NCBI GenBank assembly: GCA_017467805.1
Contig: JAFUKJ010000056.1
Span: 19,889 to 83,888 of the forward strand
Direction of reading: 5' to 3'
Length of the DNA stretch: 64,000 bases
Source: Lachnospiraceae bacterium
GTDB lineage: Bacteria; Bacillota; Clostridia; Lachnospirales; Lachnospiraceae
A program made the translations under genes and the position numbers. Shown here in pieces: positions 1 to 64,000 of the stretch. The notes beneath the pieces were generated by a model, which saw nothing but the letters and a program-made list of their open reading frames with translations, was not told the DNA's origin and ran no database searches. Each line of letters begins with the position of its first letter. The stretch's first letter is position 1.

Positions 1-2008
1 GAGGCTTATAACCATCTAATGTAAAGAAGCCTTCCTTAATCTCACTCTGTAAAGTAGTTGGCATATTCTGGAAATCTGTCACAATCTCCTTACACAGATT
101 ATCATCTGCAGAAATGGCTCTTTCTGACACCAAGGTCACAGCCTCTCCATACTCAGAGCCTTCCTCCTTTGGCTTAATCTCTGCAATCAGATAATATCCT
201 GCATCGCCGCTTGTCAGCTTATACTCATACTCAGGCTCATTTAACCGTGACACAGCCACAGGAATCTTGTCCGTACCATCTGCATCACTGCTTCGATACC
301 ATGTAATGGAAGACCAGTCCTCACCTTCTCCATCTAACTCATAGGAAAGCTTCACCACATCCGTGTCAAACTCCTCTGATGCCATAATTTCCATAGTCGG
401 ATTCAATACAGAAGGTGCAGGTAATGTCTCAGGAGTTACCGTAATATAAGTACCTGTACGAAGTCCCTTTTCTCCTGTCGCATAAATCATTCCTGCCACA
501 GAACGTCTTCCTGTGTTTACCACACTATAAGTACAGGTTCCATCGGCATTAGGAGTCAATGTCACATAGTCCTTAAGCTTATCCTCTACTTCCCATGTAA
601 CAGCGTCTGCCATGCCATCTCCCGAAACGCCTCTAAAGTAAGAAAAGCCATAGGAAATCGTATCGCTTGTTCCTGTTTTTGCCGTTACTCTAAGGGGCTT
701 TACTGTCATGGTAATTGGATAATGCAAGGCCTCTGCATCAATCGCCTCGACCTCTGCCTTATTATTCAGAGGGTCCCAGCCATCTGTTCCCTTTAAAAGA
801 TTATACGTATTATAAACCACCTTACCATCACTCTCAAGCTTATATGCCTTCAACGCCTCTGTTCCTGCGATGTCCACTGTATTGTATGGATTCTCAGCCG
901 CCACAGTAATCTGCTCTCCATTCACCGTAACATTTGCCTGATTACATCTAAGGGCATTGTTCGGCTCTGGTGTCCACTCTACCGTAAAATTCTCAGACTC
1001 GGCCTTAAACTCACAATCAATCAGCGCAACTGTTCCGCCAGCCTTTGTCAGATACTGTGTCCCCTCTACCTTAGAATCAAACTCACAGTTTAAGAATACC
1101 GCACCAGTTCCTGAGGTATTATAAAATGGCTTAGAGCTGTAGAAGCCGAAAGTACAGTCTAAAAATACCGCCGTACCAGGTAATGCATCATCTGTACACT
1201 CAATATGACAGTCCTTGAACAAAATTCTGCCATTCGTTCCCACAAAAGGACAAGCGTTTAATCGACTCAAAAAATTGCAATTTTGAGCCACAATCTTATC
1301 TCCGTTGGTAATGGCAAGCTGTGCCTGTGTTATTGCGTCTGCTCTCTTTGCTCTTCCAAGCTCAGGCTTTAAAGGATATTTCAAATCAATATTGCAGTAA
1401 TTACCCATAGTAAGATTCTCTGTTCTTGTTCCCTTACCATCAAAGTAGAACATGGTGTAATTTCCCTTTGCACCCTGCGTCTGACCTCTGTTCACCGCTA
1501 ATACTACATTGGATGGATTGCTGTTTAATCCAATCAAATGAAGGTTATCACAATCAATGACTAATCCATAAGGAACATCTCCGCTTGTGGCAACTCGGAT
1601 TCCCTCATCATCAGGGTCATCAATCCAATATACGAATGGCGCTATATACACCTTCATTGGTTCTTCCTCTGTACCATCTGTAAAGGCTGCTGCCGCCTCC
1701 ACAAAATCATTGTACACATACTCATACTTATCTGCGACTTCATCACTTAGTGTTCCGTCTACATAGATTACCTTCTCACCTAATGTAATCTGCTCTCCAT
1801 GAAACGATATACTGTCTCCTCCGAAAATAATCGGCTCATTCTGGTCTAACGAAACATATCCATCCACATTTGTCATCCCCTCTTCCTTATGCTCCAACTC
1901 CACTACTGTTGCAGGCTCTTCCTGCATCACAGCCTCCTCCTGGCTGCAGGCACACAACAGCAACGAAACTGTTGTCGCAAGCATACCTAACTTCACTCTC
2001 TTTCTCAA
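1..2008 (-). CDS. Secreted lipoprotein with predicted right-handed beta-helix, probably pectin-related (3' end missing)
   Basis: About 669 codons are visible; the gene runs off the left edge, so its C-terminus is unknown. I chose the TTG at 2008 because a perfect AAGGAGG (2017-2023) lies 8 nt upstream; an in-frame ATG at 2026 overlaps that Shine-Dalgarno and has no well-spaced one of its own. This start gives a basic n-region, a hydrophobic core and the lipobox-like LCAC, with Cys21 the likely lipidated residue. Residues about 85-330 show the repeating short strands of a parallel beta-helix (segments such as NRGQTQGAKG, RLNACPFVG and KPFYNTSGTG), which resemble uncharacterised pectinesterase/pectate-lyase-like helices of gut bacteria. 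After about residue 400 the pattern looks like Ig-like or surface-anchoring repeats. The pectate lyase at 22.6 kb supports a pectin role, but the catalytic type is not established. Confidence 0.65.
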   Translation of the reverse strand, partial: MRKRVKLGMLATTVSLLLCACSQEEAVMQEEPATVVELEHKEEGMTNVDGYVSLDQNEPIIFGGDSISFHGEQITLGEKVIYVDGTLSDEVADKYEYVYNDFVEAAAAFTDGTEEEPMKVYIAPFVYWIDDPDDEGIRVATSGDVPYGLVIDCDNLHLIGLNSNPSNVVLAVNRGQTQGAKGNYTMFYFDGKGTRTENLTMGNYCNIDLKYPLKPELGRAKRADAITQAQLAITNGDKIVAQNCNFLSRLNACPFVGTNGRILFKDCHIECTDDALPGTAVFLDCTFGFYSSKPFYNTSGTGAVFLNCEFDSKVEGTQYLTKAGGTVALIDCEFKAESENFTVEWTPEPNNALRCNQANVTVNGEQITVAAENPYNTVDIAGTEALKAYKLESDGKVVYNTYNLLKGTDGWDPLNNKAEVEAIDAEALHYPITMTVKPLRVTAKTGTSDTISYGFSYFRGVSGDGMADAVTWEVEDKLKDYVTLTPNADGTCTYSVVNTGRRSVAGMIYATGEKGLRTGTYITVTPETLPAPSVLNPTMEIMASEEFDTDVVKLSYELDGEGEDWSSITWYRSSDADGTDKIPVAVSRLNEPEYEYKLTSGDAGYYLIAEIKPKEEGSEYGEAVTLVSERAISADDNLCKEIVTDFQNMPTTLQSEIKEGFFTLDGYKP

Positions 2009-2140
2009 TAACTTTTCCTCCTTCATAAATACTGCCCACATTCCCATTCCTCCCCTTGGAAGTGAACACCCTCTCTCAACATAAAAGTTTACATAAATCA
2101 TTATACGCCATTTTTAATCATTTAGCTACGGGGAATAGAA

Positions 2141-2166
2141 AAAGCAGGTATTTGACTACCTGCTTT
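2141..2166 (-). terminator. Intrinsic terminator after nadA
   Basis: Perfect 10-bp stem (2141-2150 with 2157-2166), 6-nt loop, followed on the minus strand by a T-run. It lies directly after the nadA stop and closes the long unit that begins at 12119. Confidence 0.85.
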
Positions 2167-2172
2167 CTGCGT

Positions 2173-3081
2173 CTACGATAATTCTAGCATTCTTTGTAAT
2201 GGCTTTCTTGCTTCCTCTATCAGCTTCTCTGATAGTACAATCTCTGAATCCATATTAAGAAGAGCCTGCTCCACCTTATCCAAGGTTACCTTTTTCATAT
2301 TAGGACAAAACTGTCTGTGACCAACTGAATAAAACTTCTTATTTGGATTCTTCTCCTGTAATTCAAAGAAAACTCCCATTTCCGTGCAAATAATAAATCT
2401 CTCACAATCTGAATTTGTTGCATAATCTATAATTTCTGACGTGCTTCCAACAAAATCTGACACTGCAATGACATCCTCTGTACACTCAGGATGTGTTAAC
2501 ACCAAAGCATCAGGGCAAACTTCCTTTGCTTTCATAACATTCTCTACTGAGATACTCTTATGAACATGGCAAAATCCATCATTAAAAATAAAATTCTTCT
2601 GTGGCAGCTTCTTTGCTACATATCTTCCAAGATTCTCATCAGGAACAAAGAATATATTCTTCTGAGGTAATTTTTCTACAACTCTCAATGCATTTGATGA
2701 GGTAACACATACATCTGACACCGCCTTAATCTCTGCTGTCGAATTCACATAGCATACAACTGCAAGGTCGTCATACTGCGCTCGTACTTCGGCAATCTTC
2801 TCTACAGTTACCATATGAGCCATTGGACAATCTGCAAGGTCATCTGCCATAACCACCTTTTTCTCAGGATTTAACAGCTTAGCACTTTCTCCCATGAACT
2901 TTACTCCACAGAATAAAATATTCTTCTGTTCTAATCCTGTTGCAACCTTACTTAAGAAATAAGAATCTCCTACATAATCTGCAATTCTCTGCACTTCGCC
3001 ATCCACATAGTAATGCGCTAGGATTACAACATCCTTTTCCTGTTTTAATTTATGTATTTTATCATTTCTACACTCACTCAT
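2173..3081 (-). CDS. nadA: Quinolinate synthase
   Basis: 302 residues, normal for NadA. The enzyme condenses iminoaspartate with dihydroxyacetone phosphate to quinolinate, the first committed product of de novo NAD synthesis, using an oxygen-sensitive [4Fe-4S] cluster. The three expected cluster cysteines are visible in their contexts: FCGVKFMGE (Cys58), GFCHVH and QFCPNMKK near the C-terminus. HYYVDGEVQ and the VTSSNA region also match the family. No nadB or nadC is in the window. The start overlaps the upstream ABC ATPase stop by 8 nt, so nadA is translated as the last gene of the sulfur/ABC unit. That is an unusual place for it, although the Fe-S cluster may explain linkage to sulfur supply. 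Confidence 0.95.
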   Translation of the reverse strand: MSECRNDKIHKLKQEKDVVILAHYYVDGEVQRIADYVGDSYFLSKVATGLEQKNILFCGVKFMGESAKLLNPEKKVVMADDLADCPMAHMVTVEKIAEVRAQYDDLAVVCYVNSTAEIKAVSDVCVTSSNALRVVEKLPQKNIFFVPDENLGRYVAKKLPQKNFIFNDGFCHVHKSISVENVMKAKEVCPDALVLTHPECTEDVIAVSDFVGSTSEIIDYATNSDCERFIICTEMGVFFELQEKNPNKKFYSVGHRQFCPNMKKVTLDKVEQALLNMDSEIVLSEKLIEEARKPLQRMLELS

Positions 3082-3736
3082 TGATTTGTCCTCTATTCAT
3101 TGTTATAACCCTATCCGCATAATCCTGATACAAATCATCATGGCTACTGATGATTACACCAATTCCTGCTTCGCTAATCTGCTTCAAAAATTCCATAATA
3201 TAGATTGCATTTTCTTTATCAAGATTACTTGTAGGTTCATCTGCAATAATCAGCTTGGGATTGTTGATTAACGCTCGGGCAATCGCAACTCGTCGCATTT
3301 CACCACCTGATAATTGGTCCGGATATGAATTAGCGTATTGCTCCATGCCAACCTTTTTCAATAATTCCAACGCCCTGTTATGAATGTCGTTTGCATGATT
3401 TGACATATAAAACGGCATACAGATATTTTCCATTACCGTAAAGTTTTTAAGCACACTTTGACCTTGGAGAACATATCCGATTTCAGCATTTCTATACTGT
3501 GCCATCTCCAATTCATTCTTATTTGCTATATCCTGATTTTGAAAGTTAATGCATCCACTATCCGGCTTTAGCAATCCGGAAATCATGTGAAATAATGTAC
3601 TTTTTCCGCTACCGGAGGGTCCACAGATTGCAATGAATTCACCGTTGTCTACTGTTAGGTTCATATCCTTTACAGCAAAAAAATCCATATCCTTATGCTT
3701 ATATCTTTTACTTACATTTTGTACCGCAAGCAGCAT
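3074..3736 (-). CDS. MacB/LolD-type ABC transporter ATPase
   Basis: 220-residue ATP-binding subunit. Walker A is GPSGSGKST, the signature is LSGGE and Walker B is LIIADEPTSNLDKE. The length and the DEPTSNLD form are typical of the MacB/LolD/FtsE class, which pairs with FtsX-fold permeases and works by mechanotransmission rather than classical substrate import. Its start (3736) touches the stop of the upstream FtsX permease, and its stop overlaps nadA, so the pair is translationally coupled. The substrate cannot be read from sequence. Confidence 0.9.
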   Translation of the reverse strand: MLLAVQNVSKRYKHKDMDFFAVKDMNLTVDNGEFIAICGPSGSGKSTLFHMISGLLKPDSGCINFQNQDIANKNELEMAQYRNAEIGYVLQGQSVLKNFTVMENICMPFYMSNHANDIHNRALELLKKVGMEQYANSYPDQLSGGEMRRVAIARALINNPKLIIADEPTSNLDKENAIYIMEFLKQISEAGIGVIISSHDDLYQDYADRVITMNRGQINE

Positions 3737-4944
3737 TATTCTCCCTCCTTAAGCAAATCTACACCATTACTTCGTCCCAGATTAATCAATGAGTATATGG
3801 TTGATACACATCCCATTCCAAGAGTAATCAGTATACATTTCAAAAGAATTACTAGCATTCCTACAAAATCTAATTCCAAATATGGAATTGCCATATTGGC
3901 TGATATTAGGTTCTGGAAGAAAAGCATCACAGCACCTGAAGCAAATATCCCTGCAAGCGTACCAATAACTGTTATAATAGCCGCCTCTATTACAATAATT
4001 TCTATCAGCTGCTTTTTACTCGTTCCAAATAAAATAAAAATACCAAATTCACGCTTTCTCTCATTAATTGTAATGGAAAAAATACTCACTACCGCAATTG
4101 TACTCAGCAGAACAAGAATGACTGATAGTATCTTGCAATATGTTGAAAAGCCCTTCATATCTTTTTCTACGTTGCCCAGCATCTTGCTTGTGATATATAC
4201 CGCAATATCTTCATACTTCGTAGCGATTGCATTACTAACCGCCTCTATATCATATCCATCCTTCACCTTCAGATTAACCATTGAAATAAAGTCATCATTC
4301 TGAATGGTAAGAAAATTCTTTGCACTCTCTGACTGAATAATTCTTCTGGCACCATCAAGGTTTACAAACACTGTATGGTCATATCCCATTCCACTTTGCT
4401 CAAGGACACCTGCTACAGTAAAGTCGACGCCGTAATAAGTAACTTCTTCGCCCTCATGTAAGCCAAGGTCACATCCTACTACAACTTCACTATCCGTCAT
4501 ACTTTTAGCTGTATTTTCTTTAATCCACGGACTGACAACAAAATCATCTGCCTCGTCAAAGGCAATCAGCTGAGTCAAAGACTCACAGCATTCAGCGCCC
4601 AAGGTTGCTAAAAAAAGCTGTGAGGAGGTTGATTCCACTCCCTCAACCTCCTCTAGGCGCTCTACCCACGATTTATCAAAATATACCGTACAAGGTTCTC
4701 CGGTAAATAAAGCATTCTCTATAGAACTGTAATATCTCGCCGGAACCACCACAATATCCGCACCTAAGCGTTTGGATGTACTCTCGATTCCATTTTCCAT
4801 ACTGGTAAGCATTACCATACATGTAAATAAGGTTGCAGCTAATACAAATATGAAAAGTGTCATCACTCCGGTTCGATATGCTCTGCTTTTCACATTCTTC
4901 CAAGCAATATCAAACACTGTTAATTTATTTTTCATCCTATTCAT
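3736..4944 (-). CDS. FtsX/MacB-like ABC transporter permease
   Basis: 402 residues. One N-terminal transmembrane helix (about 25-45) precedes a large extracytoplasmic MacB-PCD-type domain (about 50-255), then three C-terminal helices: the standard four-helix FtsX layout. The external domain holds several cysteines (EPCTVY, GAECCES, VGCDLG), unusual for an exposed domain and in keeping with the cysteine-rich neighbours. The start overlaps the upstream DUF4418 gene by 8 nt. ATG at 4944 or the in-frame ATG 9 nt downstream could be used; neither has a strong Shine-Dalgarno. It forms a transporter with the ATPase at 3074-3736. Confidence 0.88.
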   Translation of the reverse strand: MNRMKNKLTVFDIAWKNVKSRAYRTGVMTLFIFVLAATLFTCMVMLTSMENGIESTSKRLGADIVVVPARYYSSIENALFTGEPCTVYFDKSWVERLEEVEGVESTSSQLFLATLGAECCESLTQLIAFDEADDFVVSPWIKENTAKSMTDSEVVVGCDLGLHEGEEVTYYGVDFTVAGVLEQSGMGYDHTVFVNLDGARRIIQSESAKNFLTIQNDDFISMVNLKVKDGYDIEAVSNAIATKYEDIAVYITSKMLGNVEKDMKGFSTYCKILSVILVLLSTIAVVSIFSITINERKREFGIFILFGTSKKQLIEIIVIEAAIITVIGTLAGIFASGAVMLFFQNLISANMAIPYLELDFVGMLVILLKCILITLGMGCVSTIYSLINLGRSNGVDLLKEGE

Positions 4945-5338
4945 TTCCTATTCTTTTTCTCAAATAAATCAAATTTCCAATATTGAAAAGAATAATCACC
5001 ATTGAAATGATATATATAGCCGGAAAGGTTAAGCTTCTGCAAAGCATTGTTTCTTTGGCGCAGCCACCTATCAACCAGCTTGGAATAAGGATTGCTACGA
5101 TACCTGTCGCTATATTATTTAAGTTAAGAGCCAATCTTGCTTCTTTATTCTTTAATATCCAGCTAAGGATTCCTGTAAACACAATTAATATACCAATTCC
5201 TGTTTCAGCTCTGACCGACCACCAGCACTTCATAATCTTCTCTGATGTGTCACATACCTGAAATAATGTATACGGTCCAATTGCAAGCAACACTCCCGTT
5301 AAAATATGAAAAAGAGCATTTATAATTCTATTCTTCAT
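4937..5338 (-). CDS. DUF4418-like small membrane protein
   Basis: 133 residues with four predicted transmembrane helices. The patterns QVCDT, MKCWWSVRAETGIGI and GGCAKETMLC match my recollection of the DUF4418 family, which has no established function. Four cysteines sit near membrane boundaries and could bind a metal or form thiol pairs. An AAGGA ribosome binding site lies 9 nt upstream of the ATG. Sitting between DUF1847 and an FtsX-type ABC pair suggests it is an accessory subunit of that transporter; this is inference from context. Confidence 0.7.
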   Translation of the reverse strand: MKNRIINALFHILTGVLLAIGPYTLFQVCDTSEKIMKCWWSVRAETGIGILIVFTGILSWILKNKEARLALNLNNIATGIVAILIPSWLIGGCAKETMLCRSLTFPAIYIISMVIILFNIGNLIYLRKRIGNE

Positions 5339-5350
5339 CTATATCATTCC

Positions 5351-5992
5351 TTACTTAAATCTTGAGTACATTCCTGTGCTGGCATATAATGCACCAACAG
5401 GGTTATGACAAAGCACTCTGTCCTTTACAATCAGAACAGTTGTAGGCGCTTCTACATGCTTCAGAAACAGAGAATCATGACCTACACAAAGACCTATCAT
5501 AATATTAAAATCGGTCTTTTGCTCATTCAAAAGCTTTGCCTGCAAAATCGGATTACACATGGATTCATGTCCACAGCCTCTGTTAAGCTTCTGCTGATCC
5601 GGAATACCAATTCTTGACTTATCAACAGCACCAACCTTACAGCCTACTGTATAGTAATCGATACCCTCTTTATCCAGAATCTTTGTAAATAAGCGAGCTT
5701 CAGGTATTAAACCAACACAGGTCGCAATACCTACCTTTTTCGCACCGGTTCTTTTGATAAATTCAATGGTTTCTTCCACTCTTGTCTTCTGACCGTAGAA
5801 ATCACCTTCAATTCCTGCCGAAACCCTCGCTATATTTCCAAGTGTTTCATCATTATCATAGATATCCAATGTTTCCTGTAACAAATCCTGATCAAGAGAC
5901 TTTGTTAAGCAAAACGGTGGATATTTTCCATCATCATTTTTGCAGCTCAGTGCTCCACATGCTGAGCAAGTAAGACATTTATTCTGTTCCAT
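5351..5992 (-). CDS. DUF1847 cysteine-rich putative metal-binding protein
   Basis: 213 residues. I chose the ATG at 5992 because AAGGTGG lies 7 nt upstream; a TTG at 6013 is open but unsupported. The N-terminus has a C-x2-C-x2-C-x4-C cluster followed by another Cys at about residue 28, and six more cysteines lie in contexts such as IATCVG, VGCKVG, RGCGHESMC and GLCVGHDS: eleven in all. The pattern fits DUF1847, annotated in other genomes as a predicted metal-binding protein of unknown function. No signal peptide is seen, so it should be cytoplasmic. It lies 12 nt after the binding-protein gene and 12 nt before DUF4418, so it is co-transcribed with the importer. Confidence 0.75.
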   Translation of the reverse strand: MEQNKCLTCSACGALSCKNDDGKYPPFCLTKSLDQDLLQETLDIYDNDETLGNIARVSAGIEGDFYGQKTRVEETIEFIKRTGAKKVGIATCVGLIPEARLFTKILDKEGIDYYTVGCKVGAVDKSRIGIPDQQKLNRGCGHESMCNPILQAKLLNEQKTDFNIMIGLCVGHDSLFLKHVEAPTTVLIVKDRVLCHNPVGALYASTGMYSRFK

Positions 5993-6025
5993 ATCACAAC
6001 CACCTTTAATCAATATTAATAAATT

Positions 6026-7033
6026 TTAATAAGTATCCTCTACGCCATCTAATCTAACAAAAGAGTTATCAATCAATGCCTGTGCATCTGTCTCTTTTCT
6101 GATGATTCCGATAGCCTGTAATTCCTCTACACTCTTCGCCAATGCATCATAACCACCGCTTACTGATGGAATATAATTATAGCTTTCAAGAATAGCTGCA
6201 TTGAAATCAAGCTCACCTGTAACATAATTATTATCTAACTGAATCTTAGCTGCCTCTTCTGAGTTTTCTTCAATCCATTTTGCAGCCTTCATGACAGCTC
6301 TGGTATACTTAGCCGCCAAATCAGGATAGTTCTCTGCCAAGTTAGTAGTTACAAAGCTTAAGCAGCAGTATTCATCCTTATAGTCATCATCAGTTGTTGT
6401 ATCAATAATTGCTCTAAGATTATATTCCTCCTGAGCCTTTGAAACAGCCGGGTCTGCTGCACAATATGCATCGATTGCACCATTTTGTAATGCCATTGGT
6501 AAATCTGTATTACTATAGACTACAAACTCTACCTCCATATTCTCAGCAGTTACGCCTACACCAGCCTTTGCCAGAGAACGCTTCGCTGTTAAGCATGGAG
6601 AATCCGCCAAGCTTGCCACGCCTATTCTTTTTCCCTTTAAATCTGCAACAGTCTGAATATCTGAATCGTTAGGAACTACAAGCTTCGTACATCCTGTATG
6701 AATTCCTGCTGTTAGCTTCATAGGCAAACCATTTTCCAATGGCTGTACGAATTTACCTACAAGTCCAAAGCCTGCGTCTACCTGACCTGTACCAACTGCC
6801 TCTGATATTACTGCACTCTCTACAGTGATTGCTTCAAACTTTAAGCCTTCTTCCTCAAAATATCCATTTTCAATTGCAATATGTATAGGCGCATGACATA
6901 AGCCTGTGCTATATCCAATCTTTACGACATATTCATCACTACTTACATTCGCCTGTTCTGCTGCTCCACAGCCTGCAAGCAGTGTCATAACTGTTGCTGC
7001 TGATACTAAAATTCCAATCAGTTTCTTTTTCAT
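6026..7033 (-). CDS. SsuA/NMT1-like ABC substrate-binding lipoprotein, cysteine-rich
   Basis: 335 residues with a lipoprotein signal (basic start, hydrophobic core, LLAGC lipobox). The fold pattern (KIGYSTGLCHAPIHIA, then NGYFEEEGL, VADLKGKRIGV) is that of the nitrate/sulfonate/taurine/NMT1 binding proteins. The mature part has six cysteines besides the lipid one (GLCHAP, HTGCTK, DSPCLT, AYCAAD, EYCCLS), which is many for an exported protein of this class and suggests metal or thiol chemistry. The usual SsuA ligands (sulfonates) are possible but not demonstrated. The ATG has GGAGG upstream. The gene follows its ATPase by 20 nt and precedes DUF1847 by 12 nt. Confidence 0.85.
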   Translation of the reverse strand: MKKKLIGILVSAATVMTLLAGCGAAEQANVSSDEYVVKIGYSTGLCHAPIHIAIENGYFEEEGLKFEAITVESAVISEAVGTGQVDAGFGLVGKFVQPLENGLPMKLTAGIHTGCTKLVVPNDSDIQTVADLKGKRIGVASLADSPCLTAKRSLAKAGVGVTAENMEVEFVVYSNTDLPMALQNGAIDAYCAADPAVSKAQEEYNLRAIIDTTTDDDYKDEYCCLSFVTTNLAENYPDLAAKYTRAVMKAAKWIEENSEEAAKIQLDNNYVTGELDFNAAILESYNYIPSVSGGYDALAKSVEELQAIGIIRKETDAQALIDNSFVRLDGVEDTY

Positions 7034-7053
7034 AAATCCTCCATTACAAGATG

Positions 7054-7833
7054 TTATAAATAATATTCCACTTCTCGGATTTCTCCGCCGTAATTTAACA
7101 TCTTTAGCACCTCTGCACGATATCTTAAAAATTCCGGATTACTTCTTGCTCTCGGTCTTGGCAATTCAATATCGACTATTTTCTCTATCTTTGCCGGGCG
7201 AGCTGACATTACAACAACTCTATCCGATAAGTAAATCGCTTCATCAACATCGTGTGTAACCATAATCATGGTCATGTTATGTTCTTCTCTGATTCTCAAT
7301 ATTTCATCCTGAATATTCATTCTGGTAAATGCATCAAGTGCACCAAGAGGTTCATCCAGCAATAATACCTTTGGATGACCAACTAATGCTCTTGCCAAGG
7401 ATGCTCTTTGACACATACCGCCTGATAGCTGATGCGGATAGGACTTCTCAAAGCCTTTTAAGCCGACAAGCTCTATGTATTCGTCCACTTCATTCTTTTT
7501 CTCTTTGTAAATCTTTCTTGCCTTTAAACCAAATGCGATATTGTCGTAAATATTAAGCCATGGTAAAAGGGTATGATTCTGAAACATAAAGCCTCTTTCG
7601 CAATCAGGCTTTTTAATCTGTTTTCCATCTAAAGTTAACACACCGCTATTTGGGAAATCCAAGCCTGCAATCAATCTTAATAATGTAGATTTTCCACAGC
7701 CCGATGGTCCGATTAGGGAAATAAATTCCCCTGGCCTGATATCAAGATTGATACCATTTAATGCTACAATTTCTTCCCCGTCCACAGAAGTAAATTTCTT
7801 CACGGCGTTGTCTATACTGATTTGACCTACCAT
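7054..7833 (-). CDS. SsuB/TauB-like ABC importer ATPase
   Basis: 259 residues: Walker [10 protein letters not shown], signature LSGGM (C/M variant in HQLSGGMCQR), Walker B VLLLDEPLGALD, and the switch His in VTHDVDEA. The class energises uptake of nitrate, sulfonates, taurine or pyrimidine precursors. The start overlaps the permease stop by 7 nt and the binding-protein gene follows within 20 nt, giving the order permease, ATPase, binding protein. Confidence 0.9.
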   Translation of the reverse strand: MVGQISIDNAVKKFTSVDGEEIVALNGINLDIRPGEFISLIGPSGCGKSTLLRLIAGLDFPNSGVLTLDGKQIKKPDCERGFMFQNHTLLPWLNIYDNIAFGLKARKIYKEKKNEVDEYIELVGLKGFEKSYPHQLSGGMCQRASLARALVGHPKVLLLDEPLGALDAFTRMNIQDEILRIREEHNMTMIMVTHDVDEAIYLSDRVVVMSARPAKIEKIVDIELPRPRARSNPEFLRYRAEVLKMLNYGGEIREVEYYL

Positions 7834-8771
7834 TTAATTACCCCCTTCTGCCAGATAAGAACCTTATCTCTTACTCTAAATAAAAGTGTTACAATAACGG
7901 AAAAGAATAGCGCTATAATAATCAATCCTGCATATACATTTGCATAAGAAAGCATTTCCTTCTGCCAGTTGATATACCATCCTATTCCATACTTTGCACC
8001 TATCATCTCGGCCGTAACAAGTGTAACAAAGGATGAGCAAATTCCATTGAAAAGTCCAAGAAACATATTTGGCATTGCTGCCGGTATTCCAACCTTAAAT
8101 ACCTGATAGAATCTTCTTGCTCCAAGGGTACTTGCAACCTCAAAATACGAATTCTGAACATTTGAGATTCCACTGCTAGTCATAATAGTGGTTGGAAACC
8201 ACACCGATAAACCAATCAAGAATGCACTTGCCGATACAGCTGTTGGAAAGCTAATCAGAACCAAAGGAATCCATGCAGTTGATGGTATTGGTCCTAACAC
8301 TCTGATTACCGGACTAACCCAGTAGGAAAAGGTCTTAGAAAACCCAATGCAAATTCCAGTGGCTATTCCTACCAGAGCACCAAACAATACTCCATATCCT
8401 AATAAACGGGTAGAGTATAAAACACACTTTACCAAAACTTCCCTTTGCTCTACCATCACACCAAACACCCTATCTAATGCTGGAAAATACAATACTGGTA
8501 ATATGGCAAGCTTCGCAGTTACCAGATTCAAAATATTAAAGAACAATACTGCTCCTGCAATAAAATATGCCTTATAGCTAATCTTTTCATCCAATCCCTT
8601 ATGGAAAAAGGTAAGGATAAATAAAATGGAATAAATAATTAATATTCCTAATAATACATATGTAAAATACGGTTTTGTCTGCGGATGCAGATTGGAATTT
8701 TTCAATCCAATCTGCACCGCAATTGCAAGCAGTATTGACAAAACAGGAAGTATTTTTTTAATTACATTCAT
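7827..8771 (-). CDS. SsuC/TauC-like ABC importer permease with extra N-terminal helices
   Basis: 314 residues, about 50-60 longer than typical SsuC. The C-terminal 230 residues hold the usual permease fold with the coupling motif EVASTLGARRFYQVFKVGIPAA. The first 90 residues contain three extra predicted transmembrane helices separated by a basic loop. AGGAG lies 8 nt upstream of the ATG. It follows cysK after 34 nt. The added helices, together with the cysteine-rich binding protein, suggest a specialised importer rather than a plain sulfonate system. Confidence 0.85.
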   Translation of the reverse strand: MNVIKKILPVLSILLAIAVQIGLKNSNLHPQTKPYFTYVLLGILIIYSILFILTFFHKGLDEKISYKAYFIAGAVLFFNILNLVTAKLAILPVLYFPALDRVFGVMVEQREVLVKCVLYSTRLLGYGVLFGALVGIATGICIGFSKTFSYWVSPVIRVLGPIPSTAWIPLVLISFPTAVSASAFLIGLSVWFPTTIMTSSGISNVQNSYFEVASTLGARRFYQVFKVGIPAAMPNMFLGLFNGICSSFVTLVTAEMIGAKYGIGWYINWQKEMLSYANVYAGLIIIALFFSVIVTLLFRVRDKVLIWQKGVIKW

Positions 8772-8805
8772 CTTGTCAAACTCCTTTCATTTCCAAGCTT
8801 TTACT

Positions 8806-9744
8806 TTAATTATCGCTAAACAAAGGAGTTGATAAATATCTGTCACCTGAATCAGGAAGTAAAGCAACAATTGTCTTTCCCTTATTCTCTGGACGAGCTG
8901 CTAAGATAGATGCTGCCTTTAGGGCTGCTCCTGAAGAGATACCTACAAGAATACCCTCACTTACAGCAAAGTTTCTTCCCTCTGCAAATGCATCTTCATT
9001 CTCAATTGTAATAACTTCATCATAAACACTTGTATTCAAGGTAGCTGGAACAAAGCCTGCGCCAATTCCCTGAATCTTATGTGGTCCAGGCGTTCCTGTA
9101 GATAATACAGGGCTTCCTGCCGGCTCTACTGCAACAACCTTAACATTTGGATTCTGCTCCTTTAAGTATTCTCCAACACCTGAAATTGTTCCGCCTGTAC
9201 CAACACCAGCAACAAAAATATCTACCTTTCCATCTGTCTGCTCCCAGATTTCTGGTCCTGTTGTTGCCTTATGCACTGCAGGATTAGCAGGATTTACAAA
9301 CTGTCCTAAGATTACAGCACCTGGAATTGCTTCTTTGAGTTCTTCTGCCTTAGCAATGGCTCCCTTCATACCCTTTGCTCCCTCTGTCAGGTATAGCTCT
9401 GCGCCGTATGCCTTTAAGAGATTTCTTCTTTCTACACTCATCGTGTCAGGTAATGTAAGAATCGCTCTATATCCCTTTGCTGCTGCAACTGCTGCCAAAC
9501 CAATACCTGTATTTCCTGAGGTTGGCTCAATGATTGTTGCTCCCGGCTTTATGATTCCCTTCTTCTCTGCATCTTCAATCATTGCCTGTGCAATTCTATC
9601 CTTTACAGAGCCTGCAGGGTTCAAATATTCAAGCTTTGCAAGAATGGTAGCCTCTGTTGCTCCAACCTTCTTTGAATACTGATTCAGCTTTAAAATTGGT
9701 GTACCTCCGATTAATTCTAATGAACTTTCCTTAATTTTACTCAT
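8806..9744 (-). CDS. cysK: Cysteine synthase A (copy 1)
   Basis: 312 residues. A PLP enzyme that makes cysteine from O-acetylserine and sulfide. The PLP lysine is in [10 protein letters not shown] and the phosphate/substrate loop is TSGNTGIGL; the glycine-rich [10 protein letters not shown] and the C-terminal [10 protein letters not shown] are intact. AGGAGG precedes the ATG. It shares most of its sequence with the second copy at 16427-17368; differences are scattered conservative changes. It sits 34 nt after malY-like and 34 nt before an ABC permease in unit A. Confidence 0.95.
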
Positions 9745-9778
9745 AATAATATCCTCCTAATAATTAGTAATTTTTTAT

Positions 9779-10963
9779 TTACAGACCTTTCACTGCTTGT
9801 TCAAGTCTTGTTAACGCTTCAACTAATGTCTTCCTTGGGCAAGCTACATTGATTCTCTGGAATCCTTTCCCTGCTGTTCCAAATATCCTGCCACTATCCA
9901 GCCACAGCTTTGCTTTTTTGATAATCAAATCCTCCAATTCATGCTCTGAAAGCTTTAAAGCTTTGAAATCCAACCACAAGAGATAGGTTCCTTCATTCTC
10001 TATTAGTTTTACCTTCTGTAACCTTTCCTGCACAAATTGTTTTGTATAAGCAATATTGTCACTTACATATTGGTGCATCGCCTGATACCATTCTTCGCCA
10101 TGCTCGTATGCTGCCTTTGCTGCCACCAATCCAAGTACATTCAGCTGACTGTAACCCGAAGCTGCAATCTGCTGAGAAAACTTACTTCGCAATTTCTGAT
10201 TCGGAATAAGAATATTAGAAACCTGTAAACCTGCTATATTAAAGGTCTTACTCGGTGATGTGGCAATAACACTTATTTCCTCATATTCCTTCTTCAGATT
10301 TGCAAATACCTGATGCTTACCACTAAATACGAAATCTGCGTGAATCTCATCGCATACAACAATTACCTGATGCCTGTAACAGATATCTCCCAAACGTATA
10401 AGTTCTTCCTTACTCCACACTCTTCCAACGGGATTATGCGGGTTGCAAAGGATAAACAGTTTAATCTTTTCGCTTATGACTTTTTCCTCGAAATCCTCAA
10501 AATCAATTTGATATCTACCAGAATCATCCTGCACCAATGTGTTACTGACAAGTTTCCTTTCATTATCAATGATTACCTCACTGAATGGATAATATACTGG
10601 CTGCTGAATTAGTACTGCATCTCCCTTTTCGGTAAATGCCTTAACTGCCATCGCTATTGCATATACAATGCCTGGCGTTTTTACCAACCACTTGCTCTCA
10701 ACTTCCCAGTCATGATGCTGTTTCATCCACCGTCTTAGTGCTTCAAAATACTCCTCCTGTACTTCGCTGTATCCGAATATTCCGTGTTCTGTCTGTTGCA
10801 AAATTGCTTCCTGAATATAAGAGGATACCTTAAAATCCATATCTGCTACCCAAAGTGGAAGTAGGTCTTCTGGCATATTTCTCTTTTTTGCAAAATCATA
10901 TTTTAGACTATATGTATTTCTACGATCTATCACAGTGTCAAAATCAAGATTTTTCTCCGCCAT
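9779..10963 (-). CDS. MalY/PatB-family PLP C-S lyase or aminotransferase
   Basis: 394 residues from the ATG at 10963, which has AAGGAGGG about 6 nt upstream; an upstream in-frame start at 11008 lies inside the previous gene and is unsupported. The PLP lysine is in SPSKTFNIAGLQ, with LPLWVADMDF near the N-terminus and CNPHNPVGRVW in the middle, both hallmarks of the MalY/PatB group. Members act as cystathionine beta-lyases or cysteine desulfhydrases. The start overlaps the upstream trans-sulfuration gene by 20 nt. A role in releasing sulfur from cystathionine or related thioethers fits the setting; strict MetC function is not proven. Confidence 0.9.
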   Translation of the reverse strand: MAEKNLDFDTVIDRRNTYSLKYDFAKKRNMPEDLLPLWVADMDFKVSSYIQEAILQQTEHGIFGYSEVQEEYFEALRRWMKQHHDWEVESKWLVKTPGIVYAIAMAVKAFTEKGDAVLIQQPVYYPFSEVIIDNERKLVSNTLVQDDSGRYQIDFEDFEEKVISEKIKLFILCNPHNPVGRVWSKEELIRLGDICYRHQVIVVCDEIHADFVFSGKHQVFANLKKEYEEISVIATSPSKTFNIAGLQVSNILIPNQKLRSKFSQQIAASGYSQLNVLGLVAAKAAYEHGEEWYQAMHQYVSDNIAYTKQFVQERLQKVKLIENEGTYLLWLDFKALKLSEHELEDLIIKKAKLWLDSGRIFGTAGKGFQRINVACPRKTLVEALTRLEQAVKGL

Positions 10964-12119
10964 AACACTCCCTCCTTGCTTCTTCAAACACTCTCTCAAA
11001 TTCAGCAATCAAATCCCTGTCTGATTCAATTCCAACCGACAGTCTCAGTACTCTGTCATTGATTCCGTTCTTTTCTAATAAATCCTTTGGAACATCTGCA
11101 TGTGTCTGTGTAATCGGATAAGTAATCAATGTTTCTACACCTCCGAGACTTTCAGCAAACTGTATCAACCGAACATTCTTCAAAATACTTTGTGCAAACT
11201 CTTTATCCTGAACCTCAAAGGTTACCATTGCTCCGAAGCCTCTGCTTTGCAACTTCATCGTCTCGTATCCCGGATGTGTCTCAAGTCCTGGATATACAGT
11301 TCTCTTCACCTCCTTTTGCTGTTCAAGCCAATGAACAATTTCAAATGCATTTTCCTGAGCCTTCTCCATTCTCACGCCCAATGTCTTAATACCTCGTAAG
11401 ATTAACCAACTATCAAAAGGAGGAATACCGGCTCCCGTTGTCTTAATGACAAATCGTAGTTTTTCACTAATCTCCACATCCGAAGTAACCAGGAAACCTG
11501 CCAGTGTGTCATTGTGACCACCAAGATATTTTGTACCGCTATGTACCACGATATCTGCTCCCAAATCCAGCGGATTCTGAAAATACGGTGATAAGAATGT
11601 ATTATCTACAATCAACCAAATTCCATTTTTCTTAGCAATCTCACCAAGTTTTCGAATATCAATTACATTCATCATAGGATTCGTTGGTGTTTCGATATAG
11701 ATTGCTTTTGTATTTGTTTTAATCTCTTTCTCAACATTTTCAACCGTACAATCTGTTTTTGTAACCTCAATTCCATTTTTCTCGCTAATGTTATCAAATA
11801 ATCTGACTGTTCCTCCGTATAAATCCGAATCCACAATCAGATGATCTCCTGGGTGAAACAACTCCATCAAGGTTGCTATGGCAGCCATTCCGCTGGTAAA
11901 TGCCAGTGCATCGATTCCGTTTTCCAAAGCCGCAACCACTTTTTCTAATTGCTCTCTCGTCGGATTCTGAAGTCTACTATAATCATACCCAGTGCTATTT
12001 CCTACACTAGGATGTGCAAAAGTTGCTGTCTGAAAAATCGGAAAGCTGACTGCTCCATATAATTTATCTCTTGATTCATTTTCTAAATGAATACATCGTG
12101 TTAATATATCAATACTCAT
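10944..12119 (-). CDS. Trans-sulfuration PLP enzyme (cystathionine gamma-synthase/gamma-lyase family)
   Basis: 391 residues of the Cys/Met metabolism PLP family. The PLP lysine is in HSGTKYLGGHNDTLAG; YDYSRLQNPTR and YIETPTNPMM are family signatures. Whether it is MetB (gamma-synthase), MccB/MetC-like (lyase) or an O-acetylhomoserine enzyme cannot be fixed from sequence; the neighbours (MalY-like, CysK) favour methionine-to-cysteine conversion or cystathionine turnover. GAGGTG lies 8 nt before the ATG. First gene of unit A, behind the regulatory module at 12151-12247. Confidence 0.9.
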   Translation of the reverse strand: MSIDILTRCIHLENESRDKLYGAVSFPIFQTATFAHPSVGNSTGYDYSRLQNPTREQLEKVVAALENGIDALAFTSGMAAIATLMELFHPGDHLIVDSDLYGGTVRLFDNISEKNGIEVTKTDCTVENVEKEIKTNTKAIYIETPTNPMMNVIDIRKLGEIAKKNGIWLIVDNTFLSPYFQNPLDLGADIVVHSGTKYLGGHNDTLAGFLVTSDVEISEKLRFVIKTTGAGIPPFDSWLILRGIKTLGVRMEKAQENAFEIVHWLEQQKEVKRTVYPGLETHPGYETMKLQSRGFGAMVTFEVQDKEFAQSILKNVRLIQFAESLGGVETLITYPITQTHADVPKDLLEKNGINDRVLRLSVGIESDRDLIAEFERVFEEARRECYGGEKS

Positions 12120-12150
12120 TTACTATTCACCTCATCCATCTGTCATTACC

Positions 12151-12173
12151 ACTTTTCCTATCTGTTTGGTATG
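12151..12173 (-). promoter_or_regulatory. Conserved leader operator, copy 1 (unit A)
   Basis: A 23-bp element (plus strand ACTTTTCCTATCTGTTTGGTATG) in the 5' leader, 31 bp downstream of the putative -10. Nearly identical copies occur at 17415-17437 and 20631-20653. The core approaches the dyad TACC-N5-GGTA, perfect in copy 3. Its place within the transcribed leader suggests a repressor site; an Rrf2/CymR-type cysteine repressor is a reasonable candidate, by inference. Confidence 0.6.
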
Positions 12174-12204
12174 AATTAAGAATAACATAACATTTTTCAT
12201 CTGT

Positions 12205-12247
12205 ATAATATTGGTATCCTTTTAATAGTTATAGGCATTACCTATAA
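12205..12247 (-). promoter_or_regulatory. Unit A promoter with LysR-type dyad
   Basis: The perfect dyad TTATAGG-CATTA-CCTATAA (12229-12247) ends 18 bp upstream of a TATTAT -10 (12205-12210). No good -35 is present, as expected for an activator-dependent promoter. LysR-family activators bind such T-N11-A dyads next to -35. The same dyad-to--10 spacing holds at the two sister promoters. Confidence 0.65.
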
Positions 12248-12259
12248 CAGCAACAAAAA

Positions 12260-12287
12260 GGCAGGTACACTATTATATGTACCTGCC
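12260..12287 (-). terminator. Intrinsic terminator after the enolase-superfamily gene
   Basis: 9-bp perfect stem GGCAGGTAC/GTACCTGCC (12260-12268, 12279-12287) followed by TTTTT on the minus strand; it ends unit B just before the unit A control region. Confidence 0.85.
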
Positions 12288-12300
12288 GACTAATACTCAA

Positions 12301-13479
12301 TCACAAGGTAATCTCAAATCGATCCGAATGTTCATATACATATGGCGTAATGTCCACACCGACACCTGGCACCTCCAATGGTTTATAACGACCATTGACT
12401 GGTTGGAAATCAACTGTCACCAGCTCTCTGTATTCATCCAAAAGTGCTTTCTGATGATGCTCATGAATGATGAAATTCGGAATTGCAATTTCGCAGTTTA
12501 CAGCCACTGCCTCTGCAATCGCAGTTCCTGCGACATGAGCCTGAATACCTACATCATAAATGAATGCCATATCACTAATTTTCTTGAATTCAGACACACC
12601 ACCGCAGCTTCCGATGTCTGGCTGTAACAAATCAAGTGAACGATCCTCCAGAAATGGAAGATAACCATATCTGGTATAAATTCTTTCACCTGCTGCTAGC
12701 GGTATATTAATCTTCTCCTTTGCCTGCTTGGTCAGCTTCGGATTTAATGGAGAATTTAACTCTTCATAATATAGGATACGATATTCCTCGATTGCCTTAG
12801 CAAACTCAATACCTGTTGCAGTATCGGTATTACCATGGTTCTCCACAATAATATCTGCCTCGTCACCAATTGCCTCACGAATGGCTTTGACACGTTCTGC
12901 ACCAAGCTGAATCACAGAATAAGGTAGTGATCCTCTAGTCGATTCAATCGTATTTCCTTCCTTATCTACAGTAAGTACATCTACTTTGATACAATCATAG
13001 CCTTCTTTAACTGCTTTCAACGCCTGTGCTGCATAATCCTCTGTCTTGGTCAACAATCTTCGCTCAGGCTCATTCCATGTAAACTGTATCTGTGAAGCAT
13101 AAACACGAAGAGTATCCTGCACCTTACCTCCCAATAACTTATACAACGGAACTCCTAATGCCTTTGCTTTAATATCCCAAAGAGCAATATCAATTGCGCT
13201 GATACCTGAAAAAATAACCGTTCCTCCGCCTTGTCCCCAGAAGGTTTTAGTGAGAATATCATTCCATATCTTTTCTGTGTCAAAAGGATCTCTTCCCAAC
13301 ACATATTTTGCATAATCCTTAATGATTGCTGCTCCCGCATGCCCAGCTGCGCCATATGCAAGACCTACCTCACCAAGTCCGTAAATACCTTCATCGGTAT
13401 CCACTTTTATAATGATTGGTCTCTGTCCAGTACTCTTTCTTGTATGTACATGAAATACTTCTATCTTTGTAACCTTCAT
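12301..13479 (-). CDS. Enolase-superfamily (mandelate racemase/muconate lactonising type) enzyme, probably an acid-sugar dehydratase
   Basis: 392 residues. The N-terminal capping domain (1-125) is followed by a TIM barrel. Candidate active-site residues are seen in order: Lys in DCIKVDV, metal ligands in ENHGNTD, YYEELNSP and AAGERIY, then QPDIGSCGG and His in QAHVAGT. The layout resembles the galactonate/mannonate dehydratase branch; the exact substrate is unknown. A strong AGGAGG precedes the ATG. It is the last gene of unit B, 11 nt after an SsuB-like ATPase, so its substrate is plausibly what that importer brings in. Pairing of this family with a sulfonate-type importer is unusual. Confidence 0.8.
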   Translation of the reverse strand: MKVTKIEVFHVHTRKSTGQRPIIIKVDTDEGIYGLGEVGLAYGAAGHAGAAIIKDYAKYVLGRDPFDTEKIWNDILTKTFWGQGGGTVIFSGISAIDIALWDIKAKALGVPLYKLLGGKVQDTLRVYASQIQFTWNEPERRLLTKTEDYAAQALKAVKEGYDCIKVDVLTVDKEGNTIESTRGSLPYSVIQLGAERVKAIREAIGDEADIIVENHGNTDTATGIEFAKAIEEYRILYYEELNSPLNPKLTKQAKEKINIPLAAGERIYTRYGYLPFLEDRSLDLLQPDIGSCGGVSEFKKISDMAFIYDVGIQAHVAGTAIAEAVAVNCEIAIPNFIIHEHHQKALLDEYRELVTVDFQPVNGRYKPLEVPGVGVDITPYVYEHSDRFEITL

Positions 13480-13490
13480 CTTACTCCTCC

Positions 13491-14243
13491 TTATATGTTA
13501 AAGCTGTCCGCACCTTCCAAACTCTCATTCTGCTCCAACAGTCTGCTTAAAATCTTATTCTCAAAGTAGGCAAAGCTGGAATCACGCTTTCTCGGACGTG
13601 CTAAAGCTATGCGCTCATCCATTGTAATCTCGCCATTTTCAATCAGAATAACCCTATCAGCCAAATAGATTGCCTCACTTACGTCATGGGTAACAAGAAT
13701 TGCAGTAAACCTCTTTTCCTTCCATAAATTTTCAATCAACACTTGCATTTCAATTCTGGTTAATGCATCCAATGCACCTAATGGTTCATCCAATAGCAGA
13801 ACCTTTGGATCTGAAGATAATGCTCTTGCCAAAGATACTCTCTGCTTCTGACCACCCGAAAGAGTCCCAGGCCACTCATCCGCCTTATCTTCCAGTTTTA
13901 CAGACTTCAGAGCTTCAATTGCTACTTCTTTACTCTTTTTCTCAGATACCAGAGCTATATTCTTCCATACTCTTTGCCATGGCAATAATCTTGCCTCTTG
14001 AAAGAGAAACTTTACGCCTGCTTGTTCCGCCGGATTTTGCTCATCTATAATATCAATAGCTCCTCCTGTAACAGTATCCAGTCCGCATATCAGTCGTAAC
14101 AGAGTACTCTTTCCACAACCACTCTTACCAACAATGGCTACAAATTCGCCCTCTTTAATCTCTATATTAATATCCTTCAGTACTTTCGTAGTTCCGAAGC
14201 TTTTTTCTACATTTTTTACACTAATTGCATATCCCTGTGACAT
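13491..14243 (-). CDS. SsuB-like ABC importer ATPase (unit B)
   Basis: 250 residues: Walker A GKSGCGKST, signature LSGGQ, Walker B VLLLDEPLGALD, switch His in VTHDVSEA. It belongs to the aliphatic sulfonate/nitrate/taurine ATPase class. The start touches the permease stop at 14243, and the ribosome binding site GGAG lies within the permease 3' end, so the two are coupled. The C-terminal extension after ARPRKRD is short and typical of SsuB. Confidence 0.9.
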   Translation of the reverse strand: MSQGYAISVKNVEKSFGTTKVLKDINIEIKEGEFVAIVGKSGCGKSTLLRLICGLDTVTGGAIDIIDEQNPAEQAGVKFLFQEARLLPWQRVWKNIALVSEKKSKEVAIEALKSVKLEDKADEWPGTLSGGQKQRVSLARALSSDPKVLLLDEPLGALDALTRIEMQVLIENLWKEKRFTAILVTHDVSEAIYLADRVILIENGEITMDERIALARPRKRDSSFAYFENKILSRLLEQNESLEGADSFNI

Positions 14244-15031
14244 CAGCTTCTCCTTTCCGTACTATAACGCCATTTCAACAGCTTTCTTTCCAAAAATGTC
14301 GTAACGATATCTGACAGCGAACCTAGAATTGCATATAGAATTAATCCCAAAACAATGATATCCATCAGCATAAATTCTCTTGCATTGGTTACCATATAAC
14401 CAATTCCAGACTTGGCTGCCACCTGCTCTGCCACAATCAGAATGACCCACATTCTACCCAACGACTGCTTTAAACCAATCATAATGGAAGGTAAAGCTCC
14501 CGGAAAAATAACGTGTAAATACAAATCCTTATTCTTGATTCCATACACTTTTGACATTTCAATCAAGCCGCTATCAATATAACGAATACCTGAATAGGTA
14601 TTCAGATAAATTGGAAAGAAGGTACCAATCGCAATCAGAATCGTCTTGGTCGTTTCTCCAATGCCAAACCATACTAGAATCAAAGGCATCATTGCCAGAT
14701 ATGGCACATTACGCACCATCTGAATGGGGTTATTCAGCAAATGATCTATCTTCCTAGAAATCCCATTGATTACTCCCAAGGTAAAGCCAATAGCTCCACC
14801 CCAGAATAATCCTTTAAAGGCTCTAAATGTACTTATTTTAATATTTTCCCAAAGTGTACCATCCTTCAACAAGCGAAGGAATCCCTTCCATACCTGCTCA
14901 ATGGTTGGCAACAAACTGTTCGAACTACTTTGTGTTGTTCCCCATATAGCCCATAGGATGACTACTACTACCGGAATAATCCAGGCTGCCAGTTTATTGC
15001 TCCACACGGGAAGCTTCCTTGTTTTCTCCAT
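14243..15031 (-). CDS. SsuC-like ABC importer permease (unit B)
   Basis: 262 residues with six predicted transmembrane helices. The coupling motif EMSKVYGIKNKDLYLHVIFPGALP and the C-terminal MVTNAREFMLMDIIV pattern are those of SsuC/TauC permeases. Unlike the unit A permease it has no added N-terminal helices. GAGGAG is upstream of the ATG, 23 nt after the binding-protein gene. Confidence 0.9.
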   Translation of the reverse strand: MEKTRKLPVWSNKLAAWIIPVVVVILWAIWGTTQSSSNSLLPTIEQVWKGFLRLLKDGTLWENIKISTFRAFKGLFWGGAIGFTLGVINGISRKIDHLLNNPIQMVRNVPYLAMMPLILVWFGIGETTKTILIAIGTFFPIYLNTYSGIRYIDSGLIEMSKVYGIKNKDLYLHVIFPGALPSIMIGLKQSLGRMWVILIVAEQVAAKSGIGYMVTNAREFMLMDIIVLGLILYAILGSLSDIVTTFLERKLLKWRYSTERRS

Positions 15032-15054
15032 AACTACTCCTCATCTATCATTAC

Positions 15055-16143
15055 TTAATCATATTGTGTAAATGCACTTACCGCATCAACAAAGGAAAGA
15101 TCAAAGAATTCCTCTGTATTCACATGCTGCTCTAAAAGTCCAAGACCTTCAAAGGTGTCTGCAATATCCTGTTCATCAGCAATTACTGCATCTGTAATAG
15201 GCTTGCACGCATAAATCTTATCTGTGTTCTCTTCCTCAAACTGCTTCAAATAATCTGCAACCTCCATGTTAATCGTTGGTGCATAATACGCAGCCCACTC
15301 CTCTGGGTTCTGCCTAGCCCACTCATGTGCCTCATGCCATCTTTCTAACCAATCCTCAATTGCTGCATGATAAGCCTCATTTTCAATTGCTGCCGGAGTG
15401 GCATAGAAGAGATAGTTTCCTGATAAAATATCCTGTGCACTCTCTAAAGTAGTTGCTCCCTTTTCCTTAGCTGAAGTGATAGAATTACCATAGCTTGCAA
15501 AAGCCTCAACCTCGCCGGTAAGCACTGCTGTCAGACCATCTGAAGTAGTCAGTGGTTGCGCATCGACATCACTCCATTCCAAACCAGCCTCTGTTAACAT
15601 TTTAGATAGAAAATAATTAGCTGTAGTATTCTTCACATAACCAACCTTCTTACCCTTAAGGTCTGCTACTGTTTGAATCTCTGAGCCAGGTCCTACAATC
15701 AGCTCCTGATTCAGTGTAGAACCATATCTAACTGCAATAACCTTAAAATTACCACCATTATTGGCTAAGGATGCTGATAATGGGGGAATCTGACTACCTG
15801 CTCCCAAGTCAATCTGGTTTGCAGCCAAAGCCTCCATTACCAAGTTTCCACCCTGCATAATCGTGAATTCCACGTTATAAGGCGTATCATCCAATCCTGC
15901 TGCTTCAACTACAACATGACCATTTAATCCACTCGCAGCTGCAATTCGTAATGTCACTCCTGATACATCTACTGTCTTTCCATCATGTGTTGTAACTGTT
16001 TTTCCTGCATCCTCCGTTGCTACCTGTGTGCGTTCTCCTGCTTTAACTTGTGCTGTAGCATCCTGTGATGCGACTGACGCACAACCTACCAATCCCATAA
16101 CAGATATTAATGCTACACTAATTACCAATCTAAATTTTTTCAT
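15055..16143 (-). CDS. SsuA-like ABC substrate-binding lipoprotein (unit B)
   Basis: 362 residues with a lipoprotein signal (GLVGCAS lipobox). After a low-complexity linker (about 25-60), the binding fold shows NVEFTIMQGGNLVMEALAA, IDLGAGSQIPP and VADLKGKKVGYV, matching the aliphatic sulfonate binding family. The mature domain has one cysteine, in contrast with the unit A binding protein. AGAGGAG lies upstream of the ATG. The gene follows the yezD-like gene and its hairpin; I saw no convincing separate promoter in the 68-bp gap, so some read-through is likely. Confidence 0.87.
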   Translation of the reverse strand: MKKFRLVISVALISVMGLVGCASVASQDATAQVKAGERTQVATEDAGKTVTTHDGKTVDVSGVTLRIAAASGLNGHVVVEAAGLDDTPYNVEFTIMQGGNLVMEALAANQIDLGAGSQIPPLSASLANNGGNFKVIAVRYGSTLNQELIVGPGSEIQTVADLKGKKVGYVKNTTANYFLSKMLTEAGLEWSDVDAQPLTTSDGLTAVLTGEVEAFASYGNSITSAKEKGATTLESAQDILSGNYLFYATPAAIENEAYHAAIEDWLERWHEAHEWARQNPEEWAAYYAPTINMEVADYLKQFEEENTDKIYACKPITDAVIADEQDIADTFEGLGLLEQHVNTEEFFDLSFVDAVSAFTQYD

Positions 16144-16211
16144 TTTCTTCTCCTCTTTATTTCATCCTCTAATATTTTCTACATATCCCTATCTTGTAAT
16201 ATCCCAAAGCA

Positions 16212-16260
16212 AAAACCAGAGGTTCTGCAAAATTTTTCATTCTACAAAACCTCTGGTTTT
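16212..16260 (-). terminator. Hairpin terminator or attenuator after the YezD-like gene
   Basis: 13-bp perfect stem (16212-16224 with 16248-16260) and a T-run on the minus strand. It separates cysK2-yezD from the importer genes downstream, so it could set a lower expression level for them. Confidence 0.75.
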
Positions 16261-16264
16261 CCAG

Positions 16265-16408
16265 TCAGTTTTTTATTCTATATTTCTCATTTTTCTCTAT
16301 TTGAATTACTTTACCATCCTGAACTACAATGGATATGGTTCCAAATTTTATCTCATCAACAAATTGCTTTATGATATTAAGATAGTCGTCCTCTTTCTTG
16401 TCTCCCAC
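16265..16408 (-). CDS. YezD-like (DUF2292) small protein
   Basis: 47 codons read directly from the sequence: GTG start at 16408, stop at 16265-16267, 18 nt after cysK2. The middle reads IKFGTISIVVQDGKVIQIEK, closely matching the DUF2292/YezD pattern of a short N-terminal helix, [RK][FY]GS[VI] and a beta-hairpin ending QIE(K/R). Family members are small proteins of unknown function found beside sulfur assimilation genes. A GAGGG about 8 nt upstream supports the GTG. The hairpin at 16212-16260 follows at once, so cysK2-yezD may form a bicistron. Confidence 0.75.
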   Translation of the reverse strand: MGDKKEDDYLNIIKQFVDEIKFGTISIVVQDGKVIQIEKNEKYRIKN

Positions 16409-16426
16409 CAGTAATCCCTCACTTTA

Positions 16427-17368
16427 TTACACTTCACTATTAAATAGTGCTGTCGAAAGATATCTATCACCTGAATCAGGAAGCAATGCAACAATTGTCT
16501 TTCCCTTATTCTCTGGACGAGCTGCTAAGATAGATGCTGCCTTTAGCGCTGCTCCTGAAGAGATACCTACAAGAATACCCTCACTTACAGCAAAGTTTCT
16601 TCCCTCTGCAAATGCATCTTCATTCTCAATTGTGATAATTTCATCATAGATATTTGTATTTAAAGTAGCTGGAACAAAGCCTGCACCGATTCCCTGAATC
16701 TTATGTGGTCCAGGTGTTCCTGTTGATAATACAGGGCTTCCTGCTGGTTCTACTGCAACAATCTTTACATTTGGATTCTTTTCCTTAAGATATTCGCCAA
16801 CACCTGAAATTGTTCCACCTGTACCAACACCTGCTACAAAGATATCTACCTTTCCATCTGTCTGATCCCAAATCTCTGGACCTGTTGTTGCCTTATGTAC
16901 TGCAGGGTTGGCAGGATTTACAAACTGTCCTAGGATAACTGCACCTTCAATTTCTTCCTTTAATTCCTCAGCCTTGGCAATGGCACCCTTCATACCCTTT
17001 GCACCCTCTGTTAAGTACAGCTCTGCGCCATATGCCTTTAAAAGATTTCTTCTTTCAACACTCATGGTATCTGGTAATGTAAGGATTGCTCTATATCCCT
17101 TTGCTGCTGCTACTGCTGCCAAACCAATACCTGTATTTCCTGATGTAGGCTCAATGATTGTTGCTCCCGGCTTTAAGATTCCCTTCTTCTCTGCATCTTC
17201 AATCATTGCCTGTGCAATTCTGTCCTTAACTGATCCTGCTGGATTTAAATACTCAAGCTTTGCAAGAATTGTAGCCTCTGTTGCTCCAACCTTCTTTGAA
17301 TACTGATTAAGCTTTAAAATCGGTGTACCTCCGATTAACTCTAATGCACTTTCCTTAATTTTACTCAT
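16427..17368 (-). CDS. cysK: Cysteine synthase A (copy 2)
   Basis: 313 residues from the ATG at 17368 (AAGGAGG upstream); a longer frame to 17452 reads back into the leader and has no ribosome binding site. Same PLP lysine ([10 protein letters not shown]), TSGNTG loop and glycine-rich loop as copy 1, with only scattered substitutions and a slightly different C-terminus (ALFNSEV instead of PLFSDN). It is the first gene of unit B and sits behind regulatory copy 2. Two near-identical cysteine synthases 7 kb apart under the same control module point to recent duplication or gene conversion. Confidence 0.95.
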
Positions 17369-17414
17369 AATGATATCCTCCTTAAAATAATATATTTCGT
17401 TGTTTTTTATTACC

Positions 17415-17437
17415 GCTTTTCCTATCTGTTTGGTATG
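17415..17437 (-). promoter_or_regulatory. Conserved leader operator, copy 2 (unit B)
   Basis: Same 23-bp leader element as at 12151-12173, differing at one base, and again exactly 31 bp downstream of the putative -10. Confidence 0.6.
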
Positions 17438-17468
17438 AATTAAGAGTATCATAACTTTTCCATTCTGT

Positions 17469-17511
17469 ATAATACAGGTATCCTTTTAATAGTTATAGGC
17501 ATTCTCTATAA
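17469..17511 (-). promoter_or_regulatory. Unit B promoter with LysR-type dyad
   Basis: TATTAT -10 at 17469-17474; dyad TTATAGG-CATTC-TCTATAA at 17493-17511 (one arm position imperfect), 18 bp upstream. Same architecture as units A and C. Confidence 0.62.
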
Positions 17512-17529
17512 CAGCCAGACATAAAAAAA

Positions 17530-17558
17530 TGGACTATTCTATATTGCAGAATAGTCCA
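17530..17558 (-). terminator. Intrinsic terminator after the amino acid importer unit
   Basis: 11-bp perfect stem (17530-17540, 17548-17558), 7-nt loop, then seven T on the minus strand. Confidence 0.88.
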
Positions 17559-17584
17559 TCTTATCACTTCATATTTAATTTTAA

Positions 17585-18463
17585 TTAGTTTAACTTTCCA
17601 CCCTCTACTACAAGGTTCTCAGGGTCTACGCTTGCTCCATATACTGGTGCTAATGTCGCTTCAAAGTCTGCATGGAAGAACTGCTCATCAGCTAAGGACT
17701 CAATCTCTGTGTTAATCCAGTTAAGTAACTCTGTGTTGCCCTTCTGTACTGCAGGTGCAATAGAATCAAGATTACCGATAGATTCAATACCTACACTAAA
17801 GCCCTCGTTCTGCAATGCCCATGCTAATACCTCAGTGTTATCTGTTGAGAAAGCATCGCCTCTTCCATCAGCTAATGCATCATAAGCCTCCTGATACTCA
17901 TCAAACTTTAATAAGTTAACATTAGGATGGTTCTCTGTAAAATAAGTTTCTGCTGTTGTTCCCTTTACAACGATTAATGTTTTACCATCTAACTGTGCTA
18001 CGTCTGTGATTAATGCTGCATCTGGTGAAACAACACCTAAAGCTACCTTCATGTATGGAAGTGCGAAATCAACCTTTTGTGCTCTCTCTTCTGTCACTGT
18101 GAAGTTGGCAAGAATAATATCTACCTTTCCTGACTCCAGATACTCTACACGATTGGCTGCTTCTACGAATACAAACTCAACCTTGTCTTCACTTCCTAAC
18201 AAATCCTTTGCAATTCTCTTTGCAAAATAAACATCATAACCCTGTACCTCACCATTAGAATCCACATAACCAAATGGGTTCTTGTCACTGAATACACCGA
18301 TCTTTACTGTACCATCAGCCTGAATTTCTTCCAAAGTTCTTGCCTGTGTTGTACTTCCTGCATCTGATGCTGCTGACGCTGTCTTGTCACTTGCACCGCA
18401 TCCTGTCAATGCTCCGATTAATAATGTTGCTGCTAAAACTACTCCTAAAATTTTCTTTTTCAT
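17585..18463 (-). CDS. Polar amino acid (probably cystine) ABC substrate-binding lipoprotein
   Basis: 292 residues from the ATG at 18463 (AGGAGG upstream). The signal ends LTGCGAS, giving a lipidated Cys. The domain is the family 3 solute-binding fold: KIGVFSDKNPFGYVD, YDVYFAKRIAKDL, DIILANFTVTEERAQKVDF and VVKGTTAETYF, as in cystine, histidine and glutamine binders. The sulfur-type control region of the unit points to cystine or cysteine; the sequence alone does not prove it. Last gene of unit C, 55 nt after the ATPase. Confidence 0.88.
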   Translation of the reverse strand: MKKKILGVVLAATLLIGALTGCGASDKTASAASDAGSTTQARTLEEIQADGTVKIGVFSDKNPFGYVDSNGEVQGYDVYFAKRIAKDLLGSEDKVEFVFVEAANRVEYLESGKVDIILANFTVTEERAQKVDFALPYMKVALGVVSPDAALITDVAQLDGKTLIVVKGTTAETYFTENHPNVNLLKFDEYQEAYDALADGRGDAFSTDNTEVLAWALQNEGFSVGIESIGNLDSIAPAVQKGNTELLNWINTEIESLADEQFFHADFEATLAPVYGASVDPENLVVEGGKLN

Positions 18464-18518
18464 AATAAATTCCTCCTGTTTTCTCATATATGATGCAGCT
18501 ATGCTGCGAATCAACTTG

Positions 18519-19274
18519 TTATATTTCTAATGCTTCAAAATGAAATGTATTTAAAAACTTCTTTGCTCTTTCTGTCTTAGGATATCTAAAGAACTCTCCC
18601 GGCTTCTCTTCCTCAACGATTGCTCCCTGATCCATGAAAATCACTCTGTCTGCAACAGCTCTTGCAAACTCCATCTCATGTGTCACGATTACCATGGTTC
18701 TTCCTTCCTTAGCCAGCTCCAGCACTACCTGTAGGACTTCACGCACCATCTCAGGGTCCAAAGATGCCGTAATCTCATCCAGCAGCAGAACCTCTGGGTT
18801 CATCAAGAGAGCTCTTACTATTGCAACTCTCTGCTTCTGTCCTCCTGATAATTGTCTTGGAAAAGCATCCTTCTTTTCCCATAAGCCAACTCTCTTTAAA
18901 AGCTGCTCTGCCTGTGCCTGCGTCTCCTGCTTATCTCTTTTTTGAACAAGCTTAGGCGCAAGCAGGATATTCTTCCAAATGGTCATATGCGGAAACAAAT
19001 CATAGCTTTGGAATACCATTCCTATCTTTTCTCTAATCTTTGAGACATTCTTATCCTTCCTATTAATAACCGTGCCATTTAGATAAATATTTCCTTCATC
19101 AATCGGTTCCAACATATTTAAACATCGTAGAAATGTACTCTTTCCACAGCCTGATGGCCCTACAATAACTACCACTTCGCCTTTCTTTACGGAAAAGGAA
19201 ACGTCTTGTAATACTGCCTTACCCTTTTCAAAGGATTTTGACAGGTGCTCTACCTGTAACACATATTCACTCAT
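18519..19274 (-). CDS. Polar amino acid ABC transporter ATPase
   Basis: 251 residues from the ATG at 19274 (AAGGAGG upstream; the longer frame to 19382 lies inside the permease gene). Walker [10 protein letters not shown], signature LSGGQ, Walker [15 protein letters not shown], switch His VTHEMEFA: the GlnQ/HisP/TcyC class. The usual DEPTSALD is DEITASLD here, a tolerated variant. Confidence 0.92.
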
Positions 19275-19288
19275 ATCGTTTTCCTCCT

Positions 19289-19966
19289 TTATACCTGCAA
19301 ACGCTTTTCCAATACCGCTGATAGCTTTGAAATTGGAAAGCAAACCACAAAATACATCATAAAGATTGCTCCATATATCCAAAGTGCAGCTGTAGGTATT
19401 TCAAATCTGGATGCGTCAATAATCTGTTTACCAACCTTTACAACCTCTACTACTCCAATTAGTACTACCAGAGATGTAGTCTTTATCATTCTTGTCAGCA
19501 GATTGATTGCAGCTGGAATTAAGCTTCGTATCGTCTGTGGTAGAATGATGTATACAAATGTCTGCCCCCTCTTCATTCCAAGCCCGTAAGAGCTTTCATA
19601 CTGGTGCTTTGGAATGGATTCTAATGCGCCTCTTACAATATCTCCCATCTCTGCCGTACCCCAAAAGGTAAAAACAATGACTGCCGATAACTCTCCTGAT
19701 ATATCAATTCCCAGATGCTTTGCTGCTCCGAAATATACCAGAAAGAGAAGCACCAGCTGTGGCATAATACGAACGGTTTCAAGGTAGAGTCTACATATTG
19801 CTTTTACCAGCCAATTCTTGCTTGTCATTATCATTCCCATGATAATTCCCAAGAGAATGGATAAAGCCATTGATATTGCTGCTAATTTCAGAGAAACAAA
19901 CATTCCCTGCCATAATCGCCAGGCGTTAATCCCCTGAAACAGCACTTCTATTCCCGAATCCTGCAT
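19289..19966 (-). CDS. Polar amino acid ABC permease (second subunit)
   Basis: 225 residues of the HisM/GlnP permease family; coupling motif [25 protein letters not shown]. The ATG at 19966 has AAGGAGAG 6 nt upstream although it overlaps the previous permease by 41 nt. Five predicted helices. It forms a heterodimer with the permease at 19926-20606. Confidence 0.9.
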
Positions 19967-20606
19967 ATCGCACTCTCCTTTCTATCCACGAACCAATCAC
20001 TGATATTGGTAATAAAATAACCAAGTAAGCTACAACCAACATAAGTAATGCTTCATCCGTCTTATAGGAAATACCTATCAAATCCTTAGCAACATACATC
20101 AGGTCTGCCAAAGCCACTACACTGAATACCGATGTTTCCTTTATCAGGAAAATTACATTCGCGATAAATGCCGGCATCGCTGTTGCAACTGCCTGCGGAA
20201 GAATGATATGTATGAAAGTCTGCTGTCTTGTCATTCCCAGGCTGTATGAGGATTCCCTCTGACTTTGCGCTACATTATCAATTCCTGCTCTAAACGCTTC
20301 CGCCATATAGCTTCCACCTAAGAATGTTAATCCGGTAATTGCACAAGCCTCTGAGCTTAGCAATATTCCGACCTTAGGTAATCCAAAATACAAAAAGAAC
20401 AATTGAATCAAAAGCGGTGTATTCCTTGATAATTCGATATAGAACTGAACTATATTTCTCAAAACCGGTATCCTTAATTCCTTTATCATGCTACACAGTA
20501 AACCAATTATGATGGAACCAAGAATTCCCCATGCTGCTATGCTGATTGTCAGCTTTGCCGCTTCCATATAGAGAGGAATATTCTCATATATAAATTCAAA
20601 ATCCAA
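19926..20606 (-). CDS. Polar amino acid ABC permease (first subunit), TTG start
   Basis: 226 residues. The start is TTG at 20606: translation from there gives the typical permease N-terminus (DFEFIYENIPLYMEAAKLT), and AGAGGAAG lies 9 nt upstream. The next ATG would remove that segment. Coupling motif ESSYSLGMTRQQTFIHIILPQAV. First gene of unit C, directly behind regulatory copy 3. Confidence 0.87.
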   Translation of the reverse strand: MDFEFIYENIPLYMEAAKLTISIAAWGILGSIIIGLLCSMIKELRIPVLRNIVQFYIELSRNTPLLIQLFFLYFGLPKVGILLSSEACAITGLTFLGGSYMAEAFRAGIDNVAQSQRESSYSLGMTRQQTFIHIILPQAVATAMPAFIANVIFLIKETSVFSVVALADLMYVAKDLIGISYKTDEALLMLVVAYLVILLPISVIGSWIERRVRYAGFGNRSAVSGD

Positions 20607-20630
20607 AGTTTCTCACTTCCTCTTATCACT

Positions 20631-20653
20631 ACTTTTCCTACCTGTTTGGTATG
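20631..20653 (-). promoter_or_regulatory. Conserved leader operator, copy 3 (unit C)
   Basis: Third copy of the 23-bp leader element. Here the core TACC-TGTTT-GGTA is a perfect dyad. It lies 31 bp downstream of the putative -10, as in the other two. Confidence 0.62.
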
Positions 20654-20684
20654 ATATGATAATAGCATGCTTTTTGTTCCCTGT

Positions 20685-20727
20685 ATAATACCTATAGACT
20701 CTAGGGTGTTATAGGCATTTCCTATAG
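20685..20727 (-). promoter_or_regulatory. Unit C promoter with LysR-type dyad
   Basis: TATTAT -10 at 20685-20690 and dyad TTATAGG-CATTT-CCTATAG at 20709-20727, 18 bp apart, as in units A and B. Confidence 0.62.
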
Positions 20728-20734
20728 CAGCAAC

Positions 20735-20774
20735 AAAAAAGTAGATACACTTTTATATGTACCTACCTTTTTTT
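20735..20774 (-). terminator. Terminator after the class V aminotransferase
   Basis: Imperfect stem (about 20735-20748 with 20759-20774, including G-T pairs) flanked by A and T runs. It resembles the terminator at 12260-12287, so the duplicated segment upstream of unit C seems to include the neighbouring terminator. Confidence 0.65.
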
Positions 20775-20781
20775 CACTACT

Positions 20782-21909
20782 TTATACTAATTTTCTAAAT
20801 TCTTCTTTCATACTACATGCCAACTTTACTCCCAGCTCTGCAAAGGTCTTATCCATTGCATCTAATGTCAGAAGCATATCCTCCACATTGGCATTCTCTC
20901 CCATATGTCCGATACGGATTACCTTTCCTGCCAACACGTCAAAGCAGCCTGAAATCATGATATTATATTTATCACACATTGTGGCAAGAATCTGGTCGGC
21001 AGTTGTTCCCTGTGGCACTTCGATAACCGTAACCGTATTAGAATAGCCATCTCGCAGGTATAGCTTTAAGCCTGCATTCTGCACCGCCTGCCTTGTCGCC
21101 TTGGCAATCCTTGCATGGCGCTCCAGCATATCCTTATCTGCCTTTACGTTTACCAGTGCTACATGTAAGCCATTGATATCACTGATTGGCATCGTGTATG
21201 GGAACCACTTATCTATATAATAATTGCGGAAGGTCAGAATATTTGCATAGAACGATGCAATTGGTGTCTTTCTGTCTTCCATTGCCTTCATTGCCTTATC
21301 GCTTACCCACAACATCGTCAATCCTGGAGGTGCTGAAAGTGCCTTCTGAGAACCGCCACATAGTATATCAATCTGACTTTCATCCACATTCACATACTCA
21401 CCAAACATACCTGCTACAGAATCCACAACGGACAAGATTCCATACTCTGCTAACAATGGACAAAGCTTAGAAATATCATTCAGTACACCGCTTGGTGTAT
21501 CACAATGTACTACAGTTGCATATTTAAAGTCTGAATCCTTTTCCAAAAATGCTCTTAAGTCATCAGGGTTAATCGGGCATTGATAGTCAGAGGTGAAAAG
21601 CACTGCCTCACCACCGTACATTGTTACAAAGTCAGCAAAGCCCTTACCGAAGATTCCGTTATCCAGTACTAAAACTCTGTCTCCAGGCTCCGTAAGTGAA
21701 GCACACGCTGCCTCTAATCCCAAGATTCCCTCGCCGCCTAATATATAAGCTGTACCTGTTGAGTGGAGCATTTCCTGCAGCATATCACAGGTTTCCTTAT
21801 AAAACTCACAGAAATCCACATCCAAATCAGGATTGGTCGTTTCCAAACTTCTTGCCATACGCACATTTTCTCTGACCTGCGTAGGACCTGCCGTCATAAT
21901 CTTATACAT
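20782..21909 (-). CDS. Class V aminotransferase (alanine/serine-glyoxylate type, PucG-like)
   Basis: 375 residues from the ATG at 21909 (AGGAGG upstream). PLP lysine in GGSQKALSAPPGL; N-terminal TAGPTQVRENV and AYILGGEGILGLEAA match the serine-pyruvate/alanine-glyoxylate family. It lies 16 nt after an ECF S component. A link such as salvage or transamination of an imported small molecule is possible, but the substrate is not readable from sequence. It is not part of the sulfur unit: a terminator separates them. Confidence 0.88.
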   Translation of the reverse strand: MYKIMTAGPTQVRENVRMARSLETTNPDLDVDFCEFYKETCDMLQEMLHSTGTAYILGGEGILGLEAACASLTEPGDRVLVLDNGIFGKGFADFVTMYGGEAVLFTSDYQCPINPDDLRAFLEKDSDFKYATVVHCDTPSGVLNDISKLCPLLAEYGILSVVDSVAGMFGEYVNVDESQIDILCGGSQKALSAPPGLTMLWVSDKAMKAMEDRKTPIASFYANILTFRNYYIDKWFPYTMPISDINGLHVALVNVKADKDMLERHARIAKATRQAVQNAGLKLYLRDGYSNTVTVIEVPQGTTADQILATMCDKYNIMISGCFDVLAGKVIRIGHMGENANVEDMLLTLDAMDKTFAELGVKLACSMKEEFRKLV

Positions 21910-21925
21910 AGCAATTTTCCTCCTA

Positions 21926-22435
21926 CTAATATTTCTTAGCAAGCTTCTTTAATCTATCTGCAATCGGAAGTACAATGATTGCGGCAACCACAACCTGTGT
22001 CACATTGCCAGGTATCGAACCTAAAGGTGCAACCCAGTTCTGGTATAGGCATACTTCTGCAAAATAGTAACCAACTACTTTAATTATCAATGCCGTAAAC
22101 ATAGCTACTGAATATGTAATAACTGGTTTTGCCTTTAGCTTGTCTGCAATGAGACCTGTAACGAACCCCATCGCTCCTACTATCACAAAGGTAAAAGGCG
22201 CCCATGCTGTCCAGCCTGAAATCAAATCAAACAGCCCCATTCCGAATGCACCAGCAAGCGCACCTGTTCTCTTTCCAAAAATAATTGCCGCCAGAAAAAG
22301 TGGAACGTTTCCTAAGTGAATTAATCCTCCATTTCCAACTAATGGTAATCTGATGTTAATAAACATCGTTGCCACAAGGGTTAATGCAATAAATAAAGCA
22401 TCTGTTACTAAATTTTTGGTTGTATACTTTTTCAT
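21926..22435 (-). CDS. ECF transporter S component
   Basis: 169 residues, about six predicted helices. The segment GNGGLIHLGNVPLFLAAIIFG, the glycine-rich AGAFGMGLFDLISGW and the C-terminal pattern match ECF-type vitamin-transporter S components. No energising EcfA/T genes are in the window, so it would use a shared module. I saw no riboswitch in the 116 bp upstream that might reveal the ligand. GGAGG precedes the ATG. Confidence 0.82.
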   Translation of the reverse strand: MKKYTTKNLVTDALFIALTLVATMFINIRLPLVGNGGLIHLGNVPLFLAAIIFGKRTGALAGAFGMGLFDLISGWTAWAPFTFVIVGAMGFVTGLIADKLKAKPVITYSVAMFTALIIKVVGYYFAEVCLYQNWVAPLGSIPGNVTQVVVAAIIVLPIADRLKKLAKKY

Positions 22436-22551
22436 TTTACACTCCTCCGTACTGTCTTTCCTTCAATATGGATATCAGTATATTACTAAAGTGACCTTTT
22501 ATAAATGCATAATTTCACTTATTTTTTAAGGGTCAGTTTTGAGATAAAATA

Positions 22552-22580
22552 ACCCCGCAGATGCAATACATCTGCGGGGT
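22552..22580 (-). terminator. Intrinsic terminator after the pectate lyase
   Basis: 12-bp perfect GC-rich stem (22552-22563, 22569-22580), 5-nt loop, then TATTTTAT on the minus strand. Confidence 0.85.
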
Positions 22581-22602
22581 AAATCTGTTTTATTATTATC
22601 TT

Positions 22603-25600
22603 CTATGAAGCCTCTAGAACAAATCTCTGGTTATTTCCGCCAGAATAGGTCCACTGAGCAATATTTCCACCAGCTTCGCTACTCCATCCGTATACGTCAA
22701 GAGAAGAAGCATTTCCTGAAACCTTAGTCAGGAAGGATACTGTTCCATCGCCATTATCCACAATCTTGAACAACTGCATGTCTCCTCCCCAGTACTCCCA
22801 CTGGTTAATATTTGCTCCATCAGCTGCACTGCCGTTATAAACATCTAAACAGCTCTTATAGCCTGAAGCACCTGTAAGAATTGCATAGTATCCATCACCT
22901 ACACCCTTTATCTGGAATTTCTGTGCGTCATATCCATTATAATACCACTGCTGTATATTGGTTCCATTGTCAGAAAGCCCATTATATACATCAAGATAAA
23001 GGCCACTAGAAACCGACTTAATATAGTAGGTTCCGTTATAAGTAGTATCTGTACTTGAAGCTGTACTGCTTGAACTGCTTGTGTTTGCTGACGCTGTAGT
23101 CTCATTTACATACCAGTCCTGACAAGCATGTCCATTCATCTCCCACTGCTGTACATTCGCACCGCTTGAAGTACTTGCATTCGCAATCTCTACCACACAA
23201 TCCTCCATAGAGGCTCTTGTCTTAATCGTGTATGTACCATCTAAGTTCTTGCAGAACTTGAACAACATAGCACTGTCCTTTGTAGAGTATGGTCTGATTG
23301 CAATATTTCCACCGTTGGAAGTACTCTCTGCACGCAACACATAAGTGCCATCCTGCTGTGAGCGAATATAATAATAATTTCCACTTCCAAATGATTTTAA
23401 ATACCACTTCTGTGTATCATAGCCGCCATCTCCCCACTGCTGTACATTGGTTCCATCTGCCATGGAACCACCTTGAATCTCCATCAGCTGACCGCTATTT
23501 ACATTTTTAAACGTATATACCTTATCCGTGCTCATGGATACACCTAGATCATATACTTCCTCAAGTATCCAATTCTGGCAGGCATGTCCGTTTGTTTCCC
23601 ACTGCTGTACATTTGCACCACTGGTTGTATAAGCATTGACAATCTCTACACCCTTAGAATCTCCGCTGACACGTGTAAGAATCTTGTAAGAACCATCTGA
23701 GTTCTTTACAAATTTGAACTGCTGATTGGTTCCACCATTATAGGTGTAGATATCCATATTTGCTCCATTCGTATTCTTTCTTCCTTCAACATCCAGCACA
23801 TATGTCGCTGTATCACCCAAAGCTGATACAATGTAGTAATAGCCATCACCTGCTGAGAATAGTCTCCATGTGTTATGTGATGCTGAACCACTTGCCCCCC
23901 ACTGCTGCACGTTGGTATTATTCGCTGCAACGCCGCCTTCTACCTCCATATAAAGACCACTATTTGCATTCTTAATCATAACTGCTGTACCGTCTACAAA
24001 GGTTGCGTAGCTGCTTGATGTCGAGCTACTTGATGAGCTTGAAGAGCCCGATGAACTACTGCTTGATGTAAATGCTGATGAAAAGCTGTTAGATACGAAT
24101 GGCGATGCATATTTTGTAACTACCCAGCCTGACATATCACTGTCTGTAATGTACTTAAAGTAGCCAGAACTTGTCTTAGCACCTGCATAGGTTGTACAGA
24201 AGCCCTTGGTATCAATTCCATTTGAAAGATAACCTGAAAGGAGTGAATATCCGTAATTTGAGCTTGGTGCCCAGCTTGTTGTTGAATATTTTGGAGAATA
24301 ATTCAACTTTGATGGTGTAGAAGAACTACTCTTTGCTGTATAGGAATTCGAATCCCTGTAATTGCTATCGCCCACAATTTCATAACCATAATATGACTGG
24401 AAACGGCAGTTCTCACTTACCATTGTCGAACCATCGCCACCGATAATCTGTGCGCAGCCATCAGGAATACCTGAATCTGTTCCCACAAAATAGTTATTAT
24501 AAATATGTCCTGAGCCATTTCCTATCTGAGGACAACGACGAACATTCTGATCCCATGTATTGTACATAAGCGATGTACGACATCTTGTTGTCTCACTGTT
24601 CTGTGTACCATAAGCTACAGTCCAATAACGATTCTTAAACGTACAGTATGAAATCGTTACATAGTCAGGACTTCTATTAATATCCTTTGCATCGTAATAA
24701 TTATCATAAGGAGTGTTAATCCAGATAAACTTACCTACCTCATCTTTATTACGATTTAAGCTGCTTGTAAAGGAACAATGATCAATCCAAATCTGGCGTG
24801 AAGACCAAACATTGATAAGGATTCTATCCTCTACATTTACTGCCTTAAAATTGATATTACGGAAAACAATATTATCCGATGGGCTATCATTTGTTGCGCC
24901 ATAAGCATCATTGGTTCTCAACTGACAATCCTGAATTGTACCACCGCTGTAAGCACCTATGATTGTCTTATAATCACGGATACGAGTATTGGAATAACTC
25001 TTCATATCAATCGTTCCGCTCACAACGATTGTAAGTGGTGATGTAGAATCAAGATAACCAGCTAATGTACTTGCGTCTGATGCATATACTGTCTTACCCA
25101 ATACTCCACCAATATTGGCTGCCTTCTCACCTGATGAAGTTACACAGTTTGCAGAAAATCCCTGCTGTCCATACAGATTCAGCTTCCAAAGCTGTGCACC
25201 ATCACCTGTATAAGAAGCAACGCCTACCGCATTCGAACCCTGATAATAGGTTAATGCTGTACCTGTATATACATTTGTAAGCTTATAATACAAATAATAT
25301 CCATCATAATCCTTCTTTACCCCTGTAATCTGCCAGCGTTGTGGTGAATTACCTGAGTACGATGCCGCCGATACAGTACCATCTGAAGCTGCTGTCAAAT
25401 ATTTGCCATCATTCATGCTGACAATATTATAGACGCCATCTGAAACGTATACGATTTCCCAGTTTTCTGCTGTCGTTCCTGCCGCTGTCAGCCCGATAAT
25501 TGATGAACCTGACTCCGCAAGATTCTTATCCGTAGTATATGCAGTGAAATTAACTGCCTGCTTCGGATAACTTACTGCCGCCTCAACCGTTGCCATATTA

Positions 25601-25686
25601 CCAGACATAGGTTGTACAGAGCTAAATATGGTTGTTACTGCAACTACGGCTGCCAACAACAAATTTTTTAGTTTGTGTTTCCTCAT
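22603..25686 (-). CDS. Secreted pectate lyase (PL1) with ricin-type lectin modules
   Basis: 1027 residues. A signal peptide spans 1 to about 38 (cleavage near VEAAVSY). Residues about 40-170 form a ricin-like trefoil (QRWQ and QLWKL repeats); about 190-490 a PL1 beta-helix with IWIDHCSFTSS and VRRCPQIGNGSGHIYNNYF; about 535-560 a Ser-rich linker; then three ricin B/CBM13 trefoils (about 560-710, 712-860, 885-1027), each with repeated NVQQW or NIQQW units. PL1 enzymes cleave polygalacturonate by calcium-dependent beta-elimination. The usual R-x-P-x-x-R strand reads R-C-P-Q-I-G, keeping the first Arg but not the second. No sortase or S-layer anchor is seen, so it is probably free or lectin-tethered. 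A strong AGGAGG precedes the ATG. Confidence 0.9.
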   Translation of the reverse strand: MRKHKLKNLLLAAVVAVTTIFSSVQPMSGNMATVEAAVSYPKQAVNFTAYTTDKNLAESGSSIIGLTAAGTTAENWEIVYVSDGVYNIVSMNDGKYLTAASDGTVSAASYSGNSPQRWQITGVKKDYDGYYLYYKLTNVYTGTALTYYQGSNAVGVASYTGDGAQLWKLNLYGQQGFSANCVTSSGEKAANIGGVLGKTVYASDASTLAGYLDSTSPLTIVVSGTIDMKSYSNTRIRDYKTIIGAYSGGTIQDCQLRTNDAYGATNDSPSDNIVFRNINFKAVNVEDRILINVWSSRQIWIDHCSFTSSLNRNKDEVGKFIWINTPYDNYYDAKDINRSPDYVTISYCTFKNRYWTVAYGTQNSETTRCRTSLMYNTWDQNVRRCPQIGNGSGHIYNNYFVGTDSGIPDGCAQIIGGDGSTMVSENCRFQSYYGYEIVGDSNYRDSNSYTAKSSSSTPSKLNYSPKYSTTSWAPSSNYGYSLLSGYLSNGIDTKGFCTTYAGAKTSSGYFKYITDSDMSGWVVTKYASPFVSNSFSSAFTSSSSSSGSSSSSSSSTSSSYATFVDGTAVMIKNANSGLYMEVEGGVAANNTNVQQWGASGSASHNTWRLFSAGDGYYYIVSALGDTATYVLDVEGRKNTNGANMDIYTYNGGTNQQFKFVKNSDGSYKILTRVSGDSKGVEIVNAYTTSGANVQQWETNGHACQNWILEEVYDLGVSMSTDKVYTFKNVNSGQLMEIQGGSMADGTNVQQWGDGGYDTQKWYLKSFGSGNYYYIRSQQDGTYVLRAESTSNGGNIAIRPYSTKDSAMLFKFCKNLDGTYTIKTRASMEDCVVEIANASTSSGANVQQWEMNGHACQDWYVNETTASANTSSSSSTASSTDTTYNGTYYIKSVSSGLYLDVYNGLSDNGTNIQQWYYNGYDAQKFQIKGVGDGYYAILTGASGYKSCLDVYNGSAADGANINQWEYWGGDMQLFKIVDNGDGTVSFLTKVSGNASSLDVYGWSSEAGGNIAQWTYSGGNNQRFVLEAS

Positions 25687-26067
25687 AAGTCTTATTACCT
25701 CCTATTTTTCACCTTCCCTCCCTTTTACACCTTTTTCATCATTATCTCGTCAATTATTTAACATACACTGACATAATTTTTTGCGCGCAAATTAGTGTGA
25801 CTATTAAATAAATATCCCCTTGAATATTAACATAAATGATTTACATAGGAGAATTCAATATCTTTTTGAGTGTTCTAGCTCTTTTCGTGAAATGTATCCT
25901 ATTTGTATTTATAATTTTTGTGCAATTTGTTAATTTTCTAACAATCGTGCCATTTTCTTTGTTTTTTGTGTCATATATTGCTTGGTTTCTCAAAAACCTT
26001 TTATTTTCAGCTATTATAACACTCGCTTTTCATCACAGTTTCCACACATGTCCCACTAGCAAATAAA
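25687..26067. other. AT-rich intergenic region upstream of the pectate lyase
   Basis: 381 bases with no convincing gene. It is very T-rich on the plus strand. It holds the AGGAGG ribosome binding site for the pectate lyase and presumably its promoter, but I could not single out a -35/-10 pair or an operator. A GCGCGC palindrome near 25784 is the only GC-rich patch. Confidence 0.5.
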
Positions 26068-26101
26068 GGACATTATTCTAGCATTCCTTAGAATAATGTC
26101 C
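26068..26101 (-). terminator. Intrinsic terminator after glmS
   Basis: 13-bp perfect stem (26068-26080, 26089-26101) followed by TTTATTT on the minus strand. Confidence 0.85.
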
Positions 26102-26114
26102 TCTAGCTTTTTCA

Positions 26115-27944
26115 CTACTCCACTGTAACAGACTTTGCAAGATTTCTAGGCTGGTCCACATCCAATCCTCTGTAGGAAGATGTGTAATATGCCAGCAACT
26201 GTAAAATAATCGCAGCCGTAAACGGCGCAAATATATCATCACTTGCAGGAACTACCAAATGTTCATCACAGATACCATTCTCAATTGCGGCAGTATTTCC
26301 TTCCTTCGTAATCAGAATTACCATAGCGCCCCTCGCACGTACTTCCTTCACATTAGAAATCATCTTTGCAAATACATCCGCCTGAGTAGCAAGCGCGATT
26401 ACAGGTACTCCGCCTGTGATTAAAGATAATGTACCATGCTTTAACTCTCCTGCCGCATAGGCTTCTGAATGAATATAGGTAATCTCCTTCAGCTTAATGG
26501 AACCCTCACAGGACAATGCATAGTCCAGACTTCTTCCAATAAAGAACAAGTCCTGTGCAGGTGTCAGACGTTTACTGAGTTCTTTCATCTTATCCTTTTG
26601 CTCTAACACCTTCTCCATCAATTCTCCAACGCCATCCAGTCCCTTCATATATTCGGACACCTCTTGGGCACTTAATTTACCAGCCACGTAGGCGAAGCGA
26701 AATGCCAATAAATAAAATGCAGTCAACTGCGCAGTATATGCCTTTGTACTAGCTACTGCTATTTCGGGTCCCGCATGGGTATACAAAACATAATCCGATT
26801 CTCTGGCAATGGACGAGCCTTTTACATTGACAATCGAAAGCGTCTTTGCTCCTTTCTCCTTTGCAAGACGCAATGCAGCCAGCGTATCTGCTGTCTCTCC
26901 AGACTGAGAAACCAATATTACCAATGATTTCTCATCCAAAATCGGGTCCTCATAGCGAAACTCTGAAGCAACCTCTACACTTACGGGAATACGCAGCAGT
27001 CTTTCCATTAGAATCCTTCCCATCATTCCAGCGTGCATTGCTGTACCACATGCCGTGATAACAACACGATTTGTATCCCAAAATAACTCATCCGAAATTC
27101 CATCCTCAGAAAAATCAGGCAGAAGCTGCTCGCCCTTCTTCATTCGTGGAGCAAGTGTTCTACGAATTGCTTCTGGCTGTTCATGAATTTCTTTCAACAT
27201 ATAATGCTTAAAACCATTTTTCTGAGCTGCTGACATATCCCAATGAATACTTAACATGACAGGACTCACCACAGTACCATCCAGCTCCATTACTGTAATG
27301 GTATTTTTCGTAACCTTGGCTACCTGATACTCAGGAAGCACAAAATATTCCTTGGAATAACGAAGCAATGCAACCATATCTGAAGCCACTACAGAGCCTT
27401 CCTCAGAAGAGCAGCATACCAACGGGCTTCCCTTACGAATGCAATAAATAACATCCTTTTGGTCTGCAAACATAATACAGAAAGCATACGCACCTTCCAG
27501 TCTGTCCACCGCTCCACGCAATGCCGCTAAAGCATCTCCATGATATAAAGAATCCAACAGCATAGCCGCAATCTCTGTATCCGTCTGAGATGACGGCACT
27601 CTACCTGTTTCCTCCAGTTCCTTTGCTAACTCATGATAATTCTCAATAATTCCATTATGAATCAAGGTCACATTACCACACTGGTGAGGATGTGCATTTA
27701 CCTCCGACACACCGCCATGTGTTGCCCATCTGGTATGACCGATACCACAGCCAGACTCCATTCTTGACGGTAACTTATTCTCAAGTCCTGCTACCTTGCC
27801 TACAGACTTCACTACTTCGATGCCACGCTCTGTAAAACAGGCAATTCCTGCACTATCATAGCCGCGATATTCCAGCTCTGCCAGTCCCTTAATCAACTCC
27901 TGCTTTGCATCCAAATAACCACAAAAACCTATAATTCCACACAT
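26115..27944 (-). CDS. glmS: Glutamine--fructose-6-phosphate aminotransferase (isomerising)
   Basis: 609 residues. It makes glucosamine-6-phosphate from fructose-6-phosphate and glutamine. The N-terminal glutamine amidotransferase begins MCGIIGF, with Cys2 as nucleophile; two SIS domains follow (SQSGETADT; STKAYTAQ) and the C-terminus ends DQPRNLAKSVTVE, the usual form. GGAGAG precedes the ATG. Only 83 nt separate it from nagB, too short for a glmS ribozyme, which is absent; a strong hairpin fills that gap instead. Confidence 0.96.
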   Translation of the reverse strand: MCGIIGFCGYLDAKQELIKGLAELEYRGYDSAGIACFTERGIEVVKSVGKVAGLENKLPSRMESGCGIGHTRWATHGGVSEVNAHPHQCGNVTLIHNGIIENYHELAKELEETGRVPSSQTDTEIAAMLLDSLYHGDALAALRGAVDRLEGAYAFCIMFADQKDVIYCIRKGSPLVCCSSEEGSVVASDMVALLRYSKEYFVLPEYQVAKVTKNTITVMELDGTVVSPVMLSIHWDMSAAQKNGFKHYMLKEIHEQPEAIRRTLAPRMKKGEQLLPDFSEDGISDELFWDTNRVVITACGTAMHAGMMGRILMERLLRIPVSVEVASEFRYEDPILDEKSLVILVSQSGETADTLAALRLAKEKGAKTLSIVNVKGSSIARESDYVLYTHAGPEIAVASTKAYTAQLTAFYLLAFRFAYVAGKLSAQEVSEYMKGLDGVGELMEKVLEQKDKMKELSKRLTPAQDLFFIGRSLDYALSCEGSIKLKEITYIHSEAYAAGELKHGTLSLITGGVPVIALATQADVFAKMISNVKEVRARGAMVILITKEGNTAAIENGICDEHLVVPASDDIFAPFTAAIILQLLAYYTSSYRGLDVDQPRNLAKSVTVE

Positions 27945-27969
27945 AATTATTCTCTCCTTATTCGCACAA

Positions 27970-28003
27970 AGAGGTTGACTTGAGCCCTCTCAAGCCAACC
28001 TCT
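27970..28003 (-). terminator. Intercistronic hairpin between nagB and glmS
   Basis: 15-bp stem (27970-27984, 27989-28003) with one mismatch and a 4-nt loop. The T-run after it is weak. Only 25 nt lie between the stem and glmS, so glmS must be expressed by read-through; the hairpin may act as attenuator or RNA stabiliser. Confidence 0.6.
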
Positions 28004-28027
28004 TCGTTGGTAAAATTTTATTCTATT

Positions 28028-28738
28028 TTAGTTCTCACTATAAATTACTGTTAAATCAGGGTGAAGCTGTAAGATAGAAGCTGGAACCTCTGGAGTAATA
28101 GGACCAAAGAATGCCTTCTCCACGATATCCTTCTTATTCTTACCATTCGCAATTAAAAGTACCTTCTTAGCACTCATAATACCGCCCATACCCATTGTAA
28201 CTGCCTTTCTTGGCACATCTGCTTCAGATGCAAAGAAACGTGCATTTGCTTCGATTGTTGAAGGGTCAAGCTCTACTACATGAGTAGCCTTCTCAAAATA
28301 AGTATCAGGCTCGTTGAAACCGATATGTCCATCAAGACCAATACCAAGTAACTGAAGGTCAATACCACCTGACTGCTGAATCAATGCATCATATGCTTCA
28401 CATTCCTTCTGAAGGTCTGCTGCACAGCCGTTAGGAACGTTAGTCTTAGTAATATCAATATTAATCTTTGTAAAAAGGTTCGTGTTCATAAAGTAACGAT
28501 AGCTCTGGTCATTGCTTCCATCCAAGCCAACATACTCATCCAAGTTAATAGATGAAACCTTAGAAAAATCAACCTCGCCCTTTGCACACTTCTCTACAAT
28601 CTTCTCATATGTTCCAAGTGGTGAAGAACCTGTTGCCAAGCCCAATACACTATTAGGCTTTAATACTACCTGTGCACAAATCATTGCAGCTGCCTTGCAG
28701 CTAAGCTCATCGTAATTGTTTACCTTAATAAAATTCAT
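28028..28738 (-). CDS. nagB: Glucosamine-6-phosphate deaminase
   Basis: 236 residues, the short Gram-positive form. It converts glucosamine-6-phosphate to fructose-6-phosphate and ammonia, opposite to GlmS. GLATGSSPLGTYE, SSINLDEYVGL and LGIGLDGHIGFNEP carry the catalytic Asp and His. AGGAGG precedes the ATG. It lies in the same unit as glmS, a futile-cycle pair that needs control. Confidence 0.95.
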   Translation of the reverse strand: MNFIKVNNYDELSCKAAAMICAQVVLKPNSVLGLATGSSPLGTYEKIVEKCAKGEVDFSKVSSINLDEYVGLDGSNDQSYRYFMNTNLFTKINIDITKTNVPNGCAADLQKECEAYDALIQQSGGIDLQLLGIGLDGHIGFNEPDTYFEKATHVVELDPSTIEANARFFASEADVPRKAVTMGMGGIMSAKKVLLIANGKNKKDIVEKAFFGPITPEVPASILQLHPDLTVIYSEN

Positions 28739-28769
28739 ATTAATTCCTCCTTGTTTTTCGAAGAAAAAT

Positions 28770-28791
28770 GCCTGCCCGCTTATGCAGGCAG
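28770..28791 (-). terminator. Terminator-like hairpin between the acetyltransferase and nagB
   Basis: 7-bp GC-rich stem TGCCTGC/GCAGGCA, 8-nt loop, then TTTTT on the minus strand. Only 31 nt separate it from nagB, leaving no room for another promoter, so it probably acts as an attenuator. Confidence 0.7.
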
Positions 28792-28842
28792 AGGAATTTT
28801 TTCTCCTTGTATTTTAAAATTTTCTTTTGTTCTCAAGTATTA

Positions 28843-29505
28843 TTATACTCTCTCTACTACTGTCTTGGCATCCTTCACAATGCAGTTTGCAGGATATACA
28901 CCGCGAAGTGCAGTTAACGGATATACAGAAGTATTCTTACCAATCACTGTACCTGGATTAATAACAGAGCCACATCCAACATCTGCACCATCTGCTAAAA
29001 TACCGCCAATCTTTCTAAGTCCTGTCTCATAATCCTCATCACCGTGAATTACTACTGGCTTACCATCAGACTTTAAATTAGAGCAGATAGTACCAGCACC
29101 CGTATGCGCCTTGTTACCTAATACAGAATCACCAACATAGTTATAATGAGGAATCTGTACCTTATCCAGTAATACGCAATTCTTCAACTCAGAGGAATTA
29201 CCAATCACGCAGCCCTCTCCTGTAATTACACTACCACGAATAAATGCACCAGGACGCACCTCTGTATTAGAACCAATAATGGCAGGTGCCTCAATCGTAG
29301 CAGTAGGATAAATCTTTACATTCTCACCTACCAATACACCGTCTGCAATCAAAGTATAGCCAGGTATTCCCTTTTCAATCAAATCTAAAATATAGCCCTT
29401 AATCTTTGGAAGCATTTCCCATGGATACTCACTCTCTTCAAACAATGCCACAAGATACTCAGGCTGTGACGCATAAAGCTCCTTTGTCTTTACTAACTTA
29501 TTCAA
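28843..29505 (-). CDS. Left-handed beta-helix acyltransferase, GlmU C-domain-like (probable glucosamine-1-phosphate N-acetyltransferase)
   Basis: 220 residues from the TTG at 29505, chosen because AAGGAGG (29514-29520) lies 8 nt upstream; the TTG at 29526 would include that Shine-Dalgarno. A helical N-terminus (1-65) precedes a hexapeptide-repeat helix (about 75-210) with IPHYNYVGDS and AGTICSNLKSDGK, closely like the acetyltransferase half of GlmU. The uridylyltransferase half is missing. It would convert GlcN-1-P to GlcNAc-1-P, the step after the mutase whose gene it overlaps by 8 nt. Confidence 0.78.
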   Translation of the reverse strand: MNKLVKTKELYASQPEYLVALFEESEYPWEMLPKIKGYILDLIEKGIPGYTLIADGVLVGENVKIYPTATIEAPAIIGSNTEVRPGAFIRGSVITGEGCVIGNSSELKNCVLLDKVQIPHYNYVGDSVLGNKAHTGAGTICSNLKSDGKPVVIHGDEDYETGLRKIGGILADGADVGCGSVINPGTVIGKNTSVYPLTALRGVYPANCIVKDAKTVVERV

Positions 29506-31120
29506 CGCAATGTCCTCCTTCCACAATCGCTTTCACTATCATTTCTACATATTCCATACACTTTTCCTGTGTTTCACTTTCTACCATAACGCGAATCACT
29601 GGCTCTGTACCACTCTGTCTAAGAAGTGCTCTACCCTTCTTATTAATGAGCTTCTCTACCTCATCCTTTGCCTTCAATACATTCGCATCTGCCAATACTG
29701 CTGCCTTATCCTTAACTCTTACATTCTGTAAATACTGAGGATAAAGCTTAATCGGCTCGGCAAGCTTTGCCAAAGAGGTCTTAGAATCGCAAATCTCCTC
29801 TGCAAGCATAATCGCTGTTAAAATACCGTCTCCAGTAGTTGCATACTTTCTCATAATAATATGGCCTGACTGCTCACCACCGATAGCATAGTTATTATTC
29901 TGCATGCACTCATAAACAAAACGGTCACCAACCTTCGTCTGAACGCATTTGATACCTATCTCCTCAAGACTTGCAACAAAGCCACTGTTGGACATAATCG
30001 TAGTTACTACTGTGTTATCCTCCAATGTACCTCTCATCTTCAATCTCTTACCGAGAATGTAAATCATAGCATCACCGTCTACCTCATTACCATTCTCATC
30101 TACAGCGATACAACGGTCTGCATCACCATCAAAAGCAAAGCCAAGGTCTAGATGCTTCTCTTTTACAAGCTTCTTCAATGGTTCAATATGAGTAGAACCG
30201 CAGCCCTCATTGCAGTTCAGTCCATCAGGCTCATCACCAATCACATAAATCTGAGCACCAAGCGCACTGAATACCGCTCCCGCAATATTCCATGAAGCAC
30301 CATTTGCACAATCAAGACCAATTCTCAAATTCTTATAGGAATTAGAAGCCAAAGAAATCAAATATCCGATATAGCGGTTTCTTCCTGCTGAGTAATCATG
30401 GATGCAGCCAATCTTAGACTTCTGAGCTAACGGTAAATCATCTCCCGTAACACCAAGTGTCTTCAAATCGCCATCAATATATGCCTCAATCAGGGCAGTT
30501 GTCTCGTCATCCAGCTTCTCACCGTATGCATTGATTACCTTAATACCGTTATCGTAATAAGGATTGTGAGATGCTGTAATCATGATACCACAGTCAAACT
30601 CATCCTTACGGGTTACATAGGAAACACCTGGGGTAGTAATAACATGAAGCATATAAGCATCTGCACCACTGGCTGTAATACCTGCAACGATAGAGTACTC
30701 TAACATATAGCTGGAACGTCTAGTATCCTTACCTATGACAATACGCGGACGGTAGCCTGGCTTTGTACAGCCTGAAAGCTTAGAAGAATAATACCAGCCA
30801 AGGAATCTTCCTACACGATACGCCTGCATAGAGGTCAGAGTAACATTTGCCTCTCCACGGAAGCCATCTGTGCCAAAGTACTTATTCACTCTCGGTTCAT
30901 TCGCCGATGTACGGTTAATCTCTATCTTATCCAGTAAAAGTTCATCTGTTGATACACTAAAAATCTCTGCAAGCTGTAACACCTTATCAATCTGCGGAAG
31001 TGCCTGATCCATCTCCCACTTAGAAATGGACTGTCTGGAAACACCAAGTGTCTCTGCCAGCTGCTCCTGAGAAATGTCAGCGGCATTTCTTAACTGTATG
31101 ATTTTCTGTCCGATTGTCAT
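29498..31120 (-). CDS. glmM: Phosphoglucosamine mutase with fused N-terminal XRE-type helix-turn-helix
   Basis: 540 residues in one uninterrupted frame. Residues 1-66 are a Cro/CI-type DNA-binding domain (ISQEQLAETLGVSRQSISKW is the helix-turn-helix). A short linker leads to a complete phosphohexomutase from about 79: FGTDGFRGE, catalytic Ser184 in TASHNP, metal loop DGDADR (331-336), GGEQSGH and the phosphate-binding RQSGTEPVIR. No start codon lies at the domain joint, and AAGGAG precedes the ATG of the fused form, so the fusion looks real. It converts GlcN-6-P to GlcN-1-P. The DNA-binding part suggests it also controls this amino-sugar operon. PgcA/ManB specificity cannot be wholly excluded, but the neighbours favour GlmM. 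Confidence 0.92.
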   Translation of the reverse strand: MTIGQKIIQLRNAADISQEQLAETLGVSRQSISKWEMDQALPQIDKVLQLAEIFSVSTDELLLDKIEINRTSANEPRVNKYFGTDGFRGEANVTLTSMQAYRVGRFLGWYYSSKLSGCTKPGYRPRIVIGKDTRRSSYMLEYSIVAGITASGADAYMLHVITTPGVSYVTRKDEFDCGIMITASHNPYYDNGIKVINAYGEKLDDETTALIEAYIDGDLKTLGVTGDDLPLAQKSKIGCIHDYSAGRNRYIGYLISLASNSYKNLRIGLDCANGASWNIAGAVFSALGAQIYVIGDEPDGLNCNEGCGSTHIEPLKKLVKEKHLDLGFAFDGDADRCIAVDENGNEVDGDAMIYILGKRLKMRGTLEDNTVVTTIMSNSGFVASLEEIGIKCVQTKVGDRFVYECMQNNNYAIGGEQSGHIIMRKYATTGDGILTAIMLAEEICDSKTSLAKLAEPIKLYPQYLQNVRVKDKAAVLADANVLKAKDEVEKLINKKGRALLRQSGTEPVIRVMVESETQEKCMEYVEMIVKAIVEGGHCVE

Positions 31121-31143
31121 ATGCGCTCTCCTTCATTTACAAT

Positions 31144-31155
31144 ATACTACTGTAT
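31144..31155. promoter_or_regulatory. Small dyad in the glmM-fusion leader
   Basis: ATAC-N4-GTAT between the promoter and the start codon. Such dyads are common XRE operators; a possible autoregulatory site, by inference. Confidence 0.3.
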
Positions 31156-31165
31156 TATGTAATTA

Positions 31166-31194
31166 ATTATAACAACACACATATACCCTTTCAA
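31166..31194 (-). promoter_or_regulatory. Promoter of the glmM-fusion operon
   Basis: TTGAAA (-35, 31189-31194), 17-bp spacer, TATAAT (-10, 31166-31171). A second perfect dyad, GCAACT-GCA-AGTTGC (31217-31231), lies 22 bp upstream. Confidence 0.7.
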
Positions 31195-31314
31195 GCAACT
31201 TTACTCCTCTTTTTTCGCAACTGCAAGTTGCATTTTTCGTTTTTTTAGTCATTTTGCGCTGTTGAAAACTTGATTTTTTAAAAAAATAGGCTTTTTTTGT
31301 AAAGTTCAATTTAC

Positions 31315-31355
31315 AAAAAGCTCGTATTTTATGTTTCATAAAATACGAGCTTTTT
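31315..31355 (-). terminator. Terminator after the cytidylate-kinase-like gene
   Basis: 19-bp perfect stem (31315-31333, 31337-31355) with A and T tracts at its ends. A second A/T-rich hairpin lies beside it (about 31291-31320). Able to work in both directions. Confidence 0.85.
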
Positions 31356-31366
31356 ATCTCATCGAT

Positions 31367-31969
31367 TTACTTCTTCATCATTCCCGCAAGTACATCTACA
31401 CAACAATCCAATCCCAAACTACCACTATCCAGACATATATCAAAGTGCTCAATATCGCCCCATTTCCAGCCTGTATGTGTGTTATAGAAATCACTACGTC
31501 TCTTATCAGCCTTACGCAGGAAATAATCAGCATCATCTTTTGCAATTTTCTCTGTTTCAATCGCACGATTTAAACGATACTGCTTGTCCGCACGCACAAA
31601 TACCTTTAAGCAGTCAGGTCTGTCTCGCAAAATATAAGATGCACATCTTCCAACGATAACACAATCCTGCTTTTCCACAATCTCTTCTATAATCTTTTTC
31701 TCTTCGAGAAAGATTCTCTCTGCCAATGAAAGATTGGTCTTTCCCTTCTGACTTCCGCCAAGTACTGTCTGAGAAAGATTGAAAATGCTGCTTCCAGGTG
31801 CTGTCTCTTCAAGCTGCTCCACATAGATTGCAGGAATTTCAAGCCTTTTTGCTACTTCTACCAGAAGGCTTCTGTCATACAAGGCAATCCCCAGCTTCTT
31901 AGCTACACGTTTACCGATTTCATTACCACCACTTGCAAACTCTCGTTCCATTGTAATAATCTTATACAT
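31367..31969 (-). CDS. Cytidylate-kinase-like family protein
   Basis: 200 residues. The N-terminus reads IITMEREFASGGNEIGKRVA, the P-loop-like region of the Cytidylate_kin2 family. VIVGRCASYIL and DKRRSDFYNTHTGWKWGD are conserved family segments. The lid and nucleotide-binding parts are intact but the true substrate is unknown; these proteins are distinct from Cmk. GGAGAG precedes the ATG. Monocistronic with its own terminator. Confidence 0.8.
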   Translation of the reverse strand: MYKIITMEREFASGGNEIGKRVAKKLGIALYDRSLLVEVAKRLEIPAIYVEQLEETAPGSSIFNLSQTVLGGSQKGKTNLSLAERIFLEEKKIIEEIVEKQDCVIVGRCASYILRDRPDCLKVFVRADKQYRLNRAIETEKIAKDDADYFLRKADKRRSDFYNTHTGWKWGDIEHFDICLDSGSLGLDCCVDVLAGMMKK

Positions 31970-32115
31970 ACTGCTCTCTCCTTTCCATAACCATGCTTAA
32001 ATATCTATTTGTATGCGTCGTTTATTTTCCGACTATTTATTATATTTTAGCACAATTATGTTTTGAAGTATATATTCTGAATTCACAAAGAATGTTTCAT
32101 CAAGTAGAGGCTCTC

Positions 32116-33462
32116 TTATGCATTGAGACTCTGCATCCATATTCTCTTTTTAAATACAATCACTGCAATTAACAGTCTTACTGCTTCCTCTAAAGACAGA
32201 ATAAAATAAACGTAATATATTGGCAATTCAAACACAAAGGCTGAAAGCAGACCTAACGGTACTCCTAATCCCCATGTTCCAATCATATCTATCCACATTA
32301 CAAGCTTGGTCTTTCCTCCGCTTCGAATAACTCCACCTGCAAGTATCATATTTAACACCTTTACAGGCGAAATAACTGCAAAAGCAATCAGAACATTCGC
32401 CGCCATTTCTTTCACGGTATCCTCTACTACATAGATATCAACATAGGCATAGCGCAAGGCTATTAGGCAAACCGATAAGCAAAGGGAACCTAAAAGACCA
32501 TATTTTACAAGCTTCTTTGCATTCTGGTATGCTTCCTCATATTCTTCTTTACCTAATGACTTTCCTATCAAAATTCCTGCTGCCTGAGAAAGTCCACTTA
32601 ATGCGCCAATCATCAGACCTTGAATCGGATTCGTTAATGTCATTGCAGCACAGGCCTGTGTTCCCATATGTCCATATATAGATGCGTATACATTTTCTCC
32701 AAGGCTCCACAGGAATTCATTAATCAAAATCGGAAGCAGCATTACAAAAAACTGACCATATCCTGCCTTACCAAGCTTTAAGGAGAATGTAAAAGCTCTA
32801 TTCTTTGCTCTACATAAGTAAATAAACGCAATTAGCATAATTGCCAGATTGACTATCTGGGAAATAGCAGTTGCAATCGCTGCTCCTTCTACTCCCATCG
32901 CCTCGTAACCTAATTTCCCAAAAATAAGTATGTAGTTTAAAACCGTGTTCACAACAGCCGCCGCAATGCTTGCATATAGAGGTAGTGATGCCTTTTCCAT
33001 GCAACGAAGCATAGTAGACAGTAAGGTTGCTAATGCCACTGGAATAAAGGTTACTGCTAAAATTCTCAAATAAACAGCTGCCACCTGACAGGTTCCCGCA
33101 TCTTTTGAATAAATCCTCATTATACTTTCAGGAAACAGGCTGCATAATAATGTAAAAATCACTGCCAAAATCAATGCCACAACTGTATTTACAGAAAAGC
33201 TCCTATCTACTCCCTTATTATCCTGTTTTCCCATATACTGCGCAATCATAATACCTGCTACCGTCGCAATCGCTGATACCAGCACCGAGAAAATGGAAAA
33301 AAACTTTCCTGCCAATCCAATTGCCGCAATGCTTTCACTACCTAATTGTCCTATCATAATCTGGTCTATCATGCTAAAGGATGACTGTAGCATACATTGA
33401 AGCATGACAGGAATTGCTATATTACAAACTGATTTTAAAAATGTATTCTTTTCTTTTCTCAT
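32116..33462 (-). CDS. MATE-family multidrug/sodium efflux protein
   Basis: 448 residues with about twelve predicted helices in two repeats; MIDQIMIGQLGSESIAAIG in the first repeat and the matching stretch in the second are typical of MATE transporters. These export cationic drugs using sodium or proton gradients. GGGGAG precedes the ATG, 4 nt after the LacI-type regulator stop, so the two are co-transcribed and expression should respond to the regulator's ligand. Confidence 0.92.
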   Translation of the reverse strand: MRKEKNTFLKSVCNIAIPVMLQCMLQSSFSMIDQIMIGQLGSESIAAIGLAGKFFSIFSVLVSAIATVAGIMIAQYMGKQDNKGVDRSFSVNTVVALILAVIFTLLCSLFPESIMRIYSKDAGTCQVAAVYLRILAVTFIPVALATLLSTMLRCMEKASLPLYASIAAAVVNTVLNYILIFGKLGYEAMGVEGAAIATAISQIVNLAIMLIAFIYLCRAKNRAFTFSLKLGKAGYGQFFVMLLPILINEFLWSLGENVYASIYGHMGTQACAAMTLTNPIQGLMIGALSGLSQAAGILIGKSLGKEEYEEAYQNAKKLVKYGLLGSLCLSVCLIALRYAYVDIYVVEDTVKEMAANVLIAFAVISPVKVLNMILAGGVIRSGGKTKLVMWIDMIGTWGLGVPLGLLSAFVFELPIYYVYFILSLEEAVRLLIAVIVFKKRIWMQSLNA

Positions 33463-33466
33463 ATAT

Positions 33467-34483
33467 TTATTTCTCCCCGTTATATTCTGCTGTACTGTTT
33501 CTTTTTACCAGCACAACTGATAATTTTTTTTGAAGCACCACTACTTCTTTCTGCTTTAGAGCCTTTAACATAGCTATTGCCTCCCTTGCCCGCTCCTTTC
33601 CGTCCTGATGGACGGATGTCAGGCTTGGAACCACCTGCTCACATATCGGATTGTCATCAAATCCAGCAATAGAAATGTCCTCTGGCACTCGGATTCCCCG
33701 TTCCATAAGAAACTGCATGAAATCTATTGCATAATAATCAGATGCCGCAAAAGCTACAGAATATCTGGATATTTGGTCAAATCGTTCTTCATAAAAGCGA
33801 TATCTATCCTGCTTTTGCATCGGAATTATCCATATATCTGTACCCTCTTTGCCAAAGCCTTCACAAAACCCCTGATAACGTTCTAAATCCACACATATCG
33901 CATTGTCTGAAAGATATAGTGCCTTCTGATGACCAAGCTCTTTCATATACCTGCCAACCTGCAATCCGCCATCAAAATTATCAATAATCAGATTGCAAAT
34001 CCGACCTTCATTTTCAAAATATCCATCATATACTACAAACGGGACTCGCATATGGTTTCGCAAATCATCATATTCATCTTCACAAAATCCGATAATAACC
34101 ATTCCCTCTAAGTTCCACATAGACGCAAACTTGACAATATCATTCAGCTTGGTCGTCGTCTTTACCATCATGAAGTAACCTGCCTGCTCAATCTCTATCG
34201 ACAAGTGATTCAGTGCCGAAGCAATGTATGGGTCCTCGAGTACATGACCTTCATATTTTTCGTGATTATTTATTACAACACCTATGATTCTTGAGTCATT
34301 CTGCGCCAGCAGGATTCCTGCCATGCTCGGAATATATTGCTTTTCCTCTAACAGCTTTTGTACTCTTTTTACTGTTTCATCCGAAATCTTCTTCGTCTTT
34401 CCGTGAATTACATTGGATACAGTAGCCGTACTAACCCCTAACTCCTCTGCGATGTCTACTATTCGAACTCTCTGATTTTCCAT
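33467..34483 (-). CDS. LacI-family transcriptional regulator
   Basis: 338 residues from the ATG at 34483, which has GGAGGAGG 8 nt upstream. An in-frame ATG at 34525 lies upstream of the predicted -10, so it cannot be the start. The N-terminal helix-turn-helix is VRIVDIAEELGVSTATVSNVIHGK with hinge LLEEKQYIPSMAGILLAQ; a periplasmic-binding-like effector domain follows (RIIGVVINNHE; SIAGFDDNPICEQVVPSLTSV). The ligand is not readable; LacI control of a MATE pump is less usual than TetR or MarR. Confidence 0.92.
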   Translation of the reverse strand: MENQRVRIVDIAEELGVSTATVSNVIHGKTKKISDETVKRVQKLLEEKQYIPSMAGILLAQNDSRIIGVVINNHEKYEGHVLEDPYIASALNHLSIEIEQAGYFMMVKTTTKLNDIVKFASMWNLEGMVIIGFCEDEYDDLRNHMRVPFVVYDGYFENEGRICNLIIDNFDGGLQVGRYMKELGHQKALYLSDNAICVDLERYQGFCEGFGKEGTDIWIIPMQKQDRYRFYEERFDQISRYSVAFAASDYYAIDFMQFLMERGIRVPEDISIAGFDDNPICEQVVPSLTSVHQDGKERAREAIAMLKALKQKEVVVLQKKLSVVLVKRNSTAEYNGEK

Positions 34484-34510
34484 CTTTTCATCCTCCTCCA
34501 TCACGAGTTC

Positions 34511-34558
34511 AGTATAGTTCCGCAACCCACATTTTACAATAGGTTAAACGCGTAACCT
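34511..34558 (-). promoter_or_regulatory. Promoter and LacI-type operator
   Basis: TTGTAA (34534-34539), 17-bp spacer, TATACT (34511-34516). The dyad AGGTTAAACGCGTAACCT (34541-34558), with 6-bp arms and the central CG of LacI operators, abuts the -35 and fits autorepression. Confidence 0.7.
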
Positions 34559-34618
34559 CAGACAAAAAAAGAAAGCAGATATTGGGCAGATTTACTAATG
34601 TTAGGAGGATAAAAAAGG

Positions 34619-34640
34619 CTTTCCGATTATGATCGGAAAG
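34619..34640 (-). terminator. Terminator after abiEii (distal hairpin)
   Basis: 9-bp perfect stem CTTTCCGAT/ATCGGAAAG, 4-nt loop, followed by CCTTTTTT on the minus strand. Confidence 0.8.
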
Positions 34641-34642
34641 AA

Positions 34643-34682
34643 GGGGGCTGTGAAAAATGATTTCTCATTTTTCACAGCCCCC
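34643..34682 (-). terminator. Terminator hairpin directly after abiEii
   Basis: 18-bp perfect stem (34643-34660, 34665-34682), 4-nt loop. The stem ends next to the second hairpin and closes the abiE operon. Confidence 0.75.
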
Positions 34683-34697
34683 TGATATTTGTATTAT

Positions 34698-35333
34698 TTA
34701 GCTTAAGCTTTTCATCACGTTTTCTACATAATCTATCACAATTTTCCACTCCAAGTCTCCAACATAAAAATTATTTTTTCGAAACTGGACCCAAAGTTCT
34801 TCCATATGCAAATCACTGGATATCATATGTAATACTTCTTCTATGTCATTCGAAGCAAAAATAGTTTTTCTCTTTTCACATGTAGCAGAGAATGCTTCAT
34901 ATAAAACTTGCTGGTCTATCTGCTCTCCATAGAAATTCATTATACTATATATATCATAAAAATCTCTTAATCTGGTATTCGCTAGACCTCTATTTATTAT
35001 TGTCTGCATCTTCTCAGCGAGCAATGTTTCTCTATTATATGTAAGAACTGAAATCGTTCTATCCTCAAACATTAACTTATAATCATATTCTACCGCTTTT
35101 GGTGTTATCACATCATCTGTAGAAATGTCTATTTTGATTGGCTGACGCACCCTGTCTAGCGTAGCTTCCAGCATTCCGCCTTTAAGTATAAAATTGTCTC
35201 TATACGAAGATATAGATACTCTTTCTAAAAACCTTTCCATCATAAAATTTCGAATTAACATAGTTGCTTTATTACTGTTTCCACATGAAATATTTCTCAC
35301 TTTATCTTTTAACTGTTTTGACGAACTAATCAC
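34698..35333 (-). CDS. AbiEii-type toxin with internal in-frame deletion (probably inactive)
   Basis: 211 residues, against roughly 280-300 for AbiEii/AbiGii nucleotidyltransferase toxins. Motif I is present (NFILKGGML, about 47-55) but is followed at once by EATLDRVRQPIKIDISTDD, a segment normally some 65 residues further on; the intervening stretch with the metal-binding Asp pair (MDLD-type motif) is missing. The conserved ISVLTYNRETLLAEKMQTI and RLRDFYDIYSI parts remain. The frame is intact and the start overlaps the antitoxin stop by ATGA. I infer loss of nucleotidyltransferase activity. Full-length relatives were compared from memory, so the deletion size is approximate. Confidence 0.8.
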   Translation of the reverse strand: MISSSKQLKDKVRNISCGNSNKATMLIRNFMMERFLERVSISSYRDNFILKGGMLEATLDRVRQPIKIDISTDDVITPKAVEYDYKLMFEDRTISVLTYNRETLLAEKMQTIINRGLANTRLRDFYDIYSIMNFYGEQIDQQVLYEAFSATCEKRKTIFASNDIEEVLHMISSDLHMEELWVQFRKNNFYVGDLEWKIVIDYVENVMKSLS

Positions 35334-35929
35334 ACTAACACCTCCACATACTTCATCACTTCATCCCGAATTCCCATCTTGTCCGCATAAACCATCAAAT
35401 GCGATAACTTTTTATCCTTTGATGACATATATTCTTTTACAGCTGTTTGAAATATCTGTACTTCGTACTTATTGCGATTCATAATCAAGTCACAAATACA
35501 ACGCTCTTTATCATAAACCTTAACCATATTTCCGCTACTGGATGGAATCTCACAAATTCCAGTTTTATAAGAATCTGGTCTTACATATCTCACAGAAACT
35601 GTAACATCATTATTCTTTAAGTGACTTGCATTATATCCTTGTGGCACTGTGATACAAATTGATGAATATTCCCTATCTGTCAAACCATGCAAATAAAGAG
35701 CTGTTTCCCCTGAATAAATAATTGCACTGTTTCTTTGCTGTAGTATAAATAATTCATCTGGCCACACATCATCCGTAATGTAAACCCCTCTGGTAACCTT
35801 CTCCATTCCATGTTCTTTAATATATTTAGCAAGATACGTCTTGGAAATATCTTCATTACACACCAAGGAAGTAATAAGATAACCATTATATTTTTCAATA
35901 AAATTTTCAATTTTTTCTTTTTTAGTCAT
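35330..35929 (-). CDS. AbiEi-type (type IV) antitoxin and autorepressor
   Basis: 199 residues from the ATG at 35929 (GAGGTGG about 5 nt upstream); a GTG at 35938 is the alternative. The N-terminal winged helix (1-90: YLITSLVCNEDISKTYLAKYIK; KVTRGVYI) is followed by the AbiEi_4-type C-domain (SGETALYLHGLTDRE; VKVYDKERCICDLI). In characterised AbiE systems this protein represses its operon and neutralises the toxin. It appears intact, as does its operator at 35947-35992, in contrast with the damaged toxin gene. Confidence 0.85.
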   Translation of the reverse strand: MTKKEKIENFIEKYNGYLITSLVCNEDISKTYLAKYIKEHGMEKVTRGVYITDDVWPDELFILQQRNSAIIYSGETALYLHGLTDREYSSICITVPQGYNASHLKNNDVTVSVRYVRPDSYKTGICEIPSSSGNMVKVYDKERCICDLIMNRNKYEVQIFQTAVKEYMSSKDKKLSHLMVYADKMGIRDEVMKYVEVLV

Positions 35930-35946
35930 AGTTCCCACCTCTGCAG

Positions 35947-35992
35947 TTTACTTTCTCGCTTTAATTATATAGTTTTAAAGCGAGAAAGTAAA
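35947..35992 (-). promoter_or_regulatory. abiE promoter inside an 18-bp perfect inverted repeat
   Basis: Arms at 35947-35964 and 35975-35992 are fully complementary with a 10-bp centre. The -10 TATAAT (35964-35969) lies in the centre and the -35 TTTACT, 17 bp upstream, falls in the distal arm, so a protein on both arms would block RNA polymerase. Fits AbiEi negative autoregulation. Confidence 0.75.
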
Positions 35993-36138
35993 TATTTTTT
36001 TCAAATTTACAATCTCGATACAACATGCTTTCTTTTTGTACTAATATTGTAATTCAAATTAGCACTAAAAAAGATGTTCTTATGAAATTTCTTCCTCATT
36101 GGAATGCATTTTAATTTGCAGTAAAAACCATCAAAAAA

Positions 36139-36164
36139 GGCGTCTTCCATTACTGGAAAACGCC
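36139..36164 (-). terminator. Intrinsic terminator after lysS
   Basis: 11-bp stem (36139-36149, 36154-36164) with one G-T pair, 4-nt loop, then TTTTTTG on the minus strand. Confidence 0.87.
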
Positions 36165-36179
36165 CATTTTATCATATTT

Positions 36180-37799
36180 TTATTTATCCAAACTCTTCAT
36201 CGTTGGGAAGAGCAATACATCCCTAATCGCCTGAGAATCTGTTAACAGCATAACAAGTCTATCGATACCGTAACCAATACCACCTGTTGGAGGCATACCA
36301 ATGCTAAGTGCATTCAGGAAGTCCTCATCTGTGTGGTTCGCTTCCTCATCACCAGCCGCGAAAGCTGCATCCTGTGCTGCGAAACGCTCTCTCTGGTCGA
36401 TAGGATCGTTTAACTCTGAGTATGCGTTACACATCTCCCATGTATTGATAAATAACTCGAAACGCTCTACCTTAGTTGGATCGCTTGGCTTCTTCTTAGT
36501 AAGTGGAGAAATCGCAAGTGGATGATCCATAACGAATGTAGGCTGAATTAAGTTCTTCTCACAGAACTCTTCAAAGAAGAGATTAACAATATCTCCCTTT
36601 GTATGGCGTGTCTCGAACTCAACATGATGTTCCTTCGCCAAAGCCTTAGCCTCTTCGTCTGTCTCTACTGTATCGAAATCAATACCTGTGTACTTCTTGA
36701 TACAGTCAATCATAGTAATACGCTCAAATGGCTTACCGAAATCAATCTCGATACCATTGTACATAATCTTTGATGTACCACAAACCTTCTCAGCAAGGTA
36801 CTTGAACATAGACTCTGTTAACTCCATCATACCTTCATAGTCTGTGTATGCCTGGTATAACTCCATCAATGTAAACTCAGGATTGTGTCTTGTATCTACA
36901 CCCTCGTTACGGAATACTCGTCCAATCTCATATACACGCTCTAAACCGCCAACGATTAATCTCTTTAAGTAAAGCTCTAAAGAAATACGAAGCTTAACAT
37001 CCTCATCAAGTGCATTGTAATGTGTATCGAATGGTCTTGCAGCAGCACCACCTGCATTAGATACCAGCATAGGAGTCTCTACTTCCATAAAGTCACGCTC
37101 TGCAAGGAACTTACGAATCTCCTGGATAATCTTAGAACGCTTAATGAAGACATCTCTGCTCTCATCATTCATAATAAGGTCAACGTATCTCTGACGATAA
37201 CGTGTATCTGTATCTGTCAATCCGTGGAACTTCTCAGGAAGAATCTGTAAGCTCTTTGTCAACATGGTCATCTCTACTGCATGAACAGAGATTTCACCAG
37301 TCTTAGTTCTGAATACATAGCCCTTGATACCATAGATATCACCAATATCTGACTTCTTGAAATCAGCATAGGCTTCCTCACCGATAGCATCTCTTGCTAC
37401 ATATACCTGAATCTTACCCTTCAAATCCTGAATATTACAGAAAGAAGCTTTTCCCATGACACGCTTAAACATCATACGACCTGCAATTGATACTTCAATC
37501 GGACTTGCGTCCATAATTGCTCTTCTCTCATTATAATCAGCATTAAGTACTTCCTTTGCCTCTGCCTCATCTAATCCCTCAACATTTGGCTCAGGTCTTC
37601 CTGCTAAAATCTTCTCCTCATGAGCAAGATACTGTTCCTTTGCTTCTATAGTATGATGTGTCTGGTCATATTTAGTAATCTGGAACGGATCCTTACCTGC
37701 CTCCTGCAATGCAGCAAGCTTCTCTCTACGAACCTTCAAAAGCTGGTTCAAATCCTGTTCCTGACCCTGGTTCTTTCCGTTGTTCTGTTCCTGTGACAT
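36180..37799 (-). CDS. lysS: Lysyl-tRNA synthetase (class II)
   Basis: 539 residues, somewhat longer than the common 490-510 because of a polar Gln/Asn-rich N-terminus. The OB-fold anticodon domain (about 75-180) is followed by the class II core: [13 protein letters not shown] (motif 1 region), [20 protein letters not shown] (motif 2) and [13 protein letters not shown] (motif 3). AAAGGAG precedes the ATG. It lies 55 nt after greA and probably shares its promoter; I saw no T-box in the gap. Confidence 0.96.
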
Positions 37800-37854
37800 A
37801 ATAAAACTCCTTTCAAAAGTGACTGCGAATCACAATCACCAGTCCAATCAAAGC

Positions 37855-38340
37855 TTATTCAGGCTTTGTAATATCCAAAATAGTATACTCAATTACACCA
37901 ATAGGTGCCTCTACTGTTACAACATCACCCTTCTTAGCACCAATCAATGCTCTTCCAAGTGGTGACTCGTTAGAAATCTTACCCTTCAAACTGTTAGCCT
38001 CTGTAGCACCAACAATCTTGAACTCCATCTCATCGCCGAACTCATTATCCTTAACTTTAACAACAAGACCAAAAGTTACCTTATCTCCTGTAACATCCTC
38101 TTCCATACCAACAACTTCAACATTCTTCAAAATTGTCTCTAACTCTTCAATACGAGCCTCAATATCACGCTGCTCGTCCTTCGCTGCATCGTACTCAGCG
38201 TTCTCTGATAAGTCGCCCTGCTCTCTGGCTTCCTTAATCTTCTGTGCAACTTCTCTTCTCTTAACAACCTTCAAATCATGTAATTCATCCTCATACTTCT
38301 TGAGGCCTTCTCGTGTTAATAAATTCTTCTTTGCTTCCAT
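37855..38340 (-). CDS. greA: Transcription elongation factor GreA
   Basis: 161 residues from the ATG at 38340, preceded by AAAGGG at 9 nt; an ATG 9 nt further upstream overlaps that site. The N-terminal antiparallel coiled coil (GLKKYEDELHDLK ... AREQGDLSENAEYDAAKDEQ) carries the acidic tip, and the C-terminal FKBP-like domain ends GVIEYTILDI. It stimulates transcript cleavage in backtracked RNA polymerase. Confidence 0.95.
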   Translation of the reverse strand: MEAKKNLLTREGLKKYEDELHDLKVVKRREVAQKIKEAREQGDLSENAEYDAAKDEQRDIEARIEELETILKNVEVVGMEEDVTGDKVTFGLVVKVKDNEFGDEMEFKIVGATEANSLKGKISNESPLGRALIGAKKGDVVTVEAPIGVIEYTILDITKPE

Positions 38341-38427
38341 GAGACACATCCCTTTCTAATTGCATTATATTATAAAATCAAATTTCTTTTACTACCTGAT
38401 GCTCATAAATACCCTACAAGCTACAAT

Positions 38428-38456
38428 ATTATAGCCTTTTTTCCAAGTCATGTCAA
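38428..38456 (-). promoter_or_regulatory. Consensus sigma-A promoter of greA-lysS
   Basis: TTGACA (38451-38456), 17-bp spacer, TATAAT (38428-38433): a perfect consensus match. Confidence 0.88.
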
Positions 38457-38462
38457 TAAGAT

Positions 38463-38496
38463 AACGCTAGCGTTTCCTCTCCGAAACCCTAGCGCT
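38463..38496 (-). terminator. Terminator-like hairpin after dusB
   Basis: 14-bp stem (38463-38476, 38483-38496) with two mismatches directly after the dusB stop; the T-tract (TTATCTTATT) is modest. Confidence 0.6.
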
Positions 38497-38503
38497 CTTA
38501 TCA

Positions 38504-39478
38504 TTACTCTGTTATATTTGCAAACGCCTTGCGTACCCCTGCCACAAGCTCCTCATAGGTCTCCATCTCATTGACCTTCTGACGAAGCTTTGCAGAATGT
38601 GGATAGCCTGTGGTATACCACGAAACATGCTTACGCATCTCACGGACTGCCGTATACTCACCCTTATACTGTAGCTGCAATGCCGCATGACGTAAAATCA
38701 CATCACAAACCTCTTCGGCGCTTGGTCTTGCAGGTACAATCCCCGTATCCAGATACTGTGTAATCTCTCTGAAAATCCAAGGATTCCCCTGGCACGCACG
38801 TCCAACCATAATACCATCACAGCCTGTCTCATCCAGCATCTGCTTGGCACTTAACGCTCCTGTTACATCACCGTTTCCAATGACTGGAATACTTACCGCT
38901 TCCTTGACCTGACGAATAATGTCCCAATCTGCCTTGCCTGAATAATATTGCTCTCTCGTCCTTCCATGCACCGCAATGGCTGCTGCACCACTATCCTCGA
39001 TAATCTTGGCAATCTCCACTGCATTCACATGGTCGTCATCAAAGCCCTTACGAATCTTCACCGTCACAGGCTTATCAATCGCCTTCACCAAAGCTGTCAC
39101 AATCTCTCTTACAAGCTTCGGCTCCTTCATCAGCGCACTTCCCTCACGGTTATTTACCACCTTCGGCACAGGACAGCCCATATTAACATCCAAAAAGGCA
39201 AATGGTCTCTCCTCAATACGCTTTGCTGTCTCAGCCATAATATCAGGCTCTGAGCCAAATAGCTGCAAAGATACAGGCATCTCCTCTGGATGAATCTCCA
39301 TCAACGCATCTGTATTCTTATTGTTATAATGCACCGCCTTAGCACTTACCATCTCCATACATAAAAGACCTGCTCCCTGTTCCTTGCATAACAGTCTAAA
39401 TGGCAGGTCTGTTACTCCTGCCATCGGCGCCAATATTACATTGTTATCTAATGTTACATTTCCAATCGTTAATTTCAT
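38504..39478 (-). CDS. dusB: tRNA-dihydrouridine synthase (DusB-like)
   Basis: 324 residues. FMN-dependent reduction of uridine in tRNA D-loops. [12 protein letters not shown] begins the TIM barrel; the catalytic Cys is in [25 protein letters not shown] and IGNGDV contact FMN. The start overlaps the coaX stop by 4 nt. Last gene of the argF unit. Confidence 0.94.
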
Positions 39479-40248
39479 TTCTTACAATTCTTCTCATAAA
39501 TCAGACGTAAGCCTTCTAAAGTAAGTGAGCTGTTGTATTCCTGAATCGTATCAGTCTCACCTGCAATGATTCTTCCCAATCCGCCGGTTGCTACTACCTT
39601 CAGATTGTCATAGCCTGATTCCTTCTTTACCTGATTAATAATATATTCTGTTTGTCCTATCTGACCAAATACCAGTCCTGCCTGCATACTGGAAATTGTC
39701 TCCTGCGCAAGAATAGATGCTGGCTTTTTAATCTCAATCTCTGGAAGCTTTGCGGTATCCTCCCAAAGAGCTTTCGCTGAAATCCTAATACCAGGAGCTG
39801 TAATACCTGCCGTGAAGCAACCATCTTCTGTAATCAAGTCATAGGTTGTTGCTGTTCCAAAATCAAGCACCAGCACGGGACCTCCATATAACTCATACGC
39901 CGCTACTGCATCTACAATTCTATCTGGTCCGATTTCTCTTGGATTCTCTGTCACGATACGAATCCCTGTCTTTACTCCAGGACCAACAATAATCAGATTC
40001 TCATGGATATATCTTCTTAATGCGCCTGTCAAGGCATGCATCACATTCGGTACAACACTTGCCACAATAATACCTGATATCTTCTCTTTTATAATCTGAT
40101 TACGATATAACAAATCTGCTATCAATACACCAAATTCATCAGAAGTTCTCGACATCTTTGTTGTCACTCTAAAAGTAGTTAACAACTTCTCCTTCTGATA
40201 GACACCAAAAGTAATATTGGTATTTCCAACATCAACAACTAATAACAT
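39475..40248 (-). CDS. coaX: Type III pantothenate kinase
   Basis: 257 residues. First step of coenzyme A synthesis. [11 protein letters not shown] (phosphate 1), [24 protein letters not shown] and ATGGLG are the signatures of the ASKHA-fold CoaX. AGGAGG lies 11 nt upstream, slightly long. It follows the DUF6145-like gene by 19 nt. Confidence 0.95.
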
Positions 40249-40267
40249 CTATACCCATGCCTCCTGA

Positions 40268-40684
40268 CTATTCAATAATATCATCCAACTTCTCATGCAA
40301 AATAAATACTCTGTAATAAAGACTTAAGGACTCTAAAAGCTCCTGTCTCTTCATCTTAATCTCATGCACCAGAAGTCCACTGCTAATCTCATCGTATAAA
40401 ATATCCTCTTCATAGCACTCTGTATCAAAGCTGACGCTTCCATCCTCTTCAAATACAATGGTAAATACACCGCCTACCTCTTCTGTAAAAAGAACACAGA
40501 TTACATGAAGCTCCTCCTGAATCGACTGAGGAATCCCCTTAAACTGTTCATTGAAATAATATTTCTTCTCATATGCATTTGCACCGCATAGTACAATACG
40601 CTTACTTGTATCTTCCATTCTGATAATCAATCCTCTTTCATCATATATATCCGTATATGCCCCTGACAGATACTTCACCCGCAT
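40268..40684 (-). CDS. Hypothetical protein, DUF6145-like
   Basis: 138 residues if read from the ATG at 40684 (GAGG 6 nt upstream, overlapping birA by 44 nt), or 116 from the ATG at 40618. The conserved part starts near RIVLCGANAYEKKYYFNEQF and includes CVLFTEEVGGVF and LLESLSLYYRVF, matching my memory of a small Lachnospiraceae family (DUF6145). Acidic, no signal peptide or membrane helix. Function unknown; it is embedded in a biotin/pantothenate/tRNA modification unit. Confidence 0.6.
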   Translation of the reverse strand: MRVKYLSGAYTDIYDERGLIIRMEDTSKRIVLCGANAYEKKYYFNEQFKGIPQSIQEELHVICVLFTEEVGGVFTIVFEEDGSVSFDTECYEEDILYDEISSGLLVHEIKMKRQELLESLSLYYRVFILHEKLDDIIE

Positions 40685-41393
40685 ATACTTCCTCTATTGT
40701 ATCATCTTGTTTTCGAACAAGCAATTCTCCACGCAAATTAATCCCAAGAGCAATACCTTCATATTCACCCTTAGGATCTAATACTCTGACTTCATGATTA
40801 CGATTTGCAAGAAATGCATGATAATCCTCCCGCAGATTTGTCATGTCATATGTCTTCTGGTAAATACTATAATTCTGCGCAAAGGCTGAAATAACTGCAT
40901 CTATCAGAACATCTTTATCAATCCGTCTTCCCGTCTCTACATAAATCGATGTGGCAGTCGACGCTATCTCAGATATAAAGCACTCCTGATTTACATTAAT
41001 CCCAACACCGATTATCACATCACTGACTTTTCCGTTTTCCATATGAAGCTCTGTTAAGATTCCACATAGCTTCTTACGATTCATAACAATATCATTGGGC
41101 CATTTAATCTGGCATCCGCTCAGTCCAAGCTTCTCTAAAGCCTGTACTACTGCCAGTGCCATTACCAGTGTAAGTCCCGATACTCTCTCTGGCTCAGCCT
41201 CAGGTCTAAGTATCAGTGACATATAAATAGCAGCACCCTGTGGCGACTCCCACTGTCTGCCCCTTCTTCCACGTCCTGCAGTCTGCGCATCTGCAACTAC
41301 TAAAGTTCCCTCCGCCGCTCCGCCTGTTGCCAGGCGGGCAGCTTCAAGATTTGTGGAATCAATCTCTTTATAATCAATTCTTTTAATATTCAT
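40641..41393 (-). CDS. birA: Biotin--[acetyl-CoA-carboxylase] ligase
   Basis: 250 residues, catalytic and C-terminal domains only; the N-terminal DNA-binding domain of bifunctional BirA is absent, so it should not repress. TAGRGRRGRQW is the biotinyl-AMP loop, and KWPNDIV and GVGINVN are further signatures. The start abuts the argF stop. Confidence 0.93.
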   Translation of the reverse strand: MNIKRIDYKEIDSTNLEAARLATGGAAEGTLVVADAQTAGRGRRGRQWESPQGAAIYMSLILRPEAEPERVSGLTLVMALAVVQALEKLGLSGCQIKWPNDIVMNRKKLCGILTELHMENGKVSDVIIGVGINVNQECFISEIASTATSIYVETGRRIDKDVLIDAVISAFAQNYSIYQKTYDMTNLREDYHAFLANRNHEVRVLDPKGEYEGIALGINLRGELLVRKQDDTIEEVYAGEVSVRGIYGYI

Positions 41394-42382
41394 TATGCTC
41401 CCAAAGTAGCTGCCATAACAGCCTTAAGTGTATGCATACGATTCTCAGCTTCTTCAAATACCAATGAACGCCATGACTCAAATACCTCATCTGTTACTTC
41501 AAGCTCAGTAAAGCCATACTTCTCGCCCTGCTCTTTACCTACCTTAGTCTTCAAATCATGGAATGCTGGTAAGCAATGGAAGAATACTGCCTGGTCTCCT
41601 GCATTCTCCATTAATTCCATAGTTACCTTGTATGGTGAAAGTGCTTTGATTCTCTCCTCCCATATGTCTGCAGGCTCACCCATAGATACCCATACATCTG
41701 TATAGATAACATCTGCGCCCTTTGTACCAGCCATAGCATCCTCAGTTAATGTGATAGAGCCACCTGATTCTGCTGCATACTGCTCACAAAGCTTTACAAG
41801 CTCAGCATCTGGGAAATAATCCTTTGTGGTACAAGCTGTAAAATGCATACCAAGCTTCGCACATACAATCATAAGTGAATTACCCATGTTATAACGGGCA
41901 TCTCCCATATATGCCAGCTTAATACCCTTGATTCTACCAAAATGCTCTTTAATCGTTAATACATCTGCAAGCATCTGTGTTGGATGATATTCATTAGTCA
42001 AACCATTCCATACAGGTACACCTGCATACTCTGCAAGCTCCTCAACGATAGCCTGCTCAAAGCCTCTATATTCAATTCCTTCAAACATTCTTCCTAATAC
42101 TCTTGCACTGTCAGCTACGCTTTCCTTCGTACCAAACTGTGAGCTTGACGGGTCAAGATATGTAGCCCCGAGTCCCAAATCACGGGCAGCTACTTCAAAT
42201 GCACATCTGGTTCTGGTACTTGTCTTTTCAAATATCAGTGCAACGTTCTTGCCACGCAAAGTATCATGCATAATACCCTTTTTCTTCTTCATCTTATACT
42301 CTGCTGCCAAATCTACCAAATACAAAATCTCTTCAGGTGTAAAGTCCTTCAATGTCAGAAAATGACGTCCTCTTAAATCCAT
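41393..42382 (-). CDS. argF: Ornithine carbamoyltransferase
   Basis: 329 residues. The carbamoyl-phosphate motif is STRTR, ornithine-side residues are in [15 protein letters not shown] and HCLPAFHD carries the catalytic Cys. It makes citrulline for arginine synthesis, or works in reverse in arginine breakdown; no arginine deiminase or carbamate kinase is in the window. GAGGAGG precedes the ATG. First gene of a five-gene unit. Confidence 0.95.
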
Positions 42383-42427
42383 AATGTGCCTCCTCGAATA
42401 CTTGTATATTTATACCGATATATTTAA

Positions 42428-42456
42428 ATAATACTCCTTATTCTACTACGTTTCAA
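42428..42456 (-). promoter_or_regulatory. Promoter of the argF unit
   Basis: TTGAAA (42451-42456), 17-bp spacer, TATTAT (42428-42433). No clear ARG box recognised. Confidence 0.6.
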
Positions 42457-42509
42457 GAATTTGGGCAATATCCGATATGCATAAATAGTCACATTCCTAT
42501 TATTCAAAA

Positions 42510-42533
42510 AGAGTGTGCCATATGACACACTCT
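42510..42533 (-). terminator. Terminator after the SleB-type hydrolase
   Basis: 8-bp stem AGAGTGTG/CACACTCT (extendable by one bulge), then TTTTT on the minus strand. Confidence 0.8.
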
Positions 42534-42538
42534 CTATA

Positions 42539-43567
42539 TTACCAAAATACATGATTACCGATTACAATACCTGTCTTAGTACCAACACGTCTAAAATTCA
42601 AAGCATCACCAACATTCGTTACTCCACTCATCGCTTCTAATGCTGCCTGTTGGCATGACTGCTTAATGCTACCTGTCAAAATCAAGTTATTCATCTTGCT
42701 TGATGTTGCTGGCGAAAACTGCTTTTTCTGGTAAATAACCTCTTTAATTGTGTTAGGATATGCAGTACTCTTCACTCGATTCATTACTACCGCGCCTACT
42801 GCTACCTGACCCTCGTAAGGTTCTCCACCCGCTTCACACTGAATCAATGCAGCAAGAACAATAAACTCATTCGCATTCTCCATAATCAGCTGTCTCTCAG
42901 CGGCTTTCTTTGCCTCTAATGCAGCTGCCGCTGCTGCTGCCTCTGCTTCCTCACGTGCCTTAATCTCTTCTATAGACTCCGCTGTACCAAGGGTATTCGT
43001 TATCTCAACATACTCTTCCGATACATATGCTACTTCTTCTCCGTAGTATATGCTTATCCACTTACCCTCCTCGTCAGCATCATCAACCTCGTCCTCAATT
43101 ACCTCATACTTCTCTCCCTTTGATAATTTACCAAAGATGTGAGAGTCTGTATTCGGCTCTTCTCGAACATTTACTCTGTTCGCCATAATCGTTGCTGTAG
43201 GCTTCATAGCTTCCTCAGCTAAAGCTGCTGCCTCTTTACCAAAGTAAAGATACTGATTATCAACCCAGCCAATTACGCTACCAGACTCAATCTTGGTCCA
43301 GCCGTCCTTCTGTTCCAGAATCGTACCCCCACAATCCTTGTACAAAACTCCCAGCTTCGCTGAATCCTGCGTAGCCTCTTCACGAATGTTGACATACTGC
43401 TTAACCTTAGCCATAACAATCTTTGACTCATCAAAGCTGCTACTGCTTGTCTTAGCTGTGCCTGTACTGGTCTGCGCCTGTACCTGCATCGGTGCCAATG
43501 CACTGACAAATACTACAGCACCCAACATAAGCGCCAAAAGCTTCCCTATTCTGTTTTTCTCCTTCAT
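42539..43567 (-). CDS. Secreted SH3-domain cell wall hydrolase (SleB-type)
   Basis: 342 residues from the ATG at 43567 (AAGGGAG upstream). Signal peptide 1 to about 31. Two bacterial SH3 domains follow (about 50-105 and 120-175), then an Ala/Glu-rich helix (about 185-215) and a C-terminal Hydrolase_2 domain with the catalytic Glu in CEAGGEPYEGQ. SleB-type enzymes cleave spore cortex or wall peptidoglycan; the SH3 domains and lack of a spore-specific domain suggest a wall or sporulation-linked lytic role. The gene is monocistronic. Confidence 0.88.
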   Translation of the reverse strand: MKEKNRIGKLLALMLGAVVFVSALAPMQVQAQTSTGTAKTSSSSFDESKIVMAKVKQYVNIREEATQDSAKLGVLYKDCGGTILEQKDGWTKIESGSVIGWVDNQYLYFGKEAAALAEEAMKPTATIMANRVNVREEPNTDSHIFGKLSKGEKYEVIEDEVDDADEEGKWISIYYGEEVAYVSEEYVEITNTLGTAESIEEIKAREEAEAAAAAAALEAKKAAERQLIMENANEFIVLAALIQCEAGGEPYEGQVAVGAVVMNRVKSTAYPNTIKEVIYQKKQFSPATSSKMNNLILTGSIKQSCQQAALEAMSGVTNVGDALNFRRVGTKTGIVIGNHVFW

Positions 43568-43704
43568 TGTTTTCTCCCTTAAGAAATAATACCTGTTCGT
43601 ATAATATCTAATGATAGTATACCCACTATTGTTACAATTATTATACATTCCCGCAACAAATGTTACATTTTTGTTAACACTCGTTACAGTTCAATATCAT
43701 AACA

Positions 43705-43736
43705 AAGGACCTGTAACTTGTCAAGCTACAGGCCTT
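43705..43736 (-). terminator. Terminator after proC
   Basis: Hairpin of about 14 bp between 43705 and 43736 with one G-T pair, then TTTG on the minus strand. Confidence 0.75.
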
Positions 43737-43760
43737 TTCAGGGAATTTTCAGTTTTTATT

Positions 43761-44555
43761 TTACAGATTTTTTGACTTTTCTATGCATGCCGCCATAGCA
43801 TCCATAACAGCCGCTCTAAATCCTTTTTCTTCTAATACCTTTACCGCATCAATGGTTGTACCGCCTGGTGAACATACCATATCCTTAAGCTCAGCAGGAT
43901 GTGTGCCTGTCTCTAATACAAGCTTTGCACTTCCCATAACTGCCTGTGCAGCGAACTCGTATGCCAGCTTTCTTGGCATTCCTGCTGCCACTGCTGCATC
44001 TGCCATAGCTTCAATAAAGATAAATACGTACGCAGGTGAGCTTCCGCTTACACCTACCACTGCATCCATCATATGCTCAGGTACTATATGAGCTGTACCA
44101 AAGCTTCCAAGTATCTCTAATGCAAGCGCCTCATCTTCCTTACTAACATTGGCATTCACACAAACACCTGAACAGCCTGCACCTACCAATGCAGGTGTAT
44201 TTGGCATACAACGAACCAGCTTTATCTCCTTACCAAAGCCTTCTTCAATCCATGAAATAGTCTTTCCTGCCACGATGGAAATCAGAAGCTTATCTGTTGT
44301 AACAAGAGACTTAATCTCGTCAATTACCTCAGGTAAAAAGATTGGCTTTACTGCCAAAATAATAACATCTGCCTCTTCTACTACCTTCTTATTATCTGTA
44401 TAAGTAATCATGCCATGCTTTGCAGCCATTGCTTCAACTGCTGCCTGTGACTTATCAGCACCAACCATCTCAGAAGCCTTGCAAATTTGCTTTCCCAAGA
44501 TACCGCTAATCATGGCATTTGCCATATTTCCAAGTCCTATAAATCCTATTTTCAT
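43761..44555 (-). CDS. proC: Pyrroline-5-carboxylate reductase
   Basis: 264 residues. Last step of proline synthesis, using NAD(P)H. The Rossmann motif GFIGLGNMANAM, VRCMPNTPALVGAG and the C-terminal CSPGGTTIDAVKVLE are all present. It directly follows the rRNA methyltransferase gene (no gap). Confidence 0.96.
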   Translation of the reverse strand: MKIGFIGLGNMANAMISGILGKQICKASEMVGADKSQAAVEAMAAKHGMITYTDNKKVVEEADVIILAVKPIFLPEVIDEIKSLVTTDKLLISIVAGKTISWIEEGFGKEIKLVRCMPNTPALVGAGCSGVCVNANVSKEDEALALEILGSFGTAHIVPEHMMDAVVGVSGSSPAYVFIFIEAMADAAVAAGMPRKLAYEFAAQAVMGSAKLVLETGTHPAELKDMVCSPGGTTIDAVKVLEEKGFRAAVMDAMAACIEKSKNL

Positions 44556-45350
44556 TTACTTGCCTCCCATATCTTTATGCATTCTCTGATTCGCCGCCTG
44601 ATACATCAAAATTGCCGATGCAATTGCCGCATTCAAAGATTCCACCTGTCCTGCCATCGGAATCTTTATGTATTGCGTTGCCGCATTCGCAGTCTCATCC
44701 TTCAAGCCGTTTCCTTCATTACCAATCAGGAAAGCTGTGCCTAAAGTGTAATCAGGCTCATCATAGCCTACACTATCCTTTAAGTGCGCCGCATACACTG
44801 CGACTCCTTTTTGTTTTAACACATCAATGACAGAAAGTAAATCCTCTGTTACATAATAAGGCATACGATAAATAGAACCCATGGTAGAACGAATCACCTT
44901 AGGATTGAATAAATCTGCTGTCTTTGTGGTCATAATCACACCGTGAATCCCTGCCCCCTCGCCAGTTCTTAGAATCGTGCCCAGATTGCCAGGGTCCTGA
45001 ATATCCTCTAACAGCATCAGAAATGGTGCTTCCTTAGTCAAAAGCTCCTCTAATTCATAGTGTGGTCTCTTCAATACACTTAAGATGCCCTGTGGTGTAT
45101 TGGTATCGGAAATCTTCTTAAATACATCATCCGACACTACCTCATAGCCTGTCTGCTCTAATTTATCTCTGAAATCACACTTAGCCAAAAAGGACTCTGC
45201 TACATATACTTCACGAATCCAATCAGTGGGAGCTTCCACAAACATCCTTGGACCTTCTACAATAAAAGCATCCTCTTCTCTTCGCACCTTTGCCTTCTGA
45301 CTAAGCGCTACTAATCTCTTTACCTTTGCGTTTGTCGCACTTGTAATCAT
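44556..45350 (-). CDS. SpoU/TrmH-family RNA 2'-O-methyltransferase
   Basis: 264 residues from the ATG at 45350 (AAAGGA 6 nt upstream). An N-terminal substrate-binding domain (KVKRLVALSQKAKVRREEDAFIVEG) precedes the knotted SPOUT domain with LEDIQDPGNLGTILRT (motif 1), GNEGNGL (motif 2) and IPMAGQVESLNAAIA (motif 3). The target, probably 23S rRNA as in RlmB-like proteins, is not fixed. Confidence 0.9.
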   Translation of the reverse strand: MITSATNAKVKRLVALSQKAKVRREEDAFIVEGPRMFVEAPTDWIREVYVAESFLAKCDFRDKLEQTGYEVVSDDVFKKISDTNTPQGILSVLKRPHYELEELLTKEAPFLMLLEDIQDPGNLGTILRTGEGAGIHGVIMTTKTADLFNPKVIRSTMGSIYRMPYYVTEDLLSVIDVLKQKGVAVYAAHLKDSVGYDEPDYTLGTAFLIGNEGNGLKDETANAATQYIKIPMAGQVESLNAAIASAILMYQAANQRMHKDMGGK

Positions 45351-45369
45351 ATGTTTTCCTTTCATATCG

Positions 45370-45400
45370 ATAAAGCGCCATCGAAACGATGGCGCTTTAT
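45370..45400 (-). terminator. Intrinsic terminator after pfkA
   Basis: 14-bp perfect stem (45370-45383, 45387-45400), 3-nt loop; T-rich 3' end. Confidence 0.82.
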
Positions 45401-45403
45401 TAA

Positions 45404-46378
45404 TTACTGTGACAATCTCTTACCAATCTCGTACTGGTACTCGTTAATATACTTCTTCATGCTTAAAGCCTCTTCGATATCGAAGTCTACGAACTCACCG
45501 TGTGTATAAGCTACAACTCGGTTAGACTTACCCTGACATAAGATATCTGCCGCATAAGCACCCATAATAGATGCATAGAATCTATCCTTACAGGTTGGAT
45601 GACCACCACGCTGTAAATATCCAAGGATAGTAGCTCTTGTCTCAATACCTGTAGCAGCCTCGATTCTCTTAGCCATAGAGGTTGAATGACCGATACCCTC
45701 AGCATTAATAATGATGTGGTGAGTCTTACCACGCTTTCTGTTCTCGATAATATTGTTAATAATTGCCTGCTCATTATAATCATACTTCTCAGGCAATAAG
45801 ATATCCTCTGCTCCATTAGCTACACCAGTCCATAATGCGATATAACCTGCATCACGTCCCATAACCTCGATAATAGAACATCTCTCATGAGAAGATGATG
45901 TATCTCTTACCTTATCAATCGCTTCCATAGCTGTATTAATCGCTGTATCGAAACCGATTGTGTACTCTGTACAAGCAATATCAAGGTCGATAGTTCCAGG
46001 AATACCAACTGTGTTGATACCATTTCTCGCAAGTGCCTGCGCACCACGATAAGAACCATCTCCACCGATAACTACTAATCCATCAATACCATGCTTTCTA
46101 CAAATCTCTGCACCTCTTGCCTGTACCTCAGGCTCCTTGAACTCAAGACAACGAGCTGTACCAAGAATAGTACCACCTGTCTGGATAATATCGGAAACGC
46201 TCTTACGCTCCATATCTACAATCTCTTCATTCAAAAGTCCTAAGTATCCCTTCTTGATACCCTTAACCTTAACTCCGTTTGAAATCGCTTTTCTAACAAC
46301 CGCACGAATTGCTGCGTTCATTCCTGGTGCATCTCCACCACTTGTTAATACACCAATTGTCTTAATTTCCTTAGACAT
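45404..46378 (-). CDS. pfkA: ATP-dependent 6-phosphofructokinase
   Basis: 324 residues. GGDAPGMNAAIR binds the nucleotide, GGDGSYRGA (Gly after GGD, ATP type rather than PPi type) and the catalytic loop PGTIDLDI, which has Leu where Asn is usual but keeps both Asp. MGRDAGYIALW follows. Monocistronic; a possible promoter TTGTAA-N17-TAGAAT with an A-tract spacer lies at about 46461-46489. Confidence 0.95.
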   Translation of the reverse strand: MSKEIKTIGVLTSGGDAPGMNAAIRAVVRKAISNGVKVKGIKKGYLGLLNEEIVDMERKSVSDIIQTGGTILGTARCLEFKEPEVQARGAEICRKHGIDGLVVIGGDGSYRGAQALARNGINTVGIPGTIDLDIACTEYTIGFDTAINTAMEAIDKVRDTSSSHERCSIIEVMGRDAGYIALWTGVANGAEDILLPEKYDYNEQAIINNIIENRKRGKTHHIIINAEGIGHSTSMAKRIEAATGIETRATILGYLQRGGHPTCKDRFYASIMGAYAADILCQGKSNRVVAYTHGEFVDFDIEEALSMKKYINEYQYEIGKRLSQ

Positions 46379-46524
46379 GATACTACCTCCAATCCCAAGC
46401 TATAACACTTGGCATCTCATCTATAATTCTTATTATAAGTTATACTTTTTCACATACTATATTCTAATCTATTTTTTTTTAGATTACAACAGAAAATTGA
46501 TAAAAAATTAACGCAAAAACAACT

Positions 46525-49500
46525 TTAGTACGTTTTCTTTACATTTTCCTGTCCAAACGCTTCATACAACTTATTCAATGTAGTCTCATCTGCACAGATA
46601 TTCATGTTTGGTGGAAGAGATTTCTTTTGTCTTGTCTCCTCCACATAGATAATGATACTGTCCTTACCGTCAGACTCCTTTATTGTTTCCAATAATTTAC
46701 TCTCTGATTCAGTATATGCCTGTATATTCGGAAATTTTACCCAAACCTTTGCTGCAATCTCATCAAATGATGTTATCTGCTCACATATCAGCTTACCGTC
46801 TCTATCTTCCTCAACAGACACGCGTCCCTGAATAAAGACCTTATTATCCTCCACCAGCTTATGCGCATTCTTCTCATAATCCTTTGGAAATACAATTACT
46901 TCAATACTTCCTACCAAATCTTCAACCGTCAAAAATGCCATAATCTTGTCATTCTTGGTATACTTAATCTTCTTATCTGCAATCATACCGCCAATAGTCG
47001 CCTTAGAGCCATCCTCTACTGCCACTCTTCCTGTCTCTTCATCCAGATAAAAGTCGGAAGTCTTTGCCGTAATCTTACGCTCCCATAATGCCTTATATTC
47101 CTCTATCGGATGCCCGCTGACATAGAAGCCAAGTACCTCTTTTTCAAAGCTAAGCAAAAGCTCCTTAGGATATTCGCCCACATCAGGCATCTTTATCTCA
47201 AGCTCCTGCTTATCCTCCTCCGATACAATATCAAAGAGAGACATCTGTCCTGACATCACACTTCTCTTACCATGCACGATGCTATCCAATATCTGCACAT
47301 ACACGCTCATAAGCTGCTTTCTAGTTGCGCCAAAGCTATCAAAGGCACCTGCCTTAATAAAATGCTCAATCGCCCTCTTATTGACATCATAGGAAGCTGT
47401 TCGCTCCATAAAATCCTTTAGACTATTGAACGGTCCATGCTCCGCTCTATCATTTACAATCGCATCAATCACAGGTCGTCCGATATTCTTAATGGCTGTC
47501 AGGGCATAGCGAATTGCATTTCCTGATACTGAGAAGCCTGCCTCCCCCTCATTAATATCAGGTGGTAATATCTCAATTCCCATGCTTCGACATACCATGA
47601 TATACTCTGAAACCTTGGTCGAATTATCAATAACCGAAGTCAGAAGCGCCGCCATAAATTCCACTGGATAATAGTATTTCAAATAAGCAGTCTGATATGC
47701 AACCACGGCATAGCATGCCGCATGGGATTTGTTGAAAGCATACTTAGCAAAATCCATCATGGTTCCATAAATCCCCTCTGCTACCTCCGCAGAAATACCA
47801 TTAGAAACACATCCTGGAACGCCTTCCTCTTCATTACCATATACGAAGTTTGCGCGCTCCTTCTCCATGACGCCTGCCTTTTTCTTACTCATGGCACGGC
47901 GTACCAAATCGCTTCGTCCCATGGTATAGCCGCCAAGCTCTCGCACAATCTGCATAACCTGCTCCTGATATACGATACAGCCATAGGTTGGCGACAGAAT
48001 GGACTCTAGCTGTGGACAGGCATAGGTTACCACCGCAGGATTGCTCTTACCCTTAATATAGCTTGGAATAAAGTCCATAGGACCTGGACGATACAAGGAA
48101 ATACCCGCGATAACATCCTCCAGATTCTGTGGCTTTAGCTCCTTCATAAAGTTCTTCATTCCCTGACTTTCCAGCTGGAACACGCCATCTGTTTTACCAG
48201 TTCCAAGAGATGCCAACACCTGCTTATCATCATAATCAATCGCATCTACATCTATTACAACGCCTGTGGTCTTCTCAATATTCCTAACCGCATTCTTAAT
48301 AACTGTCAGTGTTCTAAGACCAAGGAAATCCATTTTCAGCAGACCAAGCTCCTCGATGGTTGTCATGGTAAACTGCGTGGTAATCGCGCCATCACTGCCT
48401 CTTGAAAGCGGTACAAACTCATCAGCAGGCTTCTGACAGATAACAACACCTGCCGCATGCATGGAGGTATGTCTCGGAAGTCCTTCCAATCGCTTACACA
48501 TATCAATCAGAAAATGAACCTGTTCTTCCTGCTCATAGAGCTTTCTGAACTCCGGATTCATTTCCAAGGCTCTTTCTATCGTGATATTCAGCTCATTTGG
48601 TATCATCTTGGCAATGCTGTCTACATAGTTATATGGCAAATCCAATACTCGTCCCACATCACGGATAACACCCTTTGCCGCCATGGTACCAAAGGTTACA
48701 ATCTGTACAACCTTATCCGCACCATATTTCTCTTCTACATACTCGATAACCTCCTGACGTCTCTCGTAGCAGAAGTCAATATCAATATCGGGCATGGATA
48801 CTCGCTCTGGATTCAGGAATCGCTCAAAGAGCAGACTATAGCGAATCGGGTCAATATTCGTAATATGCAGACAGTAAGAAACAATACTTCCTGCTGCACT
48901 TCCTCGTCCTGGTCCTACTGGAATATCATGTTCTCTTGCCCAGTTAATAAAGTCCCATACAATCAGGAAATAATCTACATAGCCCATTTCCATAATGACA
49001 TTTAACTCATAATCAAGCTTCTTTGCAAGAGTGCCATCATCCTCAGGATAACGCTCTGCCAAGCCGTCAAAGCAAAGCTTATTTAAGTAAGTCCATGAAT
49101 CATAGCCCTCTGGTACCTCAAACTTTGGAAGCTTTGTCACACCAAACTCTATCTCTACATTACAACGGTCTGCTATCAACGCTGTATTATCAATTGCCTG
49201 TTGCGCATAAGGGAAAAGCTGGCGCATCTCAAGTTCACTTTTCACATAGTACTGTCCGCCGTCATAGCGCATTCTGTCTGTATCTGTTACCTTTTTCGCA
49301 GTCTGAATACAAAGCAGAATGTCATGGGACTGCTCATCCTCTGCATAGGTATAGTGAATATCATTGGTCGCTACCAGTGGAATATCAAGCTCCTGACTCA
49401 TGCGAAGCAATGCTGTATTTACTGTTCTCTGCTCAGGGATTCCATGATCCTGAAGTTCTAAGAAATAATTGCCCTTTCCAAAGCAATCCTCGTATTTTAA

Positions 49501-49977
49501 TGCTATCTTTTTTGCCTCATCATAAAGTCCGTTCGCAATAGCTCTCTGCACTTCACCTGCAAGACACGCAGACAGTGCAATAATGCCCTCATGGTACTCT
49601 CTTAAGACCTCCATATCTACTCGCGGCTTATAGTAATACCCTTCTGTAAAGCCCTTACTTACAATCTTCATCAGATTCGCATAGCCTGTATTATTCTCCG
49701 CCAGCAAAACAAGGTGGTAATATCTGTCCTCACCACCTGTCAGTTCCTTATCAAATCTGGAATTCGGCGCAACATACACCTCACAGCCAAGGATTGGCTT
49801 AATGCCCTGTGCCTTCGCCTCCTTATAAAAGTCTATGACACCATACATAACACCATGGTCGGTTATGGCACCACTATCCATTCCCAGCTCTTTTAAGCGC
49901 TTCACATATTCTTTTATCTTATTCGAGCCGTCCAAAAGACTGTACTCTGTATGCACATGCAAATGTGTAAATGCCAT
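46525..49977 (-). CDS. dnaE: DNA polymerase III subunit alpha (DnaE type)
   Basis: 1150 residues from the ATG at 49977 (GGGAGG upstream). The N-terminal PHP domain begins FTHLHVHTEYSLLDG; the polymerase active site has GPGRGSAAGS and PDIDIDF; tandem helix-hairpin-helix, OB-fold (TKNDKIMAFLTVEDLVGSIEV) and C-terminal parts follow. This is the DnaE1-like form; Firmicutes also carry PolC elsewhere. No strong terminator after it before the pfkA promoter region. Confidence 0.95.
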   Translation of the reverse strand: MAFTHLHVHTEYSLLDGSNKIKEYVKRLKELGMDSGAITDHGVMYGVIDFYKEAKAQGIKPILGCEVYVAPNSRFDKELTGGEDRYYHLVLLAENNTGYANLMKIVSKGFTEGYYYKPRVDMEVLREYHEGIIALSACLAGEVQRAIANGLYDEAKKIALKYEDCFGKGNYFLELQDHGIPEQRTVNTALLRMSQELDIPLVATNDIHYTYAEDEQSHDILLCIQTAKKVTDTDRMRYDGGQYYVKSELEMRQLFPYAQQAIDNTALIADRCNVEIEFGVTKLPKFEVPEGYDSWTYLNKLCFDGLAERYPEDDGTLAKKLDYELNVIMEMGYVDYFLIVWDFINWAREHDIPVGPGRGSAAGSIVSYCLHITNIDPIRYSLLFERFLNPERVSMPDIDIDFCYERRQEVIEYVEEKYGADKVVQIVTFGTMAAKGVIRDVGRVLDLPYNYVDSIAKMIPNELNITIERALEMNPEFRKLYEQEEQVHFLIDMCKRLEGLPRHTSMHAAGVVICQKPADEFVPLSRGSDGAITTQFTMTTIEELGLLKMDFLGLRTLTVIKNAVRNIEKTTGVVIDVDAIDYDDKQVLASLGTGKTDGVFQLESQGMKNFMKELKPQNLEDVIAGISLYRPGPMDFIPSYIKGKSNPAVVTYACPQLESILSPTYGCIVYQEQVMQIVRELGGYTMGRSDLVRRAMSKKKAGVMEKERANFVYGNEEEGVPGCVSNGISAEVAEGIYGTMMDFAKYAFNKSHAACYAVVAYQTAYLKYYYPVEFMAALLTSVIDNSTKVSEYIMVCRSMGIEILPPDINEGEAGFSVSGNAIRYALTAIKNIGRPVIDAIVNDRAEHGPFNSLKDFMERTASYDVNKRAIEHFIKAGAFDSFGATRKQLMSVYVQILDSIVHGKRSVMSGQMSLFDIVSEEDKQELEIKMPDVGEYPKELLLSFEKEVLGFYVSGHPIEEYKALWERKITAKTSDFYLDEETGRVAVEDGSKATIGGMIADKKIKYTKNDKIMAFLTVEDLVGSIEVIVFPKDYEKNAHKLVEDNKVFIQGRVSVEEDRDGKLICEQITSFDEIAAKVWVKFPNIQAYTESESKLLETIKESDGKDSIIIYVEETRQKKSLPPNMNICADETTLNKLYEAFGQENVKKTY

Positions 49978-50090
49978 AAGTTCCTCCCAGCATTCCAACT
50001 AAATTTGTATTTTCTATGTTCCAGTCGGATATTCTTCACAACAATCTCCCCACTAATCGATTATATCAAGTAACATAATATCTGTTTCTA

Positions 50091-50717
50091 TCATAAGCTA
50101 TTTATTGCAAATTGAAAAGAAAAAAGTAGCTCCCGCTCGAGTTCCTCTACATCTCCATGATACACAATCCCCTGCATTCCAAACTCTGCAGCTGCCTCGA
50201 TATTGGCTGGAGTATCGTCAATGAAAAGGCATTCCTGTGGTATCAAATCAAACTTCGCAAAGAAGCTCTCGTATGCCTCTCTTTCAGGCTTGAGATAGCC
50301 ATGCTCACAGGAAAGCCAGAGTCCATCCATATATGCGATAGACGGAATATTCTTAGAAAACCGATGAAAACGCGAAGCAGTATTTGAGAAAAGATAAAGT
50401 CGATAACCAGCTTCTCTAAGACGACATATCAAGTTCTCCATAGGTGGATTATCCTCGGGCAACATTCTGAACTCATCAACAAAACGCTTTACCACTTCAT
50501 GTAGCTCTATCGGCAATCGTTTACAGATTGAAACAATTGCCTCCTCATCTGTCATTGTTCCTCTATCCATAGCAAGCCACTCATCCGAACCACAGACTTC
50601 CTTCTTAAATATCGCAAATGTCTCATCTGTATCCACATATCTGTATATGCAGTCATCCAGTGTATATTTCGTTAATACATTCCCCATATCAAATACGATA
50701 GTATGAATCATATCCAT
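50091..50717 (-). CDS. HAD-superfamily IA hydrolase (YihX-like phosphatase)
   Basis: 208 residues from the ATG at 50717 (AGAGG upstream; an in-frame ATG 6 nt further is an alternative). The nucleophile is in TIVFDMGNVL, where the second motif I position is Gly, as in the YihX sugar-1-phosphatase branch; LFSNTASRF is motif II and CLFIDDTPANIEAA motif IV. The substrate is unknown. It lies between metK's terminator and dnaE. Confidence 0.82.
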   Translation of the reverse strand: MDMIHTIVFDMGNVLTKYTLDDCIYRYVDTDETFAIFKKEVCGSDEWLAMDRGTMTDEEAIVSICKRLPIELHEVVKRFVDEFRMLPEDNPPMENLICRLREAGYRLYLFSNTASRFHRFSKNIPSIAYMDGLWLSCEHGYLKPEREAYESFFAKFDLIPQECLFIDDTPANIEAAAEFGMQGIVYHGDVEELERELLFSFQFAINSL

Positions 50718-50745
50718 ATCACCTCTATTAAAGCCTGTACAAAAC

Positions 50746-50770
50746 GAGCCTTGCAACGAATGCAAGGCTC
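50746..50770 (-). terminator. Intrinsic terminator after metK
   Basis: 10-bp perfect stem GAGCCTTGCA/TGCAAGGCTC, 5-nt loop, then GTTTTG on the minus strand. Confidence 0.85.
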
Positions 50771-50782
50771 CATCTATTCCTC

Positions 50783-51970
50783 TTATAAATACTTCTTCAA
50801 AGCATCAACCTTATCGAGCTTCTCCCATGGAAGGTCAAGGTCATTACGTCCAAAATGTCCGTAAGCTGCTGTCTGCTTATAGATTGGTCTTCTTAAATCA
50901 AGCATCTTAATGATTCCTGCTGGACGAAGGTCAAAGTTCTCACGAACGATTTCTACAAGCTTATCGCCTGCAACCTTACCTGTACCAAAGGTATCAATAT
51001 TGATAGATGTTGGCTGTGCTACACCGATTGCGTAAGATAACTGAATCTCACACTTATCAGCAAGTCCTGCTGCTACGATGTTCTTTGCAACATAACGGGC
51101 TGCATATGCACCACTTCTGTCTACCTTTGTACAGTCCTTACCAGAGAATGCACCGCCGCCGTGACGAGCATATCCGCCGTAAGTATCTACAATAATCTTA
51201 CGTCCTGTCAAACCTGCATCTCCGTGAGGTCCACCGATTACAAAACGTCCTGTAGGATTGATGAAAAACTTAGTATCTGCATCAACTAACTCAGCAGGAA
51301 GAATCACATCAAATACATGCTTCTTAATATCTGCATGAATCTGCTCCTGTGTAACATCCTCATCATGCTGTGTTGATAATACAACAGCCTCAAGTCTTAA
51401 TGGCTTACCATTCTCATCGTACTCTACAGAAACCTGTGTCTTTCCATCAGGTCTCAAATACTTCAATGTTCCGTCCTTACGAACCTTTGTAAGCTGTAAT
51501 GCAAGCTTGTGAGCAAGGGAAATAGGATATGGCATATATTCCTCTGTCTCATTTGAAGCAAAACCAAACATCATACCCTGGTCTCCAGCACCGATTGCTT
51601 CAATCTCAGCATCACTCATCTTATTCTCTTTTGCTTCTAATGCCTTATCAACACCCATAGCAATATCACCTGACTGCTCATCAATTGCAGTAAATACTGC
51701 ACATGTGTTGCCGTCAAAACCATACTCAGACTTATCGTAGCCAATCTCCTTAACTGTATCACGAACAATCTTAGGAATATCCACATAAGCCTTAGTTGTA
51801 ATCTCACCTGTTACTAATACGAAGCCTGTACATGCAGCAGTCTCACATGCTACACGGCTCATTGGGTCCTGTGCTAAAAGCGCGTCAAGAATCGCATCCG
51901 AAACTGCGTCACACACTTTGTCAGGATGTCCTTCTGTTACTGATTCTGAAGTAAATAATAATTTCTCCAT
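50783..51970 (-). CDS. metK: S-adenosylmethionine synthetase
   Basis: 395 residues. [23 protein letters not shown] and [10 protein letters not shown] are the ATP/methionine signatures; GGGAFSGKD is the phosphate loop. GAGGAG precedes the ATG. Its product represses its own synthesis through the SAM-I riboswitch at 51995-52160. Confidence 0.97.
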
Positions 51971-51994
51971 GTCTTTCTCCTCTCTAAAATGAAA

Positions 51995-52019
51995 ATGTCC
52001 GCTTAAAATAAGCGGACAT
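51995..52019 (-). terminator. Riboswitch expression-platform terminator
   Basis: 10-bp perfect stem ATGTCCGCTT/AAGCGGACAT, 5-nt loop, then TTTTCATTTT on the minus strand. Confidence 0.88.
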
Positions 52020-52041
52020 GATTAGTTACCTGATAATCAAA

Positions 52042-52160
52042 TCCTCTTATTGTTCGATTCATATTACTATGAAATATACTCGCTCAGGTTGGCACCTTCC
52101 TTTAAGGGGTTGCCGTGGCTTCGCAGATCCTTTGTATCTCCACCACTCTGAATAAGAGAA
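52042..52160 (-). ncRNA. SAM-I (S-box) riboswitch aptamer of metK
   Basis: On the minus strand the P1 stem pairs TCTCTTATT with AATAAGAGGA. The conserved core shows AGAGTGGTGGAG, GAAGCCACGGCAACC, AAGGTGCCAACCTGAGCGAG and GAATCGAACAATAAGA, the S-box order. SAM binding should favour the terminator at 51995-52019 and shut metK off. Confidence 0.92.
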
Positions 52161-52269
52161 ATTCACAATATGGAATTGTCATATCATAATAATCATATAA
52201 TGAAAGCTATATACTGTCAATATCCAAAATGCGCTAAAGCTCTACACATATTGAGAAATTGTATCAGCA

Positions 52270-53562
52270 TCAGCCCACCTTCAGCTTAAACTTCTGCAAA
52301 TCTCTTTCTGTCTCAATCTTATCAATCTGTGCACCAAGGCTCTGAAGCTTCGCAGGGAAATCCTCGTAGCCTCTTTCAATATACTTAATATCCTCAACAG
52401 TACTAAAGCCCTCTGCTGCAAGACAAGCCATAACAAGAGCGGCACCTGCACGAAGGTCAGGGGCTGTTACATTGGCACCTGTATATCTCTCGACGCCTGT
52501 AATAATCGCAGAATTACCCTCTACTTTAATCAATGACCCCATCTTTGCCAGCTCATCAACATACTTAAAACGGTTCTCAAAAATACTCTCTGTTACAATA
52601 CTGGTTCCCTCAGCCATAGCAAGTGCTACTGTTATCTGTGGCTGCATATCTGTAGGAAATCCAGGATATGGAAGAGTCTTAACGTGTGTCGGACACAATC
52701 TCTTATTCGCCACAACTCTGACTGCATCATCTGACTCCTCTACCTCACAGCCCATCTCTATAAGCTTCGCTGTTGTGGACTCTAAATGCTTAGGAATTAC
52801 ATTCTTAACTGTAACGTCACCCTTTGTAATCGCTGCAGCAAACATAAAGGTTCCTGCCTCAATCTGGTCAGGAATAATCGCATACTCCGAACCATGAAGC
52901 TTCTCTACTCCTGTGATTCGAACCACATCTGTACCTGCACCCTTAATATTAGCGCCCATAGAGTTTAAGAAGTTTGCAACATCAACAACATGTGGCTCCT
53001 TTGCTGCATTCTCAATCACTGTCTTACCCTCTGCAAGAGCAGCAGCGAACATGATATTAATCGTTGCACCTACAGATACTGTATCGAGGTAAATATGTGC
53101 ACCTACAAGCTTATCAGCGTGTGCAATCACCATACCATGCTCTATCTTAACCTCTGCACCAAGTGCTCTAAAACCCTTTAAGTGCAAATCAATTGGTCTG
53201 CTTCCAATCACACATCCACCTGGAAGCGCAACCTCCGCATGCTTATACTTTCCAAGTAAAGCACCAAGAAAATAGTAAGAAGCTCTAATCTTACTGATAT
53301 AATCAGCATCCAGTCTTACATCTGCTATCTTAGCACCATTAATCTTTACAGAGTGTCTGTCTACTCTTTCTACAACAGCTCCAACACTCTCCATTGCCTG
53401 TAATAATACATTAGTATCACTAACATCAGGCATATTCTCTATAAATACTGTCTCATTTGCCATAATTGCAGCAGGCAGAATAGCCAATGCCGCATTCTTT
53501 GCTCCGCCAATCTCTACTTCACCGACTAACGGATTCCCCCCCTTAATTGCGTATTGTTCCAT
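52270..53562 (-). CDS. murA: UDP-N-acetylglucosamine 1-carboxyvinyltransferase
   Basis: 430 residues. First committed step of peptidoglycan synthesis; fosfomycin target. KNAALAILPA binds substrate and LPGGCVIGSRPIDLH contains the catalytic Cys, so the protein should be fosfomycin sensitive by this criterion. AGAGGTG precedes the ATG. Firmicutes often have two MurA paralogues; which one this is I cannot tell. Confidence 0.95.
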   Translation of the reverse strand: MEQYAIKGGNPLVGEVEIGGAKNAALAILPAAIMANETVFIENMPDVSDTNVLLQAMESVGAVVERVDRHSVKINGAKIADVRLDADYISKIRASYYFLGALLGKYKHAEVALPGGCVIGSRPIDLHLKGFRALGAEVKIEHGMVIAHADKLVGAHIYLDTVSVGATINIMFAAALAEGKTVIENAAKEPHVVDVANFLNSMGANIKGAGTDVVRITGVEKLHGSEYAIIPDQIEAGTFMFAAAITKGDVTVKNVIPKHLESTTAKLIEMGCEVEESDDAVRVVANKRLCPTHVKTLPYPGFPTDMQPQITVALAMAEGTSIVTESIFENRFKYVDELAKMGSLIKVEGNSAIITGVERYTGANVTAPDLRAGAALVMACLAAEGFSTVEDIKYIERGYEDFPAKLQSLGAQIDKIETERDLQKFKLKVG

Positions 53563-53768
53563 CGCACACCTCTTATATATTTTATACTCTCAATCAATCA
53601 CTATACTGTCTTACAAAATCTGTCTCACCATAGTTACAAATTTGTTAAGGTTTGTAATACTCCCTTAACTTCCCACATTATATACTATATTCCTTATTTT
53701 GTAAACTGATTGACTTCCTCGGTCATTCTTTCCTTTTTATCAGACTTTAGTACTAATTTCCCATCACA

Positions 53769-55340
53769 TTAATCCAGGTATTTTAGCGGGTCTACTGCTG
53801 TACCATTAATACGAATCTCAAAATGCAAATGCGGTCCACTGCTTCGTCCCGTATTACCACTCAGAGCAATCTTTTCCCCTTGTGCAACTCTTTGGCCTGC
53901 TTTAACCAATACCTTACTGCAGTGTCCATATCTGGTCTGACGTCCATCATCATGATTAATATAAACTGCATATCCGTATCCGCTGACCCATCCTGCCACC
54001 TTAACGGTTCCTGCATTCGATGCATATACAGGTGTACCCTTTGCTACTGCCCAGTCTACCCCCTTATGATAAGTCGATGCTCCTGCTACAGGCGCACTAC
54101 GCTTACCAAACTTAGAACTTAATCTTCCACCATTTATCGGTTTGATATAAGTCGGTGGGATAATCGTTCCCTTCTCAACAATCTTCGGTACAGCTTCTGC
54201 ATAAACCTCTTCCTTGACAATCTCTCTGCTAACTTCCTTACCATTAAGATACTCCGTAACAGCAACAACCTTACGTCTTCCTGCGGACGGTTGCTGCAGG
54301 GTTACCTGCTTAGTAGTATACCAATTATCATTGTATACATACTGTACCTCTGCCTCATAATCCTCAACGATAACCTGCTCCTCTTTCCATGAAACAGATA
54401 AATCAGGCTCAGGCATCGTAATGATAATCTCATCGTCTATGTGCAAAATCGTATCCTCATCCTCAAGACTTGGATTCATCGCAATTAAATCATCTATTGG
54501 TATATTATGCGCCAAAGAAATTTGTGATAATGTATCACCTGACACAACCTTATAAATCAGCTGTACTTCCTGCTCTTTTGTCACAAGCTCGATGGCTTCC
54601 TGTACCTCCATCAACTCATCATCAGGCAAATATGCTTCTACTATCTCTATCTTATCTGCGAAATCAATACCGATAAGGCCTTCCTTATAATCATCAAAAT
54701 CCTTCTCTACAGCAGGCTCAACAGCTTCAAACATATCATTCAATGCTGCCTCAACTCCCGCATCGCTTCTTGACTCTTCCTCTTCCACCGCTGTATCCTT
54801 CTCATAAACCTGCGGTGTTAAAACATTAACCTCTCGCGTACTGTCCAACACTAACGCTGCATCATATTCATCCAATAAATCATATTGTGCCAATGCAGCT
54901 TCCAACAATATCTGTACATTCTCATATGATGCCAGATTAACTGCCGCTTCATTAATCTTCACGGTATAGGAACGATGTAATGTTTCCTTAATACCTGTCT
55001 TAAGTGCAGTAACCATATTGGCGATGACTGTCTCGGAACTATCCAGCTCACCCCAAACAATCTCACTGCCCTCTACCTCAAGATTCGCCTCTATCAAAAC
55101 CAAATCTTCACTTTCCGATACCAGCTGCTTACGAGCCTCTATCAGATATGAATCAATTACCTCTTCATTACTGACAGCACCTACTGTCATCCCATTCAAT
55201 ATAATGGTAAAACAATTATTACCTGATTCCTCATATTCCACATAAGAAGGTAACATGAAAGCGCATATCAAAAGAACCAATGCTCCTGCTTTCATCATAC
55301 AAAGCCTAAACCTTCTATGGTAATGATGTAGTTTTTTCAT
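53769..55340 (-). CDS. Secreted M23 peptidase with LysM and G5 domains
   Basis: 523 residues from the ATG at 55340, which gives a basic start (KKLHHYHRRFR) and one hydrophobic segment (about 17-34); the upstream TTG at 55388 has no ribosome binding site. Domains: N-terminal region of unknown fold (40-255), LysM (about 260-315), G5 (about 320-390) and a zinc endopeptidase of the LytM type (about 415-520) with HKGVD and HLHFE ligands. Such proteins cleave peptidoglycan cross-links in growth, division or sporulation. It is divergent from the Y-family polymerase. Confidence 0.9.
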   Translation of the reverse strand: MKKLHHYHRRFRLCMMKAGALVLLICAFMLPSYVEYEESGNNCFTIILNGMTVGAVSNEEVIDSYLIEARKQLVSESEDLVLIEANLEVEGSEIVWGELDSSETVIANMVTALKTGIKETLHRSYTVKINEAAVNLASYENVQILLEAALAQYDLLDEYDAALVLDSTREVNVLTPQVYEKDTAVEEEESRSDAGVEAALNDMFEAVEPAVEKDFDDYKEGLIGIDFADKIEIVEAYLPDDELMEVQEAIELVTKEQEVQLIYKVVSGDTLSQISLAHNIPIDDLIAMNPSLEDEDTILHIDDEIIITMPEPDLSVSWKEEQVIVEDYEAEVQYVYNDNWYTTKQVTLQQPSAGRRKVVAVTEYLNGKEVSREIVKEEVYAEAVPKIVEKGTIIPPTYIKPINGGRLSSKFGKRSAPVAGASTYHKGVDWAVAKGTPVYASNAGTVKVAGWVSGYGYAVYINHDDGRQTRYGHCSKVLVKAGQRVAQGEKIALSGNTGRSSGPHLHFEIRINGTAVDPLKYLD

Positions 55341-55467
55341 TTCGTACCCCAATCTAAATTTCCATCTCGAAATACCTTTTAAAGGCAATCACGTCATCAT
55401 AATCACGCTACATAATCTTTAATATTTTACCAGTCTTTCAATTCCTTGTAAAGTCTCTTCATTTTCC

Positions 55468-55511
55468 TTGCAGTTTTCATCAATTTATGGTTTAATGAGA
55501 ATATATGTTCG
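55468..55511 (+). promoter_or_regulatory. SOS promoter with LexA box for the Y-family polymerase
   Basis: TTGCAG (55468-55473), 17-bp spacer, TTTAAT (55491-55496), then AGAATATATGTTCG (55498-55511), which matches the Gram-positive LexA consensus CGAACATATGTTCG at 12 of 14 positions and overlaps the start of transcription. Confidence 0.75.
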
Positions 55512-55524
55512 AGGGAGGTGTACT

Positions 55525-56793
55525 ATGGATTCCATCATTTTTCATATCGATGTTAATTCTGCTTTTTTAAGCTGGACTGCCATTGACCAGTTGCAGAAGG
55601 CCAGAAAAGAGAACTGTCTGGACTCCTATGTAGACCTCCGTACCATTCCTTCTATCGTTGGCGGCGATTCTGCCTCCCGACATGGTATCGTATTGGCAAA
55701 GTCCGTTCCTGCGAAGAAGTATGGTATTGTTACAGGTGAACCTATCGCACAGGCTCTTAAGAAGTGCCCTTTCCTTACCATTGCTCCATCCAACCATTCC
55801 TCCTACTCAGCCCATAGTAAAAGATTTCGTAAGTATCTTGCAGACTTCTGCCCTATTATTGAGGCTGCCAGTATTGACGAATGTTATATGGATTATACCC
55901 CTATTTCCAAGGATTATGCATCACCTGAGGAGGCAGCCCGCATTATTAAAGACGGCGTCCGCGATACCTTCGGATTTACAGTGAATATTGGAATCAGCGA
56001 TAAGAAGGTGCTTGCCAAGATGGCATCTGACTTTAAGAAGCCTGATTTAGTGCATACACTCTATACACATGAGATTCGCGAAAAGATGTGGCCGCTCCCT
56101 GTCTCTTCCCTCCTTATGTGCGGCAACTCCAGTCAGGAGGCGTTGCGGAAGCTGGGTATTCGTACGATTGGAGAGCTTGCCTGCACCGACCCTAAGCTAC
56201 TGTCCGCTCATCTCAAGAGTCACGGTATTCTCCTCTGGCAATATGCCAATGGCATCGATGACTCCAGGGTAGAACCCGTTCCCGATCAGGCTAAGGGTAT
56301 CGGCAATTCTACCACTATGTCTAAGGATGCTTATACCATTGACGAGATGAAGCCCGTTATTCTATCACTGTGCGAATCTGTCTCTGCCCGACTTCGCCAT
56401 CAGCATTTTCTTGCAGGCACGGTTACTGTCGAGATTAAGTACAATACCTTTCAGTCCGTATCGCACCAGACGGCATTGCAGACACCTGCTAACACCAGTA
56501 ACACTCTTTATCATACAAGCCTTAGCCTGTTAGAAGAGCTTTGGAATGGTACCCCTGTTCGTTTACTGGGTGTTCGTGCAACCAAGCTGGTAGATGAAAG
56601 CGAACCGCTACAGATGAATTTATTTACATACACAGAGAGTCAGCAAACTACACCTCTTTCTGAGAAGAATAAAAAGCTGGATAAGACGATAGACGCTATC
56701 CGCCAGAAGTATGGTAACAACGCCATTATGCGTGGTTCCTTATTATCCAGCCCAAGCACCAAAAAAGCGCCACCTGACGATGACGCTCTATAA
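55525..56793 (+). CDS. Y-family DNA polymerase (Pol IV/UmuC-like)
   Basis: 422 residues from the ATG at 55525, with GGGAGGT upstream; frames further upstream precede the promoter. The only plus-strand gene supported. Catalytic residues: IFHIDVNSAFLSW (first Asp) and EAASIDECYMDYT (Asp-Glu pair). Helix-hairpin-helix thumb (LRKLGIRTIGELA) and little-finger domain follow. It has the Lachnospiraceae-type N-terminus, with Asn-Ser in place of the Asp-Ala common in DinB. Translesion synthesis induced by DNA damage fits the LexA box. Its last codons overlap the terminator of the convergent gene. Confidence 0.92.
   Translation: MDSIIFHIDVNSAFLSWTAIDQLQKARKENCLDSYVDLRTIPSIVGGDSASRHGIVLAKSVPAKKYGIVTGEPIAQALKKCPFLTIAPSNHSSYSAHSKRFRKYLADFCPIIEAASIDECYMDYTPISKDYASPEEAARIIKDGVRDTFGFTVNIGISDKKVLAKMASDFKKPDLVHTLYTHEIREKMWPLPVSSLLMCGNSSQEALRKLGIRTIGELACTDPKLLSAHLKSHGILLWQYANGIDDSRVEPVPDQAKGIGNSTTMSKDAYTIDEMKPVILSLCESVSARLRHQHFLAGTVTVEIKYNTFQSVSHQTALQTPANTSNTLYHTSLSLLEELWNGTPVRLLGVRATKLVDESEPLQMNLFTYTESQQTTPLSEKNKKLDKTIDAIRQKYGNNAIMRGSLLSSPSTKKAPPDDDAL
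56766..56787 (-). terminator. Terminator of the flavin reductase, inside the polymerase 3' end
   Basis: 7-bp stem AGCGCCA/TGACGCT with one mismatch, then TTTTTTGG on the minus strand. It lies within the last codons of the convergent polymerase gene. Confidence 0.6.
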
Positions 56794-56795
56794 CA

Positions 56796-57416
56796 CTATT
56801 TCTTTTTAGTAGAAGCTGCTTTCTTTCCAGCCGACGCTTTCTTAGCAGCGCTTGGCTTCTTCTGAATGCTATATCCAAATTTACCAAGCTTCTCACCTAA
56901 GAGATAATACTCTCCATGAGAGTATACAATTGGATTCGCATTAGACAAATGGAAGCTATTCTTCTCATCCATATATTTATCGTTCACCTGTACGGCAACC
57001 ACCTCAGCCATGAACATATGGTGTGAGCCAAGCTTCTCTACCTGTGTCACACGACACTCGATATTCACAGGACTTTCCTCGATAAGTGGCGCTTTTACTA
57101 CCTGCCCTGCTATCGGTGTTAAGCCTAGCACCTCCCACTTATTGACATCACGTCCGCTCTTCACTCCGCAATAATCTGTCGCATATACCAAATCCTTGGT
57201 TGTCAGATTAATTACAAACTCACCTGTCTCCTCTATCATATGATAGGAATGTCTCTCAGGTCTTACTGAAATACTTACCATAGGAGGATTCGTACATATT
57301 GTTCCTGCCCATGCCACTGTAATGATATTGGAATTCCCCTGCTTATCTGCAACGCTTACCATTACTACAGGAAGCGGATACAACATATTCCCTGGTTTGA
57401 ATGAAACTCTTGCCAT
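56796..57416 (-). CDS. Flavin reductase-like FMN-binding protein with Lys/Ala-rich tail
   Basis: 206 residues. Split-barrel FMN-binding fold (LYPLPVVMVSVADKQGN; TVAWAGTICTNPPMVSISVRP; HMFMAEVVAVQV), the flavin reductase-like family whose partners are rarely known. The last 20 or so residues (after YSIQKK) are rich in Lys, Ala and Ser, like a histone H1-type or nucleic-acid-binding tail, and are not needed for the fold. It lies 9 nt after the coiled-coil membrane protein gene. Confidence 0.85.
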   Translation of the reverse strand: MARVSFKPGNMLYPLPVVMVSVADKQGNSNIITVAWAGTICTNPPMVSISVRPERHSYHMIEETGEFVINLTTKDLVYATDYCGVKSGRDVNKWEVLGLTPIAGQVVKAPLIEESPVNIECRVTQVEKLGSHHMFMAEVVAVQVNDKYMDEKNSFHLSNANPIVYSHGEYYLLGEKLGKFGYSIQKKPSAAKKASAGKKAASTKKK

Positions 57417-57424
57417 AACTACTC

Positions 57425-58036
57425 CTAAAAGAACTTAAAGTTCATCATCTCGAGCACCTGCAATACCACACCTGCAACTGCTCCCAAGAGACTGAGTGCT
57501 GCAAAAATCATTGCCAGATTAACCTTTAACGCAAGTCTCTTGTTCTCACTCTCCAGATGTTGTGTCTGTGTCTGCAGTTCATCTATCACTACAGCCTGAA
57601 CATTCCTGTATACCTTAACATTCTCCTTATGTACAAAGTCATTAGAACTTTTAATCAGTTCTTCAATTGCCTTAATATCCAGTTTAGTCTGTTCTGCCTG
57701 CTCTTCCTCTAAACGCTTCTGCTCCTCAATTCTGGCAAGCTCTTCCTCGCGAAGCTTACGCTGCTCATCTAACAAATCTCTAAGTGATGCAAGCACTTGT
57801 ACCTCATCTGACTGAATATCCTTAATTCTCCCTGCATTCTCACCTATGATGGCATCTATCTTATCTGTCAACTCTGCATTCTTGTAGTTCTGCTTTCTGA
57901 TTTCCTGAAGAATCTTCTCATACTCTACAATCTGCAACTGTAATCTCTTCATCTCTGCTGCTTCCGCCTGAGAATTTGCTTTAATAAATTCCTGTGCGCT
58001 GAACTTTTGAGCCAGCTTATCAATAAAATTATCCAT
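57425..58036 (-). CDS. Coiled-coil protein with C-terminal membrane anchor, function unknown
   Basis: 203 residues. An almost continuous helix or coiled coil from about 5 to 175, strongly charged with a Glu/Gln/Arg-rich centre (LREEELARIEEQKRLEEEQ), then one hydrophobic helix (about 176-197) and a short tail. No signal peptide, so the coil should face the cytoplasm as a tail-anchored protein. GGAGGG precedes the ATG. It forms an operon with the flavin reductase. I do not recognise a named family. Confidence 0.7.
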   Translation of the reverse strand: MDNFIDKLAQKFSAQEFIKANSQAEAAEMKRLQLQIVEYEKILQEIRKQNYKNAELTDKIDAIIGENAGRIKDIQSDEVQVLASLRDLLDEQRKLREEELARIEEQKRLEEEQAEQTKLDIKAIEELIKSSNDFVHKENVKVYRNVQAVVIDELQTQTQHLESENKRLALKVNLAMIFAALSLLGAVAGVVLQVLEMMNFKFF

Positions 58037-58080
58037 CGTATCCCTCCGTATACCTTATGGTTTTCTCTGCGTCTATTATT

Positions 58081-58109
58081 ATTGTAGCATTAATTTATGT
58101 GCAAAACAA
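58081..58109 (-). promoter_or_regulatory. Probable promoter of the coiled-coil/flavin reductase operon
   Basis: TTGTTT (58104-58109), 17-bp spacer, TACAAT (58081-58086). The rest of 58110-58300 is AT-rich with no gene seen. Confidence 0.5.
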
Positions 58110-58301
58110 CAAAAAAGCACCTTTGAACATTTTTGTGCAAACTGTACATTATCTTTCGTATATCTTTCACATTTTTAGTCGCATTAACCACTTCTTTACA
58201 ATTTGTTCATATTTTATTCATATTTGCATAGTAATATTTACTCATAACAAAGGGAACAGCGTAATGTTTTTCATTACACATAGATAAATTTTTTCATAAT
58301 A

Positions 58302-58327
58302 GCCTCGGTATCGTAAGGTACCGAGGC
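58302..58327 (-). terminator. Terminator after spoVT
   Basis: 9-bp perfect stem GCCTCGGTA/TACCGAGGC, 8-nt loop; the following T-tract is weak. Confidence 0.65.
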
Positions 58328-58350
58328 ACTCCTCATTTATAGGAACGTTT

Positions 58351-58902
58351 TTACTGCTCCAGCTGCTTACCTAAGAATCCTGCTGCCGACTGTGCAAGCT
58401 TAATCTCCACTTCGCTCATCGGATTACGTTCCTGATTCGAGAGCAATATCACAGCCCCTACCACATCTCCCTGCGTCAGAATCGGAATCACCACTTCATG
58501 ATAAATCTCAAGGTCTGTCTGTTCCAATGTAATAGGTATGAACTTCCTGTCATCTGCTGAAGCACATATCATCTCTCTGGCATTCATTCGTGCCTCAAGC
58601 TCCTTACTGATTGTCTTATGGATTAATTGGCGATTTCCGCTACCTGATGCCGCAATAATATGATCTCGGTCTGCAATCAATGCCGCATGTCCCGATACCT
58701 GCGCCAAGCTCTCTACATATGGCTTTGCTACATTTCCCATATCTCCAATTGGCGAATATTTTTTAAGAACAATCGAACCATCATGCTCTGTAAATATCTC
58801 AAGTGGATCACTTTCTCTAATGTGTAATACTCTTCGAATCTCCTTTGGGATTACAATTCTCCCCAAATCATCTATACGTCGTACTATTCCTGTTGCTTTC
58901 AT
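58351..58902 (-). CDS. spoVT: Stage V sporulation protein T-like regulator
   Basis: 183 residues from the ATG at 58902 (GGAGG 8 nt upstream). The N-terminal AbrB-type swapped-hairpin DNA-binding domain (GIVRRIDDLGRIVIPKEIRR) is followed by a GAF-like domain (about 55-180), the SpoVT layout. In Bacillus, SpoVT tunes forespore genes under sigma-G; its presence supports a spore-forming lineage. Confidence 0.9.
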   Translation of the reverse strand: MKATGIVRRIDDLGRIVIPKEIRRVLHIRESDPLEIFTEHDGSIVLKKYSPIGDMGNVAKPYVESLAQVSGHAALIADRDHIIAASGSGNRQLIHKTISKELEARMNAREMICASADDRKFIPITLEQTDLEIYHEVVIPILTQGDVVGAVILLSNQERNPMSEVEIKLAQSAAGFLGKQLEQ

Positions 58903-59002
58903 ACTTTCTTCCTCCATAGCAGTCTTGATACTTTTCTTTCCAAATGATTGATATAGAGCTAGTATGTGGAAATGCTTCCGAATTATGCATTTATATAACG
59001 AA

Positions 59003-59033
59003 AAAGGTAATCGCTTCTGAAACGATTACCTTT
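59003..59033 (-). terminator. Intrinsic terminator after the chemotaxis transducer
   Basis: 11-bp perfect stem AAAGGTAATCG/CGATTACCTTT, 9-nt loop, then TTC on the minus strand. Confidence 0.8.
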
Positions 59034-59049
59034 CATTATTTTAAAATTA

Positions 59050-61170
59050 TTATTCACAATAATTCTGACTTACATACTCTCTAATAATCTCATTATCCTC
59101 AGGCATACGACAACCAACTGCGTATTCACCCTCATTATTAGAGCTTCTGATAATACAGCCTTCCAGCTTCTTATCATTTAGAACATCCAATCGAAGCACT
59201 TCAACCTCAACATTCTTATTTACACTATCTGCAAAGAATGCATCCTTGATTACAAATGCGAAACCATTTGCACTAATATTTACCATCTTTCCATAGTAAG
59301 TATCATCATAACCCTTTACCTTGATGACACAATTGTTCTTAAGCGGCATTCTTGGATATTTTCTTCGGTTGAATACCTGTGGATTTGTTTCAACGCAAAG
59401 CTTATACTTGCCCTTTTCATCAAACTTCGTAAAGTGAATCTCAATATTATCCCAGCTATATAAAACATTATCAACAACGATTCTAAGCTGACACTTTACA
59501 TGCTTCTCTTTCTTATCAAAGAGGTCTTCATTATGATCATCCACATTAACAAATACATCGGTATTGCTTCTGTCCACAACCTCTCCAAGATACTCAGTCT
59601 TTTTCTTGCCATCTGCGTCCATGAAAGCAATCGAAATCTTCATGCCTTCTCTTACATCCTGAACGCCCATGAAACCACCAACACCAAGCTCTTCCATCAG
59701 GTGTCCTACAACTGTTTCAATATTAACAGCACTCTTCACACTCTCATCATACTTACTAAGCATGGTCTTTGTCGTATCTTCTGCTTCATTGATTCTTCCA
59801 GTCATTACCTCCATAATCTCGCAAACCTGCTTCATGTTATCCACGAGAATCTGATTAGAGGTTTCAACCTCTTTCACTGCATCATCTACAACCTTAATGT
59901 CTTCTCCAAGACTTACCGCATCCTTGGTAATCTCAGACACACTCTGATTAACATTTGATACCTTCTCAATATTCACCTGAATCAGCTTAATGGTTTCATC
60001 AATAGATTCCACCATTTTCTCAGAGGTCTCTTCCAGATTAGCAAGTGCCTCCATAATTCTGTCTGAAGAGCTCTGTGTTCCGCTACTCAACTCTCTGATT
60101 TCTCCCGCAACTACTGCAAAGCCTTTTCCTGCCTCTCCAGCTCTTGCAGCCTCAATAGACGCATTCAATGCAAGGAGATTTGTCTTATTCGTAATGCCTT
60201 TAATTGTACTTGTTTCCTGCTTTACATTTTCAAATTCTTCCTTGAAGTTCTCAAGGATTTTCTCAACCTCTGACGAAAGCTTTGCCATCTTATTCGTAAT
60301 GGTCACAACTTCTTTCAAATCTCCCGAGCTGGTATTAGCATGCTCTGCAGAAGCTCCTATGCTCTCCACTACTCGTTTAATCAAGTCAGCCACATTCTGC
60401 ATCTGTGTATCAATGACACCTGTCATTTCCATAGATGACATCGTCTTATCATTCAATGAACTGTTGTCATTTGCCAGCTCATTCATCTGCTTCACAACGT
60501 CATTTGCGCCTACTTTATTCTCATCTGCAAGCTCACGAACTACAGTAACACCATCCGTTACGGCATTACTTGCTCCCTTTACCTTCTCTACCGTCTGTAC
60601 TACTCGGTCCAGATTACTCTCAATAGAGCCTGTTAATGCACCATCAGATTCCTGCAAATGCTTAATTGACATATTCGTACATGCATAACAGCTTAATACA
60701 ATCGCAAACTGCAATGCACAATCCACACTCTTTACAAACTCCAGCATATCCTTTACAAGTCCCTTATATAGATTACTTGTAATAAGAACAAACATAGTTG
60801 CCCACATCATAATCTTAATCAGCTTTGGGTCCTTATAAAGAATAAGAATGGAAATCAGTGGAAGAACAAATACATAAGATACGGTATCCATTGCTGTCCA
60901 TGAAATAAAACCATAGAAGGTCACATAACCTATACCTAATATCCATTCATACTTATCATAATCCATGCCTTTAAATTTCAGCATCAGACCACCGATTAAA
61001 TACTCTGCCCATCCTATAACAGAGAATAAAATGAACCAATTGGTTCCAATCTCACCGCTGCCAAGCTTGGCTCCATAGAATATCGTAATAATAATCATCA
61101 GCGTAAGCCATGTCGTACCCGCTCTTTTATTTGCTTTTGCTTTAAAATATTTTTCATCATAAGTTTGCAT
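59050..61170 (-). CDS. Membrane chemotaxis transducer fused to a YcgR/PilZ-like domain
   Basis: 706 residues. Six predicted helices (about 18-168) with little external domain, a cytoplasmic MCP signalling hairpin (about 195-480; [35 protein letters not shown] at the tip), then a YcgR-N-like beta domain (about 500-595) and a C-terminal PilZ domain (about 600-706) with the c-di-GMP motifs RRKYPR and NISANG. MCPs signal through CheA/CheW; PilZ binds c-di-GMP. No sensor loop suggests that membrane state or c-di-GMP is the input. No che or fli genes are in the window. An inverted repeat CACAAC-N7-GTTGTG (61228-61246) lies upstream. Confidence 0.88.
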
Positions 61171-61323
61171 GTGCCTTCAATCCTTTCTACACAAATAGCT
61201 CATAATACTTTATGATAATAATTGTATCACAACTTATTTCGTTGTGCCATATTTTCAGTTAATATTTTATTTTTCATTTTGTCGTTCCACGATATAGCAG
61301 CACACCACTAGGCGCACATAACA

Positions 61324-61371
61324 AAAAGGCTATTATTTTAGCAATTATACTTACTAAAATAATAACCTTTT
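61324..61371 (-). terminator. Intrinsic terminator after the FtsX-type ABC operon
   Basis: 18-bp stem with one mismatch (61324-61341, 61354-61371), 12-nt loop, flanked by T-run on the minus strand. Confidence 0.85.
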
Positions 61372-61384
61372 CTACGTCAAATGT

Positions 61385-62488
61385 TTAATATGCACAGATA
61401 TCTGCTTTCAGTAGCTTTCGGCTTCTTGAAAGCACCAACGGAACCAGTACTGTAATGTTGCATAACAGCATTCCCCAAAGTGCTGTCGGATGATAGTATA
61501 GCAGCATCCATCCTTGCGGTATTAAGGCAAGTTCATTCAAAAGATAGATTGCTAACAGCATTACTACTCCACCAAACACAATACCCATCGCATCCATCAA
61601 TAACAGTTCTTTGATAATCTTACCTATTATCCGTCCCTTAGATATGCCAATCGCACGATACACGGCAAACTCTGACTCGCGATGCTGGTACATACCGACA
61701 AATGCAGCATTGATTGTTATTGCCATAACAACTGCCAATAGCACTACAATGAAAGCATAAATCACTTGAAAACTTCCGAAATCTCTAACCGTCTCTTCTC
61801 GGTAAGACTCCACATCAGACACGGAGATTTCAAACTCTTCCTCTAGCTCGTTCATATATTCATGAAACTCCTCCAAAGTCATACCTGTTGGTAGCAGAAT
61901 ATAATTATAATTTACATTATCATTAATAAAATATGTTGTATAGCCCTCTTCATCTGTAATCGCATCCAGAGTATAATCCTGATAAACATTTTCATCCTTT
62001 CTTTGTATCAAGGCATCTCCTATTTTCATATTTCTTCCGTTAGCCATTAGTTTACTGGCTATAAAGCTTCCTTCTTTTAGATTTTCAAAATCACAGGTAA
62101 TTCCCATATAATCACAAAATGTTTTAAAATCCTCAACTGTTCGAAATGCATGTCTTGGATAAGATAGCTCAAAGCTCATAATGCTCTTTGTATATATATA
62201 ACTGAAAACACTTTGCTGCAGCATTGTAATTCTATCTTCTTCCTGAAGCTTCCTTACCGCCCCCTCAAATTGAGACCAATCTGCATCCTTTGATGAAGGT
62301 GATATCACGGCATACTTTTCCATACGCTGGGCTGCAAATTCATACATTGTCGGAATATTCGTTACATATAGTCCTCCTAAATATGCAATATAGGTCAGAA
62401 AAAACATAAAAATCAACAAACCACATTTCAATCGATTCTGTGCAATATAATACCCTGCCGAAAAAGGCTTTACATTTTTTCTACTCAT
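61385..62488 (-). CDS. FtsX-like ABC transporter permease
   Basis: 367 residues. One N-terminal helix (about 20-42), an external domain (about 45-245), then three helices. The second half (VYRAIGISKGRIIGKIIKELLL) is the FtsX cytoplasmic coupling segment. The start overlaps the ATPase stop by 4 nt. Together with the partial permease at the right edge it makes a two-permease MacB-type system; the substrate is unknown, bacteriocin or lipid handling being common for the class. Confidence 0.85.
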   Translation of the reverse strand: MSRKNVKPFSAGYYIAQNRLKCGLLIFMFFLTYIAYLGGLYVTNIPTMYEFAAQRMEKYAVISPSSKDADWSQFEGAVRKLQEEDRITMLQQSVFSYIYTKSIMSFELSYPRHAFRTVEDFKTFCDYMGITCDFENLKEGSFIASKLMANGRNMKIGDALIQRKDENVYQDYTLDAITDEEGYTTYFINDNVNYNYILLPTGMTLEEFHEYMNELEEEFEISVSDVESYREETVRDFGSFQVIYAFIVVLLAVVMAITINAAFVGMYQHRESEFAVYRAIGISKGRIIGKIIKELLLMDAMGIVFGGVVMLLAIYLLNELALIPQGWMLLYYHPTALWGMLLCNITVLVPLVLSRSRKLLKADICAY

Positions 62489-63162
62489 GCACTTTCCCTG
62501 CCTTTCTTAGCACTTAAGTTTCCATCCCACATTTCCACAATACAATCTGCATCCTTTAAGATAGAATGGTCATGAGTAATGACAAGTACCAGATTCTCCT
62601 TTGCATATTCCTTTAAAATATCCATCACAGCAAAAGCATTCTCATGGTCTAACGCTGCCGTTGGCTCATCCGCAAACAATACGCGCGGTTTATTAATCAT
62701 CGCTCTGGCAATCGCTACACGCTGACGCTGTCCTCCTGAAAGCTTCGCAGGACGCTTGCCAAGCTCTCTCTCCTTTAATCCGAATCTTGTTAAAAGCTGC
62801 TTTCCCCATTCCTTTATTTCAGTCGTCTGCTTCGTTGCTGCTACCATCACATTATCAAAGGCAGACATATAAGGTACTAAAAAATGTCTTTGGAATACAA
62901 AGCCAAATTCTTCCCTTCTTAAATGTTCACGCTCACTATCCTTTAAATTGGTGATTTCTTTATCGTTATAAAAAATCTTCCCTTCTGTAGGCTTCTTTAA
63001 CGTAGACAGGCAATACATCAGAGTAGACTTTCCAGAACCTGAAGGACCAATAATCCCTACCAGTCCTTTATCTGGAAGCTCTAAGTCAAAACCTCCCAAA
63101 GCATATACCTTCTCTGTCTTTTCCATATCATAAATCATTGTAATATCTTTAATTTTAAACAT
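62485..63162 (-). CDS. MacB/FtsE-type ABC transporter ATPase
   Basis: 225 residues: Walker A GPSGSGKST, signature LSGGQ, Walker B VLFADEPTAALDHE, switch His in VITHDHS. It follows the first permease by 11 nt and overlaps the second by 4 nt. Confidence 0.92.
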   Translation of the reverse strand: MFKIKDITMIYDMEKTEKVYALGGFDLELPDKGLVGIIGPSGSGKSTLMYCLSTLKKPTEGKIFYNDKEITNLKDSEREHLRREEFGFVFQRHFLVPYMSAFDNVMVAATKQTTEIKEWGKQLLTRFGLKERELGKRPAKLSGGQRQRVAIARAMINKPRVLFADEPTAALDHENAFAVMDILKEYAKENLVLVITHDHSILKDADCIVEMWDGNLSAKKGRESA

Positions 63163-63173
63163 ATTATATCCTC

Positions 63174-64000
63174 CTATGCATTCAGTTCATCATCCATCAC
63201 ATCAATTGTTTGAATTTTATATAGTGCGAAACGAATCGGTATCTGCAATATTCCGAGCAAAACAACATACAGACATATATTCTCACCTATTAAATCTAAA
63301 TACAGGTAGCGGCATCTTAATCCCATTTCATAAATCAGCGTATGGTCAAACACTACAACCGACACCGCAATCAGTAAGTAAGCCCCAATAAATGCAACAC
63401 AAAATGTAAATACTAATTCTCTCATAACCGAAGCATAGATTGCCTTTCTCGAAAAGCCTATGGAGCTATACAAACACCACTCATTTCTTCTGTCTCTCAA
63501 ATAGGACATATAAACAATTAACACCAAAATACTCAACACACACACGATTGCCACATAAATTAAGCGTGACGAAAATTCGATAGGCCCAGTCACATCCGCT
63601 TCCAGACTCTCCGCACCTGACTTAATGTCCGCAATATAAGCATCTTCTTCATCAAAATGATAGCCAAGCTCGTGAAGCTCTTTTGCCATATCCTCTATTC
63701 TAACATCTGTTAATACACACACCGCAGGATTCTCATACGCTCCAGAATCATCCATACCACACGCAAAGTAGTCATCTCCATCTACCACACCTACAATCGT
63801 ATAATCAGAAATCCCCTCAATGACATCTCCTATCTGATAGGAACCGTTTTTCATCATATTCACGGATAATAAAATATCATTTTCCTTTTTGGGCATTTCA
63901 CCTTCGACAAGCTTTACTCCCCAATGCTCCATATAATTTTCAATCTCTGTTTGCGGAAGTAATGGTGCTTCAATGTAATACTGCCCTATTACTGCCGATA
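63174..64000 (-). CDS. FtsX-like ABC transporter permease (5' end beyond the window)
   Basis: Only the C-terminal 275 or so codons are visible. The frame is open from the stop at 63174 to the right edge, so the ATG at 63932 is internal, not a start. The visible part is the end of an external domain followed by three or four helices with the coupling region YSSIGFSRKAIYASVMRELVF. It is the first visible gene of the operon ending at 61385. Confidence 0.85.
   Translation of the reverse strand, partial: SAVIGQYYIEAPLLPQTEIENYMEHWGVKLVEGEMPKKENDILLSVNMMKNGSYQIGDVIEGISDYTIVGVVDGDDYFACGMDDSGAYENPAVCVLTDVRIEDMAKELHELGYHFDEEDAYIADIKSGAESLEADVTGPIEFSSRLIYVAIVCVLSILVLIVYMSYLRDRRNEWCLYSSIGFSRKAIYASVMRELVFTFCVAFIGAYLLIAVSVVVFDHTLIYEMGLRCRYLYLDLIGENICLYVVLLGILQIPIRFALYKIQTIDVMDDELNA

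Follow-up and report, generated by a model that had tools for sequence, protein, structure and literature searches.

Among enzymes that also act as repressors, NadR carries a DNA-binding domain of its own, and DNA binding by BirA and PutA is under ligand control, the DNA-binding domains of the latter two being different from the helix-turn-helix (HTH) of the XRE type. The double role of BirA and PutA as both enzyme and repressor is stated in the available part of PMC6978683. For the phosphoglucosamine mutase GlmM, the available parts of two sources describe a second, regulatory role, namely the inhibition of the c-di-AMP cyclase CdaA/DacA (PMC8573169, PMC6368335), and the former of these presents GlmM as a dimer in solved structures. 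In the open-access PMC literature, covering titles and the starts of abstracts among the matches listed, no fusion of an HTH to GlmM or to another phosphohexomutase was found, and the question of how supply and demand of cell-wall precursors are matched in Clostridia without a glmS ribozyme was unanswered among the literature matches listed.

The fused gene and its neighbours

The window, i.e. the whole stretch of 64,000 nucleotides from a Lachnospiraceae bacterium that was analysed here (contig JAFUKJ010000056.1), contains a gene on the minus strand (29498..31120) which starts with ATG and runs as one frame of 540 aa with no internal stop. Its residues 1-65 (30926..31120, minus strand) form an XRE (HTH_3) DNA-binding domain with the recognition helix SRQSISKWE, the HTH_3 profile matching residues 7-61 with 55 bits against a gathering cut-off of 23. 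Residues 79-540 (29501..30886, minus strand) make up the GlmM part, in which all four PGM/PMM domains were matched between residues 80 and 530 and the GlmM equivalog TIGR01455 was matched over residues 82-532 with 504 bits against a curated cut-off of 448; the loci L062 and L074 reached 501 and 492 bits, respectively. The catalytic motifs, whose roles are known from the family, are present as the catalytic Ser184, the metal loop D331/D333/D335, the sugar loop GGEQSGH and the phosphate loop RQSGTE, and the residues S184, D331/D333/D335, G415-E416-S418-G419-H420 and R501-S503-G504-T505 do not vary in an alignment of 28 sequences that includes 18 fused ones. The best solved relative of the protein is the GlmM structure 7ojr (430 bits), the solved chain nearest to its HTH is 7t8i, the Xre regulator of ICEBs1, and the best NCBIfam HTH match is RstR, with a score of 61 that lies below the cut-off of 80. 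One intact frame with HTH_3 and TIGR01455 both above their cut-offs confirms what the initial annotation had proposed, an in-frame Cro/CI domain joined to a complete GlmM, and the HTH-GlmM fusion is real.

Directly downstream lies a gene for a GlmU-C-like hexapeptide acetyltransferase homologue without the uridyltransferase domain (28843..29505, minus strand; open reading frame and profiles), the start of which is probably the TTG at 29505, where it overlaps the fused gene's stop. It is followed by NagB, the glucosamine-6-phosphate deaminase (28028..28738, minus strand), and by GlmS (26115..27944, minus strand), both assigned by profiles, the latter being the only GlmS found in the genome at E up to 1e-60. 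Across the 37 distinct fused loci described below, the hexapeptide gene is directly downstream (overlapping or up to 17 nt away) in 33, NagB lies within 122 nt downstream in at least 17, and GlmS belongs to the cluster in at least nine, in five of which it sits 3-31 nt behind the hexapeptide gene; these neighbour counts are lower bounds, as the downstream sequence of many loci ends after 1.5 kb. The fused gene had previously been placed at the head of an operon with NagB and GlmS, and the order on one strand together with the close spacing in relatives agrees with this, whereas in the window itself NagB and GlmS are 108 and 87 nt away from the genes before them and a terminator-like hairpin is found at 28792-28769. 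With such wide gaps and the hairpin, joint transcription in the window is deduced mainly from the relatives, in which the gaps are often 3-31 nt.

Distribution and descent of the fusion

A search for HTH plus phosphohexomutase architectures, as suggested in the initial annotation, drew on bacterial genomes (best 80 of 576 loci), 39 genomes of the window's genus, 392 of its order and 391 of its class, and returned 38 fused loci in Clostridia, or 37 distinct ones, the window gene included, once the record L252, a duplicate of L076, is discounted. This number is a lower bound, since retention was limited to the 80 best among 576 confirmed stretches and the order and class sets are samples. The fused loci that have a named record, 16 in number, all come from metagenome-assembled genomes (Clostridia, Lachnospiraceae and Oscillospiraceae, mostly ruminant), as would also be expected if a chance fusion or an assembly or annotation artefact were at hand; the same architecture and operator recur, however, in 37 distinct fusions from many separate assemblies, and we regard this explanation as practically negligible. 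So many distinct fused genes in Clostridia, falling into one clade of the GlmM tree, argue that the fusion is not an accident.

The fused mutase is a member of a second, deep GlmM clade, its identity to ordinary GlmM proteins from the same genus and order being 37-46%. Taking E up to 1e-130 as the mark of this second clade, 110 of 392 genomes in the order sample and 53 of 391 in the class sample matched, among which 4 and 15, respectively, carried the fusion (the window's genome included in both). When a maximum-likelihood tree was built from 68 rows, restricted to the mutase part, a single clade with support of 100/100 took in the 37 fused genes together with three unfused ones nested among them, L075, L258 and L259. 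The fusion trait changes four times on this tree, with a 5%-95% range of 4-4 over 200 bootstrap trees, none of which gave a single change, and the well-supported (starred) branches alone force two changes. Read from the tree, the history would most simply be one gain followed by three losses. L258 and L259 begin with what appear, by eye, to be the remains of the HTH start, which fits an in-frame deletion. Lack of HTH conservation among close relatives had been named beforehand as evidence against a regulatory role; the domain is present in all 37 distinct genes, three relatives having apparently lost it. Four loci with an HTH gene beside an unfused GlmM (L083, L085, L089, L100) were considered as split fusions and rejected, because their HTH genes encode XRE proteins with a different helix and with membrane segments (by eye).

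The comparison of substitution rates indicates that the HTH is kept by selection: dN of the HTH (0-0.16) was below dS (0.2-2.7) in every one of 12 pairs of fused genes. Over 24 fused genes, leaving aside L071 with its cut gene, the mean identity between pairs was 0.93 for helix 3, 0.68 for the whole HTH, 0.26 for the linker and 0.75 for the mutase, so that the HTH as a whole is slightly less conserved than the mutase part.

In 12 of 17 genomes reached via named loci (E up to 1e-30, genome completeness not given), the fused gene is the sole GlmM-like match, which argues that it would be an active and needed GlmM there. The situation in the window's genus is another one, as the fused gene occurs in four of 39 genomes as an extra copy beside the ordinary GlmM. 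That the fusion might be the only GlmM of the window's organism was considered and dismissed, as the three other fused genomes of the genus also have an ordinary GlmM; in the window's genome itself one is truncated at a contig end after approximately its first 140 residues. For GlmS, the four fused genomes retain only the protein of the fused operon (G014 being 78% complete), while all 35 other genomes of the genus have GlmS proteins with 45-53% identity to it. It seems that the fused operon came into the genus and displaced the resident GlmS protein, and because the four fused genomes group together on the tree, its arrival may have been one event.

The initial annotation had also stated that the operon lacks the glmS ribozyme and that the fusion may replace it. 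The first statement holds, as the ribozyme (RF00234) was not found in the window or in its assembly (95% complete), with B. subtilis as positive control. The second received no specific support. In the wider set, under stricter filters, the ribozyme was present in 0 of 21 fused vs nine of 49 unfused genomes, the latter drawn from the 64 unfused loci of the first set, so it is absent from 40 of these 49 as well; within the genus it is absent from all four fused genomes, but also from 26 of the 35 unfused ones. Where it occurs in the genus (nine of 39 genomes), it lies just upstream of a GlmS gene in nine out of nine cases, each genome having a second GlmS match. The fusion could do the ribozyme's job, with no clear sign in these genomes that it specifically took its place.

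A candidate operator at the promoter of the fused gene

Side-by-side comparison of the promoters of fused genes brought out a shared dyad, GCAACY-N3-RGTTGC, and behind it a third half-site reaching into the -35 element. In the window lies the dyad GCAACTTGCAGTTGC (31217-31231, read on the minus strand), and nowhere else in the genome assembly is the pattern matched exactly; the third half-site AGTTGCTTG (31192..31200, minus strand), recognised from unconfined offset profiles and the promoter comparison, contributes with its TTG the beginning of the -35 hexamer. The promoter itself (31166..31194, minus strand) is assigned by consensus match only, with the -35 TTGAAA at 31194-31189, a spacer of 17 nt and the -10 TATAAT at 31171-31166; 11 of 12 positions agree with the consensus, the best value within 25600-31500. 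The dyad, which had not been seen in the initial annotation, lies within the region proposed there for a gel-shift experiment with the purified protein (31121-31260).

Scored on its 12 informative bases, the dyad was exact in 33 of 36 promoters of distinct fused genes, one further promoter reaching 11/12 and two 10/12 (L071 begins at a contig end without upstream sequence and is omitted). In the first fused set it was exact in 17 out of 19 loci with upstream sequence, and it is exact at the promoter of L162. The dyads of L066 and L070 are degenerate. The fused sets found later served as tests, giving three exact dyads out of three and then 13 out of 14 plus one 11/12, or, with the duplicate L252 removed from L211-L213 and L244-L257, 15 exact dyads and one 11/12 in 16 distinct fused genes that came to light once the motif had been defined. 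Among 114 distinct promoters of GlmM genes without the fusion (64 and 13 from the same clade and 37 ordinary GlmM genes), none had the dyad, none scored 11/12 and one scored 10/12; the best scores were 9/12 in the 64 unfused relatives of the same clade, no more than 9/12 in the 13 further unfused genes, and 10/12 in ordinary GlmM genes (50 loci, representing 37 distinct genes).

The other elements stand at preferred distances from the dyad. Counting the gap to the base before the G, a GTTG core follows 16 nt after the dyad in 23 of the 36 promoters and 15-18 nt after it in 34, and no offset outside 15-18 nt occurs more than five times. For a -10-like hexamer (5 or 6 of 6 positions), the preferred starting point is 53 nt from the centre of the dyad, seen in 22 of the 36 promoters, the next best offsets reaching four. 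Both counts were taken from unconfined profiles, as earlier searches confined to a range broke ties toward the expected place. A perfect TATAAT was found as -10 in 10 out of 23 promoters, and the -35 mostly starts with TTG, usually the final one of the third half-site. Numbered from the predicted start site, the centre of the dyad falls at approximately -65 and the third half-site spans about -41 to -36. Two exceptional arrangements suggest that the operator goes with the promoter: in L074 the dyad, with a weaker third half-site, precedes a short glmS remnant ahead of the fused gene, and in L009 an inserted stretch of some 155 nt separates the start codon from the promoter, with the operator left intact.

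This geometry bears on two other readings. The dyad might represent an RNA hairpin or terminator instead of a DNA operator, as a pattern scan of the window flags it as terminator-like on the plus strand, yet it lies upstream of the -35 and thus outside the transcript of the fused-gene promoter, the T-run beside it is missing in some sequences (by eye), and the direct third half-site and the preferred distance to the -10 would be left unexplained, which makes this reading extremely improbable. The HTH might also activate its own promoter, since the half-site abutting the -35 and the dyad centre near -65 are both compatible with contacts to RNA polymerase. Near-consensus -35 and -10 elements are unusual in an activator-dependent promoter, and many loci, the window with its TTGAAA-17-TATAAT included, have such hexamers, with the half-site running into the -35; on these grounds repression is favoured, and we consider activation rather unlikely.

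The operator was absent together with the HTH in the three HTH-less genes nested within the fused clade, L075, L258 and L259, where the dyad score was 8/12 and hence equal to background; the genome of L075 harbours a second, fused copy 20 kb away with an exact operator. This joint absence rests on three events, too few for a paired test to reach significance (n = 2 pairs when restricted to starred branches, 4 when every branch is used). Taken together, the presence of the operator before fused genes and its absence before unfused relatives and before the three HTH-less genes of the clade strongly support, on comparative grounds, the earlier proposal that the fused protein is an autoregulator.

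Independent support for the pairing of operator and HTH came from elsewhere in the 21 fused genomes, in which 32 exact dyads were found vs four for the reversed pattern, 18 of the 32 being fused promoters. Five of the 14 further dyads (L168, L171, L172, L173 and L174) precede genes for free HTH proteins with the helix SRQ[SA][IV]SKWE. They are spread over three genomes and represent about three gene types, as L168, L171 and L174 are apparently one gene, and three of the five are located in one genome, G055. In G071, a gene for a PPi-dependent phosphofructokinase is preceded by the dyad, the third half-site and a -10 element. A wider regulon was considered and set aside, as seven of the 14 further dyads, located inside reading frames or at sites lacking a clear promoter, were attributed to chance, compared with four in the reversed-pattern control. 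The full three-part pattern gave 19 rows, comprising 13 fused promoters, the phosphofructokinase, L180, where the site has no clear gene behind it, and four others, two of which are identical.

The free regulators raise the possibility that the operator belongs to another regulator, e.g., a free HTH paralogue, with the fused HTH being passive. Three of the 21 fused genomes do contain free regulators with the same helix and the dyad, but the genome of the window has one exact dyad, at the fused promoter, the three HTH-less genes are also without the dyad, and the fused HTH is conserved, so we judge this reading very unlikely. The pattern GCAACY-N3-RGTTGC is suggested as an operator for the helix of the fused protein and of some free XRE regulators, whose targets it may help to predict.

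A probable bifunctional mutase compared with known regulators

We therefore favour, as the probable reading, a bifunctional protein that is both mutase and autoregulator, in which the HTH would bind its own operator and repress the operon and the state of the mutase would probably set the affinity. The mutase part would make glucosamine-1-phosphate. As GlmM is a dimer, two N-terminal HTH domains would be paired for the dyad (a putative placement), bind GCAACY-N3-RGTTGC and occupy in addition the third half-site about two helical turns on, thereby reaching into the -35. Bound in this way, the XRE domain would repress the operon of fused glmM, the glmU-C-like gene, nagB and glmS. The affinity for DNA would probably depend on occupancy or phosphorylation of the mutase active site and hence reflect the supply of amino-sugar phosphates, and natural candidates for the signal would be the ligands of the mutase itself or the state of its phospho-serine.

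The strongest competitor, in our view still unlikely, is a plain autorepressor governed by its own concentration, in which the HTH holds the amount of enzyme constant and the mutase senses no metabolite. All evidence for autoregulation fits it equally well; the argument against it is one of analogy, as an HTH placed on a pathway enzyme that is clustered with other enzymes of the pathway recalls BirA and PutA, where ligand control operates. Continuing from a ligand-responsive bifunctional mutase, one may tentatively extend the model, with somewhat less confidence than doubt, to a dedicated sensor of amino-sugar phosphates whose catalytic cycle gates DNA binding and sets the supply of UDP-GlcNAc precursors in ribozyme-less Clostridia, and which in at least one lineage was recruited to the fructose-6-phosphate node, as the operator at the phosphofructokinase gene of G071 might suggest. 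For precursor control in these organisms, the fusion is a concrete candidate, with an operator mapped to the base and with natural HTH-loss controls.

Compared with described GlmM proteins (TIGR01455; PDB 7ojr, 3pdk, 6gyz), the fused protein has the whole mutase part, the catalytic motifs and a score above the cut-off, but has in addition an XRE domain attached to its N-terminus through a variable linker and belongs to a deep second clade. The GlmM proteins that regulate CdaA/DacA do so by protein-protein inhibition and have no DNA-binding domain, unlike the fused protein. With XRE and RstR-type regulators it shares the HTH_3 domain and, in the case of five free regulators, the helix SRQ[SA][IV]SKWE and the dyad, whereas its effector part is a metabolic enzyme. 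The glmS ribozyme (RF00234) likewise controls amino-sugar-phosphate synthesis, although as an RNA that acts on glmS. The closest parallel is provided by BirA and PutA, in which, as here, a pathway enzyme and a DNA-binding domain are united in one chain with an operator at their own operon; the enzyme is an unrelated one, and ligand control of the fused protein is putative. Enzymes that bring along a repressor domain are a known class of mechanism, to which the HTH-GlmM fusion would, as far as searched, add a new enzyme, a new operator and a new pathway.

Further putative operator sites in genomes with the fused gene

The dyad GCAACY-N3-RGTTGC, the putative operator of the gene that joins an XRE helix-turn-helix (HTH) to GlmM, recurs at other places in genomes carrying such fusions. 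A complete three-part operator, in which the dyad is followed by a third half-site running into the -35 element as in the fused genes, is found at a PPi-dependent phosphofructokinase gene of genome G071 (locus L178, 621-1862, minus strand, dyad at 1967), making this enzyme a possible second target. The same dyad also precedes the genes of five free HTH regulators (L168, L171, L172, L173 and L174) whose recognition helix reads SRQ[SA][IV]SKWE, and is thereby suggested as an operator for this group. At locus L180 of genome G059, a three-part operator and a -10 element (dyad at 1804) have no clear gene behind them, and the site perhaps belongs to a small RNA or marks an assembly joint.

Sequences between the promoter and the fused gene

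At locus L074, a glmS remnant (7640-8000) with a big internal deletion separates the operator and promoter from the fused gene; it could reflect true decay or an assembly error. Relative to L008, locus L009 (G024:C54) carries about 155 nt between the promoter and the start codon of the fused gene, a stretch that by eye is partly palindromic and is perhaps a small mobile repeat.

Neighbouring genes and control RNAs

The GlmU-C-like protein of the window (28843-29505) consists of the left-handed helix domain only, and such proteins frequently adjoin genes of the second GlmM clade, the deep branch containing the fused genes. Near the fused operon we also observed an AbiEii-like nucleotidyltransferase toxin gene (34698-35938, minus strand, PF08843), upstream of which an AbiEi-type antitoxin match was weak and below the cut-off.

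The sole Rfam match across the window at gathering scores was a SAM riboswitch (52044-52158, minus strand, RF00162, 69 bits). Within the genus of the window, the glmS ribozyme (RF00234) directly precedes a GlmS in nine of 39 genomes, with 48-53% identity for these ribozyme-preceded GlmS proteins, and each of the nine also encodes a second GlmS without the ribozyme.
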